From: Candidatus Nanopelagicales bacterium
Lineage (GTDB): Bacteria; Actinomycetota; Actinomycetes; Nanopelagicales; Nanopelagicaceae
NCBI GenBank assembly: GCA_030834095.1
Contig: JAURGA010000015.1
Coordinates: forward strand, 1 to 34,502
Direction: 5' to 3'
DNA length: 34,502 bases
Part shown: piece after piece, positions 1-34,502 of the stretch
Position numbering within the stretch: position 1 is the stretch's first letter
Layout: every line of letters starts with the position of its first letter
The notes under the pieces: generated by a model
What the model saw: the letters and a program-made list of their open reading frames with translations, nothing else
Databases searched by the model: none
Told to the model about the DNA's origin: nothing
Translations under genes and position numbers: made by a program

Positions 1-54
1 ATGCCACCAGGGATGCAGATGCCACCAGGGATGCAGATGCCACCAGGGATGCCA
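1..54 (+). repeat. 18-bp in-frame tandem repeat in ffh tail
   Basis: ATGCCACCAGGGATGCAG occurs twice perfectly (1-18, 19-36) and a third time with the last two bases changed (37-54). The array touches the window edge, so it may extend further upstream. It encodes Met-Pro-Pro-Gly-Met-Gln units and keeps the frame. Confidence 0.95.
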
Positions 55-132
55 CAGCAGGGCGCTGCAAAAGTTGTGAATAAGAAGAAATCTCGTTCAG
101 GAAATCCAGCGAAGCGGGCGCTGGAGAGCTAG
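1..132 (+). CDS. ffh: Signal recognition particle protein Ffh, C-terminal end (partial)
   Basis: The reading frame is open from the first base and ends in TAG at 130-132. It encodes a Met/Pro/Gly-rich tail followed by a basic end (VVNKKKSRSGNPAKRALES). A methionine-rich M domain with a flexible basic tail is typical of actinobacterial Ffh, the GTPase that binds signal sequences and 4.5S RNA. Ffh lies directly upstream of rpsP in many actinobacteria, and rpsP follows here. The visible part opens with three copies of an 18-base unit coding for MPPGMQ (last copy MPPGMP). The assignment rests on composition and context because the GTPase domain lies outside the window. Confidence 0.8.
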   Translation: MPPGMQMPPGMQMPPGMPQQGAAKVVNKKKSRSGNPAKRALES

Positions 133-155
133 AAAGCTGAATTTGGGTAATGAGC

Positions 156-200
156 GCAGGGCTGGCAAGATTGGCACCCTGCAAGGGGCCCTCTACCCCC
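156..200 (+). other. Possible structured rpsP leader / ffh trailer
   Basis: Two mutually exclusive hairpins can be drawn. One pairs GCAGGG (156-161) with CCCTGC (177-182). The other is a bulged 6-bp stem at 173-190 (GGC-A-CCC, loop TGCAA, GGG-GCC). Neither is followed by a T-run, so I do not call a terminator. The block could end ffh transcripts weakly or fold in the rpsP leader. Confidence 0.3.
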
Positions 201-298
201 AAGCGATCTTCACCAATAGGCGGAAGATATTTTGAAAACAGGTTTTATTTTTCGCGTGACGCTCCCACTGTCGCAAGAGAATTAGTACCGCTTAAAAC

Positions 299-304
299 AA
301 GGAG
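299..304 (+). promoter_or_regulatory. Shine-Dalgarno site of rpsP
   Basis: AAGGAG lies nine bases before the GTG at 314. It decides the start and marks rpsP as one of the few leading genes here with a classical ribosome-binding site. Confidence 0.8.
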
Positions 305-313
305 AAAGCCTTC

Positions 314-877
314 GTGGCCGTAAAAATTAGATTAATGCGTATGGGAAAAATCCGTACACCACATTTTCGTATCGTAGTTTCAGATTCACGTGCTGCTCGT
401 AACTCACGTGCAATCGAAGAGATCGGCCGTTACTCACCAGGATCAGAACCTTCACTTATTGAAGTTACATCTGACCGCGCGCAATACTGGCTATCTGTTG
501 GTGCACAACCAACTGAAGCAGTTGCTGCGCTATTAAAAATTACAGGCGACTGGCAGAAGTTCAAGGGTCTTCCTGGAAGCGAAGGAACACTTAAGACAAT
601 TGCCGAGAAGCCACACAAGCGCATTGCTTATGAAGCAGCCGTAAAGGATGCAATGAATGAGCCAGCAGATGGCGCTACAACAATGAAGAAGAAGGCTGCA
701 GAGAAGTTAGCTGCTAAAGCAGCGCCTGCTCCTGTCGAAGCCGTAGCAGATGTCCAATCTGATGTCCAAGCCCCTGCAGAATCGAATGAGGCAGAAGTTC
801 CAGCTTCAGTTGAAACTAACGCAACCGAAGTTCTTGAAGCTTCAGCAGAAGCCACTCCAGAAGCGGCAGCTGAGTAA
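314..877 (+). CDS. rpsP: 30S ribosomal protein S16
   Basis: Small-subunit ribosomal protein S16, needed for 30S assembly. Residues 1-80 carry the family signature, starting [25 protein letters not shown] and containing the [10 protein letters not shown] segment. At 187 aa it is about twice the length of the bacterial core. The extra C-terminal 75-80 residues are a low-complexity Ala/Glu/Val/Pro tail; such tails are known in actinobacterial S16. The GTG start at 314 is preceded by AAGGAG at 299-304 with 9-base spacing, so this is a conventionally led gene. It heads an operon with khpA (2-base gap), rimM and trmD. Confidence 0.97.
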
Positions 878-879
878 CA

Positions 880-1119
880 ATGATTGATGAAGCACTAGAA
901 CATTTAGTTAAGGGGATTGTTGATAATCCTGATGATGTTGTTATTACAACAAAAGATCATCGTCGTGGGACAACACTAGAAGTTCGAGTAAATCCAGATG
1001 ATATTGGCAAAGTGATTGGCCGCAATGGTCGCACTGCGCGCGCACTTAGAACTGTGGTCAGTGCGATTGCTGGTCGCTCAGTTCGAGTAGATCTCATCGA
1101 GGCAGACGAGGCTCGCTAA
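880..1119 (+). CDS. khpA: KH-domain RNA-binding protein KhpA
   Basis: A 79-residue single KH domain protein. The GxxG loop is visible as IGRNGRT at about residues 47-53 within VNPDDIGKVIGRNGRTARALRTVV. The family binds RNA, partners KhpB/Jag in several Gram-positives, and affects cell size and small-RNA biology; this is family knowledge, not seen here. It starts at ATG 880, two bases after the rpsP stop, and ends two bases before rimM. The order rpsP-KH-rimM-trmD is conserved in actinobacteria. Confidence 0.93.
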   Translation: MIDEALEHLVKGIVDNPDDVVITTKDHRRGTTLEVRVNPDDIGKVIGRNGRTARALRTVVSAIAGRSVRVDLIEADEAR

Positions 1120-1121
1120 TA

Positions 1122-1625
1122 GTGCAACTTGTCGTTGCCAGAATTGGTCGCGCACATGGAGTACTTGGTGAGGCGACAATTGAAGTTCGCACTGATCAAC
1201 CAGAAGATCGGTTTTATATTGGCTCTGTCCTAACGACAGAGCCAAATACATTTGGCCCATTAACAATTACCTCAGTTCGTGATCACAACGGAACGATGCT
1301 CCTTGGATTCAAAGGAATAAGTGATCGAAATCAGGTTGAAGAACTCCGCAATGTTTTGCTGCTAGTAGATGTTGATATCGAAGCTGACACTACGGAAGAT
1401 GATTTTCATGTCCAGCAACTTTTGCAATGCCAGGTAAGCACCCAAGATGGAATCGAATTAGGACCGGTAACCGATGTGATTAATCTGCCAGGACAAGATG
1501 TCTTAGCGGTTGATTACAACGGCCGCGAAGTTCTGATTCCGTTCGTTAAGGCAATTGTTCCAATTGTTGATGTTAAGAATCATAAAATTACCGTTGTGCC
1601 ACCGGCGGGATTATTAGATGAGTAG
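1122..1625 (+). CDS. rimM: Ribosome maturation factor RimM
   Basis: 16S rRNA processing and 30S maturation factor that binds S19 and the 30S head. The N-terminal RimM domain opens with [24 protein letters not shown]. The C-terminal PRC-barrel part includes [18 protein letters not shown] and [14 protein letters not shown]. At 167 aa it has the usual length. The start is GTG at 1122, two bases after the khpA stop. Its 3' end overlaps trmD by eight bases, which suggests translational coupling. Confidence 0.95.
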
Positions 1626-2334
1626 CGTAAATCGTTTCGATGTAATTACTATTTTTCCAGAGTATTTAGAGCCGCTCAAACTCTCCCTGATTGGTAAAGC
1701 CGTAAGCAATGGCTTAATTAAAATTGGGGTTCATGATTTACGTGCGCAAACGACGGATGTTCATGGATCTGTTGATGACACTCCCTATGGTGGTGGCGCA
1801 GGAATGGTTATGTCGCCAGAACCTTGGGGCAAGGCAATTGACGCAGCAGCCGAGTTAGCTCCGAATGAAATTCATGAGCTTATTGTTTTAACTCCAGCTG
1901 GCGAAAAATTGACACAAGAGTTAGCACAGACGCTTACTAAATCTAAACATTTGATATTTGCCTGCGGTCGCTACGAGGGAATTGATGTTCGTGTTAGTGA
2001 TTTTTATTCGAGTGCAAAAAACTTTAAGGTCCGCGAAGTTTCGATCGGAGATTATGTTTTAGGTGGTGGGGAAGTTGCTACCTTGGTAATTATGGAGGCG
2101 ATTGTTCGCCTGCTTCCCGGTGTAATTGGAAATAGCGCTTCGTTGGATGAAGAGTCACATACCTTGAGCAACGATGGCGAAACTCTGGTCGAATATCCGA
2201 ATTACACAAAACCTAAAGAGTGGCGCGGATTAGAAGTTCCTGAAATCTTGCTATCAGGCAATCATGGGGAAATTGCTAAGTGGCGATTAGAACAGGCACT
2301 CATTCGCACCAGTTTGCGCAAAGAATCACCCTAG
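1618..2334 (+). CDS. trmD: tRNA (guanine-N1-)-methyltransferase TrmD
   Basis: Methylates G37 of tRNAs using S-adenosylmethionine and so prevents +1 frameshifting. It has the SPOUT knot signatures: [14 protein letters not shown] at the N-terminus, [40 protein letters not shown], and the C-terminal [22 protein letters not shown]. At 238 aa it has the usual length. The ATG at 1618 lies within the last codons of rimM. rplS (L19), which commonly follows trmD, is absent here; the next gene is a fatty-acid desaturase with its own promoter. Confidence 0.97.
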
Positions 2335-2373
2335 TTAAATCAATTTAACTCGCGAGTAGCTTAAATCTTGCGC

Positions 2374-2385
2374 TAAGTTCGGCCC
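2374..2385 (+). promoter_or_regulatory. Leaderless -10 promoter of the desaturase gene
   Basis: TAAGTT at 2374-2379 is followed by six bases and then ATG 2386. There is no Shine-Dalgarno sequence. The geometry predicts transcription starting at or next to the A of the ATG. No convincing -35 element is seen. Confidence 0.7.
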
Positions 2386-3354
2386 ATGGCATCAATTGAT
2401 CCAAGGATTCAATCGCGGTTAATTCGTGATCTCGAACCTGCAGTTGCAGTAGAACTTGAGCGCCACGTTGCAACAACCAAGGATTGGTACCCACACGAAT
2501 ATGTCCCATGGAGTGAGGGTCGGACATTTGCCGGTCCACTAAATGGGGATGCTTGGGAAGCTAAGGATTCTAAGTTGAGTGCGATTGCTCAAGATTCACT
2601 AATTTTGAATTTATTGACTGAAGATAATTTGCCGAGCTATCACACTGAGATTGCAACAGCAATGAGTCGAGATGGCGCATGGAACACCTGGATTAACCGC
2701 TGGACTGCTGAGGAAGCGCGACACGGAATTGTTATCCGAGATTATTTAATGGCGACTCGCGGAGTTGATCCAAATGAGTTGGAAGATCTGCGTATGGCCC
2801 ATATGACTGTTGGATATCAAACTCCTTATGAGAACGATATGTTGCATACAGTTTCATATGTAACTTTCCAAGAGCTAGCCACTCGAATTTCACACCGAAA
2901 TACCGGCCGAATTTCTAATGATGCAACTTGTGAGGGAATGTTGGCAAGAGTGGCGCTAGATGAGAATCTGCATATGCTCTTCTATCGAAATCTACTTGGG
3001 GCAGCGCTAGAGCTTGAGCCAAATGCAGCCATGATTGCAATTAAAGATGTAGTTACTAATTTCCAGATGCCAGGTGCAGGAATGCCTGGATGGGGTCGTA
3101 AATCAGTGCAAATTGCGTTAGCTGGAATTTATGATCCTAAATCTCATATCGAAGATGTAGTTGCTCCAGTATTACGGGCTTGGAATATTTTCAATCGCGA
3201 AGATTTCACTGGTGAAGGCGCTCAAGCTAGAGATGAACTTGCAAAATATCTTGCGGAGGCTGAAGTGGATGTAGCCAAATTCGTCGAAAAGCGCGATAAC
3301 CATTTTGATCGGCTAGAAGCTCGTGGCCAGAATCCAATCAGATTAAAGGATTAA
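2386..3354 (+). CDS. Acyl-[acyl-carrier-protein] desaturase (diiron, FA_desaturase_2)
   Basis: A soluble diiron desaturase like mycobacterial DesA1/DesA2, which introduces a double bond into ACP-bound fatty acids. Both iron-ligand motifs are visible in order: EEARHG in WTAEEARHGIVIRDYL, and DENLH in VALDENLHMLFYRNLLG. At 322 aa it fits the family. No transmembrane segment is present, as expected for the soluble class. It stands alone between trmD and DUF4193. The start at ATG 2386 is supported by the TANNNT-N6 promoter. Substrate and double-bond position cannot be read from sequence. Confidence 0.93.
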   Translation: MASIDPRIQSRLIRDLEPAVAVELERHVATTKDWYPHEYVPWSEGRTFAGPLNGDAWEAKDSKLSAIAQDSLILNLLTEDNLPSYHTEIATAMSRDGAWNTWINRWTAEEARHGIVIRDYLMATRGVDPNELEDLRMAHMTVGYQTPYENDMLHTVSYVTFQELATRISHRNTGRISNDATCEGMLARVALDENLHMLFYRNLLGAALELEPNAAMIAIKDVVTNFQMPGAGMPGWGRKSVQIALAGIYDPKSHIEDVVAPVLRAWNIFNREDFTGEGAQARDELAKYLAEAEVDVAKFVEKRDNHFDRLEARGQNPIRLKD

Positions 3355-3411
3355 TCACCTTCATAAGAGGCACAGCGAGTAAGTCGGGGAATATTTTCGA
3401 CACGCCGAGAG

Positions 3412-3439
3412 TTGATTAGGTAGGAAAGCTACTTATAGG
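3412..3439 (+). promoter_or_regulatory. Candidate promoter of the DUF4193 gene
   Basis: TTGATT (3412-3417), a 16-base spacer and TATAGG (3434-3439) lie 85 bases ahead of the DUF4193 start. Other AT-rich candidates exist nearer the gene, so the assignment is tentative. The 3355-3511 spacer otherwise shows nothing recognisable. Confidence 0.35.
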
Positions 3440-3513
3440 ACACTATCCGCCCTATCGCACGAAATTACTTGGCAGTTAAATTAATTGTCATTTTGGGTTT
3501 TAGAGGATTTAGA

Positions 3514-3519
3514 GGGAGG
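3514..3519 (+). promoter_or_regulatory. Shine-Dalgarno site deciding the DUF4193 start
   Basis: GGGAGG lies four bases before ATG 3524. It selects this ATG over the upstream in-frame codon at 3485. Confidence 0.75.
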
Positions 3520-3523
3520 TGCC

Positions 3524-3820
3524 ATGGCAACGGATTACGACACACCGCGAAAGCAAGATGAAGAACTTCATGAAGAATCACTTGAAGAACTCAAAGCTCG
3601 CAGAGCTGATGCTCAATCTGGACAAGTAGATATAGATGAAGAAGAAGCGGCTGAAAATCTAGAACTTCCAGGCGCTGATCTCTCTGGTGAAGAGTTAACT
3701 GTTCGAGTAGTTCCAAAGCAAGAAGATGAATTTACTTGCTCAAGATGCTTCTTAGTTCATCATGCTTCACAGTTTGCTAAGGGCGAAGGCGCAAAAGCAA
3801 TCTGTAAAGATTGTGCTTAA
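3524..3820 (+). CDS. DUF4193 family protein with zinc-ribbon-like Cys pairs
   Basis: A 98-residue acidic actinobacterial protein of unknown function. The N-terminus MATDYDTPRKQDEE is characteristic of DUF4193. The C-terminus carries two Cys pairs, FTCSRCFLVHH and ICKDCA, which suggests a zinc ribbon. The frame extends 13 codons further upstream. The ATG at 3524 is preferred because it matches the family N-terminus and follows a strong ribosome-binding site (GGGAGG, about 3514-3519). It is adjacent to a convergent DUF3093 gene, a pairing also found in mycobacteria. Confidence 0.9.
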   Translation: MATDYDTPRKQDEELHEESLEELKARRADAQSGQVDIDEEEAAENLELPGADLSGEELTVRVVPKQEDEFTCSRCFLVHHASQFAKGEGAKAICKDCA

Positions 3821-4303
3821 TTAGTGCTCTGCAACATTTAATACTTTAGCTAATTCATTCGCTCTATTGGTGCTAATTAACCAGTAGGGCGTTTTATCTT
3901 TTGGATCCCGCAAATCAATTTTAATTGCACTACTTACCCAGAATCTAATCTGTAAATAACTAGCTGGATCTGCATCTACGCCACGAATTCTCTTGAACTC
4001 TTCAAAATCCAAGGGCGCGAAATTATGAATAAAAGCCCGCTCAATTGCCGCAGGCCCCACAAGAAGCCAACCCTTAGTCAGAGTTATTCTCAAAGAACTT
4101 TTCTGTTCGGCAATCACTAAGAGAATTAATTGGATAGCTGAAATAACTAGCGCACCGGTAATTCCAAGCGCTGCCCAAATCGCGAGTGAGAGGGAGCCAG
4201 CCATAAAAATAGCGAAGCCCCAGAGCCACCAGCTCCAACTTAATTTCTCCTGAAAAATTGGGGTGCCATAGTCCAAATCTTTATGCCGATTATTTTTTCC
4301 CAC
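3821..4303 (-). CDS. DUF3093 family membrane protein
   Basis: A 160-residue protein with two closely spaced hydrophobic segments (about residues 25-65: WWLWGFAIFMAGSLSLAIWAAL and ITGALVISAIQLILLVI), followed by a soluble PH-like part. That part has the family end motif DPKDKTPYWLISTNRANELAKVL. The function is unknown. The start is GTG 4303, with a TANNNT-N6 promoter. The stop codon directly abuts the stop of convergent DUF4193, with no base between them (…TAATTA…). In mycobacteria DUF3093 sits between DUF4193 and dut, as here. Confidence 0.88.
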   Translation of the reverse strand: MGKNNRHKDLDYGTPIFQEKLSWSWWLWGFAIFMAGSLSLAIWAALGITGALVISAIQLILLVIAEQKSSLRITLTKGWLLVGPAAIERAFIHNFAPLDFEEFKRIRGVDADPASYLQIRFWVSSAIKIDLRDPKDKTPYWLISTNRANELAKVLNVAEH

Positions 4304-4315
4304 AGGCGCACGCTA
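4304..4315 (-). promoter_or_regulatory. Leaderless -10 promoter of DUF3093
   Basis: On the minus strand TAGCGT (plus coordinates 4310-4315) is followed by six bases and then GTG 4303. No ribosome-binding site is present. Confidence 0.65.
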
Positions 4316-4336
4316 CGGCATACCAGTAATGAATGT

Positions 4337-4370
4337 TTGCACAAACTTAATCACGGGTTAGGCTTCACTC
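4337..4370 (+). promoter_or_regulatory. Leaderless promoter with -35 of thioesterase-dut-DUF3159 operon
   Basis: TTGCAC (4337-4342), a 16-base spacer and TAGGCT (4359-4364) are followed by six bases and then ATG 4371. This is one of the few promoters in the window with a good -35 box as well as the -10. Confidence 0.75.
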
Positions 4371-4955
4371 ATGAGTCGCGTTCCGAGTACGGTGCCACCC
4401 GAGGGTTCCCAAATACCGCCGCGTCATCCAAAGGCTCCTGAACCAGGAACAAAAATCCCATCACACTTCGGACATTGTTTCGGTTGTGGAGAGTTGCACC
4501 CAACGGGATTACATCTTGTTGCGCATGCCGGCGATGGCCAGAATTTAACAGCCGTATTTACCGTTACTGAAAATCACCAAGGTGCACCAGGACTTGCACA
4601 TGGCGGACTTCTCTCCTTGGCATTTGATGAGGCGCTTGGAAAATTGATGTGGTTAATTCGCTCTCCGGCAGTTACTGCACGGCTTGAAACTGATTTTCTT
4701 CTCCCGGTCCCTATGGGAACAACTCTGCACATAACTGCAGAAATTACTGGTCAGGTAAATCGAAAAGTTTATTGCAGCGCAGTTGGGCGACTTGATAGTC
4801 CTGATGGACCAATTGCTGTTCGGGCAGCTTCGCTCTATGTAATAGTCCCAATGCAACACTTCCTTGATAATGCGCCTAAGGAATATTTGGCTCACGTGAC
4901 GGCTCATCCAGAACTATTGGCCTTCGTAGATCCCGAGTTTGAAATTAATCCATGA
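4371..4955 (+). CDS. PaaI/YiiD-type hotdog-fold thioesterase
   Basis: A 194-residue hotdog protein, probably hydrolysing an acyl-CoA thioester in the cytoplasm. Residues 30-50 contain a Cys-pair motif (HCFGCGELHPTGL) seen in a PaaI subgroup. The hotdog core shows GAPGLAHGGLLSLAFDEALGKLMW, with the catalytic-helix HGG and acidic residue, and then the strand ARLETDFLLPVPMGTTLHITAEI. The gene overlaps dut by four bases (ATGA), so the two are translationally coupled. The start at ATG 4371 is supported by the promoter geometry. The substrate is unknown. Confidence 0.85.
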   Translation: MSRVPSTVPPEGSQIPPRHPKAPEPGTKIPSHFGHCFGCGELHPTGLHLVAHAGDGQNLTAVFTVTENHQGAPGLAHGGLLSLAFDEALGKLMWLIRSPAVTARLETDFLLPVPMGTTLHITAEITGQVNRKVYCSAVGRLDSPDGPIAVRAASLYVIVPMQHFLDNAPKEYLAHVTAHPELLAFVDPEFEINP

Positions 4956-5395
4956 GTGTTCAGGTTTTAATTACCCGCTTAGATAAATCGATCCCACTGC
5001 CAAGTTATGCAAAACCTGGTGATGCTGGCGCTGATTTAACTGCAAGGATTGATGTAACTCTTCAACCAGGGGAGCGGGCGCTAGTTCCAACTGGTATTTC
5101 AATTGCGCTACCAAATGGCTATGCTGCACTTGTTCATCCAAGATCAGGACTTGCGATTAAGCATGGAGTAACGATGGTTAATTCACCAGGAACTGTAGAT
5201 GCTGGATTTCGAGGCGAGCTCCAAATTATCTTGATTAATCACGACCCTAAGGAAGCAATTACATTTAGGAAGGGCGATCGAATCGCTCAACTAGTAATTC
5301 AACAGGTTGAACGCGCGAATTTCGTCGAGGTTGAATCTCTTCCCGGCTCAGATCGCGGCGCTGGCGGTTTTGGATCTACCGGAGGAAAAAGTTAA
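4952..5395 (+). CDS. dut: dUTP diphosphatase (dUTPase)
   Basis: Hydrolyses dUTP to dUMP and pyrophosphate, keeping uracil out of DNA and feeding thymidylate synthesis. The five trimeric dUTPase motifs are visible: AGADL (about residue 26), PRSGLA, GTVDAGFRGEL with the catalytic Asp, the RIAQLVI segment, and the C-terminal P-loop-like RGAGGFGSTG. At 147 aa it has the usual length. The start overlaps the thioesterase stop (ATGA) and the stop shares one base with the DUF3159 start (TAATG). Confidence 0.97.
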   Translation: MSVQVLITRLDKSIPLPSYAKPGDAGADLTARIDVTLQPGERALVPTGISIALPNGYAALVHPRSGLAIKHGVTMVNSPGTVDAGFRGELQIILINHDPKEAITFRKGDRIAQLVIQQVERANFVEVESLPGSDRGAGGFGSTGGKS

Positions 5396-6003
5396 TGCAA
5401 GAAGAAGATAAGGCGAAGGTTCTCACTGCACTTGGTGGAAAAAAGGGAATTATTGACTCCACAATTCCATCGATTATTTTCTTACTCACATACAACATCA
5501 CTAATAATTTGAGGGTCTGTCTCTATGTCTCGTTAGCGACTGCTGCGCTATTAATGTTCTATCGATTAATTAAAAGAGAATCTTTGATGTATTCGATATC
5601 TGGGTTTATCGGAGTCGCTTTCTGCGGTTGGCTGGCCTGGAGAACTGGCGAGGCAAAGGATTATTTTGCGCCCAGCCTCTGGAAAAATTCAGCATTCATG
5701 CTTGTTTACTTGGTTTCAATCCTGATTAAGTATCCACTAATTGGCGTTCTGCTTGGTCCGATTCTTGGCGAAAATTTGAGATGGCGCAAGGATCCAAAGC
5801 GCTTGGCGGCATACACCAAGGCAACTTGGATCTGGTTTGCACTATTCGCAATTCGACTGGGTGTGCAATACCCACTCTTTATGGCAGATCAATTAAATGC
5901 TCTCGGAGTTGCTAATATTTTTCTTGGTTTCCCGCTCTACCTGGCAACTCTTTGGGGGACTTGGATGGTTATCAAATCCGTCCCAATTGCAAAAGCAAGT
6001 TAG
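5395..6003 (+). CDS. DUF3159 family integral membrane protein
   Basis: A 202-residue protein with about six hydrophobic segments, for example IPSIIFLLTYNI, VCLYVSLATAALLMFY, SISGFIGVAFCGWLAW and FMLVYLVSILIKYPLIGVLLG. It carries the DUF3159 features LGG(K/x)RGIIDS-like near residue 15 and NLRWRKDPKRLAAY. The function is unknown. GGAGG at about 5381-5385 provides a ribosome-binding site inside the dut end, and the ATG shares one base with the dut TAA. The stop overlaps the stop of convergent ceoC by four bases. Confidence 0.88.
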   Translation: MQEEDKAKVLTALGGKKGIIDSTIPSIIFLLTYNITNNLRVCLYVSLATAALLMFYRLIKRESLMYSISGFIGVAFCGWLAWRTGEAKDYFAPSLWKNSAFMLVYLVSILIKYPLIGVLLGPILGENLRWRKDPKRLAAYTKATWIWFALFAIRLGVQYPLFMADQLNALGVANIFLGFPLYLATLWGTWMVIKSVPIAKAS

Positions 6004-6662
6004 GTATTAGCTATAAAACAATCTTTGAGTAGTCGTTCTGCTTCAACTGTTGCGATAAAGAGAAGTTCATCTCCGGCAGAAAAAACATCGTGAGCTTGTG
6101 GAGTAATTACTTGGCCATCGCGAACAATTGCTGCGAGGGTTGCATTCTCCGGAAGTTCAATTTCTTCAACAGTTTGCCCTAAGCACTTTGCCTCTTCTGG
6201 CAGAGTTATTTCAACAAGACTTGCTTCACCTTTTTGGAGTGAGAACAAACGCACCACATCGCCTACCGAAACTGCTTCTTCAACAATTGCAGAAATGATT
6301 CGTGGCGTAGAAACTGAAACATCGACGCCCCAAGAAGAATCAAACATCCACTCATTCTTTGGATGATTTACTCGCGCAACAACTCGTGGAACTCCATACT
6401 CGGTCTTAGCTAAGAGCGAGGCGACTAGATTCACCTTGTCGTCACCGGTAGCGGCGATTAAGACCTGACAAGTATCTAACTTCGCATTATCAAGAGATGA
6501 AATTTCGCAGACATCAGCCATCAGCCATTCAGCGCTTGGAACGCTCTCAATTTTCAGCGCTTTAGGATCTCGATCAATGAGAAGAATATTGTGGCCATTT
6601 TCAATTAATTCGCGGGCAATTGAACGCCCAACATTTCCGGCTCCAGCAATCGCAATTCTCAT
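6000..6662 (-). CDS. ceoC: TrkA-type RCK potassium regulatory protein (second of a pair)
   Basis: A 220-residue RCK protein: a Rossmann RCK_N domain with the nucleotide-binding GAGNVGRSIA motif at residues 7-16 and the acidic LLIDRD end of strand 2, then a TrkA_C domain (about 135-215, VEITLPEEAKCLGQTVEEIELP). Such proteins gate Trk-type potassium transporters in response to NAD(H) or nucleotides. It starts at ATG 6662, five bases after the ceoB stop. Paired ceoB-ceoC is the mycobacterial arrangement. No TrkH/TrkG channel gene lies in the window. Confidence 0.9.
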   Translation of the reverse strand: MRIAIAGAGNVGRSIARELIENGHNILLIDRDPKALKIESVPSAEWLMADVCEISSLDNAKLDTCQVLIAATGDDKVNLVASLLAKTEYGVPRVVARVNHPKNEWMFDSSWGVDVSVSTPRIISAIVEEAVSVGDVVRLFSLQKGEASLVEITLPEEAKCLGQTVEEIELPENATLAAIVRDGQVITPQAHDVFSAGDELLFIATVEAERLLKDCFIANT

Positions 6663-6667
6663 ATCTA

Positions 6668-7330
6668 CTAGGCCTCTTCCGGAGATCTTGCCAAGGTGTC
6701 TTCAATATTTCTAATTTCGTCATCAGTCGCCATGACATGCACTAAATCGCCCTCTTGAAGAGCTGTATTTTCGGTTGGAATCATTCCGCTGCCCAGGCGA
6801 GTGATAAATGCAACTCGTGCCTTAGTCGAGGATTCAATAAGTGAAACTGGCTGTCCGAACCAATCATGATGTAAATGAACTTCACAGAGTTGAACTTCAC
6901 CACTTGCATCTCGCCACTCAGATCTTGAACCTTCTGGAGCCAGGCGTCGAATTATTTGATCTGTTGTCCATAGGACTGTCGCAACGGTAGGTATTCCGAG
7001 ACGTTGATAAATTTCAGCACGCGCTGGATCGTAAATACGTGCAACAACTTTTTCTACACCATAAGTTTCTCGGGCAACTCGTGCTGCCAAGATGTTGGAA
7101 TTATCACCATTTGAAACGGCTGCAAATGCATCGGCCTTCTCGATTCCTGCTTCGAGTAAGATATCTCGGTCAAAACCAACTCCAGCAATTATCTGACCTT
7201 TGAAATTTGGGCCTAATCGGCGAAATGCTTCTTTATTCTGGTCAATTATCGATACCGAATGTCCGGCCGCCTCTAAATCAATGGCAAGACCAGATCCGAC
7301 TCGACCGCATCCCATAATCACTACGTGCAC
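6668..7330 (-). CDS. ceoB: TrkA-type RCK potassium regulatory protein (first of a pair)
   Basis: An RCK_N plus TrkA_C protein of 220 residues. The motif VIMGCGRVGSGLA lies at the N-terminus and the strand-2 SIIDQNKEAF supplies the ribose-binding acidic end. The frame is open to a TTG at 7339. I choose GTG 7330 because it gives the family N-terminus (M)HVVIMGCGRVG and because a -10 box TAAGTT ends seven bases before it. It is read with ceoC and diverges from the RNA methyltransferase gene, with only 31 bases between the two starts. Confidence 0.9.
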   Translation of the reverse strand: MHVVIMGCGRVGSGLAIDLEAAGHSVSIIDQNKEAFRRLGPNFKGQIIAGVGFDRDILLEAGIEKADAFAAVSNGDNSNILAARVARETYGVEKVVARIYDPARAEIYQRLGIPTVATVLWTTDQIIRRLAPEGSRSEWRDASGEVQLCEVHLHHDWFGQPVSLIESSTKARVAFITRLGSGMIPTENTALQEGDLVHVMATDDEIRNIEDTLARSPEEA

Positions 7331-7343
7331 GAAGTACAACTTA
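7331..7343 (-). promoter_or_regulatory. Leaderless -10 promoter of ceoB-ceoC
   Basis: On the minus strand TAAGTT (plus coordinates 7338-7343) is followed by seven bases and then GTG 7330. The spacing is one base longer than in the other cases in this window. Confidence 0.6.
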
Positions 7344-7349
7344 CACCCT

Positions 7350-7361
7350 TAAGGTTGCCCT
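7350..7361 (+). promoter_or_regulatory. Leaderless -10 promoter of the TRAM methyltransferase
   Basis: TAAGGT (7350-7355) is followed by six bases and then ATG 7362. The oppositely oriented ceoB -10 box lies only six bases away. Confidence 0.7.
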
Positions 7362-8561
7362 ATGGAATCCAACATCCGGAAAGAAGAGAGTTCGCTAAAA
7401 GTAGGCGACCGAATTACCGTAGAAATTGGACCAGTAGCACATGGCGGCCATTTCATTGCTAGACATAAAGGGCAAGTTGTTTTCGTAAGGTATGGAATTA
7501 CGGGTGAAGAAGCCGTTGTAGAAATTACTTCAACCTCCTCAAAGTTGGCACGCGGTGATGCAATCGAAATCTTAAAGCCATCAAAGGATCGCGTGGTTCC
7601 ACCATGTAAGTATGCGGTGCCAGGTGGTTGTGGTGGTTGCGATTTCCAGCACATAGAAATTTCGGCTCAACTTGAGTTAAAGCGTTCGGTAATTCGTGAA
7701 CAGTTCTCTAGATTGGGAAGAATTGAAATTGATTTAGATGTTCTACCGGCCGAACCAACCAATGGACTGCATTGGCGAACCCGAATGGATTTTGCAATTT
7801 CAAAGAGTGGAAAACCTGGTCTGTATTCTGCTCGCAGCAAAGAGGTAACTGAAATTGATAATTGCTTGATTGCCGTTGAAGCAATTAATGATCCAGCGAT
7901 GTTTGCTAGAAGCTGGAAGGGCGATGATCGTCTTGAAGTTGCGGTATCAAGCTCTGGCGAAAAGAATGTTTCTCGTGGTGGCCGCAGTATCTCTGGTCCA
8001 ACGCAGTTGCACGAAGTAGTTGGCGAGAACACCTATGAAATTTCTCCAACCTCTTTCTGGCAGAGCCATAGCGCGGCACCTAAAACACTTACGAAATTAG
8101 TTATAGATTTAATGGCGCTTCGTCCAGGCGACCAGGCCTGTGACTTATACGGAGGTGTTGGGCTATTTACTGCGCCGATGGCAGAAGATGTTGGTGATAT
8201 CGGAAAAGTTCATTTGATTGAATCTAGCCATCGTGCAACCCAGGATGCGCTTAAGATTTTTGAGAGAGTAAAGAACGTTGTTGTTCATGCCGGTCGGGTT
8301 GAACAGAAATTGCCATTGATAAATCGGGTGGATGTAATTCTTTTAGATCCACCTCGGACCGGTGCTGGCGAGATGGTTGTTAAGCAGATGATTGCGAAGA
8401 AGCCTCGAACAATTGTTTACGTTTCTTGCGACCCAGCCTCGCTGGCCCGCGATGCCAGAGCGCTCGAGGAGGGCGGATATCACCTAAATCACATCGTTGG
8501 CTTCGATCTATTCCCAATGACCCAACACGTCGAATGTGTAGCTCGCTTTTCTCTCGGTTAA
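7362..8561 (+). CDS. TRAM-domain 23S rRNA/tRNA (uracil-5-)-methyltransferase, TrmA/RlmD family
   Basis: An S-adenosylmethionine-dependent RNA m5U methyltransferase. It has an N-terminal TRAM domain (about residues 12-72), then the [4Fe-4S] cysteines Cys82, Cys90 and Cys93 (PPCKYAVPGGCGGCDF) with a probable fourth in EIDNCLIAVE. The SAM site is DLYGGVGLFTAPM, and the catalytic region is LLDPPRTGAG and YVSCDPASLARD with its nucleophilic Cys. The family end FPMTQHVECV is intact. At 399 aa it matches actinobacterial homologues. Whether the target is rRNA or tRNA cannot be told. Its TAA stop forms the first half of the acnA -10 box. Confidence 0.92.
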   Translation: MESNIRKEESSLKVGDRITVEIGPVAHGGHFIARHKGQVVFVRYGITGEEAVVEITSTSSKLARGDAIEILKPSKDRVVPPCKYAVPGGCGGCDFQHIEISAQLELKRSVIREQFSRLGRIEIDLDVLPAEPTNGLHWRTRMDFAISKSGKPGLYSARSKEVTEIDNCLIAVEAINDPAMFARSWKGDDRLEVAVSSSGEKNVSRGGRSISGPTQLHEVVGENTYEISPTSFWQSHSAAPKTLTKLVIDLMALRPGDQACDLYGGVGLFTAPMAEDVGDIGKVHLIESSHRATQDALKIFERVKNVVVHAGRVEQKLPLINRVDVILLDPPRTGAGEMVVKQMIAKKPRTIVYVSCDPASLARDARALEEGGYHLNHIVGFDLFPMTQHVECVARFSLG

Positions 8562-8570
8562 GATGCGCTC
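8559..8570 (+). promoter_or_regulatory. Leaderless -10 promoter of acnA
   Basis: TAAGAT (8559-8564) is followed by six bases and then ATG 8571. The first three bases are also the stop codon of the upstream methyltransferase gene. Confidence 0.7.
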
Positions 8571-11225
8571 ATGAGTAAAAATTCTTTTAACGCAAAGGTT
8601 GAAATCGAAGTAGCGGGTAGCAAATATGAGATATTTGATATCACAAAATTGCCAGCCGCAGACAGCCTTCCCTTTAGCTTAAAAGTTTTATTAGAGAATT
8701 TACTGCGCACCGAAGATGGCGCAAATATTACAGCCGCTCAGATTGAAGCGCTTGCAAGTTGGAATCCAGATTCTGAACCAGACACTGAAATTCAATTTAC
8801 GCCAGCGCGCGTAATTATGCAGGATTTCACTGGCGTTCCATGCGTTGTGGATCTAGCAACAATGCGCGAAGCAATCGTTGAACTTGGCGGAGATCCAGCA
8901 AAGGTAAATCCACTTGCACCAGCAGAACTAGTCATCGACCACTCAGTAATCGCAGATAAGTTCGGTACAAATACCGCCTTCGAAGAGAACACAGATATTG
9001 AATACCAACGAAATCAGGAGCGCTACCGCTTCCTGCGTTGGGGACAGAGCGCATTTGATGAGTTCAAAGTTGTGCCACCAGGAACCGGAATTGTTCACCA
9101 AGTAAATATTGAATACCTAGCTCGCGTTGTAATGACAAGAAAGGTAGATGGAGTTCTACGCGCTTATCCAGACACAGTCGTGGGAACGGATTCACATACA
9201 ACAATGGTTAACGGCCTTGGAGTTTTGGGTTGGGGAGTAGGCGGCATCGAAGCCGAGGCAGCACTTCTTGGACAACCAGTTTCAATGTTAATTCCTCGCG
9301 TTGTTGGATTTAAATTAAATGGCCAACTTCCAATCGGAACAACTGCAACAGATTTGGTTTTAACAATTACCCAGATGCTTCGCAAGCACGGCGTAGTAGG
9401 CAAGTTCGTAGAATTTTATGGCCCAGGTGTTACAGCGCTTCCAATGGCGAACCGAACAACAATCGGAAACATGTCTCCGGAATATGGTTCTACTTGTGCG
9501 ATCTTCCCAATTGATGAAGAAACTATTAAATACATGAAGCTCACCGGTCGAACTGCAGATCAGTTGGCTCTGGTTGAAGAGTATGCAAAGCGCGTTGGTT
9601 TGTGGCATAACCCAGATAAGTCACCAAGATTCTCTGAAACTCTTGAACTTGATCTTGCATCAATAGTTCCTTCGATTGCAGGACCAAAGCGTCCACAAGA
9701 TCGAATCGAACTTTCGGATTCTAAAGATTCATTTGAAAAAATCCTTCCATCTTACTTCACAGAGAAGACTGCAAAAGCAGCGGTAAATATTTCTCTTAAC
9801 GGCAAAGAAACCTCCGTTTCAAATGGTGCAGTAGTTATTGCCTCAATTACATCTTGCACAAATACTTCAAACCCAAGCGTCATGATTGGTGCAGCTCTGC
9901 TTGCGAAGAAGGCCGTTGAAAAAGGTCTGCGCAGTAAGCCTTGGGTCAAGACAACTCTTGCACCAGGATCGAAAGTTGTAACTGATTATTACGATCGCGC
10001 AGGCCTTACTCCTTATATGGATGAGCTCGGCTTCAACTTAGTTGGTTATGGCTGTGTCACTTGTATTGGTAACTCTGGTCCACTTCCAGTTGAGATAAGT
10101 AAGGCAATCAATGAGAACGATTTAGCAGTCACTGCTGTTCTATCAGGTAACCGAAACTTCGAAGGTCGCATCAGCCCAGATATCAAGATGAATTACCTGG
10201 CTTCACCACCACTAGTCGTGGCATACGCACTAGCCGGCACCATGGATCACGATTTTGAGAAGGATTCAATCGGCAATGATAAAAAAGGCAAAGCGGTATT
10301 CCTAAAGGATATTTGGCCTACAACCGAAGAGATTCAGAACGTTATAAATTCCTCAATTTCATCAGAGATGTTCACCAAGGATTATGCAACTGTCTTTGAG
10401 GGCGATCACCGCTGGAAGTCACTTGCTACACCAACCGGAAAAACCTTTGAATGGGATTTGAAATCAACTTACGTGCGCAAGCCACCTTACTTCGAAGGCA
10501 TGCCACGCAATCCAGAGTCAGTAAAGGATATTTCTAAGGCTCGAGTTCTTGCAGTTCTTGGAGATTCAGTTACAACTGATCACATTTCACCAGCCGGAAA
10601 TATCAAAGCAGATTCACCTGCTGGAAAATATCTGGACGAGCACGGAATCGATCGCGCAGATTTCAACTCATATGGATCTCGTCGCGGAAATCACGAAGTA
10701 ATGATTCGCGGAACTTTCGCAAACATTCGCCTTAAGAATTTACTTTTGGATGGCGTAGAAGGCGGCTTCACCAAGAATTTCCTTGATGGCGGCGCTCAAG
10801 CAACTATCTACGACGCATCAATGGCATACCAAAGCGCAAAAATTCCATTAGTAATTCTTGCAGGTAAAGAATATGGATCCGGTTCATCACGTGACTGGGC
10901 AGCAAAGGGAACCGCGCTACTTGGAGTTAAAGTGGTAATCGCAGAATCTTTTGAACGCATTCACCGCTCGAACTTAATTGGGATGGGAGTTTTACCTCTT
11001 CAATTCCCAGCAGGCCAAAGCGCTGAATCACTTGGCTTAACTGGTGACGAAGAATTTGCAGTGGTCGGAATTGAAGCGCTAAATACTGGAGGAATCCCAA
11101 AGACACTTAAGGTCGTTGCAGGCGATAGGAGCTTTGATGCGGTGGTCCGAATCGATACTCCAGGTGAGGCCGATTACTACCGTCATGGCGGCATCATGCA
11201 ATACGTGCTGCGTTCACTGCTCTAA
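8571..11225 (+). CDS. acnA: Aconitate hydratase A
   Basis: Converts citrate to isocitrate in the TCA cycle through a [4Fe-4S] cluster. The three cluster cysteines are Cys429 ([11 protein letters not shown]) and Cys495/Cys498 ([12 protein letters not shown]). The swivel domain carries [12 protein letters not shown] with the substrate-binding arginine. Other family blocks are [25 protein letters not shown] and [15 protein letters not shown]. At 884 aa it is in the normal range for the AcnA/IRP1 class. It is a single gene with its own promoter, followed by dxs. No acnR-type regulator is adjacent. Confidence 0.98.
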
Positions 11226-11241
11226 AAATATCGGCTTGCTC

Positions 11242-11253
11242 TAGACTACGGTG
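11242..11253 (+). promoter_or_regulatory. Leaderless -10 promoter of dxs
   Basis: TAGACT (11242-11247) is followed by six bases and then ATG 11254. It favours this ATG over the GTG at 11251, which would sit only three bases from the box. Confidence 0.7.
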
Positions 11254-13194
11254 ATGTCTAAGTATTTGGAAAAAATAAGCGCGCCATCTGATTTGGCGAA
11301 GCTTTCATTTCCTGAGCTATCCGAACTTTCAGCAGAAGTTCGAGATTTCTTAATTGAGAAAGTTTCGAAGAGTGGCGGCCACCTTGGTCCAAACCTCGGT
11401 GTTGTCGAGTTAACGATTGCAATACATCGAATATTTGAATCCCCAAAAGACACAATTATTTTTGATACCGGCCATCAGAGCTATGTTCATAAATTATTGA
11501 CCGGTCGCATTGCAGGATTTGATAAGTTGCGCCAACGCGGTGGCGTTTCAGGTTATCCAAACCGCACCGAGAGCGAACATGATGTTGTAGAAAACTCACA
11601 TGCATCGACCGCACTTTCGTGGTCAGATGGAGTTGCCCGCGGTAATTTAATCAAAGGTGATCTCGACAAGACTGTAGTCTGTGTCGTTGGCGATGGCGCA
11701 CTTACTGGTGGAATGTCATGGGAAGCACTAAACAACATCGCATCAAGCGAAGATTTAAAGCTAGTAATTGTTGTAAATGACAACGAACGCTCCTATTCAC
11801 CAACTATTGGTGGGCTTGCTACTTATCTCTCAACTCTTCGCACAACTAGTGGTTATGAGAAATTCTTGGATTGGGGCAAGGGTGTTCTTGAAAAAACTCC
11901 GGTTGTCGGTGGCCCAATTTATGAGACTCTGCACGGAGTTAAAAAAGGAATTAAAGACATCGTTGCTCCGCAGGGAATGTTTGAAGATTTAGGCCTCAAA
12001 TATGTTGGACCGATCGATGGTCACAATATTGAAGCGATGGAAAACGCGCTAGAGCAGGCAAAGAATTTTGGAGCCCCGGTTCTGGTCCATGTGATTACTG
12101 AAAAGGGACGCGGCCATGCGCCAGCAATAAATGATTCTGCCGAGAAATTTCATGCCGTCGGAATCGTAAGTCCAGAGACTGGAATGCCAGTTGCAAAAAA
12201 TGCACCAAACTGGACAAGTGTTTTCTCTGATGAAATATGCGAGATTGGTGCAAAGCGCAGAGATGTAGTTGCTATCACCGCAGCAATGCTTGGGCCTACC
12301 GGTCTTGATAAATTTGCTGCGAAATACCCAGATCGAGCATTCGATGTTGGTATCGCCGAACAACATGCCGCAACAAGTGCAGCCGGATTAGCTTTTACTG
12401 GACTACATCCAGTTGTTGCGATTTATTCAACTTTCCTAAACCGGGCATTTGATCAACTTCTACTAGATGTTGCACTGCATAAAGCTGGCGTAACTTTTGT
12501 TCTAGATCGTGCTGGCATAACCGGTGATGACGGACCTTCACATCACGGTATTTGGGATCTAGCTTTAACTGGAATTGTTCCAACACTTCATGTTGCTGCG
12601 CCTAGAGATGGCGCGATTCTTCGCGAGACTTTAAATGAAGCTCTGAGCATTTCTGATGCACCTTCATTGATTCGTTTCCCTAAAGGACCGGTAGGAGCTG
12701 ACATTCCGGCATTCGAGCGCCGTGATGGCATCGATGTTCTATACCGTGGGGAGAGCGCAGATGTTCTTCTGGTTAGCGTTGGCGCAATGGCAAAGATTTG
12801 TGTCGAAGCGGCATCTCAGGCATATCGCGAAGGCGTTGGCGTAACCGTGATTGATCCACGTTGGGTAAAGCCACTTCCGCAGAGTTTGTTGACTATGGCG
12901 CAACGTTATAAATCAGTTGTCGTTGTTGAAGACGGTATTCGCCATGGCGGAATCGCAAGCACGATTTCTGAAATGTTTAGAGATGCCGAAATCAATGTTC
13001 CAATTCATTCAATCGGCGTGCCACTTGAATTTATCGAGCATTCAAAGCGCGGTGAAATCATGTCTGATCTTGGAATAACTGCACAGAACATCACACATCA
13101 ATTAGTTTCCTGGAGCAGTTCGCTCAAGGATCAACTAAATGGGGATGTCATGCCAGCGAGGCAACTCCCGCTGGATGAAAAACCTGGCCGGTAA
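11254..13194 (+). CDS. dxs: 1-deoxy-D-xylulose-5-phosphate synthase
   Basis: A thiamine-diphosphate enzyme that condenses pyruvate and glyceraldehyde 3-phosphate, the first step of the MEP isoprenoid pathway. Motifs in order: [18 protein letters not shown], the ThDP/Mg motif [16 protein letters not shown], the pyrimidine-domain [15 protein letters not shown] with the catalytic Glu, and PSHHGIWDL. At 646 aa it has the usual length. A GTG sits one codon upstream at 11251, but promoter spacing favours ATG 11254. The 3' end overlaps convergent fadB by 47 bases, the longest overlap in the window. Confidence 0.97.
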
Positions 13195-15256
13195 CTTCGC
13201 TACTTATACCTTCGCGGTCTAAGTAAGGCAAGATTCCTCCAAGGTGTAGCGGCCAACCGCAGCCAAGCAACATACAGATATCAATTTCAGCAGCAGTAGA
13301 AACTACGCCTTCGTCCAACATCATCTTTGCTTCGCTTGCTAAAGCTTTAAGCGCACGAACTCGAACCTCTTCAGTTGTTGAAGCCTTTGATCCGCCCTTA
13401 ATCAGCGCAAGTGCAGCCGGGTTTGGAATCAATGCGCCCTTATCATCCTTGATGTAGAAAGTTTTGATTCCTTGAGCTACGAAGGCCTGCATTGTTGGTG
13501 AGATTCGGTAGCGATCACCAAGGTTCTTGTGAAGAGTTTCAGCAACATGAAGTGCAACACCAGGTCCGACTAGACCTAATAATTCGAGTGAAGTCATAGG
13601 AAGTCCTAGTGGTTTCATTGCGGCATCGGCAACATCTGGCGCAGTTCCTTCATCAATCGCATCGGTAATTTCACCCATAAATCTTGTCAGCAGGCGATTA
13701 ACCACGAAGGCAGGTGAGTCCTTAACGATCACCATAGTTTTCTTCAACTCTTTACCGATGTTTACTGCAGTAGCAGTTGTCGCATCATCAGTAGCAGGTG
13801 TTCGCGCAATTTCAAGCAATGGCATTACCGCTACTGGATTGAAGAAGTGGAATCCGATTACGCGTTCTGGATTAGCTAGCCCTTCGGACATCTTTGTAAC
13901 TGAGAGCGAAGAGGTGTTGGTCGCCAAGATACATTCGACCGAAACAATCTTCTCGAGCTCTTTAAATAAGTTCTGCTTAAGTTCTAGCTCTTCGAAAATT
14001 GCCTCGATTACAAATGAAGCATCTGCAAAGATTGCTTTATCGGTAGAACCAGATACAAGTGAGCCTAAACGTGCAGCAGCCTCGGTGCTTATGCGCTTCT
14101 TCTCTACAAGTTTTGCTAGTTCGCCGCGGATATAGGCGAGACCTTTATCTACGCGCTCTTGATCTAAGTCAGTTATAACAACTGGAACTTTAAGGTTACG
14201 AAGCATAATTAAAGCGAGTTGGGAGGCCATGAGACCGGCTCCAACAACACCAACCTTGGTTACCTTTCGGGCAAGAGCAGGCTTTGGTGCTCCTTCAACT
14301 TTTTTGCGCTTCTTCTGAATTAAATTAAATGCGTAAAGTGATGCGCGAAGCGGATTGCTCATAGCCAAATCTGCAAGTTCGGCATCCTCGGCATCGAAGC
14401 CAGCACTCAGGGAATTAGTACGAGCTGCAGCAATTAAATTAAGCGCCTTTGTTGCTTGAGGAATTTCTGCCCCACCATATTTTTTGGTCACTGCAGCATT
14501 GCCAACCGCAATTGCTTGGTTCCAGGCCGCTTCATCTTTCGTGTGGTCTGCTCGCTCTATCTTCTTTGAGCCATTTAAAACCGCAGCCGCAAATTTAATT
14601 GAGTTTTCGAGAAAATCAGCAGGTTCAAATACGACATCAGCAACGCCAAGCGCAAGAGCATCCTTAGCCTTCAACATAGTGTTGTTGTTTAATGCATTTA
14701 AAATAATGACTTGCACTGCATTTGCCGGTCCGATCAGTTTAGGCAGAATCGTTGCTCCGCCCCAGCCCGGAACCAATCCCAGGAATACTTCTGGCAGACC
14801 CGTGAAAGCGGTTGAGGCAACACTTCGATAATTGCAATGAAGCGCCACTTCTAGGCCGCCACCAAGTGCCAAACCATTTACAAATGCAAAGGTCGGCTTC
14901 TTGCTCTCACCAAATCTACGAAATACATCGTGGCCCAATTTTCCGATTGCTTGCGCCTGTTTGATATCACTTAAGAAAGAGATCCCGGATAAATCAGCGC
15001 CAGCTGCAAAGATAAATGGCTTACCAGTAATTGCAATTGCAACAGATGAACTTGATTCAGCAACTGTAATTGCATCATTTAGTGCTGCCAGTGAATTGGG
15101 GCCAAAGGTATTTGGTCGGTTGTGGTCGAAACCGTTATCCAGAGTAATAAGCGAGAGAGTTCCGGTATGACCGAATGGTGCAAGATCGATTTCACGTACG
15201 CGAGCGGCTGTTACTACTTCTTCGGGTGCGCCCTCTGGCAACTTTAGATCGCTCAT
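13148..15256 (-). CDS. fadB: Bifunctional enoyl-CoA hydratase / 3-hydroxyacyl-CoA dehydrogenase (FadB type)
   Basis: Catalyses the two middle steps of fatty-acid beta-oxidation. The N-terminal crotonase domain (about 1-200) shows the AGADLSG oxyanion region, [10 protein letters not shown] and [15 protein letters not shown], with the two catalytic Glu residues. The central Rossmann domain begins [15 protein letters not shown]; the third Gly of GxGxxG is Ala. It contains [16 protein letters not shown], followed by the C-terminal helical dehydrogenase domain. It has 702 aa from ATG 15256. An upstream in-frame start would intrude far into fadA and is rejected. Its ATG shares one base with the fadA TAA (TAATG), forming a coupled fadA-fadB operon. 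Confidence 0.95.
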
Positions 15257-16455
15257 TATTTTGCCACCTTTCCTGAACCATTGAAGTGTGGGTTCTCCCA
15301 AATAACGCTGCCACCCATCCCAAGTCCAATACACATTGTTGTAAGACCATATTTAACCTCTGGGTGCTCTTCAAAACCTCGAGCCAAGTTGATCATCAAA
15401 CGAACACCGGATGAGGCAAGTGGATGCCCAACTGCGATAGCACCACCATATTGATTGACCCGAGCGTCGTCATCTGCAATCCCGAAGTGATCTAGGAATG
15501 AGAGAACCTGAATTGCAAAGGCTTCATTTATTTCAAATAGACCAATATCCGAAATAGATAGGCCAGCTTTGGATAGCGCCTTGATTGTGCTTGGCACTGG
15601 TCCATATCCCATGATCTCTGGTGCAACACCAGCAAAGGCAAAAGAAACCAACTTCGCTTTAATTCCAAGTCCAAGTTCATTTGCTTTAGATTCACTCGCA
15701 AGAATTGCAGCAGTGGCGCCATCATTTAAACCAGCCGCATTTCCCGCAGTTACATTTCCCATTGCTCGAAATGGTGTCTTGAGCGCAGCAAGTCCTTCAA
15801 TGGTTGTTCCTGGTCGTGGAGGTTCATCAACGGTTGCAACGCCCCAACCAAGTTCGACTGAACGAACTGCAACTGGAATTAAATCTCTTTGGATTTTTCC
15901 GGCTGTGTAAGCCGCAGCAGTTTTATTCTGAGATGAAACTGCATAAGCATCGGCGCGAGCTTTTGTTAGATGTGGAAACTTGTCATGCAATCTTTCGGCG
16001 GTCATGCCCATTTGTAGAGCATCGGTATCAACCAATTTTTCAGATAAGTAACGCGGATTTGGATCTATACCTTCGCCCATCGGATGGTTTCCCATATGTT
16101 CCACGCCACCTGCAATTGCAATGTCATATTGACCCATCGCGATAGCACCAGAAACAGTTGTTACTGCAGTAAGTGCGCCCGCGCACCAACGATCGATTGA
16201 ATATCCTGGAACGCTATCTGGAATTCCGGCGAGCAAAGAAGCGCTTCTGCCAATGTTCATGCCTTGATCACCGCTCTGAGTCGCAGCGGCAATTGCAACA
16301 TCATCAATTGCACTTGGAGAAACTTTTGGATTTCGCTCTAATAAACCGCGAAGGGTTCGAACCATGATGTCATCTGCTCTAGTTTCGGCATAAAGACTTC
16401 CGGCCTTTCCAAAGGGGGATCGAACTGCATCAACTAGGACAACGCGCTCACTCAT
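15256..16455 (-). CDS. fadA: Acetyl-CoA C-acyltransferase (thiolase, FadA type)
   Basis: Cleaves 3-ketoacyl-CoA with CoA in the last step of beta-oxidation. The thiolase triad residues are Cys91 (DRWCAGALTAV), His344 (AVGHPLASSG) and Cys375 (MCIGLGMGG), and GGVEHMG and NEAFAIQ are also present. At 399 aa it is full length. ATG 16455 is preceded by a clear ribosome-binding site (AGGAG, six bases upstream on the minus strand), so unlike most leading genes here it is not leaderless. It is co-transcribed with fadB. The 16456-16616 spacer shows no other feature I can support. Confidence 0.95.
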   Translation of the reverse strand: MSERVVLVDAVRSPFGKAGSLYAETRADDIMVRTLRGLLERNPKVSPSAIDDVAIAAATQSGDQGMNIGRSASLLAGIPDSVPGYSIDRWCAGALTAVTTVSGAIAMGQYDIAIAGGVEHMGNHPMGEGIDPNPRYLSEKLVDTDALQMGMTAERLHDKFPHLTKARADAYAVSSQNKTAAAYTAGKIQRDLIPVAVRSVELGWGVATVDEPPRPGTTIEGLAALKTPFRAMGNVTAGNAAGLNDGATAAILASESKANELGLGIKAKLVSFAFAGVAPEIMGYGPVPSTIKALSKAGLSISDIGLFEINEAFAIQVLSFLDHFGIADDDARVNQYGGAIAVGHPLASSGVRLMINLARGFEEHPEVKYGLTTMCIGLGMGGSVIWENPHFNGSGKVAK

Positions 16456-16461
16456 CTAGGA

Positions 16462-16466
16462 CTCCT
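16462..16466 (-). promoter_or_regulatory. Shine-Dalgarno site of fadA
   Basis: On the minus strand AGGAG lies six bases ahead of ATG 16455, so the fadA-fadB message should carry a 5' leader. Confidence 0.7.
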
Positions 16467-16616
16467 GCTTCTGACAACTTAAGAATGGTTGGTATTCCCG
16501 TAAGGTTACTCGCCAGTAGGTTAAATTGGAAGCAGCGAAAGCGCCTCCTGGCCCATCCCTGATTCTGCGCCAATTCCCAGGGTGCACTTCCTGGTCAGAT
16601 ACTTAAGGAGCTTAAA

Positions 16617-16628
16617 TACACTTCCCAC
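16617..16628 (+). promoter_or_regulatory. Leaderless -10 promoter of the dehydrogenase-like gene
   Basis: TACACT (16617-16622) is followed by six bases and then ATG 16629, with no ribosome-binding site in between. Confidence 0.65.
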
Positions 16629-17765
16629 ATGAAACGCCACGTGATCGTATGGGTGGGAATAATTATTGCCTCATTAATCCTTGGTGCGATTACTAGCGCG
16701 AGGATTGACGCGGTCGAGGATGACTTACAGTTAAAAATCACTAGCGTTGAGACGCCTAGAGCGCATGTCACATCATCTGGCGGAGAACGTGGGGCAGCAA
16801 TTGCCCGGCTTGATAATGACAAATATTTATTAGGTGGTGGTAAGCAAGGATTTGCGCTTTATCTTTATGATGCAAAAGCTAAGAGCGAAAAATTCCTAGG
16901 TCGAGTAGCGAATGTGAATCAGCGACAAGATGATTCGCGTTTTGCAATAACAGATATCGGTGTTCTCTCGCAGAGCGGGAATCTTATCGATGTAGTTGTT
17001 TCATTTCCGCGATATAACAGAAAGAGCGAATGCGTCTCACTGGTCTTGGGCTCTTATCAAATTTATCTTGATAAAAGAGCAGCGGTAAAGCGAGATGGCA
17101 TCTGGTTCACCGGCAAACCTTGTGTGCCAGTCAGAGCGGTGCAACATGCAGCAGGGCGAATCGAAGTTATTGATAAGTCGAGCGTGTATTTAACTTTGGG
17201 CGATTTAGGTTTTACCAAGATTAATAGCGTGAAGGCGCGAGGCAATTTAGGTTCGGTATTTAAGGTCAGTAGCTCCAAGGTTGAGAAAATTTCTTCAGGA
17301 CATCGCAATCAACAAGGTATTGCTCTAATCGGAAGTAATTTATATGCATCTGAACATGGGCCTCGAGGCGGGGATGAACTCAATCTAATTTCAAAAGGAA
17401 AGGATTATGGTTGGCCAGCAGTAACATATGGCGAGCCTTATTCAGCGGGCGATTATGTAAAGCCAACAGCAACAGGAAGCCACGACGGATACGTTAAGCC
17501 TCTGAAGTATTGGGTTCCATCAGTTGCACCAACCGAGTTGGCGCTGCTTCCAGAGGGAAATGATTGGGGCAAATGGTCTTCACAATTAGTTATGGGAACT
17601 TTGATCGAAACGTCACTCATTTTCATTGAACTCAAAAATCGAAGAACTGTTGGCCAAGTCCTAAAAGTTGATGTGGGAGAACGGATTCGTGATCTAGATA
17701 TTAGTAGCGCTGGTCAGATTGTGGCTACTACAGATAGCGGAAAAATACTCTTTATCGAACGCTAG
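16629..17765 (+). CDS. PQQ-dependent sugar dehydrogenase-like beta-propeller, membrane anchored
   Basis: A 378-residue protein with an N-terminal hydrophobic anchor (about residues 4-24) and then a soluble domain expected outside the membrane. The C-terminal half resembles soluble glucose dehydrogenase/YliI propellers: GHRNQQGIAL, YASEHGPRGGDELNLI, GKDYGWPAVTYGEPY and PTELALLP. The N-terminal half lacks the usual family landmark (LLGLALHPDF-like) and is much diverged. Two cysteines (in KSECVS and GKPCVP) could form a disulfide. The fold assignment is good, but cofactor binding and activity are uncertain. The stop overlaps the stop of the convergent phosphatase gene in a shared CTAG. Confidence 0.75.
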   Translation: MKRHVIVWVGIIIASLILGAITSARIDAVEDDLQLKITSVETPRAHVTSSGGERGAAIARLDNDKYLLGGGKQGFALYLYDAKAKSEKFLGRVANVNQRQDDSRFAITDIGVLSQSGNLIDVVVSFPRYNRKSECVSLVLGSYQIYLDKRAAVKRDGIWFTGKPCVPVRAVQHAAGRIEVIDKSSVYLTLGDLGFTKINSVKARGNLGSVFKVSSSKVEKISSGHRNQQGIALIGSNLYASEHGPRGGDELNLISKGKDYGWPAVTYGEPYSAGDYVKPTATGSHDGYVKPLKYWVPSVAPTELALLPEGNDWGKWSSQLVMGTLIETSLIFIELKNRRTVGQVLKVDVGERIRDLDISSAGQIVATTDSGKILFIER

Positions 17766-18373
17766 GGGCTTGGTGAATAGCCCTTCACCTTAATCTCGCC
17801 CTTTGCGTTTGCGCGCACCAATACGCCTTCTCCTGAGTCAAGAGAGACACCAGTAAGCGCCGAAATATTTACCAGATGACCAACAAAGACCAGCAAGCCT
17901 CTTTTATCTCGATGGCTAACAATTCTCTTCTTTATTTCGATAGTCTGTTTATTGTTGACCAAATCGGATTTCTGAAAAAGTGAATCAAGGTTTCTATTGA
18001 GCTTTACGGCTCCGATATCGAGCAATTCTGCGGTCTCTTTTGCACGACACCATCGACTTGATTCGATTCCTCTAATTTTCACATCTCGTCGCTCTAGCCA
18101 TTCACCAACATCACGTGCATCCTGGCGACCTTCATCAGATAGATTGCGCTGAGTTTTGCAATCGCCAACTTGAAAATTCTCAGGATCACCAATTCCTGGT
18201 GCAAGCGCATGGCGCATTAGCAATACATAACCTTTTGGATTTGTGCCTTGCAATTTATCCCAGATCAACAGATTTTTAGCGGTGGCAACTTGTGGAAATA
18301 TCGAAGCGAGAAGAGTTGTGACTACAAGAAGTGCGAAATACCTAAAGAATTTGCTCTCAAACAATTTACTCAT
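17762..18373 (-). CDS. Exported histidine phosphatase family protein
   Basis: A 203-residue phosphoglycerate-mutase-like phosphatase. The catalytic pair Arg54-His55 lies in LLMRHALAPG, a second arginine in SSRWCRAKETAELL (Arg110), and the second histidine in VFVGHLVNISAL (His166). Residues 10-32 (YFALLVVTTLLASIFPQVATA) form a signal peptide with an Ala-X-Ala-like end, so the enzyme probably works outside the cytoplasm. The start overlaps the RNase D stop (ATGA), making it the last gene of the DUF3000-rnd operon. The substrate is unknown. Confidence 0.87.
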   Translation of the reverse strand: MSKLFESKFFRYFALLVVTTLLASIFPQVATAKNLLIWDKLQGTNPKGYVLLMRHALAPGIGDPENFQVGDCKTQRNLSDEGRQDARDVGEWLERRDVKIRGIESSRWCRAKETAELLDIGAVKLNRNLDSLFQKSDLVNNKQTIEIKKRIVSHRDKRGLLVFVGHLVNISALTGVSLDSGEGVLVRANAKGEIKVKGYSPSP

Positions 18374-19623
18374 TCCTCAGCCTCTTCTGGAACCACCTCT
18401 ACGATAAGCGGCTCTATTTCACCCAATATCGCTGCTATCGGCGCAGCTACGAGTTCAATCTGCCAACTCCTCGCCCCGTATTCTGCCAATTCGGCAGATA
18501 CAAATTTCACCCAATCATCAATCTCGGTTGGTGGGGTTGGCCAACATGCCCTCCGTACCGCTTCTGGGGAGATTAGATTCTCGGCCGGCATGAAGTTTTC
18601 AGCGGCGCACTCAATAACTGCAGCTCTAGCGTGTGTAAGGCGCGAATAACCAAGAGGATTTCGTGATTGCCACATCTTTGGCGCTGGCAAACCTTCAGAT
18701 GGCATCCGCAATTTAGGAAGTTCGTCGCCAGCCAAGAGTTGGGCTTCTTCAAATAACGCAAACCACTCTTCAAATGGCATCGAAGTTAATCGTGTCCTGC
18801 GCAATAACGCTTTCTTGAAATCACCAAATCCCTTAGGCGGCTTTGTTGCAATCAAGAGCAGAGTTTCATCGTTAAATACTCGTCCCGGGGCTACATCGAT
18901 TTCTTTTGCGAATTCATTTCGTGCGGCCCAAAGCGCACGGATTATTGCAAGGGCTTTAAGGTCACGAATTTTATGGATTCCAGATGTTCGACGCCATGGA
19001 TCTTTTCGTGGTGGCGGGGGAGGCGATTTCAAGATCGCAGCAAAATCTTGCTTTGCCCACTCTAATTTTTTATTTGCAATCAATAGTTTTTCAATTTCAT
19101 CACGAAGTTCAATTAGAAGTTCAACGTCAAGTGCTGCGTAATTTAACCATTCAGGGCGCAGCGGACGGAGAGACCAATCTACGGCGCTGTGTTCTTTTGC
19201 AAGAGTTACATCGAGTAATTGCTCGGTAAGTGGGCCCAAACCTACGCGCTCGCAACCTGCAATCCGGCCAGCTAATTCGGTATCAAAAATTATTTTGGGA
19301 TCAATTCCAACTTCGCGAAGACAGGCAAGATCTTGGGTTGATGCATGAATAATCCACTCTTGATCTGAAAAGGCTGCACTCATCTCAGCCCAATATGGGC
19401 TTTCACCAACCGCGATTGGATCAATTAAATGTAGACCGCCGCCTCTACGTTTTATTTGGATTAGGTAAGCGCGGGCTGAGTACTTATAACCAGATGCACG
19501 TTCGGCATCAATTGCAATTGGTCCGCTACCTGACTTCAACTTCGAAAAAACTTCACCAAGATCTTCTGAAGTTTCAATTAGCGCTGGAACGCCACCAATT
19601 GGTGCAAGAAGTGGTTCTGCCAT
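18370..19623 (-). CDS. rnd: Ribonuclease D (DEDDy exonuclease with HRDC domain)
   Basis: A 3'-5' exoribonuclease for tRNA and structured-RNA maturation. The DEDDy metal ligands are visible: Asp39/Glu41 (IAIDAERASG), Asp98 (HASTQDLACLR), and Tyr162/Asp166 (NYAALDVELL). HRDC-like sequence follows (DLKALAIIRALWAARNEFAKEIDVAPGRVFNDETLLLIA), with a proline-rich linker just before it (PPPPPRKDPW). At 417 aa it is the usual size for actinobacterial members. The start shares one base with the DUF3000 stop (TAATG), and the stop overlaps the phosphatase start. Confidence 0.94.
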   Translation of the reverse strand: MAEPLLAPIGGVPALIETSEDLGEVFSKLKSGSGPIAIDAERASGYKYSARAYLIQIKRRGGGLHLIDPIAVGESPYWAEMSAAFSDQEWIIHASTQDLACLREVGIDPKIIFDTELAGRIAGCERVGLGPLTEQLLDVTLAKEHSAVDWSLRPLRPEWLNYAALDVELLIELRDEIEKLLIANKKLEWAKQDFAAILKSPPPPPRKDPWRRTSGIHKIRDLKALAIIRALWAARNEFAKEIDVAPGRVFNDETLLLIATKPPKGFGDFKKALLRRTRLTSMPFEEWFALFEEAQLLAGDELPKLRMPSEGLPAPKMWQSRNPLGYSRLTHARAAVIECAAENFMPAENLISPEAVRRACWPTPPTEIDDWVKFVSAELAEYGARSWQIELVAAPIAAILGEIEPLIVEVVPEEAEE

Positions 19624-20162
19624 TATCTACTGCGACTTAGCTGGGTGACACCATCTGGAATCGGTGCGAGCCCCGCTGAAATTTCTAAAAGTTCGACCCA
19701 AGCTTTTATATGGCTAGCAATATTACCGCCAGAGGTAGGCGTCCAAGAAGCTCTGACTTCTAATTCGCTATCTTCTTCCAAATTCTCTAGCGTTCCAAAT
19801 GAAGCGCTAGCAACTTTAGTTACGGTTCCGCTTGGCGCTGTGAAATCACAACCATTTGCTTTGAGTGATTCCATTAACCAGGTCCATCCAATGTTGCATA
19901 GCATTGGGTCAGCTGCCATTTCATTATCTATTGCTGCTCTTACAAAAGTTACACATCTAAAGTTGCCAGACCAGCCCTCTTGACCATCTGGATCATGCAG
20001 AAGAACAAATCTTCCAGTTGCGGCATCTTCTAAAACATCAGCAGTCATTGCAAATGCGAATGGTGCAAGTTTTTGTGGAGCAGGAACCTCTTCTAGGAGG
20101 ATTTCCACCCGAGGCTTGATAGCGCGAATTTGAGCAATAATTTCATCAAAATACTCGGCCAT
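19623..20162 (-). CDS. DUF3000 family protein
   Basis: A 179-residue actinobacterial protein of unknown function. Recognisable parts are ILLEEVPAPQKLAPFAFAMTADV, GRFVLLHDPDGQEGWSGNFRCVTFVRA and MLCNIGWTWLMESL. The open frame runs 27 codons further upstream to 20243. I place the start at ATG 20162 because a -10 box TACCAT ends six bases ahead of it and the longer version lacks family-like sequence. It is first in a tightly overlapped operon with RNase D and the phosphatase. DUF3000 next to RNase D is conserved in actinobacteria. Confidence 0.88.
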   Translation of the reverse strand: MAEYFDEIIAQIRAIKPRVEILLEEVPAPQKLAPFAFAMTADVLEDAATGRFVLLHDPDGQEGWSGNFRCVTFVRAAIDNEMAADPMLCNIGWTWLMESLKANGCDFTAPSGTVTKVASASFGTLENLEEDSELEVRASWTPTSGGNIASHIKAWVELLEISAGLAPIPDGVTQLSRSR

Positions 20163-20174
20163 GTGAAAATGGTA
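20163..20174 (-). promoter_or_regulatory. Leaderless -10 promoter of DUF3000-rnd operon
   Basis: On the minus strand TACCAT (plus coordinates 20169-20174) is followed by six bases and then ATG 20162. It settles the DUF3000 start. Confidence 0.7.
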
Positions 20175-20230
20175 AGGCGTTGCCACAGCTATCAGGTGAA
20201 GGCGCGAGCAATAAATGGGGTGGCATGTAT

Positions 20231-20242
20231 TAACCTCCTCCA
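20231..20242 (+). promoter_or_regulatory. Leaderless -10 promoter of the DMT transporter
   Basis: TAACCT (20231-20236) is followed by six bases and then ATG 20243. Confidence 0.65.
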
Positions 20243-21082
20243 ATGGCTTCGATACTCGCGCTATTTTCTAGCATTCTCTGGGGGACTGCAGATTATCTAG
20301 CCGGAAATATGACTAAGCGGTTTAAAGCCATTGCGGTAACAGGTGTATCTCAAGCATTTGGTTTGGTTACTGGAATTGTTTTAGTTGTTGCAACCGGCTC
20401 TTATATTGTGCCAAATTTAAGTTGGGATGGCTATTTTCTTCCGGCAGTTGGTGCGGGTATCGCCGGATTTTTCGGATTGGTCTCTTTTTATTCAGGGCTA
20501 GCAACTGGACGTATGGGTGTTGTTTCACCAATTAGCACGCTGAGCGCTGTGATTCCATTATCTTTTGCATTTATTTCAGGTGAGCGCCCAACTGCAATTC
20601 AAATTTTAGGAATGAGCATCGCGCTGCTGGGTGCTTTTTGCGCTTCCGGACCGGACATTGTTAGTGGCCTACCAATCAAGCCACTTCTCTTTGGACTTGG
20701 TGCAGCAGTTGGCTTTGGAATTGCCTTAACACTTATGGCGCAAGGATCAAAAACAAGTTCGCTAATGACTATGACGTCGATGCGAGTCATTTCAGTTTCA
20801 ATATGCGTTCTAATTGCACTTCGTTTTCGAACCGTAGGTGGTTTTAGGTTATCCGACCTCTGGTTGTTGGTCGTAATTGGAATGACAGACTTTGCTGCAA
20901 ACTTGCTTCTTGGTGTTGCAACCACCAAAGGATTAGTTTCTGTCGCAATGGTTTTTGGTGCGTTATTCCCAATCGTTACATCGCTTCTGGCATTTAAGTT
21001 CTTAAAGGAACGACTTCATAAAGTTCAATATCTAGGAATCTTATTTGCGGTTTCAGGGGTTTCTTTAATCTCGATTGGTTAA
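20243..21082 (+). CDS. DMT-superfamily (EamA) transporter
   Basis: A 279-residue membrane protein with about ten hydrophobic segments in two EamA halves. The first half opens ILALFSSILWGTADYLAGNM and continues through GVVSPISTLSAVIPLSFAFISGERPTAIQILGMSIALLGAF. The second half ends in GLVSVAMVFGALFPIVTSLLAFKFLKERLHKVQYLGILFAVSGV. This is a drug/metabolite-type exporter or permease. The substrate cannot be inferred. It is a single gene, divergent from DUF3000, and shares the palindromic stop TTAA (21079-21082) with the convergent reductase gene. Confidence 0.88.
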   Translation: MASILALFSSILWGTADYLAGNMTKRFKAIAVTGVSQAFGLVTGIVLVVATGSYIVPNLSWDGYFLPAVGAGIAGFFGLVSFYSGLATGRMGVVSPISTLSAVIPLSFAFISGERPTAIQILGMSIALLGAFCASGPDIVSGLPIKPLLFGLGAAVGFGIALTLMAQGSKTSSLMTMTSMRVISVSICVLIALRFRTVGGFRLSDLWLLVVIGMTDFAANLLLGVATTKGLVSVAMVFGALFPIVTSLLAFKFLKERLHKVQYLGILFAVSGVSLISIG

Positions 21083-21579
21083 TTGCGAGTCAGTTTTAGG
21101 AAAGTTTCACCATGAATTTTCTCACTTGATTCAACGGTGAAATCTCGAGTAATCGCACTTAGGTCGTAGACATTTTCGCCTCCAGATTTATTGCTTAGCG
21201 TCAGAAAAAGCTCATCAATTTGATTGGCAATTAACAGTTCCTGAATCAAATTAATTCCACCTTCGACCAAAATATTTCCGTCAAATTCATCGCTTGCCTT
21301 TTTGATTGCACTTATTGGATCGAGCTCCCAAATTTGTGCTTTCGGATTTCCTCTAATGCTGTCAGGGATATCTCCAGTTCGAGTAATAACTACAAGGGGG
21401 ACTGGTGTGGTTGCGTAGGGCTCAGTTCTTGCGGTGTTGCCCCCGATAAGGATTGCCGAAGCCAGGGCTCGAAGTTCGTGAAATCGCTTTCGATCTGTGA
21501 CTGAACTCAACGCCTTTGAGCTGCCATCTAGGGTAGTGCTGCCATCGCTCCCCAACACCAAGTTAGCCAGAACTCTCAT
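21079..21579 (-). CDS. RibD C-terminal-like (pyrimidine/dihydrofolate) reductase domain protein
   Basis: A 166-residue NADPH-dependent reductase domain of the RibD_C fold: MRVLANLVLGSDGSTTLDGSS, FHELRALASAILIGGNTARTEPY and NILVEGGINLIQELLIANQIDELFLTLSNKSGG. RibD_C enzymes reduce the riboflavin pyrimidine intermediate. Stand-alone actinobacterial copies may have other substrates, and no other rib gene is nearby. A TTG at 21585 is in frame, but ATG 21579 fits the promoter spacing and the family N-terminus. At under 170 aa it is shorter than the approximately 220-aa domain of full RibD. Confidence 0.82.
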   Translation of the reverse strand: MRVLANLVLGSDGSTTLDGSSKALSSVTDRKRFHELRALASAILIGGNTARTEPYATTPVPLVVITRTGDIPDSIRGNPKAQIWELDPISAIKKASDEFDGNILVEGGINLIQELLIANQIDELFLTLSNKSGGENVYDLSAITRDFTVESSEKIHGETFLKLTRN

Positions 21580-21591
21580 GGACAAACCGTA
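21580..21591 (-). promoter_or_regulatory. Leaderless -10 promoter of the RibD-like gene
   Basis: On the minus strand TACGGT (plus coordinates 21586-21591) is followed by six bases and then ATG 21579. Confidence 0.65.
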
Positions 21592-21608
21592 GTGTCAGTG
21601 GGGCCATT

Positions 21609-21620
21609 TATCATTTTTAC
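21609..21620 (+). promoter_or_regulatory. Leaderless -10 promoter of the small Cys-pair protein
   Basis: TATCAT (21609-21614) is followed by six bases and then ATG 21621. Confidence 0.65.
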
Positions 21621-21812
21621 ATGATGATCGATTGCCAAACTTGCACCATGCGCGATATCTCATGTGGAGATTGCGTTGTATCAGTTCTACTAAATATCAC
21701 CGCAGCACCTGCGAGTGAAATCTCAAATAGCCAAATCAGCGCGCTCTCAGTCCTCTCAGATAAAGGTTTAATCCCTCCATTACGCTTTGAAAAGGCTGTG
21801 AATCAGGCGTAG
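21621..21812 (+). CDS. Small protein with two CxxC pairs (actinobacterial, uncharacterised)
   Basis: A 63-residue protein with Cys5-x2-Cys8 and Cys15-x2-Cys18 (DCQTCTMRDISCGDCVVSVLL), then a helix-forming C-terminus (ISALSVLSDKGLIPPLRFEKAV). Four closely spaced cysteines suggest a zinc site. I recognise the pattern as a widespread short actinobacterial protein without an assigned role. The ATG at 21621 is supported by promoter spacing; a second ATG follows immediately. It lies 48 bases before the NlpC/P60 gene, which has its own promoter. Confidence 0.78.
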   Translation: MMIDCQTCTMRDISCGDCVVSVLLNITAAPASEISNSQISALSVLSDKGLIPPLRFEKAVNQA

Positions 21813-21824
21813 TTTCACGGATAT

Positions 21825-21860
21825 TTGAACTCAAACCTTGCAATTGGTTACCCTTCTCAA
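21825..21860 (+). promoter_or_regulatory. Leaderless promoter with -35 of the NlpC/P60 gene
   Basis: TTGAAC (21825-21830), an 18-base spacer and TACCCT (21849-21854) are followed by six bases and then GTG 21861. The TTG of the -35 box is itself an in-frame potential start, which is rejected. Confidence 0.7.
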
Positions 21861-22880
21861 GTGAAATTAACGAGATTAGCGGCGCAGCTTCTTTCTGCAG
21901 CGCTGGCTATCTCGCTTCTTCCACTATCAAGCGCTAACGCCGCACCCTCACTTAACGATGTCCGAACGCAGATACGAGTTCTCCAAGAGGAGGCATCAGC
22001 GGCCGGCGAAGCAGCCCAGCAGGCAAAGGTTGAATATGCCGCCCTGAACCGCAAACTCGAGTCAGTTCAGCGCCAAGCGGCCTCGGATGCCGCTGTGGTT
22101 GCAAAATTTAAAGATTCATTAGGCGCAATTGCCAATGAGCAATATAAGAATGGGGCGCTAAGTAGCAGCCTTGAGTTGCTCTTCTCCTCAGATCCAAGCC
22201 TCTTCTTATCTGCAGCAGGATCTCTAGAGTCTGTTACTAGAAAACAATCCCTGCAATTAAAGCAATATAGTGTTGCGAGACAGCGCCTCACTGCGACCTC
22301 ATTGACTGTGAATGACAAATTGGCTTTAGCCAAGCGGGCCCAGGAGCGATTCTTGGCTCAGGAGAAAGAGGTTAAAAATAAGTTAGCTGCGGCAGAGAAA
22401 CTCTTTAATTCACTTTCAAAAGCCGAGCGCAAACGACTAGCACGATTAAACAGTAAGGCCGAGAGTGCGGACAAGAAAAAATCTCTTGCAACAGCAGCAA
22501 AATCAAACCTGGGTTCAGGTCGGGGTTCTCTAGCCTTGCGATTCTCAATCAAACAGATAGGTGATCGCTATGTTTATGGTGCCGCTGGTCTGACTTACTG
22601 GGATTGCAGTGGCTTAACTAAACGAGCATTTGCAACCGCAGGAGTGTCACTTCCACATTCAGCGGCAGCTCAGATTCGATATGGAAAGCGAGTATCGCTT
22701 AATCAGTTGAAGCCTGGAGATCTGGTTTTCTTCGGCAAGAATCGCTACATCTCGCACGTTGGAATTTACATAAGAAAAGGCATGATGGTGAATGCGACTA
22801 GACCTGGATCCACTGTGAAAATTTCTAAATTCACACCTAGCTTTGGATCGCTCAGTTTCTACGGTGCCACTCGAATCTAG
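21861..22880 (+). CDS. Secreted NlpC/P60 peptidoglycan endopeptidase with coiled-coil stalk
   Basis: A 339-residue cell-wall hydrolase, like mycobacterial RipC (Rv2190c). A signal peptide (MKLTRLAAQLLSAALAISLLPLSSANA) is followed by a long helical Ala/Gln/Glu/Lys-rich stalk (about 30-205). The C-terminal NlpC/P60 domain has catalytic Cys249 (YWDCSGLTKRAF) and His299 (ISHVGIYI), with Asn311 (VNATRPG) in the third catalytic position. The start is GTG 21861, chosen because it gives a clean signal peptide and fits the TANNNT-N6 spacing. It overlaps pimB, and the pairing is conserved in actinobacteria. Confidence 0.93.
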   Translation: MKLTRLAAQLLSAALAISLLPLSSANAAPSLNDVRTQIRVLQEEASAAGEAAQQAKVEYAALNRKLESVQRQAASDAAVVAKFKDSLGAIANEQYKNGALSSSLELLFSSDPSLFLSAAGSLESVTRKQSLQLKQYSVARQRLTATSLTVNDKLALAKRAQERFLAQEKEVKNKLAAAEKLFNSLSKAERKRLARLNSKAESADKKKSLATAAKSNLGSGRGSLALRFSIKQIGDRYVYGAAGLTYWDCSGLTKRAFATAGVSLPHSAAAQIRYGKRVSLNQLKPGDLVFFGKNRYISHVGIYIRKGMMVNATRPGSTVKISKFTPSFGSLSFYGATRI

Positions 22881-24015
22881 CCGCCGAAAGATTCTTCTCG
22901 TCACAAATGACCTGGGGCCTCGATCTGGCGGAATTGAAACTTTCATTCATGGCTTATTGGAAAAATTAGATGGATCGCAAATCGTAATTCTTACCTCCGC
23001 CCAAGAGGGTGGTTTGGATTTTGATAAAGAGCTCAATCGTAAGTTCGGGCTAGTTGTTTATCGAGATCGATCAAAGGTTTTGCTTCCTACTCCCAGAGTT
23101 CTCCGCAGAACTAAAGAATTAATGCGCGCCCACGAAGCAACGACTATTTGGTTTGGGGCAGCAGCACCTCTCGCACTGATGGCGTCCAATCTACGTCGCG
23201 CCGGAGCGAAACGAATTATTGCCTTGACTCATGGCCACGAAGTTTGGTGGGCGAAATTACCGCTTTTCAATTTAGCAATGCGCCGGATAGGTAACTCATC
23301 TGATGTGCTTACCTATCTTGGACCGTATACAAAATCTGCCATTGCTAAATCCGTGGGCAAAAAAGTTTCGCTAGTCCAAATTGCTCCAGGAATTTCAACA
23401 GAACTCTTTCAACCTGGCGGCAAACCTGCAGACTTGATCGAGAAATATGAAATCGGAAATCGTCCAACCTTGTTATGTGTTGGCAGATTGGTCCACCGAA
23501 AAGGACAGGACCGACTGATTGAAGCGATGAGGAAGATCAAAATTGAGATTCCTGATGCGCTACTTTTATTTGTGGGAAGCGGACCTAGAGAAGCCCATCT
23601 AAGGAAGCTCATTCGAAAGTTTGGTTTAGAGAACGATGTGAAGTTACTTGGTCGCATTACATATGACCAACTACCAAAACATTTTTTACTTGGAGATGTT
23701 TTTGTCGCGCCATCAAGATCACGGCTAGGTGGGCTGGAGGTAGAGGGTTTAGGGATTGTTTATCTAGAAGCGAGTTCATCTGGACTTCCAGTAATCGCCG
23801 GAAACTCTGGTGGCGCACCTGACGCAGTGCTAAATAATAAGACTGGAATTGTCGTAGACGGTAATGATATTGATGAGATTTCAAAGGCCTGTATTTTGCT
23901 GCTGAATAACCCAGATCTCGCCGAAGAATTTGGAAGTGCCGGTCGAATCTGGGCAGTTGAAAATTGGAATTGGAATTTCTGGGGGAGCAAATTCAAGGAA
24001 GTTTTAGAAGTTTAG
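22864..24015 (+). CDS. pimB: GT4 glycosyltransferase, PimB'-like phosphatidylinositol-monomannoside mannosyltransferase
   Basis: A 383-residue GT-B enzyme probably adding the second mannose to phosphatidylinositol monomannoside from GDP-mannose. The N-terminus KILLVTNDLGPRSGGIETFI is the GT4 acceptor domain. The donor domain shows CVGRLVHRKGQDRLIEA and GGLEVEGLGIVYLEASSSGLPVIAGNSGGAPDAV, closely resembling PimB' (Rv2188c). The start is uncertain: GTG 22864 (17-base overlap with the hydrolase) is preferred over TTG 22843. Neither has an evident ribosome-binding site, so coupling to the upstream gene is likely. NlpC-pimB-fadD-SRPBCC order matches mycobacteria. Confidence 0.85.
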   Translation: MPLESSRRKILLVTNDLGPRSGGIETFIHGLLEKLDGSQIVILTSAQEGGLDFDKELNRKFGLVVYRDRSKVLLPTPRVLRRTKELMRAHEATTIWFGAAAPLALMASNLRRAGAKRIIALTHGHEVWWAKLPLFNLAMRRIGNSSDVLTYLGPYTKSAIAKSVGKKVSLVQIAPGISTELFQPGGKPADLIEKYEIGNRPTLLCVGRLVHRKGQDRLIEAMRKIKIEIPDALLLFVGSGPREAHLRKLIRKFGLENDVKLLGRITYDQLPKHFLLGDVFVAPSRSRLGGLEVEGLGIVYLEASSSGLPVIAGNSGGAPDAVLNNKTGIVVDGNDIDEISKACILLLNNPDLAEEFGSAGRIWAVENWNWNFWGSKFKEVLEV

Positions 24016-24552
24016 AATTTTGTTCTCAACGCCGATGGCAATTGCTTGCGAGCGGTTTCGAACTTCGAATTTTCGATAAATTGTTGCCAGGTGACTCTTG
24101 ATCGTAGCTTCAGTTAGAAATAGCTCTGAGGCCATAGCCTTTGCGGTTAAGCCCCGCGGTAAGAGCAGCAGAACTTCTTTCTCGCGTTTCGTGAGCGGGG
24201 TAAGCGCCGGCCGCTTCTCCTTGCTCAGCTCCAGAAAATACTTCGGGAAGCCGAGTAGTTCCTTTAACTGAACGAGAATCACTTCGGCAGAGTTGTCGGC
24301 GTCGAGCTGTTGGTTGATTTCAGATATTTCTCGGCGAATTTCGATTGAGAAAATAGTTTTAGAAGTCTCATCAGCAGCAGGAATTTCAGCGCTAAGCAGG
24401 TCGGAGAGGGTAGAAACCCTCGACCTTAACTCTCGTAAGAAGGCCCGATGCTCCGTGCCGCACTCGTTCCGTCCGGCTAGGACATCTAAACCATTGCCAA
24501 TATTGCTTAACTCTTCACTTATCTCGTCGTGTAGGCCACGAGCTGTTTTCAC
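24004..24552 (-). CDS. LuxR/NarL-type HTH protein with a histidine-kinase-DHp-like N-terminus
   Basis: A 182-residue predicted transcription factor. The C-terminus (about 115-182) is a NarL/LuxR helix-turn-helix: LTKREKEVLLLLPRGLTAKAMASELFLTEATIKSHLATIYRKF. The N-terminus has no receiver phosphorylation pattern. Instead it reads ARGLHDEISEELSNIGNGLDVLAG, which resembles the HisKA_3 phospho-acceptor helix of NarX-type kinases (His8-Asp9), followed by further helices. No ATPase domain is present. The GTG at 24552 overlaps the fadD stop (GTGA), so the two are translated together. The 3' end overlaps pimB by 12 bases. Confidence 0.8.
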   Translation of the reverse strand: MKTARGLHDEISEELSNIGNGLDVLAGRNECGTEHRAFLRELRSRVSTLSDLLSAEIPAADETSKTIFSIEIRREISEINQQLDADNSAEVILVQLKELLGFPKYFLELSKEKRPALTPLTKREKEVLLLLPRGLTAKAMASELFLTEATIKSHLATIYRKFEVRNRSQAIAIGVENKILNF

Positions 24553-26378
24553 TTAAAGAGCGCTTCGATTTCCTCTGCGAATTCGGCAGCAACTACATGT
24601 CGCTTGACTGACATTTTTGCAGTGAGCTGACCGCCAGCAATTGTGAAGTCAGTTGGCAAGATCGTGAATTTACGAATTGATTCAGCGCGGCTTACTGCTT
24701 TATTCGCCTCATCAATCGCAGTTTGAATTACTGAATTCAAATCTGGATCTTTGGTCAGCGCAGCGATAGTTGCACCTTCCTTCTTATTCGCGGTAATCCA
24801 ATTCTTAATTGCATCTGGATCAATTGTCACTAGCGCTGCGATAAATGGCTTGTTGTCACCAACGACCATGCATTGACTTACTAGTGGGTGCGAGCGGACT
24901 CGATCTTCTAGCACGGCAGGAGCAACATTCTTTCCACCGGAAGTAACAATCAACTCTTTCTTACGTCCAACAATTGATAAGAAGCCTGCGTGATCAAGTG
25001 TTCCAAGGTCACCGCTCTTGAAGAAGCCATCGCTAGTAAAGGTTTCGCTATTGGCGGCATCGTTCTGCCAGTAACCGTTCATAACGATGTCACCTTTGAT
25101 TAATACTTCGCCATCTTCGGCAATCTTCACTGTTGTTCCTGGAAGTGGGCGTCCCACGGATCCAACTCGTTGCGCTGAAGAAAGGTTTAGTGTTGCACCT
25201 GCGGTTGTTTCAGTTAAGCCGTAACCTTCCAAAACATTTACACCAGCACCGCGATAGAAGTGTCCAAGACGTGCACCTAGCGGCGCACCACCAGAGATTG
25301 CAGCTTCTACTCGGCCACCCATTCCAGCTCTAATCTTTGAATACACAAGTTTGTCGAAGAGAGCATGTTTAATTATTAATCCAAGGCTCTTCTTCTTTGA
25401 ATCCTGCGCCTCGCTGTAAGCGATGGCAACATCTGCAGCTTTGCGGAAGATGGAACCCTTGCCAGCAGCTTCAGCCTTTGCTTCGGCACCGTTGTAAATT
25501 TTCTCAAAGATTCTTGGAACTGCCAGAACGAAGGTTGGCTTAAATGTGCCAAGGTCTGCTGGAAGTCTGGTTATGTCTCCGCAGTGGGCAAGATGAAGAC
25601 CAGCCGTAATTGCGCCAACTTCAACCATGCGACCAAAGACGTGAGCAATCGGAAGAAATAGGAGAGTTGATCCACCAGGCTTTAAGAATAAATCACTTGC
25701 ACCTTGGACGACATTTCCGCACTCAGAGAGAAAGTTCCCGTGTGTAAGTTGAACGCCCTTAGGTTTTCCAGTTGTTCCTGATGTGTAGATAAGGGTTGCA
25801 AGAGATTTTGGATTAGGTTGATTTCTGCGAGTTTCGACATCGCTATCTGAAATCTTGCTTCCTAGATTTGTAAGTTCATCGAGAGCGCCATCTGTAATAA
25901 CCCAAATATTCTTACAAGCAGATGTCAAAACCGGAGTTACAACTTCTTTTAGTGCTGGTGTTTCAACAATGATAGCTACGGCGCCAGAGTCATTGAGAAT
26001 CCATTCGACCTGCTCGGCACTTGAAGTTTCATAAATAGGGACCGAAACTGCCCCGGCATACCAGATTGCAAAGTCCAGAATCGTCCATTCATATCTAGTC
26101 TTAGCCATTATTGCTACGCGATCACCAACTGCAATATTTGCGGCCATCAGACCCTTTGCGACCGATCGAACTTCACTATCGAATTCTTTAGCAGTAACCC
26201 CCTGCCATCCTTCGCCAAGCGGACGGGATAGCGTGATTCGGTTAGGTTCATTTGCTGCGCGATTTGCAACAAGGTCAGAGAGATTGCCAGATATAGCTGG
26301 CGGGACGATTGCCGGTACTGTGTATTGATCCATAAGGTGAACGCTATCGCCGAGGCGACCATTATTGGAAGATGTCAT
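24549..26378 (-). CDS. fadD: Long-chain fatty-acid-CoA ligase (FadD15-like)
   Basis: Activates fatty acids to acyl-CoA through an acyl-adenylate. At 609 aa it is full length for the family. The AMP-binding P-loop reads LATLIYTSGTTGKPKGVQLTHGN. The adenine motif region is NVLEGYGLTETTAGATLN, the hinge region SGDLGTLDHAGFLSIVGRKKELIV, and the C-terminal lysine region LTAKMSVKRHVV. The start at ATG 26378 is supported by a TANNNT-N6 promoter; a later ATG (MDQYTVP) is less likely. FadD15 next to pimB and an SRPBCC gene is the mycobacterial arrangement. It is coupled to a downstream LuxR gene. Confidence 0.94.
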   Translation of the reverse strand: MTSSNNGRLGDSVHLMDQYTVPAIVPPAISGNLSDLVANRAANEPNRITLSRPLGEGWQGVTAKEFDSEVRSVAKGLMAANIAVGDRVAIMAKTRYEWTILDFAIWYAGAVSVPIYETSSAEQVEWILNDSGAVAIIVETPALKEVVTPVLTSACKNIWVITDGALDELTNLGSKISDSDVETRRNQPNPKSLATLIYTSGTTGKPKGVQLTHGNFLSECGNVVQGASDLFLKPGGSTLLFLPIAHVFGRMVEVGAITAGLHLAHCGDITRLPADLGTFKPTFVLAVPRIFEKIYNGAEAKAEAAGKGSIFRKAADVAIAYSEAQDSKKKSLGLIIKHALFDKLVYSKIRAGMGGRVEAAISGGAPLGARLGHFYRGAGVNVLEGYGLTETTAGATLNLSSAQRVGSVGRPLPGTTVKIAEDGEVLIKGDIVMNGYWQNDAANSETFTSDGFFKSGDLGTLDHAGFLSIVGRKKELIVTSGGKNVAPAVLEDRVRSHPLVSQCMVVGDNKPFIAALVTIDPDAIKNWITANKKEGATIAALTKDPDLNSVIQTAIDEANKAVSRAESIRKFTILPTDFTIAGGQLTAKMSVKRHVVAAEFAEEIEALFK

Positions 26379-26390
26379 CTAAAGAATTTA
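26379..26390 (-). promoter_or_regulatory. Leaderless -10 promoter of fadD-luxR
   Basis: On the minus strand TAAATT (plus coordinates 26385-26390) is followed by six bases and then ATG 26378. Confidence 0.7.
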
Positions 26391-26394
26391 CGGG

Positions 26395-26406
26395 TAACCT
26401 TGGCGT
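26395..26406 (+). promoter_or_regulatory. Leaderless -10 promoter of the SRPBCC gene
   Basis: TAACCT (26395-26400) is followed by six bases and then ATG 26407. Only four bases separate it from the divergent fadD -10 box. Confidence 0.7.
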
Positions 26407-26844
26407 ATGAGCGACATTTCTGAGAATTTGATAACAATTGAAGCCCCAATCGGTGAAGTAGTTGCAGTTTTGACCGATCTTGCTTCTTATCCAACTTGGT
26501 CAACCGCAATCAAAAGCGTTGAGGTCCAGGATAAAGATGCAAGTGGCCGCGCTACAAAAGTAAAGATGTCGATTGATGCCGGTGTAATGAAGGATAGAGT
26601 GATTTTGGATTACGACTGGAGCAAATCCCCAGCTGAAATTTCCTTCGCACTTGATGATGCGGACCTGCTCACTGAGATGTCTGGAATATACGAAATAGCA
26701 GATAACGGCGATGACACAACAACTGTGAAATACCAATTAGCGGTTGCACTTTCAATGCCAGTTCCGGCGATGATGCGCCAGAAAGCTGAGCGCGCAACGA
26801 TCGATCTTGCACTCAGCCAATTAAAAACTAAACTCGAAGGCTAA
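26407..26844 (+). CDS. SRPBCC (START/polyketide-cyclase-like) family protein
   Basis: A 145-residue helix-grip lipid/ligand-binding protein: ITIEAPIGEVVAVLTDLASYPTWSTAIKSVEVQDKDASGRATKV at the N-terminus and a long C-terminal amphipathic helix (AERATIDLALSQLKTKLEG). Homologues (Rv2185c-like) lie beside fadD15 and pimB in mycobacteria, which fits a role with fatty acyl or lipid ligands, but the ligand is unknown. It is divergent from fadD across 28 bases. The downstream glucokinase gene begins six bases after its stop, so the two are probably co-transcribed. Confidence 0.88.
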   Translation: MSDISENLITIEAPIGEVVAVLTDLASYPTWSTAIKSVEVQDKDASGRATKVKMSIDAGVMKDRVILDYDWSKSPAEISFALDDADLLTEMSGIYEIADNGDDTTTVKYQLAVALSMPVPAMMRQKAERATIDLALSQLKTKLEG

Positions 26845-26850
26845 TTTGAT

Positions 26851-27834
26851 TTGGCTAATTCTGATTTAACAAGTTCTGATTTAACAAGTTCTGATTTAGC
26901 AATTGGCGTTGATATTGGAGGAACAAAAGTTCTTGGTGGAGTTGTCGATACAAATGGTTCAATCCTCCGCACCTTTAGAGAAGATACGCCGCGTGAAGGC
27001 GGAGATGCGCTTAATCGGGTAATTGCAAGCGTTGTTGCAGAATTACTTACCACCCATAAAACCGAGAATATAGGAATTTCTGCTGCAGGCTTAGTTTCAT
27101 CTGATCGCCAAACAATGTTAGGTGCGCCCAATATAAAAGATTGGGATGGTGTAAATATTGCGCAGGAACTTAATAAAATTTGTGGGATTAATTCAATCGT
27201 TGAAAATGATGCAAATAGCGCAGCTTGGGCCGAACGCGTTTATGGTGCAGGTAAGGGTCAAGAGAATGTAATAATGATTACAGTTGGAACTGGACTTGGT
27301 GGCGCGGCAATTGTCGATGGCAAACCGCTTCGTGGCGCAAATGGAACCGGCGCGGAATTTGGGCACATGCGGGTTGTTCTAGATGGCGAATTATGCGGTT
27401 GCGGTATTCGTGGCTGTTATGAGCAATATGCGTCGGGAACCGCACTTGTTCGACAGGCCAAAGCAGCAATTGCTCGAAACCCAGACAGTTCAAAAGATTT
27501 ACTGGCACGCGGAGATGGAACAATCGCGGGTCTAGTTGGAAGTCATATCACGGATGCAGCGAGAGCAGGGGACAGGCTTGGAATTGCAATATTACAAAAT
27601 TCTGGTGACTGGCTTGGTCAGGGTATTGCAACGCTAGCGATGCTATTTGATCCATCAATTGTGGTGATTGGTGGCGGAGTAATCGATGCAGGTGAATTGC
27701 TTCTAGAGCCTGCTAGAAGAGCGATGATGCGTGAGATGCCATTTGTGGGCAAGCATCCGGTGCCAGAAATAGTTGCGGCAAAACTTGGCAACGAAGCTGG
27801 TCTAGTCGGTGCCGCTGATTTATCTAGGAATTAA
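26851..27834 (+). CDS. glk: ROK-family glucokinase
   Basis: Phosphorylates glucose with ATP. It has the phosphate-1 motif IGVDIGGTKVLGGVVD, the ENDANSAAWAE motif with the catalytic Asp, VGTGLGGAAIVDGKPLRG, the sugar-binding GTGAEFGHM, and the ROK zinc motif CGCGIRGCYEQYASG. The C-terminal VIGGGVIDAGELL is also typical. It has 327 aa. The only workable start is TTG 26851, six bases after the SRPBCC stop. The first 15 residues are a repeated Ser-Asp-Leu-Thr-Ser, encoded by a 15-base tandem repeat. Its stop shares the palindrome TTAA with the convergent hydrolase. Confidence 0.9.
   Translation: MANSDLTSSDLTSSDLAIGVDIGGTKVLGGVVDTNGSILRTFREDTPREGGDALNRVIASVVAELLTTHKTENIGISAAGLVSSDRQTMLGAPNIKDWDGVNIAQELNKICGINSIVENDANSAAWAERVYGAGKGQENVIMITVGTGLGGAAIVDGKPLRGANGTGAEFGHMRVVLDGELCGCGIRGCYEQYASGTALVRQAKAAIARNPDSSKDLLARGDGTIAGLVGSHITDAARAGDRLGIAILQNSGDWLGQGIATLAMLFDPSIVVIGGGVIDAGELLLEPARRAMMREMPFVGKHPVPEIVAAKLGNEAGLVGAADLSRN
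26860..26898 (+). repeat. 15-bp tandem repeat at the 5' end of the glucokinase gene
   Basis: TCTGATTTAACAAGT is repeated perfectly at 26860-26874 and 26875-26889. The start of a third copy (TCTGATTTA) follows at 26890-26898. It encodes SDLTS-SDLTS-SDL ahead of the conserved kinase core and keeps the frame. Confidence 0.9.
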
Positions 27835-28958
27835 AGCTCGGCACCATCGCCAAAATCATCTTCAGGCCGAGTTGAATGCCAAATCAGTGTTGAGAGCCCG
27901 CCAATGAATGCAAGGAGCCCGGGCCAGGGTCCCATTCCTAGTAAATCAATATCTGAAAATAATTCGAAGAACATATAGCCTCCGCCACCAACAATTCCAG
28001 CTAGCGCAAGTCGCGAAGTTTGATCCGAGATGGGCAACTTTGGGTTAGGTGGAGTAAATCCTTCTGGTTCATATTGCTGAGCATCTAATTCATCCAGATA
28101 AGTTGTGGGCGCAGATTCGTCAAGTGAAAGACCTGAAACTATTGATTCAAATTCAGCATCTATTAATTCATGTTCATCAGATTCATAAATAGATTCGCCT
28201 TGCCTAACTTCGTTGGAGATAACATCCAAGATAAAGTCCATAGTTTCCTGATTCAACAATTCAGCATCATGATCAAGTGCAACATTGTGGAAAGATTTTT
28301 CGAATACGACCTCTCGAATGTCGGTGGAGTAAACGTTATCGATAATGGTCTCACTACAAACTGGATGGACCACGTGATCATTTAGAGAGTATGCAACCAT
28401 AAGTGGCAGATCCACTAGATAGAGATCTTGTTCGACTATTTCCCATAGCTTCTGAACTTGGTTTAAACCACGCAGGGGAATGCGGTCATATCCATGCTTT
28501 GGGGCGCCAGGTTTTGAAACATCTCCGACGCCGCCAGCGATTGATGGAAGAAATGTTGATAGGGGTGCTACCAATTTAAAACGCTTGCGCTCATCATAAA
28601 TTGATGCATTCAATAAAATGGTACCGGCAAGTTCACTCCCACGAATTTGCGATAACCGGAGCGCTAGTGCGCCTCCAACTGAAAAACCAGCTACAAATAC
28701 TTGATCACAACTCATCTTTAATTCTAAAAATTCTTTTTCTACGGTGGCATACCAGTCTTGCCAATTAACTTTGTTTAGATCGCTCCAATGAGTTCCATGT
28801 CCAGCTAGTCTAGGAACCGAAACACTCAGTCCGCGTTCGTGTAGCGCTAAAGCCCAAGGTTTTATTGATGCCGGAGAACCTGTGAAGCCATGGAGCATTA
28901 GAACTCCTGTTTTTCCCGCAAAAAGCCGTAAAGGTTCACTTTCTGGGATATTAGTCAC
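27831..28958 (-). CDS. Alpha/beta hydrolase (carboxylesterase/monoacylglycerol-lipase-like) with C-terminal membrane tail
   Basis: A 375-residue protein. The N-terminal 250 residues form an esterase/lipase domain: oxyanion HG in MLHGFTGSPASIKPWA, nucleophile Ser93 in VAGFSVGGALAL, acid in AYSLNDHVVHP, and His in EKSFHNVALDHD. An acidic linker (about 255-310) follows, then one or two hydrophobic segments (LALAGIVGGGGYMFFELF and GPWPGLLAFIGGLSTLIW). The tail is not part of the usual hydrolase and could be a fusion with a small membrane protein. The start is GTG 28958. Its upstream box is only a weak match (CACCAT) to the promoter pattern. The substrate is unknown. Confidence 0.82.
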   Translation of the reverse strand: MTNIPESEPLRLFAGKTGVLMLHGFTGSPASIKPWALALHERGLSVSVPRLAGHGTHWSDLNKVNWQDWYATVEKEFLELKMSCDQVFVAGFSVGGALALRLSQIRGSELAGTILLNASIYDERKRFKLVAPLSTFLPSIAGGVGDVSKPGAPKHGYDRIPLRGLNQVQKLWEIVEQDLYLVDLPLMVAYSLNDHVVHPVCSETIIDNVYSTDIREVVFEKSFHNVALDHDAELLNQETMDFILDVISNEVRQGESIYESDEHELIDAEFESIVSGLSLDESAPTTYLDELDAQQYEPEGFTPPNPKLPISDQTSRLALAGIVGGGGYMFFELFSDIDLLGMGPWPGLLAFIGGLSTLIWHSTRPEDDFGDGAEL

Positions 28959-28991
28959 GCTCAGATGGTGTCATAAGTAGCAGATAAGGCA

Positions 28992-29003
28992 TAAATTATC
29001 CCC
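28992..29003 (+). promoter_or_regulatory. Leaderless -10 promoter of the acyltransferase gene
   Basis: TAAATT (28992-28997) is followed by six bases and then GTG 29004, which supports this GTG as the start. Confidence 0.7.
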
Positions 29004-29714
29004 GTGGTTTACCAAGCTTTGAAGTCCTTCCTCATTCCTATCCTCACCTTGCTATTTCGCCCCAAGGTTTCGGGGCTTCGGAATGTCCCCCAGAGCGGGC
29101 CAGTAATTATCGCGTCAAACCATCTCTCATTTAGCGATTCAATCTTTATGCCGCTAGTTGTTCCGCGAAAAGTCACCTTTTTGGCCAAGAGCGAATATTT
29201 CACTTCGCCAGGAATTAAAGGCTTTATAAAGAAAATAACTTTCATCGCCCTTGGCCAAGTTCCAGTGGACCGTTCAGGTGGCCGCCGAAGTGAGGCCGCA
29301 CTGCTTACTGGATTGGACCTTCTGGCAGGTGGCGCCTGTATCGGTATTTATCCCGAGGGAACGAGATCTCCCGATGGAAAGCTATACAAAGGACGCACTG
29401 GCATAGCGCGCATGGCTATTGAATCAGGCGCGGCGATTGTTCCGGTTGCCATGTTTAATACCGCTGAGATTCAACCAACTGGAAAAGTTGTGCCAAAGGT
29501 GCAACGGGTAGAAATGATTTTTGGTGAACCTCTTTACTACAAAGGTGATACCTCTGACTTGAAAGTTTTGCGCGAAATTACAGATGAGATTATGAATAAA
29601 ATTCAAGAGCTTTCCGGACAAGAGTATGTAGATATGTATGCTTCAGAAGCTAAATTAATTCTGATGAAACAACGTCGTGAAGAGATTAAGAAAGAGAAGC
29701 GCGAAAAGGATTAA
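29004..29714 (+). CDS. plsC: 1-acyl-sn-glycerol-3-phosphate acyltransferase (PlsC family)
   Basis: A 236-residue acyltransferase that makes phosphatidic acid from lysophosphatidic acid at the membrane. The family blocks are visible: the catalytic HxxxxD as NHLSFSD (about residues 39-45), GQVPVDRSGGRRSE, the substrate-binding YPEGTRSPDGKLYKGRTGIARMA, and VPVAMFNT. It ends in a highly charged KKEKREKD tail. A homologue (Rv2182c) sits in the same pimB-fadD15 neighbourhood in mycobacteria. Its stop directly abuts the stop of the convergent nuclease gene. Confidence 0.93.
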   Translation: MVYQALKSFLIPILTLLFRPKVSGLRNVPQSGPVIIASNHLSFSDSIFMPLVVPRKVTFLAKSEYFTSPGIKGFIKKITFIALGQVPVDRSGGRRSEAALLTGLDLLAGGACIGIYPEGTRSPDGKLYKGRTGIARMAIESGAAIVPVAMFNTAEIQPTGKVVPKVQRVEMIFGEPLYYKGDTSDLKVLREITDEIMNKIQELSGQEYVDMYASEAKLILMKQRREEIKKEKREKD

Positions 29715-30407
29715 TTAAAGTCCAGAGAGAATCTCGACTCGCTTATCAATATATTTGCACTGATCGCAGTTGGCTTTCGCTTGCGGAACTGGCCCCGAAA
29801 TCATCTTTATAAAATCAGATAGGCGAGAATCAATAAGTTCTGGGCTTCGTTCAGTTGGAAACCAGTTACAAGATAGTTCAAGCCCAAAGTTTCCAGAGGA
29901 ATTTCCGCGCACCTTTACAGGGGACCAGACCAGCAATCCAGCAGTCGAAACTTTTATCGGTGCCTCTTTGGCTGGATTCTCTAGTGCGAAGGCATAGGCC
30001 TCGAGTTGAACAGCGTAAAACTTGGATTTATCACTTGGATTAGCTTGAAATTTGCAGTCAACAATTCCAAAGGTGCCATCTGGGTGCTCCATAAGTAAGT
30101 CATATTTTCCACGAATTGCATATGGAGTTTCGATGCCATCAACGATTATTGGTTTAGAGACAACCCAACCAGCATGCTTAAAAACTTTTCCTTCAGGCAT
30201 GTCTAAATTCAAATCAGCGGAAGTTTTTCCGACACAGGAGAGTTCTTGCATTTCTGCCAGATCACCAACCAGAGGCATGAACAATGGCGCTTTAACTTGG
30301 TGATTGTAATAAAGCCATAAACAGCGATGGCAATTATCCCAACCGAAGGTTAAATCACTGGGACTGATGAATGCTCGGGCATCTTTACTTAAAGTTATAG
30401 GTTCCAT
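29715..30407 (-). CDS. PD-(D/E)XK (RecB/Cas4-like) nuclease with flanking Cys pairs
   Basis: A 230-residue stand-alone nuclease-like protein. The core shows Gly-Lys-Tyr-Asp103 (AIRGKYDLLM), Asp117-Cys-Lys119 (GIVDCKF) and the RecB-type QxxxY motif Gln134-Tyr138 (YAVQLEAYAF), so all expected active-site residues are present. Cys26-x2-Cys29 (NCHRCLW) and Cys214-x2-Cys217 (NCDQCKY) flank the core, like the iron-sulfur staple of AddB/Cas4 nucleases. No CRISPR array, cas gene, helicase or toxin partner is near. The start is ATG 30407. The biological role is unknown. Confidence 0.8.
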   Translation of the reverse strand: MEPITLSKDARAFISPSDLTFGWDNCHRCLWLYYNHQVKAPLFMPLVGDLAEMQELSCVGKTSADLNLDMPEGKVFKHAGWVVSKPIIVDGIETPYAIRGKYDLLMEHPDGTFGIVDCKFQANPSDKSKFYAVQLEAYAFALENPAKEAPIKVSTAGLLVWSPVKVRGNSSGNFGLELSCNWFPTERSPELIDSRLSDFIKMISGPVPQAKANCDQCKYIDKRVEILSGL

Positions 30408-30448
30408 AATTAGCCTTATTCTCTTCTATACCACTGACATTCCTGCAG

Positions 30449-31105
30449 TTATTCGCCGCGAATCGCGGAGAGAAGCGTAAATGAACCTAAAATAATCATG
30501 ACAACCCCGCCAGTCATACGCATAAGCACGAGCCGCTTCAATTCGGTGGCCAACCAATTTCTTATAGTCCCAGCCAAGATACCCCAGCCAGAATCAAAGA
30601 AGAGAGCAAGAAGTGCGAAAATTGCGCCCATCAGGATAAGTTGGGAGGTGATATTTCCAGCTTCGCGATCTACGAACTGCGGCAAGATGGCGGCGAAGAA
30701 AACCATTCCCTTTGGATTTAGAGCGCCGACCCAGAAACCTTCGCGCATTGAACGCCACTTCGAAGGCCTGATGTCACCCTGGTTTGTTATGTCATTTGCA
30801 TGAATCTGGCTCTGTTTTATCGCCGTGATGCCTAGATAAACAAGATAAAGACCGCCAAGGACCTGGACCGAAATAAAAGCTATTTCTGAGCGCTGCAGGA
30901 TCGGACCGAGTCCAACTGCAACGACCACGGACAAGGTAAATGCGCCAGTCACATTTCCGATGACAGTCGCTACCGCGGTCACACGCCCCCAAGCGATAGC
31001 ACGCGCGATGACAAAGAGAACTGATGGACCTGGAGCTAAAACAATCACCACCGCAGCAATGAAATATTCCCAAATACGCGAAGGAACAACTATCAGGGAA
31101 TTCAC
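30449..31105 (-). CDS. LysE/RhtB-family amino-acid exporter
   Basis: A 218-residue inner-membrane protein with about six hydrophobic segments and the LysE signature near the N-terminus (VLAPGPSVLFVIARAIAWGR), then GLYLVYLGITAIK and FWVGALNPKGMVFFAAILPQF. LysE/RhtB members export amino acids such as lysine, threonine or homoserine lactone, but the substrate is unknown here. The GTG 31105 start is supported by promoter spacing. It diverges from padR across a region containing large inverted repeats, which suggests but does not prove PadR control. Confidence 0.9.
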   Translation of the reverse strand: MNSLIVVPSRIWEYFIAAVVIVLAPGPSVLFVIARAIAWGRVTAVATVIGNVTGAFTLSVVVAVGLGPILQRSEIAFISVQVLGGLYLVYLGITAIKQSQIHANDITNQGDIRPSKWRSMREGFWVGALNPKGMVFFAAILPQFVDREAGNITSQLILMGAIFALLALFFDSGWGILAGTIRNWLATELKRLVLMRMTGGVVMIILGSFTLLSAIRGE

Positions 31106-31117
31106 AGCGCGAGCCTA
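31106..31117 (-). promoter_or_regulatory. Leaderless -10 promoter of the LysE-type exporter
   Basis: On the minus strand TAGGCT (plus coordinates 31112-31117) is followed by six bases and then GTG 31105. Confidence 0.7.
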
Positions 31118-31149
31118 CCTGTGGCGACAATTCGAGTTGCATATCCTTC

Positions 31150-31204
31150 AAATATCGGTTTAAATATCGCCACGATATATCTTTTAGATATATTAAAAGA
31201 TATA
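31150..31204. promoter_or_regulatory. Probable PadR operator: overlapping inverted repeats
   Basis: A perfect 11-bp inverted repeat (TATATCTTTTA at 31176-31186, TAAAAGATATA at 31194-31204, 7-base spacer) overlaps a second one (ATATCG at 31164-31169, CGATAT at 31173-31178). AAATATCG is also repeated directly at 31150 and 31162. The right arm runs into a likely padR -10 (TATAAC, 31201-31206), so binding here should repress padR. Dimeric PadR proteins usually bind dyad-symmetric AT-rich sites and autoregulate. Confidence 0.6.
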
Positions 31205-31235
31205 ACCCAAGGCGATCTAAGGAAGGGATGAAATT

Positions 31236-31784
31236 ATGCGCTCACGTGTTGAAGCTCTTGAATTCGCTCTACTTGGCTTGCTGAGTCAGGGGAGTTTGCA
31301 TGGATATGAACTTCGCAAACGTCTCATCACCACATATGGCCCATTTCGGGCGCTCTCATTCTCAGTCCTCTACCCCCAGCTTCGTCGGATGTTGGAAGCT
31401 GGACTAATCGAGGAGTCAAAGGCGCCTGTTCCCCCGAGATCTCGGCGCTCGCGAATCGTTTATGCCGTTACTAAGAGCGGCAAGAAGCGATTTAGCGAGT
31501 TAGCAGGAGGAGCTGGGCCTGATGATTGGGATGATGAGAATTTCGAAGTTCGCTTTGCTTTTTTTAGTCCAACGCCACCAACGAATCGGGTTCAGATTCT
31601 TGAAGGAAGACATCGACGCCTTTTAGATAAAGCAGCTGCGCTCAGAAATGAAATCACAAAAACTACCGCTTTTGCAGAAAGAACTGATAAGTATTTAACC
31701 GAATGGCGAAGGCACTCATTGGAATCTATTGAAAGAGAAATTTCTTGGTTGGAAGAGATGACTCGTAACGAAAAGGATGCTTAA
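31236..31784 (+). CDS. PadR-family transcriptional regulator
   Basis: A 182-residue regulator with an N-terminal PadR winged helix: EFALLGLLSQGSLHGYELRKRL, then FSVLYPQLRRMLEAGLIEES, and RSRRSRIVYAVTKSGKKRFSEL for the wing. A C-terminal helical dimerisation domain (about 110-180) follows. ATG 31236 has a purine-rich ribosome-binding site (GGAAGGG), so it is not leaderless. Its stop directly abuts the ino1 start. A PadR gene directly upstream of inositol-phosphate synthase is conserved in actinobacteria (Rv0047c-Rv0046c), suggesting control of inositol synthesis. Confidence 0.92.
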   Translation: MRSRVEALEFALLGLLSQGSLHGYELRKRLITTYGPFRALSFSVLYPQLRRMLEAGLIEESKAPVPPRSRRSRIVYAVTKSGKKRFSELAGGAGPDDWDDENFEVRFAFFSPTPPTNRVQILEGRHRRLLDKAAALRNEITKTTAFAERTDKYLTEWRRHSLESIEREISWLEEMTRNEKDA

Positions 31785-32879
31785 TTGAATAGCTCAACAA
31801 ATAAGGAAATTCGTGTTGCAATAGTTGGTGTTGGAAACTGTGCCAACTCATTAATTCAAGGAGTTACTTACTACAAAGATGCGGCTGATGATGTAGAAAT
31901 TCCCGGTTTAATGCATGCTGTTTTAGGTGGATATCACATTAATAGCGTGAAATTTGTAGCTGCCTACGATGTAGATGCCAAGAAGGTTGGCCTTGATTTG
32001 GCTGATGCGATCTGGGCGAGCGAGAATAACACGATCAAATTCGCTGAAGTTGCGCCGACTGGCATAAAAGTTCAACGTGGGCACACCCTTGATGGACTCG
32101 GCCGATATTACAAAGAGACAATTTCTGAAGCGAGCGTAGCCCCAGTAGATATTGTTGCAAATTTAAAGAGCGAGAAGGTTGATGTTCTGATTTGCTATCT
32201 TCCCGTTGGTTCGGAAGAAGCAGCAAAGTTCTATGCTCAGTGTGCAATTGATGCGGGCGTAGCTTTCGTTAATGCCCTTCCGGTATTTATTGCATCAGAT
32301 CCTATCTGGGCCGATAAGTTCACCAAGGCTGGAATTCCAATCGTTGGGGATGACATTAAGTCGCAAGTTGGCGCAACAATTACTCATCGAATCATGGCCA
32401 GATTATTCCAAGACCGCGGCGTTCACTTAGACCGTACTTATCAATTGAATGTTGGTGGAAATATGGACTTCAAGAACATGCTGGAGCGCGATCGTCTTGA
32501 GTCTAAAAAGATTTCGAAAACTCAATCCGTTACATCACAGCTCGATCATGACTTAGGTGCGAAGAATGTTCACATTGGACCTTCGGATTACATCCCGTGG
32601 CTTGATGATCGTAAGTGGGCATATGTCCGGCTTGAGGGACGTGCTTTTGGTGATGTTCCGCTGAATCTGGAGTACAAACTCGAAGTCTGGGATTCACCAA
32701 ACTCAGCTGGTGTAATCATCGATGCACTTCGCTGCGCCAAGATTGCACTGGATCGCGGAATCGGCGGTCCCCTTCTTTCGCCTTCGAGCTATTTTATGAA
32801 GTCTCCTCCAGTTCAATATACCGATGAGCAGGCTCACAATCGAACCGCAGAATTCATTGGTGGTTCCATCGAACGTTAA
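31785..32879 (+). CDS. ino1: Inositol-3-phosphate synthase
   Basis: Converts glucose 6-phosphate to inositol 3-phosphate with NAD, the first step toward phosphatidylinositol and mycothiol-type thiols. The N-terminal NAD site is [17 protein letters not shown]. Further blocks are [71 protein letters not shown] and [21 protein letters not shown]. At 364 aa it has the usual length. The start is TTG 31785, immediately after the padR stop, with AAGGA a few bases before. It is co-transcribed with padR and ends at a strong terminator. Confidence 0.96.
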
Positions 32880-32880
32880 T

Positions 32881-32943
32881 TTTCTTCTTTAGATAGAAGA
32901 AATGCAAAAGGCCCCGTTCTCTTTCGAGTTCGGGGCCTTTCCT
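32881..32943 (+). terminator. Tandem hairpin terminator after ino1
   Basis: Two perfect hairpins lie in series. TTTCTTCT (32881-32888) pairs with AGAAGAAA (32895-32902). AAAGGCCCCG (32907-32916) pairs with CGGGGCCTTT (32931-32940) around a 14-base loop, followed by TTTCC. The second is a typical intrinsic terminator stem and, with A and T tracts on both sides, may act in both directions for ino1 and the convergent downstream gene. Confidence 0.85.
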
Positions 32944-32983
32944 CACGGAGAGATGAGGTCTGGTTTTACTTATTTAGCAAGGA

Positions 32984-33571
32984 TTAGATAATTGAATCGG
33001 TATCTGCACGACGTAAGTGTGCGAAACCAAGGAGTGCAAGTATCAAGAAGATTAGACCACCAGCAAATGAGACATAACTGGCAACAATTGCGATCTGGCC
33101 AAGGGTTCCGAATGCATAAGCGTTAAGCAACATACCTCGGAGAGTTTCACCTTTGAAAACAGTTTCCACCATTCCTGAAGCTTGTCTTGCAGCAGCTTGT
33201 AGTTCTACATTTGTCGGATCAGCGGCAAGTGCACCAGCAGCAGCACGGTTTGCTCCAGATGCTGCAGCATATGTTGGCATCTCAGCCATATGAAAACCAA
33301 TGTAATGATCGGCATACATCTGTGCTTGCTTTCCTGTAGTCATTACTTTGCCGCCATTGTCAGCAAAAAATTTCTTAACATCGGCGGTAACTTTGGGATC
33401 GCCATTCTCGTCCGGAATTGTTATCGCCTGAGGTTCTAATTGAACTGCAACTTGATCTGTTGCAAAGTTGCCGCCGAATTGCAAGATGCCACCGATGACG
33501 ATTAGGAAGCCTGCTAGCAAAAGGCCGATGACGCTTGCGATTTTGTCGAATGATTTTCTATTCATTTTCAA
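32984..33571 (-). CDS. Uncharacterised two-helix membrane protein
   Basis: A 195-residue protein. Transmembrane segment 1 spans about residues 11-33 (IASVIGLLLAGFLIVIGGILQF) and segment 2 about 155-185 (LGQIAIVASYVSFAGGLIFLILALLGF). A roughly 120-residue Ala/Asp/Gly-rich loop, probably extracytoplasmic, lies between them. It resembles two-helix actinobacterial membrane proteins, some of which have been annotated, probably wrongly, as ring-opening dioxygenase LigA; no catalytic motif is visible here. The start could be ATG 33571 or ATG 33565. It is convergent with ino1 across the terminator. Confidence 0.78.
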   Translation of the reverse strand: MKMNRKSFDKIASVIGLLLAGFLIVIGGILQFGGNFATDQVAVQLEPQAITIPDENGDPKVTADVKKFFADNGGKVMTTGKQAQMYADHYIGFHMAEMPTYAAASGANRAAAGALAADPTNVELQAAARQASGMVETVFKGETLRGMLLNAYAFGTLGQIAIVASYVSFAGGLIFLILALLGFAHLRRADTDSII

Positions 33572-33670
33572 CTCTTTCTACTCTCCAGAAAAGTTAGATA
33601 CGAAATTTGGAGAGATTTCGCATCAGTGCAATCTTCGAGCATGCTTGAGTTATGTATCTACAAAATAGCG

Positions 33671-33709
33671 AGGGCTAGCACTTGGAGAATCAGTACGAGT
33701 GCTAGCCCT
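33671..33709 (-). terminator. Hairpin downstream of the small LuxR gene
   Basis: A perfect 12-bp inverted repeat (AGGGCTAGCACT at 33671-33682, AGTGCTAGCCCT at 33698-33709) with a 15-base loop lies between the LuxR stop and the next gene. On the minus strand it is followed by CGCTATTTT, a short T-rich tail, so a terminator for the LuxR gene is likely. A second small near-palindrome (33710-33724) lies between the LuxR stop and this hairpin. The rest of 33572-33670 shows only AT-rich sequence. Confidence 0.65.
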
Positions 33710-33730
33710 TTAAGAAATTCTTAACTGAAC

Positions 33731-34045
33731 TTAGTCGAGATGCTTGTCACAATATCTCTGGCCATTTTCGCCAATTTTGCTATGTGAACAGTCAACGTTC
33801 AATTTATCAAATGAGCCATCACCAAAGTGTGTCCGGTAGGCCAGGGCGAGCAAGACACGAATATTTGTGTCGCCATCAGATTTAATCCCAAAGGCTCGGG
33901 CCATTCTGGAAACCGTATTTTCAATAACCTTTTCACTATGAGAAGTCGCTTTTGCAATAGCAGCATTTGATAAACCATCACAGAGATGATCGGCGACTAA
34001 ATGCTCAAATGGCGTCAATTCTCGAGACATAATCTTAATATCCAT
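33731..34045 (-). CDS. Small LuxR-type HTH protein with Cys/His-rich tail
   Basis: A 104-residue protein. Residues 7-70 form a LuxR-like helix-turn-helix (LTPFEHLVADHLCDGLSNAAIAKATSHSEKVIENTVSRMARAFGI) with no receiver or sensor domain. The tail contains Cys86-x-His88 and Cys99-x2-His102 (DCSHSKIGENGQRYCDKH), a possible zinc knuckle. ATG 34045 and ATG 34030 (MSREL) are both possible. TAATCT lies four bases before the first, so the promoter rule does not decide. It diverges from an enoyl-CoA hydratase gene. Confidence 0.75.
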   Translation of the reverse strand: MDIKIMSRELTPFEHLVADHLCDGLSNAAIAKATSHSEKVIENTVSRMARAFGIKSDGDTNIRVLLALAYRTHFGDGSFDKLNVDCSHSKIGENGQRYCDKHLD

Positions 34046-34086
34046 AATTAGATTACCTAAGCCCTCTCCGACTTTAGAAATTCCCC

Positions 34087-34120
34087 TTGAAATATTGATT
34101 GTTCACCATAAACTGCCCCA
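34087..34120 (+). promoter_or_regulatory. Leaderless promoter with -35 of the enoyl-CoA hydratase gene
   Basis: TTGAAA (34087-34092), a 16-base spacer and TAAACT (34109-34114) are followed by six bases and then ATG 34121. Confidence 0.72.
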
Positions 34121-34502
34121 ATGGGTAATATTTTAAGCAATAAATTGGGCCAAGTTCTGCATCTCACCTTGGATCGTCCTGAAAAGAAGAATGCGCTCAC
34201 GCCAGCGATGTATTCCGATCTTTCCAAGGCTCTCAATACTGTAAAAGACGATTTCGACATCAGGGTGGTCGTAATTTCAGGGGCTGGAAGTGCTTTCACT
34301 GGTGGCAATGACATTTTAGATTTCATGGACACTCCACCCACAGGACCCGATTCACCGGTTATGCAATTTCTTGCCGTTCTACATGATTTCCCAAAACCAC
34401 TGATTGCAGCAGTTCACGGTAACGCAGTTGGAATCGGCACAACGATGTTGATGCATTGTGATTTGGTTTATGCAACAGCGGATGCAAAGTTTTCTATGCC
34501 AT
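34121..34502 (+). CDS. Enoyl-CoA hydratase/isomerase family protein (partial, 5' part)
   Basis: The frame opens at ATG 34121 and runs past the window end, giving 127 residues. It is a crotonase-fold protein: VLHLTLDRPEKKNALTPAMYSDL, VVVISGAGSAFTGGNDILDFM with the oxyanion-hole region, KPLIAAVHGNAVGIGTTMLMHCDLVYAT and AKFSMP. The AGSAF..GND segment replaces the usual G.(A/S)FSAGAD. The position after GIGTTM usually occupied by a catalytic Glu reads Met/Leu, so isomerase or another crotonase activity is possible. A leaderless promoter supports the start. Confidence 0.9.
   Translation, partial: MGNILSNKLGQVLHLTLDRPEKKNALTPAMYSDLSKALNTVKDDFDIRVVVISGAGSAFTGGNDILDFMDTPPTGPDSPVMQFLAVLHDFPKPLIAAVHGNAVGIGTTMLMHCDLVYATADAKFSMP

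Follow-up and report, generated by a model that had tools for sequence, protein, structure and literature searches.

A LuxR-type regulator beside fadD in Candidatus Nanopelagicaceae that probably descends from a two-component system

The window, by which we mean the whole stretch of 34,502 nucleotides from a Candidatus Nanopelagicales bacterium that was analysed, holds a short LuxR-type regulator gene between a fadD-like and a pimB'-like gene. Comparison with the same locus in related genera shows, as far as sequences can tell, that this gene descends from a complete two-component system which lay at this very place. We consider it probable that this system was of the DesK/NarL type, and that its descendant is now a one-component regulator dimerised by a DHp hairpin, without receiver or kinase. 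The regulator is of the one-component type, but it is built from the leftovers of a kinase and a response regulator. The usual view is that one-component systems gave rise to two-component ones. The direction here is the reverse, with the ancestral type, a mixed sister genus and the end products all found at one locus, and it was taken more than once. In every case the kinase hairpin has been retained and its chemistry lost or relaxed. The locus offers a clean test of the roles that DHp domains may have besides phosphotransfer, a natural series of junctions for the building of receiver-free regulators, and a case of regulation that was simplified in small genomes without loss of output. In the open-licence literature we found no account of a fusion of a kinase DHp to an HTH, of a collapse from two components to one, or of such a system in Nanopelagicales, and the available part of PMC9239204 describes no such fusion or collapse.

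The regulator gene and its neighbours

The gene (24004..24552 with its stop; 182 aa, GTG start) is on the minus strand, which the initial annotation of this open reading frame had left unsaid. The last two bases of the GTG and the base that follows form the TGA stop of fadD, and this GTGA overlap is found in 19 of 21 orthologues; the exceptions are L018, where an ATG stands a few bases after the fadD stop, and L019, which has no fadD on its contig. An in-frame TAA immediately 5' of the GTG fixes the start in the window's genome, whereas several orthologues have a frame that stays open beyond this point. The orthologues come from a whole-genome search of 60 relatives, which gave 21 full-length proteins; every one of them belongs to g1, the genus of the window. 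Of 173 relatives in a scan of named genomes 80 were retained, and the match runs over most of the protein in 19 of these (L032-L050) and lies chiefly in the HTH region in the others.

Pfam places a GerE domain at residues 119-172 (E 2.1e-16). Among the nine Pfam families that the window protein matches at E<=10 there is no receiver or HATPase family, nor is there one among the 25 families listed, out of 39, for the 21 orthologues, and the protein is not a match in the Response_reg search of its own genome. The N-terminal part contains ARGLHDEISEELSNIGNGLDVLAG (residues 4-27), and the HisKA_3 match of the window protein alone is below threshold (14.5 bits, cut-off 24, E 0.052), while 16 of the 21 genus orthologues match HisKA_3 at E<=1, the best of them at 3.2e-6. 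The initial annotation had proposed a kinase-like N-terminal helix of the HisKA_3 kind with a His8-Asp9 pair, and the orthologue scan and the profile scores bear this out; the NarL-type HTH, the lack of receiver and ATPase and the overlap with fadD that it described are likewise confirmed. For annotators there is a caution in this, as a sub-threshold HisKA_3 match on a short LuxR protein can be genuine.

The protein begins with a kinase-derived, DHp-like helical hairpin (residues 2-57; 24382..24549, minus strand), delimited by hhalign to the kinases of the locus and by AF2 helices, which is followed by a middle segment (residues 58-118; 24199..24381, minus strand) with two predicted helices (70-85 and 91-99). 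The C-terminus (residues 90-182; 24007..24285, minus strand) appears by hhalign and the Pfam GerE match to be derived from a response regulator and includes the NarL/GerE HTH (119-172). Invariant in all 21 orthologues are H8, D9, L15, G27, R36, R40, L49 and L53 of the hairpin and F68, S69, I72, R73, I76, F102, P103 and L107 of the middle segment. The AF2 model of the full protein (pLDDT 86.9, pTM 0.82) has helices at 4-27, 33-55, 70-85 and 91-99 besides the HTH, and its ten-residue blocks from 11 to 50 have mean pLDDT values of 92-96. A model of residues 1-118 reached a pLDDT of 76.9 and a best Foldseek E of 1.0. Neither model had a Foldseek match at E<=0.001, and the lists from the whole-protein structure search were filled chiefly by HTH-bearing proteins.

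It is extremely unlikely that the gene is a decaying remnant on its way to loss. The N-terminal and middle parts do vary in length and sequence, and there are collapsed forms of down to 114 aa (L030, with a mechanically set start), but the regulator is under purifying selection (for example dN 0.017 and dS 0.225 against L002), with dN/dS well under 1 in every pair for which dS could be estimated, the gene is open in 27 of 27 g1 genomes, and the HTH is strongly conserved among the orthologues.

The upstream partner is a fadD-like acyl-CoA ligase gene (24549..26378, minus strand; AMP-binding, E 2.4e-78), whose stop overlaps the GTG of the regulator. On the other side a convergent pimB'-like mannosyltransferase gene (22843..24015, plus strand) shares a 12-bp tail-to-tail overlap with the regulator; its match, PDB 3oka (E 6.3e-86), is a phosphatidylinositol monomannoside mannosyltransferase. 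Divergent from fadD stands an SRPBCC/polyketide-cyclase-like gene (26407..26844, plus strand; Polyketide_cyc2, E 3.9e-11), a conserved flank that recurs in L051-L061, except in L059 where the contig starts inside fadD, and in the g1 and g8 loci that were read far enough. Further neighbours belong by Pfam to NlpC/P60 and ROK, and together with the ligase, the polyketide-cyclase-like and the pimB'-like gene they point to a region for envelope lipids. The region of fadD15 and pimB' in Mycobacterium tuberculosis presumably has a similar gene order. The linkage to fadD is conserved among the orthologues, a point that the initial annotation had proposed to check, and suggests that the regulator may sense fatty-acid status.

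The parent genes at the same locus

In other genera of Ca. Nanopelagicaceae the locus reads fadD, a soluble DesK-type kinase and a NarL-type response regulator in one direction, followed by the convergent pimB'-like gene. The records with this two-gene form carry the titles Ca. Planktophila, Ca. Nanopelagicus and Ca. Nanopelagicaceae. Kinase and response regulator are adjacent in 52 loci, in 51 of which fadD is visible (L024 is cut by the contig end). The kinases are soluble proteins of 157-219 aa, one of them cut by a contig end, and the regulators have 190-236 aa. All seven locus kinases that were scanned with Pfam exceed the HisKA_3 cut-off (E 1.3e-6 to 2.5e-11); HATPase_c is found at E<0.001 in five of the seven, over the cut-off in one, and has no match in two. 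No sensor domain was found in these seven kinases of the ancestral type. Crystal structures of the DesK type (YocF/DesK) are matched by the profile of the locus kinases with E values from 4e-20 to 6e-20. In 25 of 25 kinases, chosen from the 52, the phosphoacceptor His and the Gln at H+5 are invariant, and so are the acidic Asp, the phospho-Asp and the Lys of the receiver in 25 of 25 regulators, also chosen from the 52. The ancestors thus look functional, and the pairs look like working DesK/NarL-type systems.

Both halves of the window protein can be aligned to these parents by hhalign. Residues 2-78 align to residues 16-92 of the 25 kinases with 31% identity (E 1.1e-14), and the match ends at kinase residue 92. 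Residues 90-181 align to residues 107-201 of the 25 regulators (E 1.5e-34) and the match starts past the receiver core, with the likeness over residues 90-118 resting solely on an extension of the HTH match. When residues 1-62 of the orthologue profile are compared alone with the kinases the score is 94.2 (E 1.3e-17), whereas the highest of 100 column-permuted controls is 21.1. The middle segment alone scores 15.7 against the kinases and 11.3 against the regulators, where permuted controls reach 19.9 and 16.4, so that by itself it shows no significant likeness to kinase or regulator, although its ends fall within the two whole-protein matches. A chance likeness of a helix that contains LHD was considered, and is ruled out by the profile scores against permuted controls and by the synteny of the locus.

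The same build is seen in all six groups into which 40 of 41 collapsed proteins fall (L182 is ungrouped): they match DHp at the N-terminus and the HTH at the C-terminus. The junction differs between groups: in the long form, as in the pair L154/L157, the regulator part begins near residue 100-106, whereas the remaining groups have it near 138-148. The initial annotation had seen in the gene a kinase helix fused to an output domain, or a decayed fusion, and as to descent this stands, as the parents are adjacent at the locus and the profiles cover both halves; a decayed fusion of kinase helix and output domain is strongly supported by these comparisons. Since the parents lie next to each other in the order kinase, regulator, the simplest route would be an in-frame loss between DHp and HTH, from the ATP-binding domain of the kinase through most of the receiver, which would leave hairpin and HTH in one protein. 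We infer that this was a single contiguous deletion.

Like kinases of the DesK/YocF type (HisKA_3, PF07730), the window protein has a DHp hairpin with His-Asp, which is homologous to that of the locus kinases; unlike them it lacks an ATP-binding domain and the Gln at H+5, has a shorter N-terminal part of helix 1 and is joined to an HTH. Regulators of the NarL/FixJ type (Response_reg and GerE) have in common with it the C-terminal HTH and the stretch preceding this, for which its homologue is the locus regulator, but it lacks the receiver core and the phospho-Asp. LuxR-type one-component and single-domain GerE proteins are likewise one protein with an HTH output and with no partner kinase found; in LuxR-type one-component regulators, however, the partner domain binds a ligand, where the window protein has the DHp hairpin of a kinase. 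Phosphotransferases of the Spo0B type resemble the hairpin in having a DHp fold without kinase activity, but unlike the window protein they keep an ATPase-like domain and have no DNA-binding domain.

The old kinase and regulator could have moved elsewhere in the genome, which is 98% complete by the figure of the tool, but this is ruled out by searches with PF07730, GerE and Response_reg. The window protein is the sole HisKA_3 match in its genome, and GerE is found over the cut-off nowhere else in it. HATPase_c is found in six proteins of this genome: two are gyrase-type subunits, and the other four are kinases (three HisKA and one PdtaS-like HisKA_2), each with a phosphoacceptor domain of its own. 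The four response regulators of the genome have Trans_reg_C (three) or ANTAR (one) outputs. The old pair thus appears to have been lost rather than moved. The only other GerE-like place in this genome at E<=0.01 is a 104-aa ORF in the window (33731-34045, minus strand) with an HTH below the threshold (20.4 bits, cut-off 23.5).

Over the 27 g1 genomes HisKA_3 exceeds the cut-off twice, in a separate 377-aa frame of G009 and in the fused gene of G001. Four g1 genomes have no match at E<=10, and since two of these, G013 and G019, hold a long-form gene, the model is not sensitive to it. Separate HisKA_3-like frames of 377-384 aa were noted in a few g1 genomes (G009:C38:36535-36726, G025:C38:1381-1566, G023:C45:2041-2226), over the cut-off in G009 alone and weaker in G025, G023 and a few others.

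Survey of the family and number of collapses

The pimB'-like gene served as the anchor of the locus and was matched in 270 of 296 genomes of the family, in part of which the locus was read, with genera g10, g36, g38 and g40 outside. All 27 g1 genomes have the collapsed form (26 in the set of 92 loci, and L014). In g8 it is found in 14 of the 27 genomes read, the other 13 having the two-gene form, and in eleven other genera all 28 genomes read have two genes. The 52 two-gene loci are those of the 13 g8 genomes, of these 28 genomes and of 11 named contigs (L051-L061), some of which repeat genomes with G handles and which are counted among the 52 loci and not among the 28 genomes. Six rows were dropped: L155, whose contig ends in a receiver-bearing regulator so that its kinase cannot be read, L156 and L131, which come from the same genomes as L023 and L015, L126 and L128, which are other LuxR genes, and L129, which is a wrong stretch. 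L014 is part of the alignment of 21 orthologues and absent from the trees and the 92-locus set. An assembly artefact can be excluded, as the collapsed form recurs in 27 g1 and 14 g8 assemblies.

The tree of the pimB'-like protein (GT) holds 69 of the 92 loci (L029, L054, L130 and L184-L203 are left out) and needs at least two state changes; a single change is enough in none of 200 bootstrap trees, whose 5-95% range is two. The fadD tree, made by a quick method with 82 of the 92 loci (without L019, L022-L025, L027-L029, L161 and L162), also gives two, and in it twelve collapsed g8 genes group with g1 (support 80). If collapse is irreversible, the GT topology implies three events, in g1, in the twelve g8 genes and in the pair L154/L157. 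The two trees thus disagree on a common origin of the twelve g8 genes with g1, and as the GT supports are weak as well (81/50 for the g1 clade, 93/54 for the twelve-gene g8 clade), the number of events is uncertain. That the collapse happened two or more times is nevertheless a safe conclusion from these trees, and a regain of the two-gene form in g8 by transfer is conceivable.

The fadD genes of g8 that stand beside an intact two-component system form a distinct branch (L161-L179 against L160, L163, L166-L183). Compared with the window fadD over nearly the full length they are 68-70% identical, against 75-79% for the others, which hints at a replacement or a faster evolution of the whole block. 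Four public MAG records titled Bifidobacterium breve (L032, L034, L051 and L060) carry the locus, and their titles look wrong; L051 and L060 group with freshwater Nanopelagicaceae-like genomes in both trees. In several loci, for example G146, G129, G121 and G147 of g8 and G022 and G015 of g1, the match to the pimB'-like gene has one in-frame stop, perhaps because it runs beyond the true start.

His8-Asp9, the dyad and the possible mode of action

The pair His8-Asp9 (24526..24531, minus strand) aligns to H22-D23 of the locus kinases and is the counterpart of the phosphoacceptor His and its neighbour. In the combined alignment 20 of 20 long forms have it at the corresponding position, and the orthologue alignment, which adds L014, brings this to 21 of 21, so that the retention the initial annotation had asked about is complete in the long form. 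Among residues 2-57 of this form His8 is the slowest and Asp9 the fourth-slowest site. Outside it the pair occurs in only one of 20 other collapsed forms (L026) and L125 retains the His only; the other 18 have no His at this position, four g8 forms having Tyr there, although the start codons of the short collapsed forms were set mechanically and the absence of His in them rests on the ORFs as called. Gln at H+5, present in 25 of 25 locus kinases, is found in none of the 21 long forms.

It could be argued that the pair is a retained phosphoacceptor, His8 being phosphorylated by a kinase in trans or by back-transfer from a receiver, which would switch the HTH. The invariance of the pair, which includes four orthologues with GAT for Asp9, three of them also with CAT for His8, speaks for this, and the genome does hold three HisKA kinases and one HisKA_2 kinase. 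We find it very unlikely all the same, as there is no HisKA_3 kinase in the window's genome, and a separate protein over the cut-off is found in only one (G009) of the 27 g1 genomes, so that phosphorylation in trans would have no obvious donor. In addition the Gln at H+5 is gone, the His is missing from most of the other collapsed forms, and no receiver is left in the protein to take the phosphate. The phosphorylation in trans that the initial annotation thought possible has accordingly found no backing.

A dimer clamp is what the pattern of loss and retention fits best. Hairpin and HTH are kept each time while the His is mostly gone outside the long-form clade, which fits dimerisation, and as the hairpin is the sole part of the kinase kept in all six groups, even without His, it probably acts as a permanent clamp for a pair of HTH domains. 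For the long form dimerisation alone is no sufficient explanation of the invariant His8-Asp9. A study of DesK (PMC5231405) suggests a reason that is not chemical: there His188 is reported as buried and bonded to its mate, and Asp189 and a DHp pocket as bound by Arg84 and Phe82 of the regulator in one state. By analogy, His8 could pair across the dimer core as in the phosphatase state of DesK, while Asp9 and the DHp pocket bind F68 and R73 as possible intramolecular partners and so lock the dimer. The invariance of F68, S69, I72 and R73, and the loss of the pair from 19 of the 20 collapsed forms outside the clade, agree with this. The association of the pair with the middle segment is however confined to one clade and hence is a single phylogenetic contrast, F68 and R73 do not descend from a conserved Phe and Arg in the locus regulators, and in L154/L157 the His is missing although the middle segment is about as long. 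Such a docking is for these reasons somewhat unlikely.

Codons 4-9 of the gene contain a dyad, TCGTG-N5-CACGA (24527..24541, assigned to neither strand), the arms of which are conserved at synonymous sites. It is found in 15 of the 21 fused genes, or 15 of 17 close relatives, and in none of the 23 locus kinase genes that can be aligned at these codons (two of 25 cannot). In the 17 close relatives the synonymously conserved codons 4, 5, 8 and 9 coincide with the arms and the loop varies; leaving the start codon aside, none of the 48 fourfold columns of the gene is more conserved than the third bases of codons 4 and 5, and His8 is CAC in 16 and Asp9 GAC in 15 of the 17, against 38% and 22% in the codon use of fadD. 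The conservation of His8-Asp9 might thus be a by-product of constraint on the nucleotides of the start region, that is on the dyad or the coupling signal, with an N-terminus that is a plain coiled coil. These figures from the close relatives are in its favour. L018-L021, four deeper orthologues, keep the pair without the dyad and with other codons, L15, G27, R36, R40, L49 and L53 outside the block are invariant too, and the kinase homology spans the whole hairpin, all of which makes it an unlikely explanation. Because of L018-L021 a constraint on the amino acids remains likely, although on fewer taxa than 21.

The dyad occurs once in the window's genome, and the copy in the gene is the sole one in 13 of the 15 genomes that bear it. 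It was also considered as the sign of a regulon, which is rejected, as the 27 g1 genomes together contain 24 copies of the pattern and 21 of the backwards control, so that elsewhere it is no commoner than by chance. It is possible that it is an autoregulatory operator or an RNA element; when the RNA of the start region was folded for six sequences, they shared no structure.

We take it as most likely that the DHp-dimerised regulator works as follows. The hairpin would form a two-fold four-helix dimer that holds the two HTH domains ready to bind a dyad, DNA binding would no longer await phosphorylation of a receiver, and the amount of regulator would be set by translational coupling to fadD. 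The regulator probably acts on its own fadD operon, and it might conceivably do so through the dyad in its own first codons. A fuller version of this, in which streamlined freshwater actinobacteria have repeatedly made a new type of one-component regulator, a DHp-dimerised HTH, from a working two-component system, and the one in the lineage of the window binds a private dyad in its first codons and is held or switched by its new middle segment docking on the old His-Asp face without any phosphate, is in our opinion rather unlikely as a whole.

Synonymous conservation is raised over 24515-24580 of the window, which covers approximately the last codons of fadD and the first eleven of the regulator. 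Since it is also up in the last fadD codons, part of the signal belongs to a start-region block, and it looks as if the coupling signal itself were selected. A scan for promoters and terminators was uninformative (2 promoter-like sites against a mean of 2.9, and 6 terminator-like sites against 2.4), and no operator was evident on reading the region between fadD and the SRPBCC-like gene. In this region (26333-26407 of the window, and in L034-L061) boxes similar to TANNNT, such as TAGCGT and TAACCT, precede the start codons by a few bases in many of the loci that were read, as would be expected of leaderless divergent promoters.
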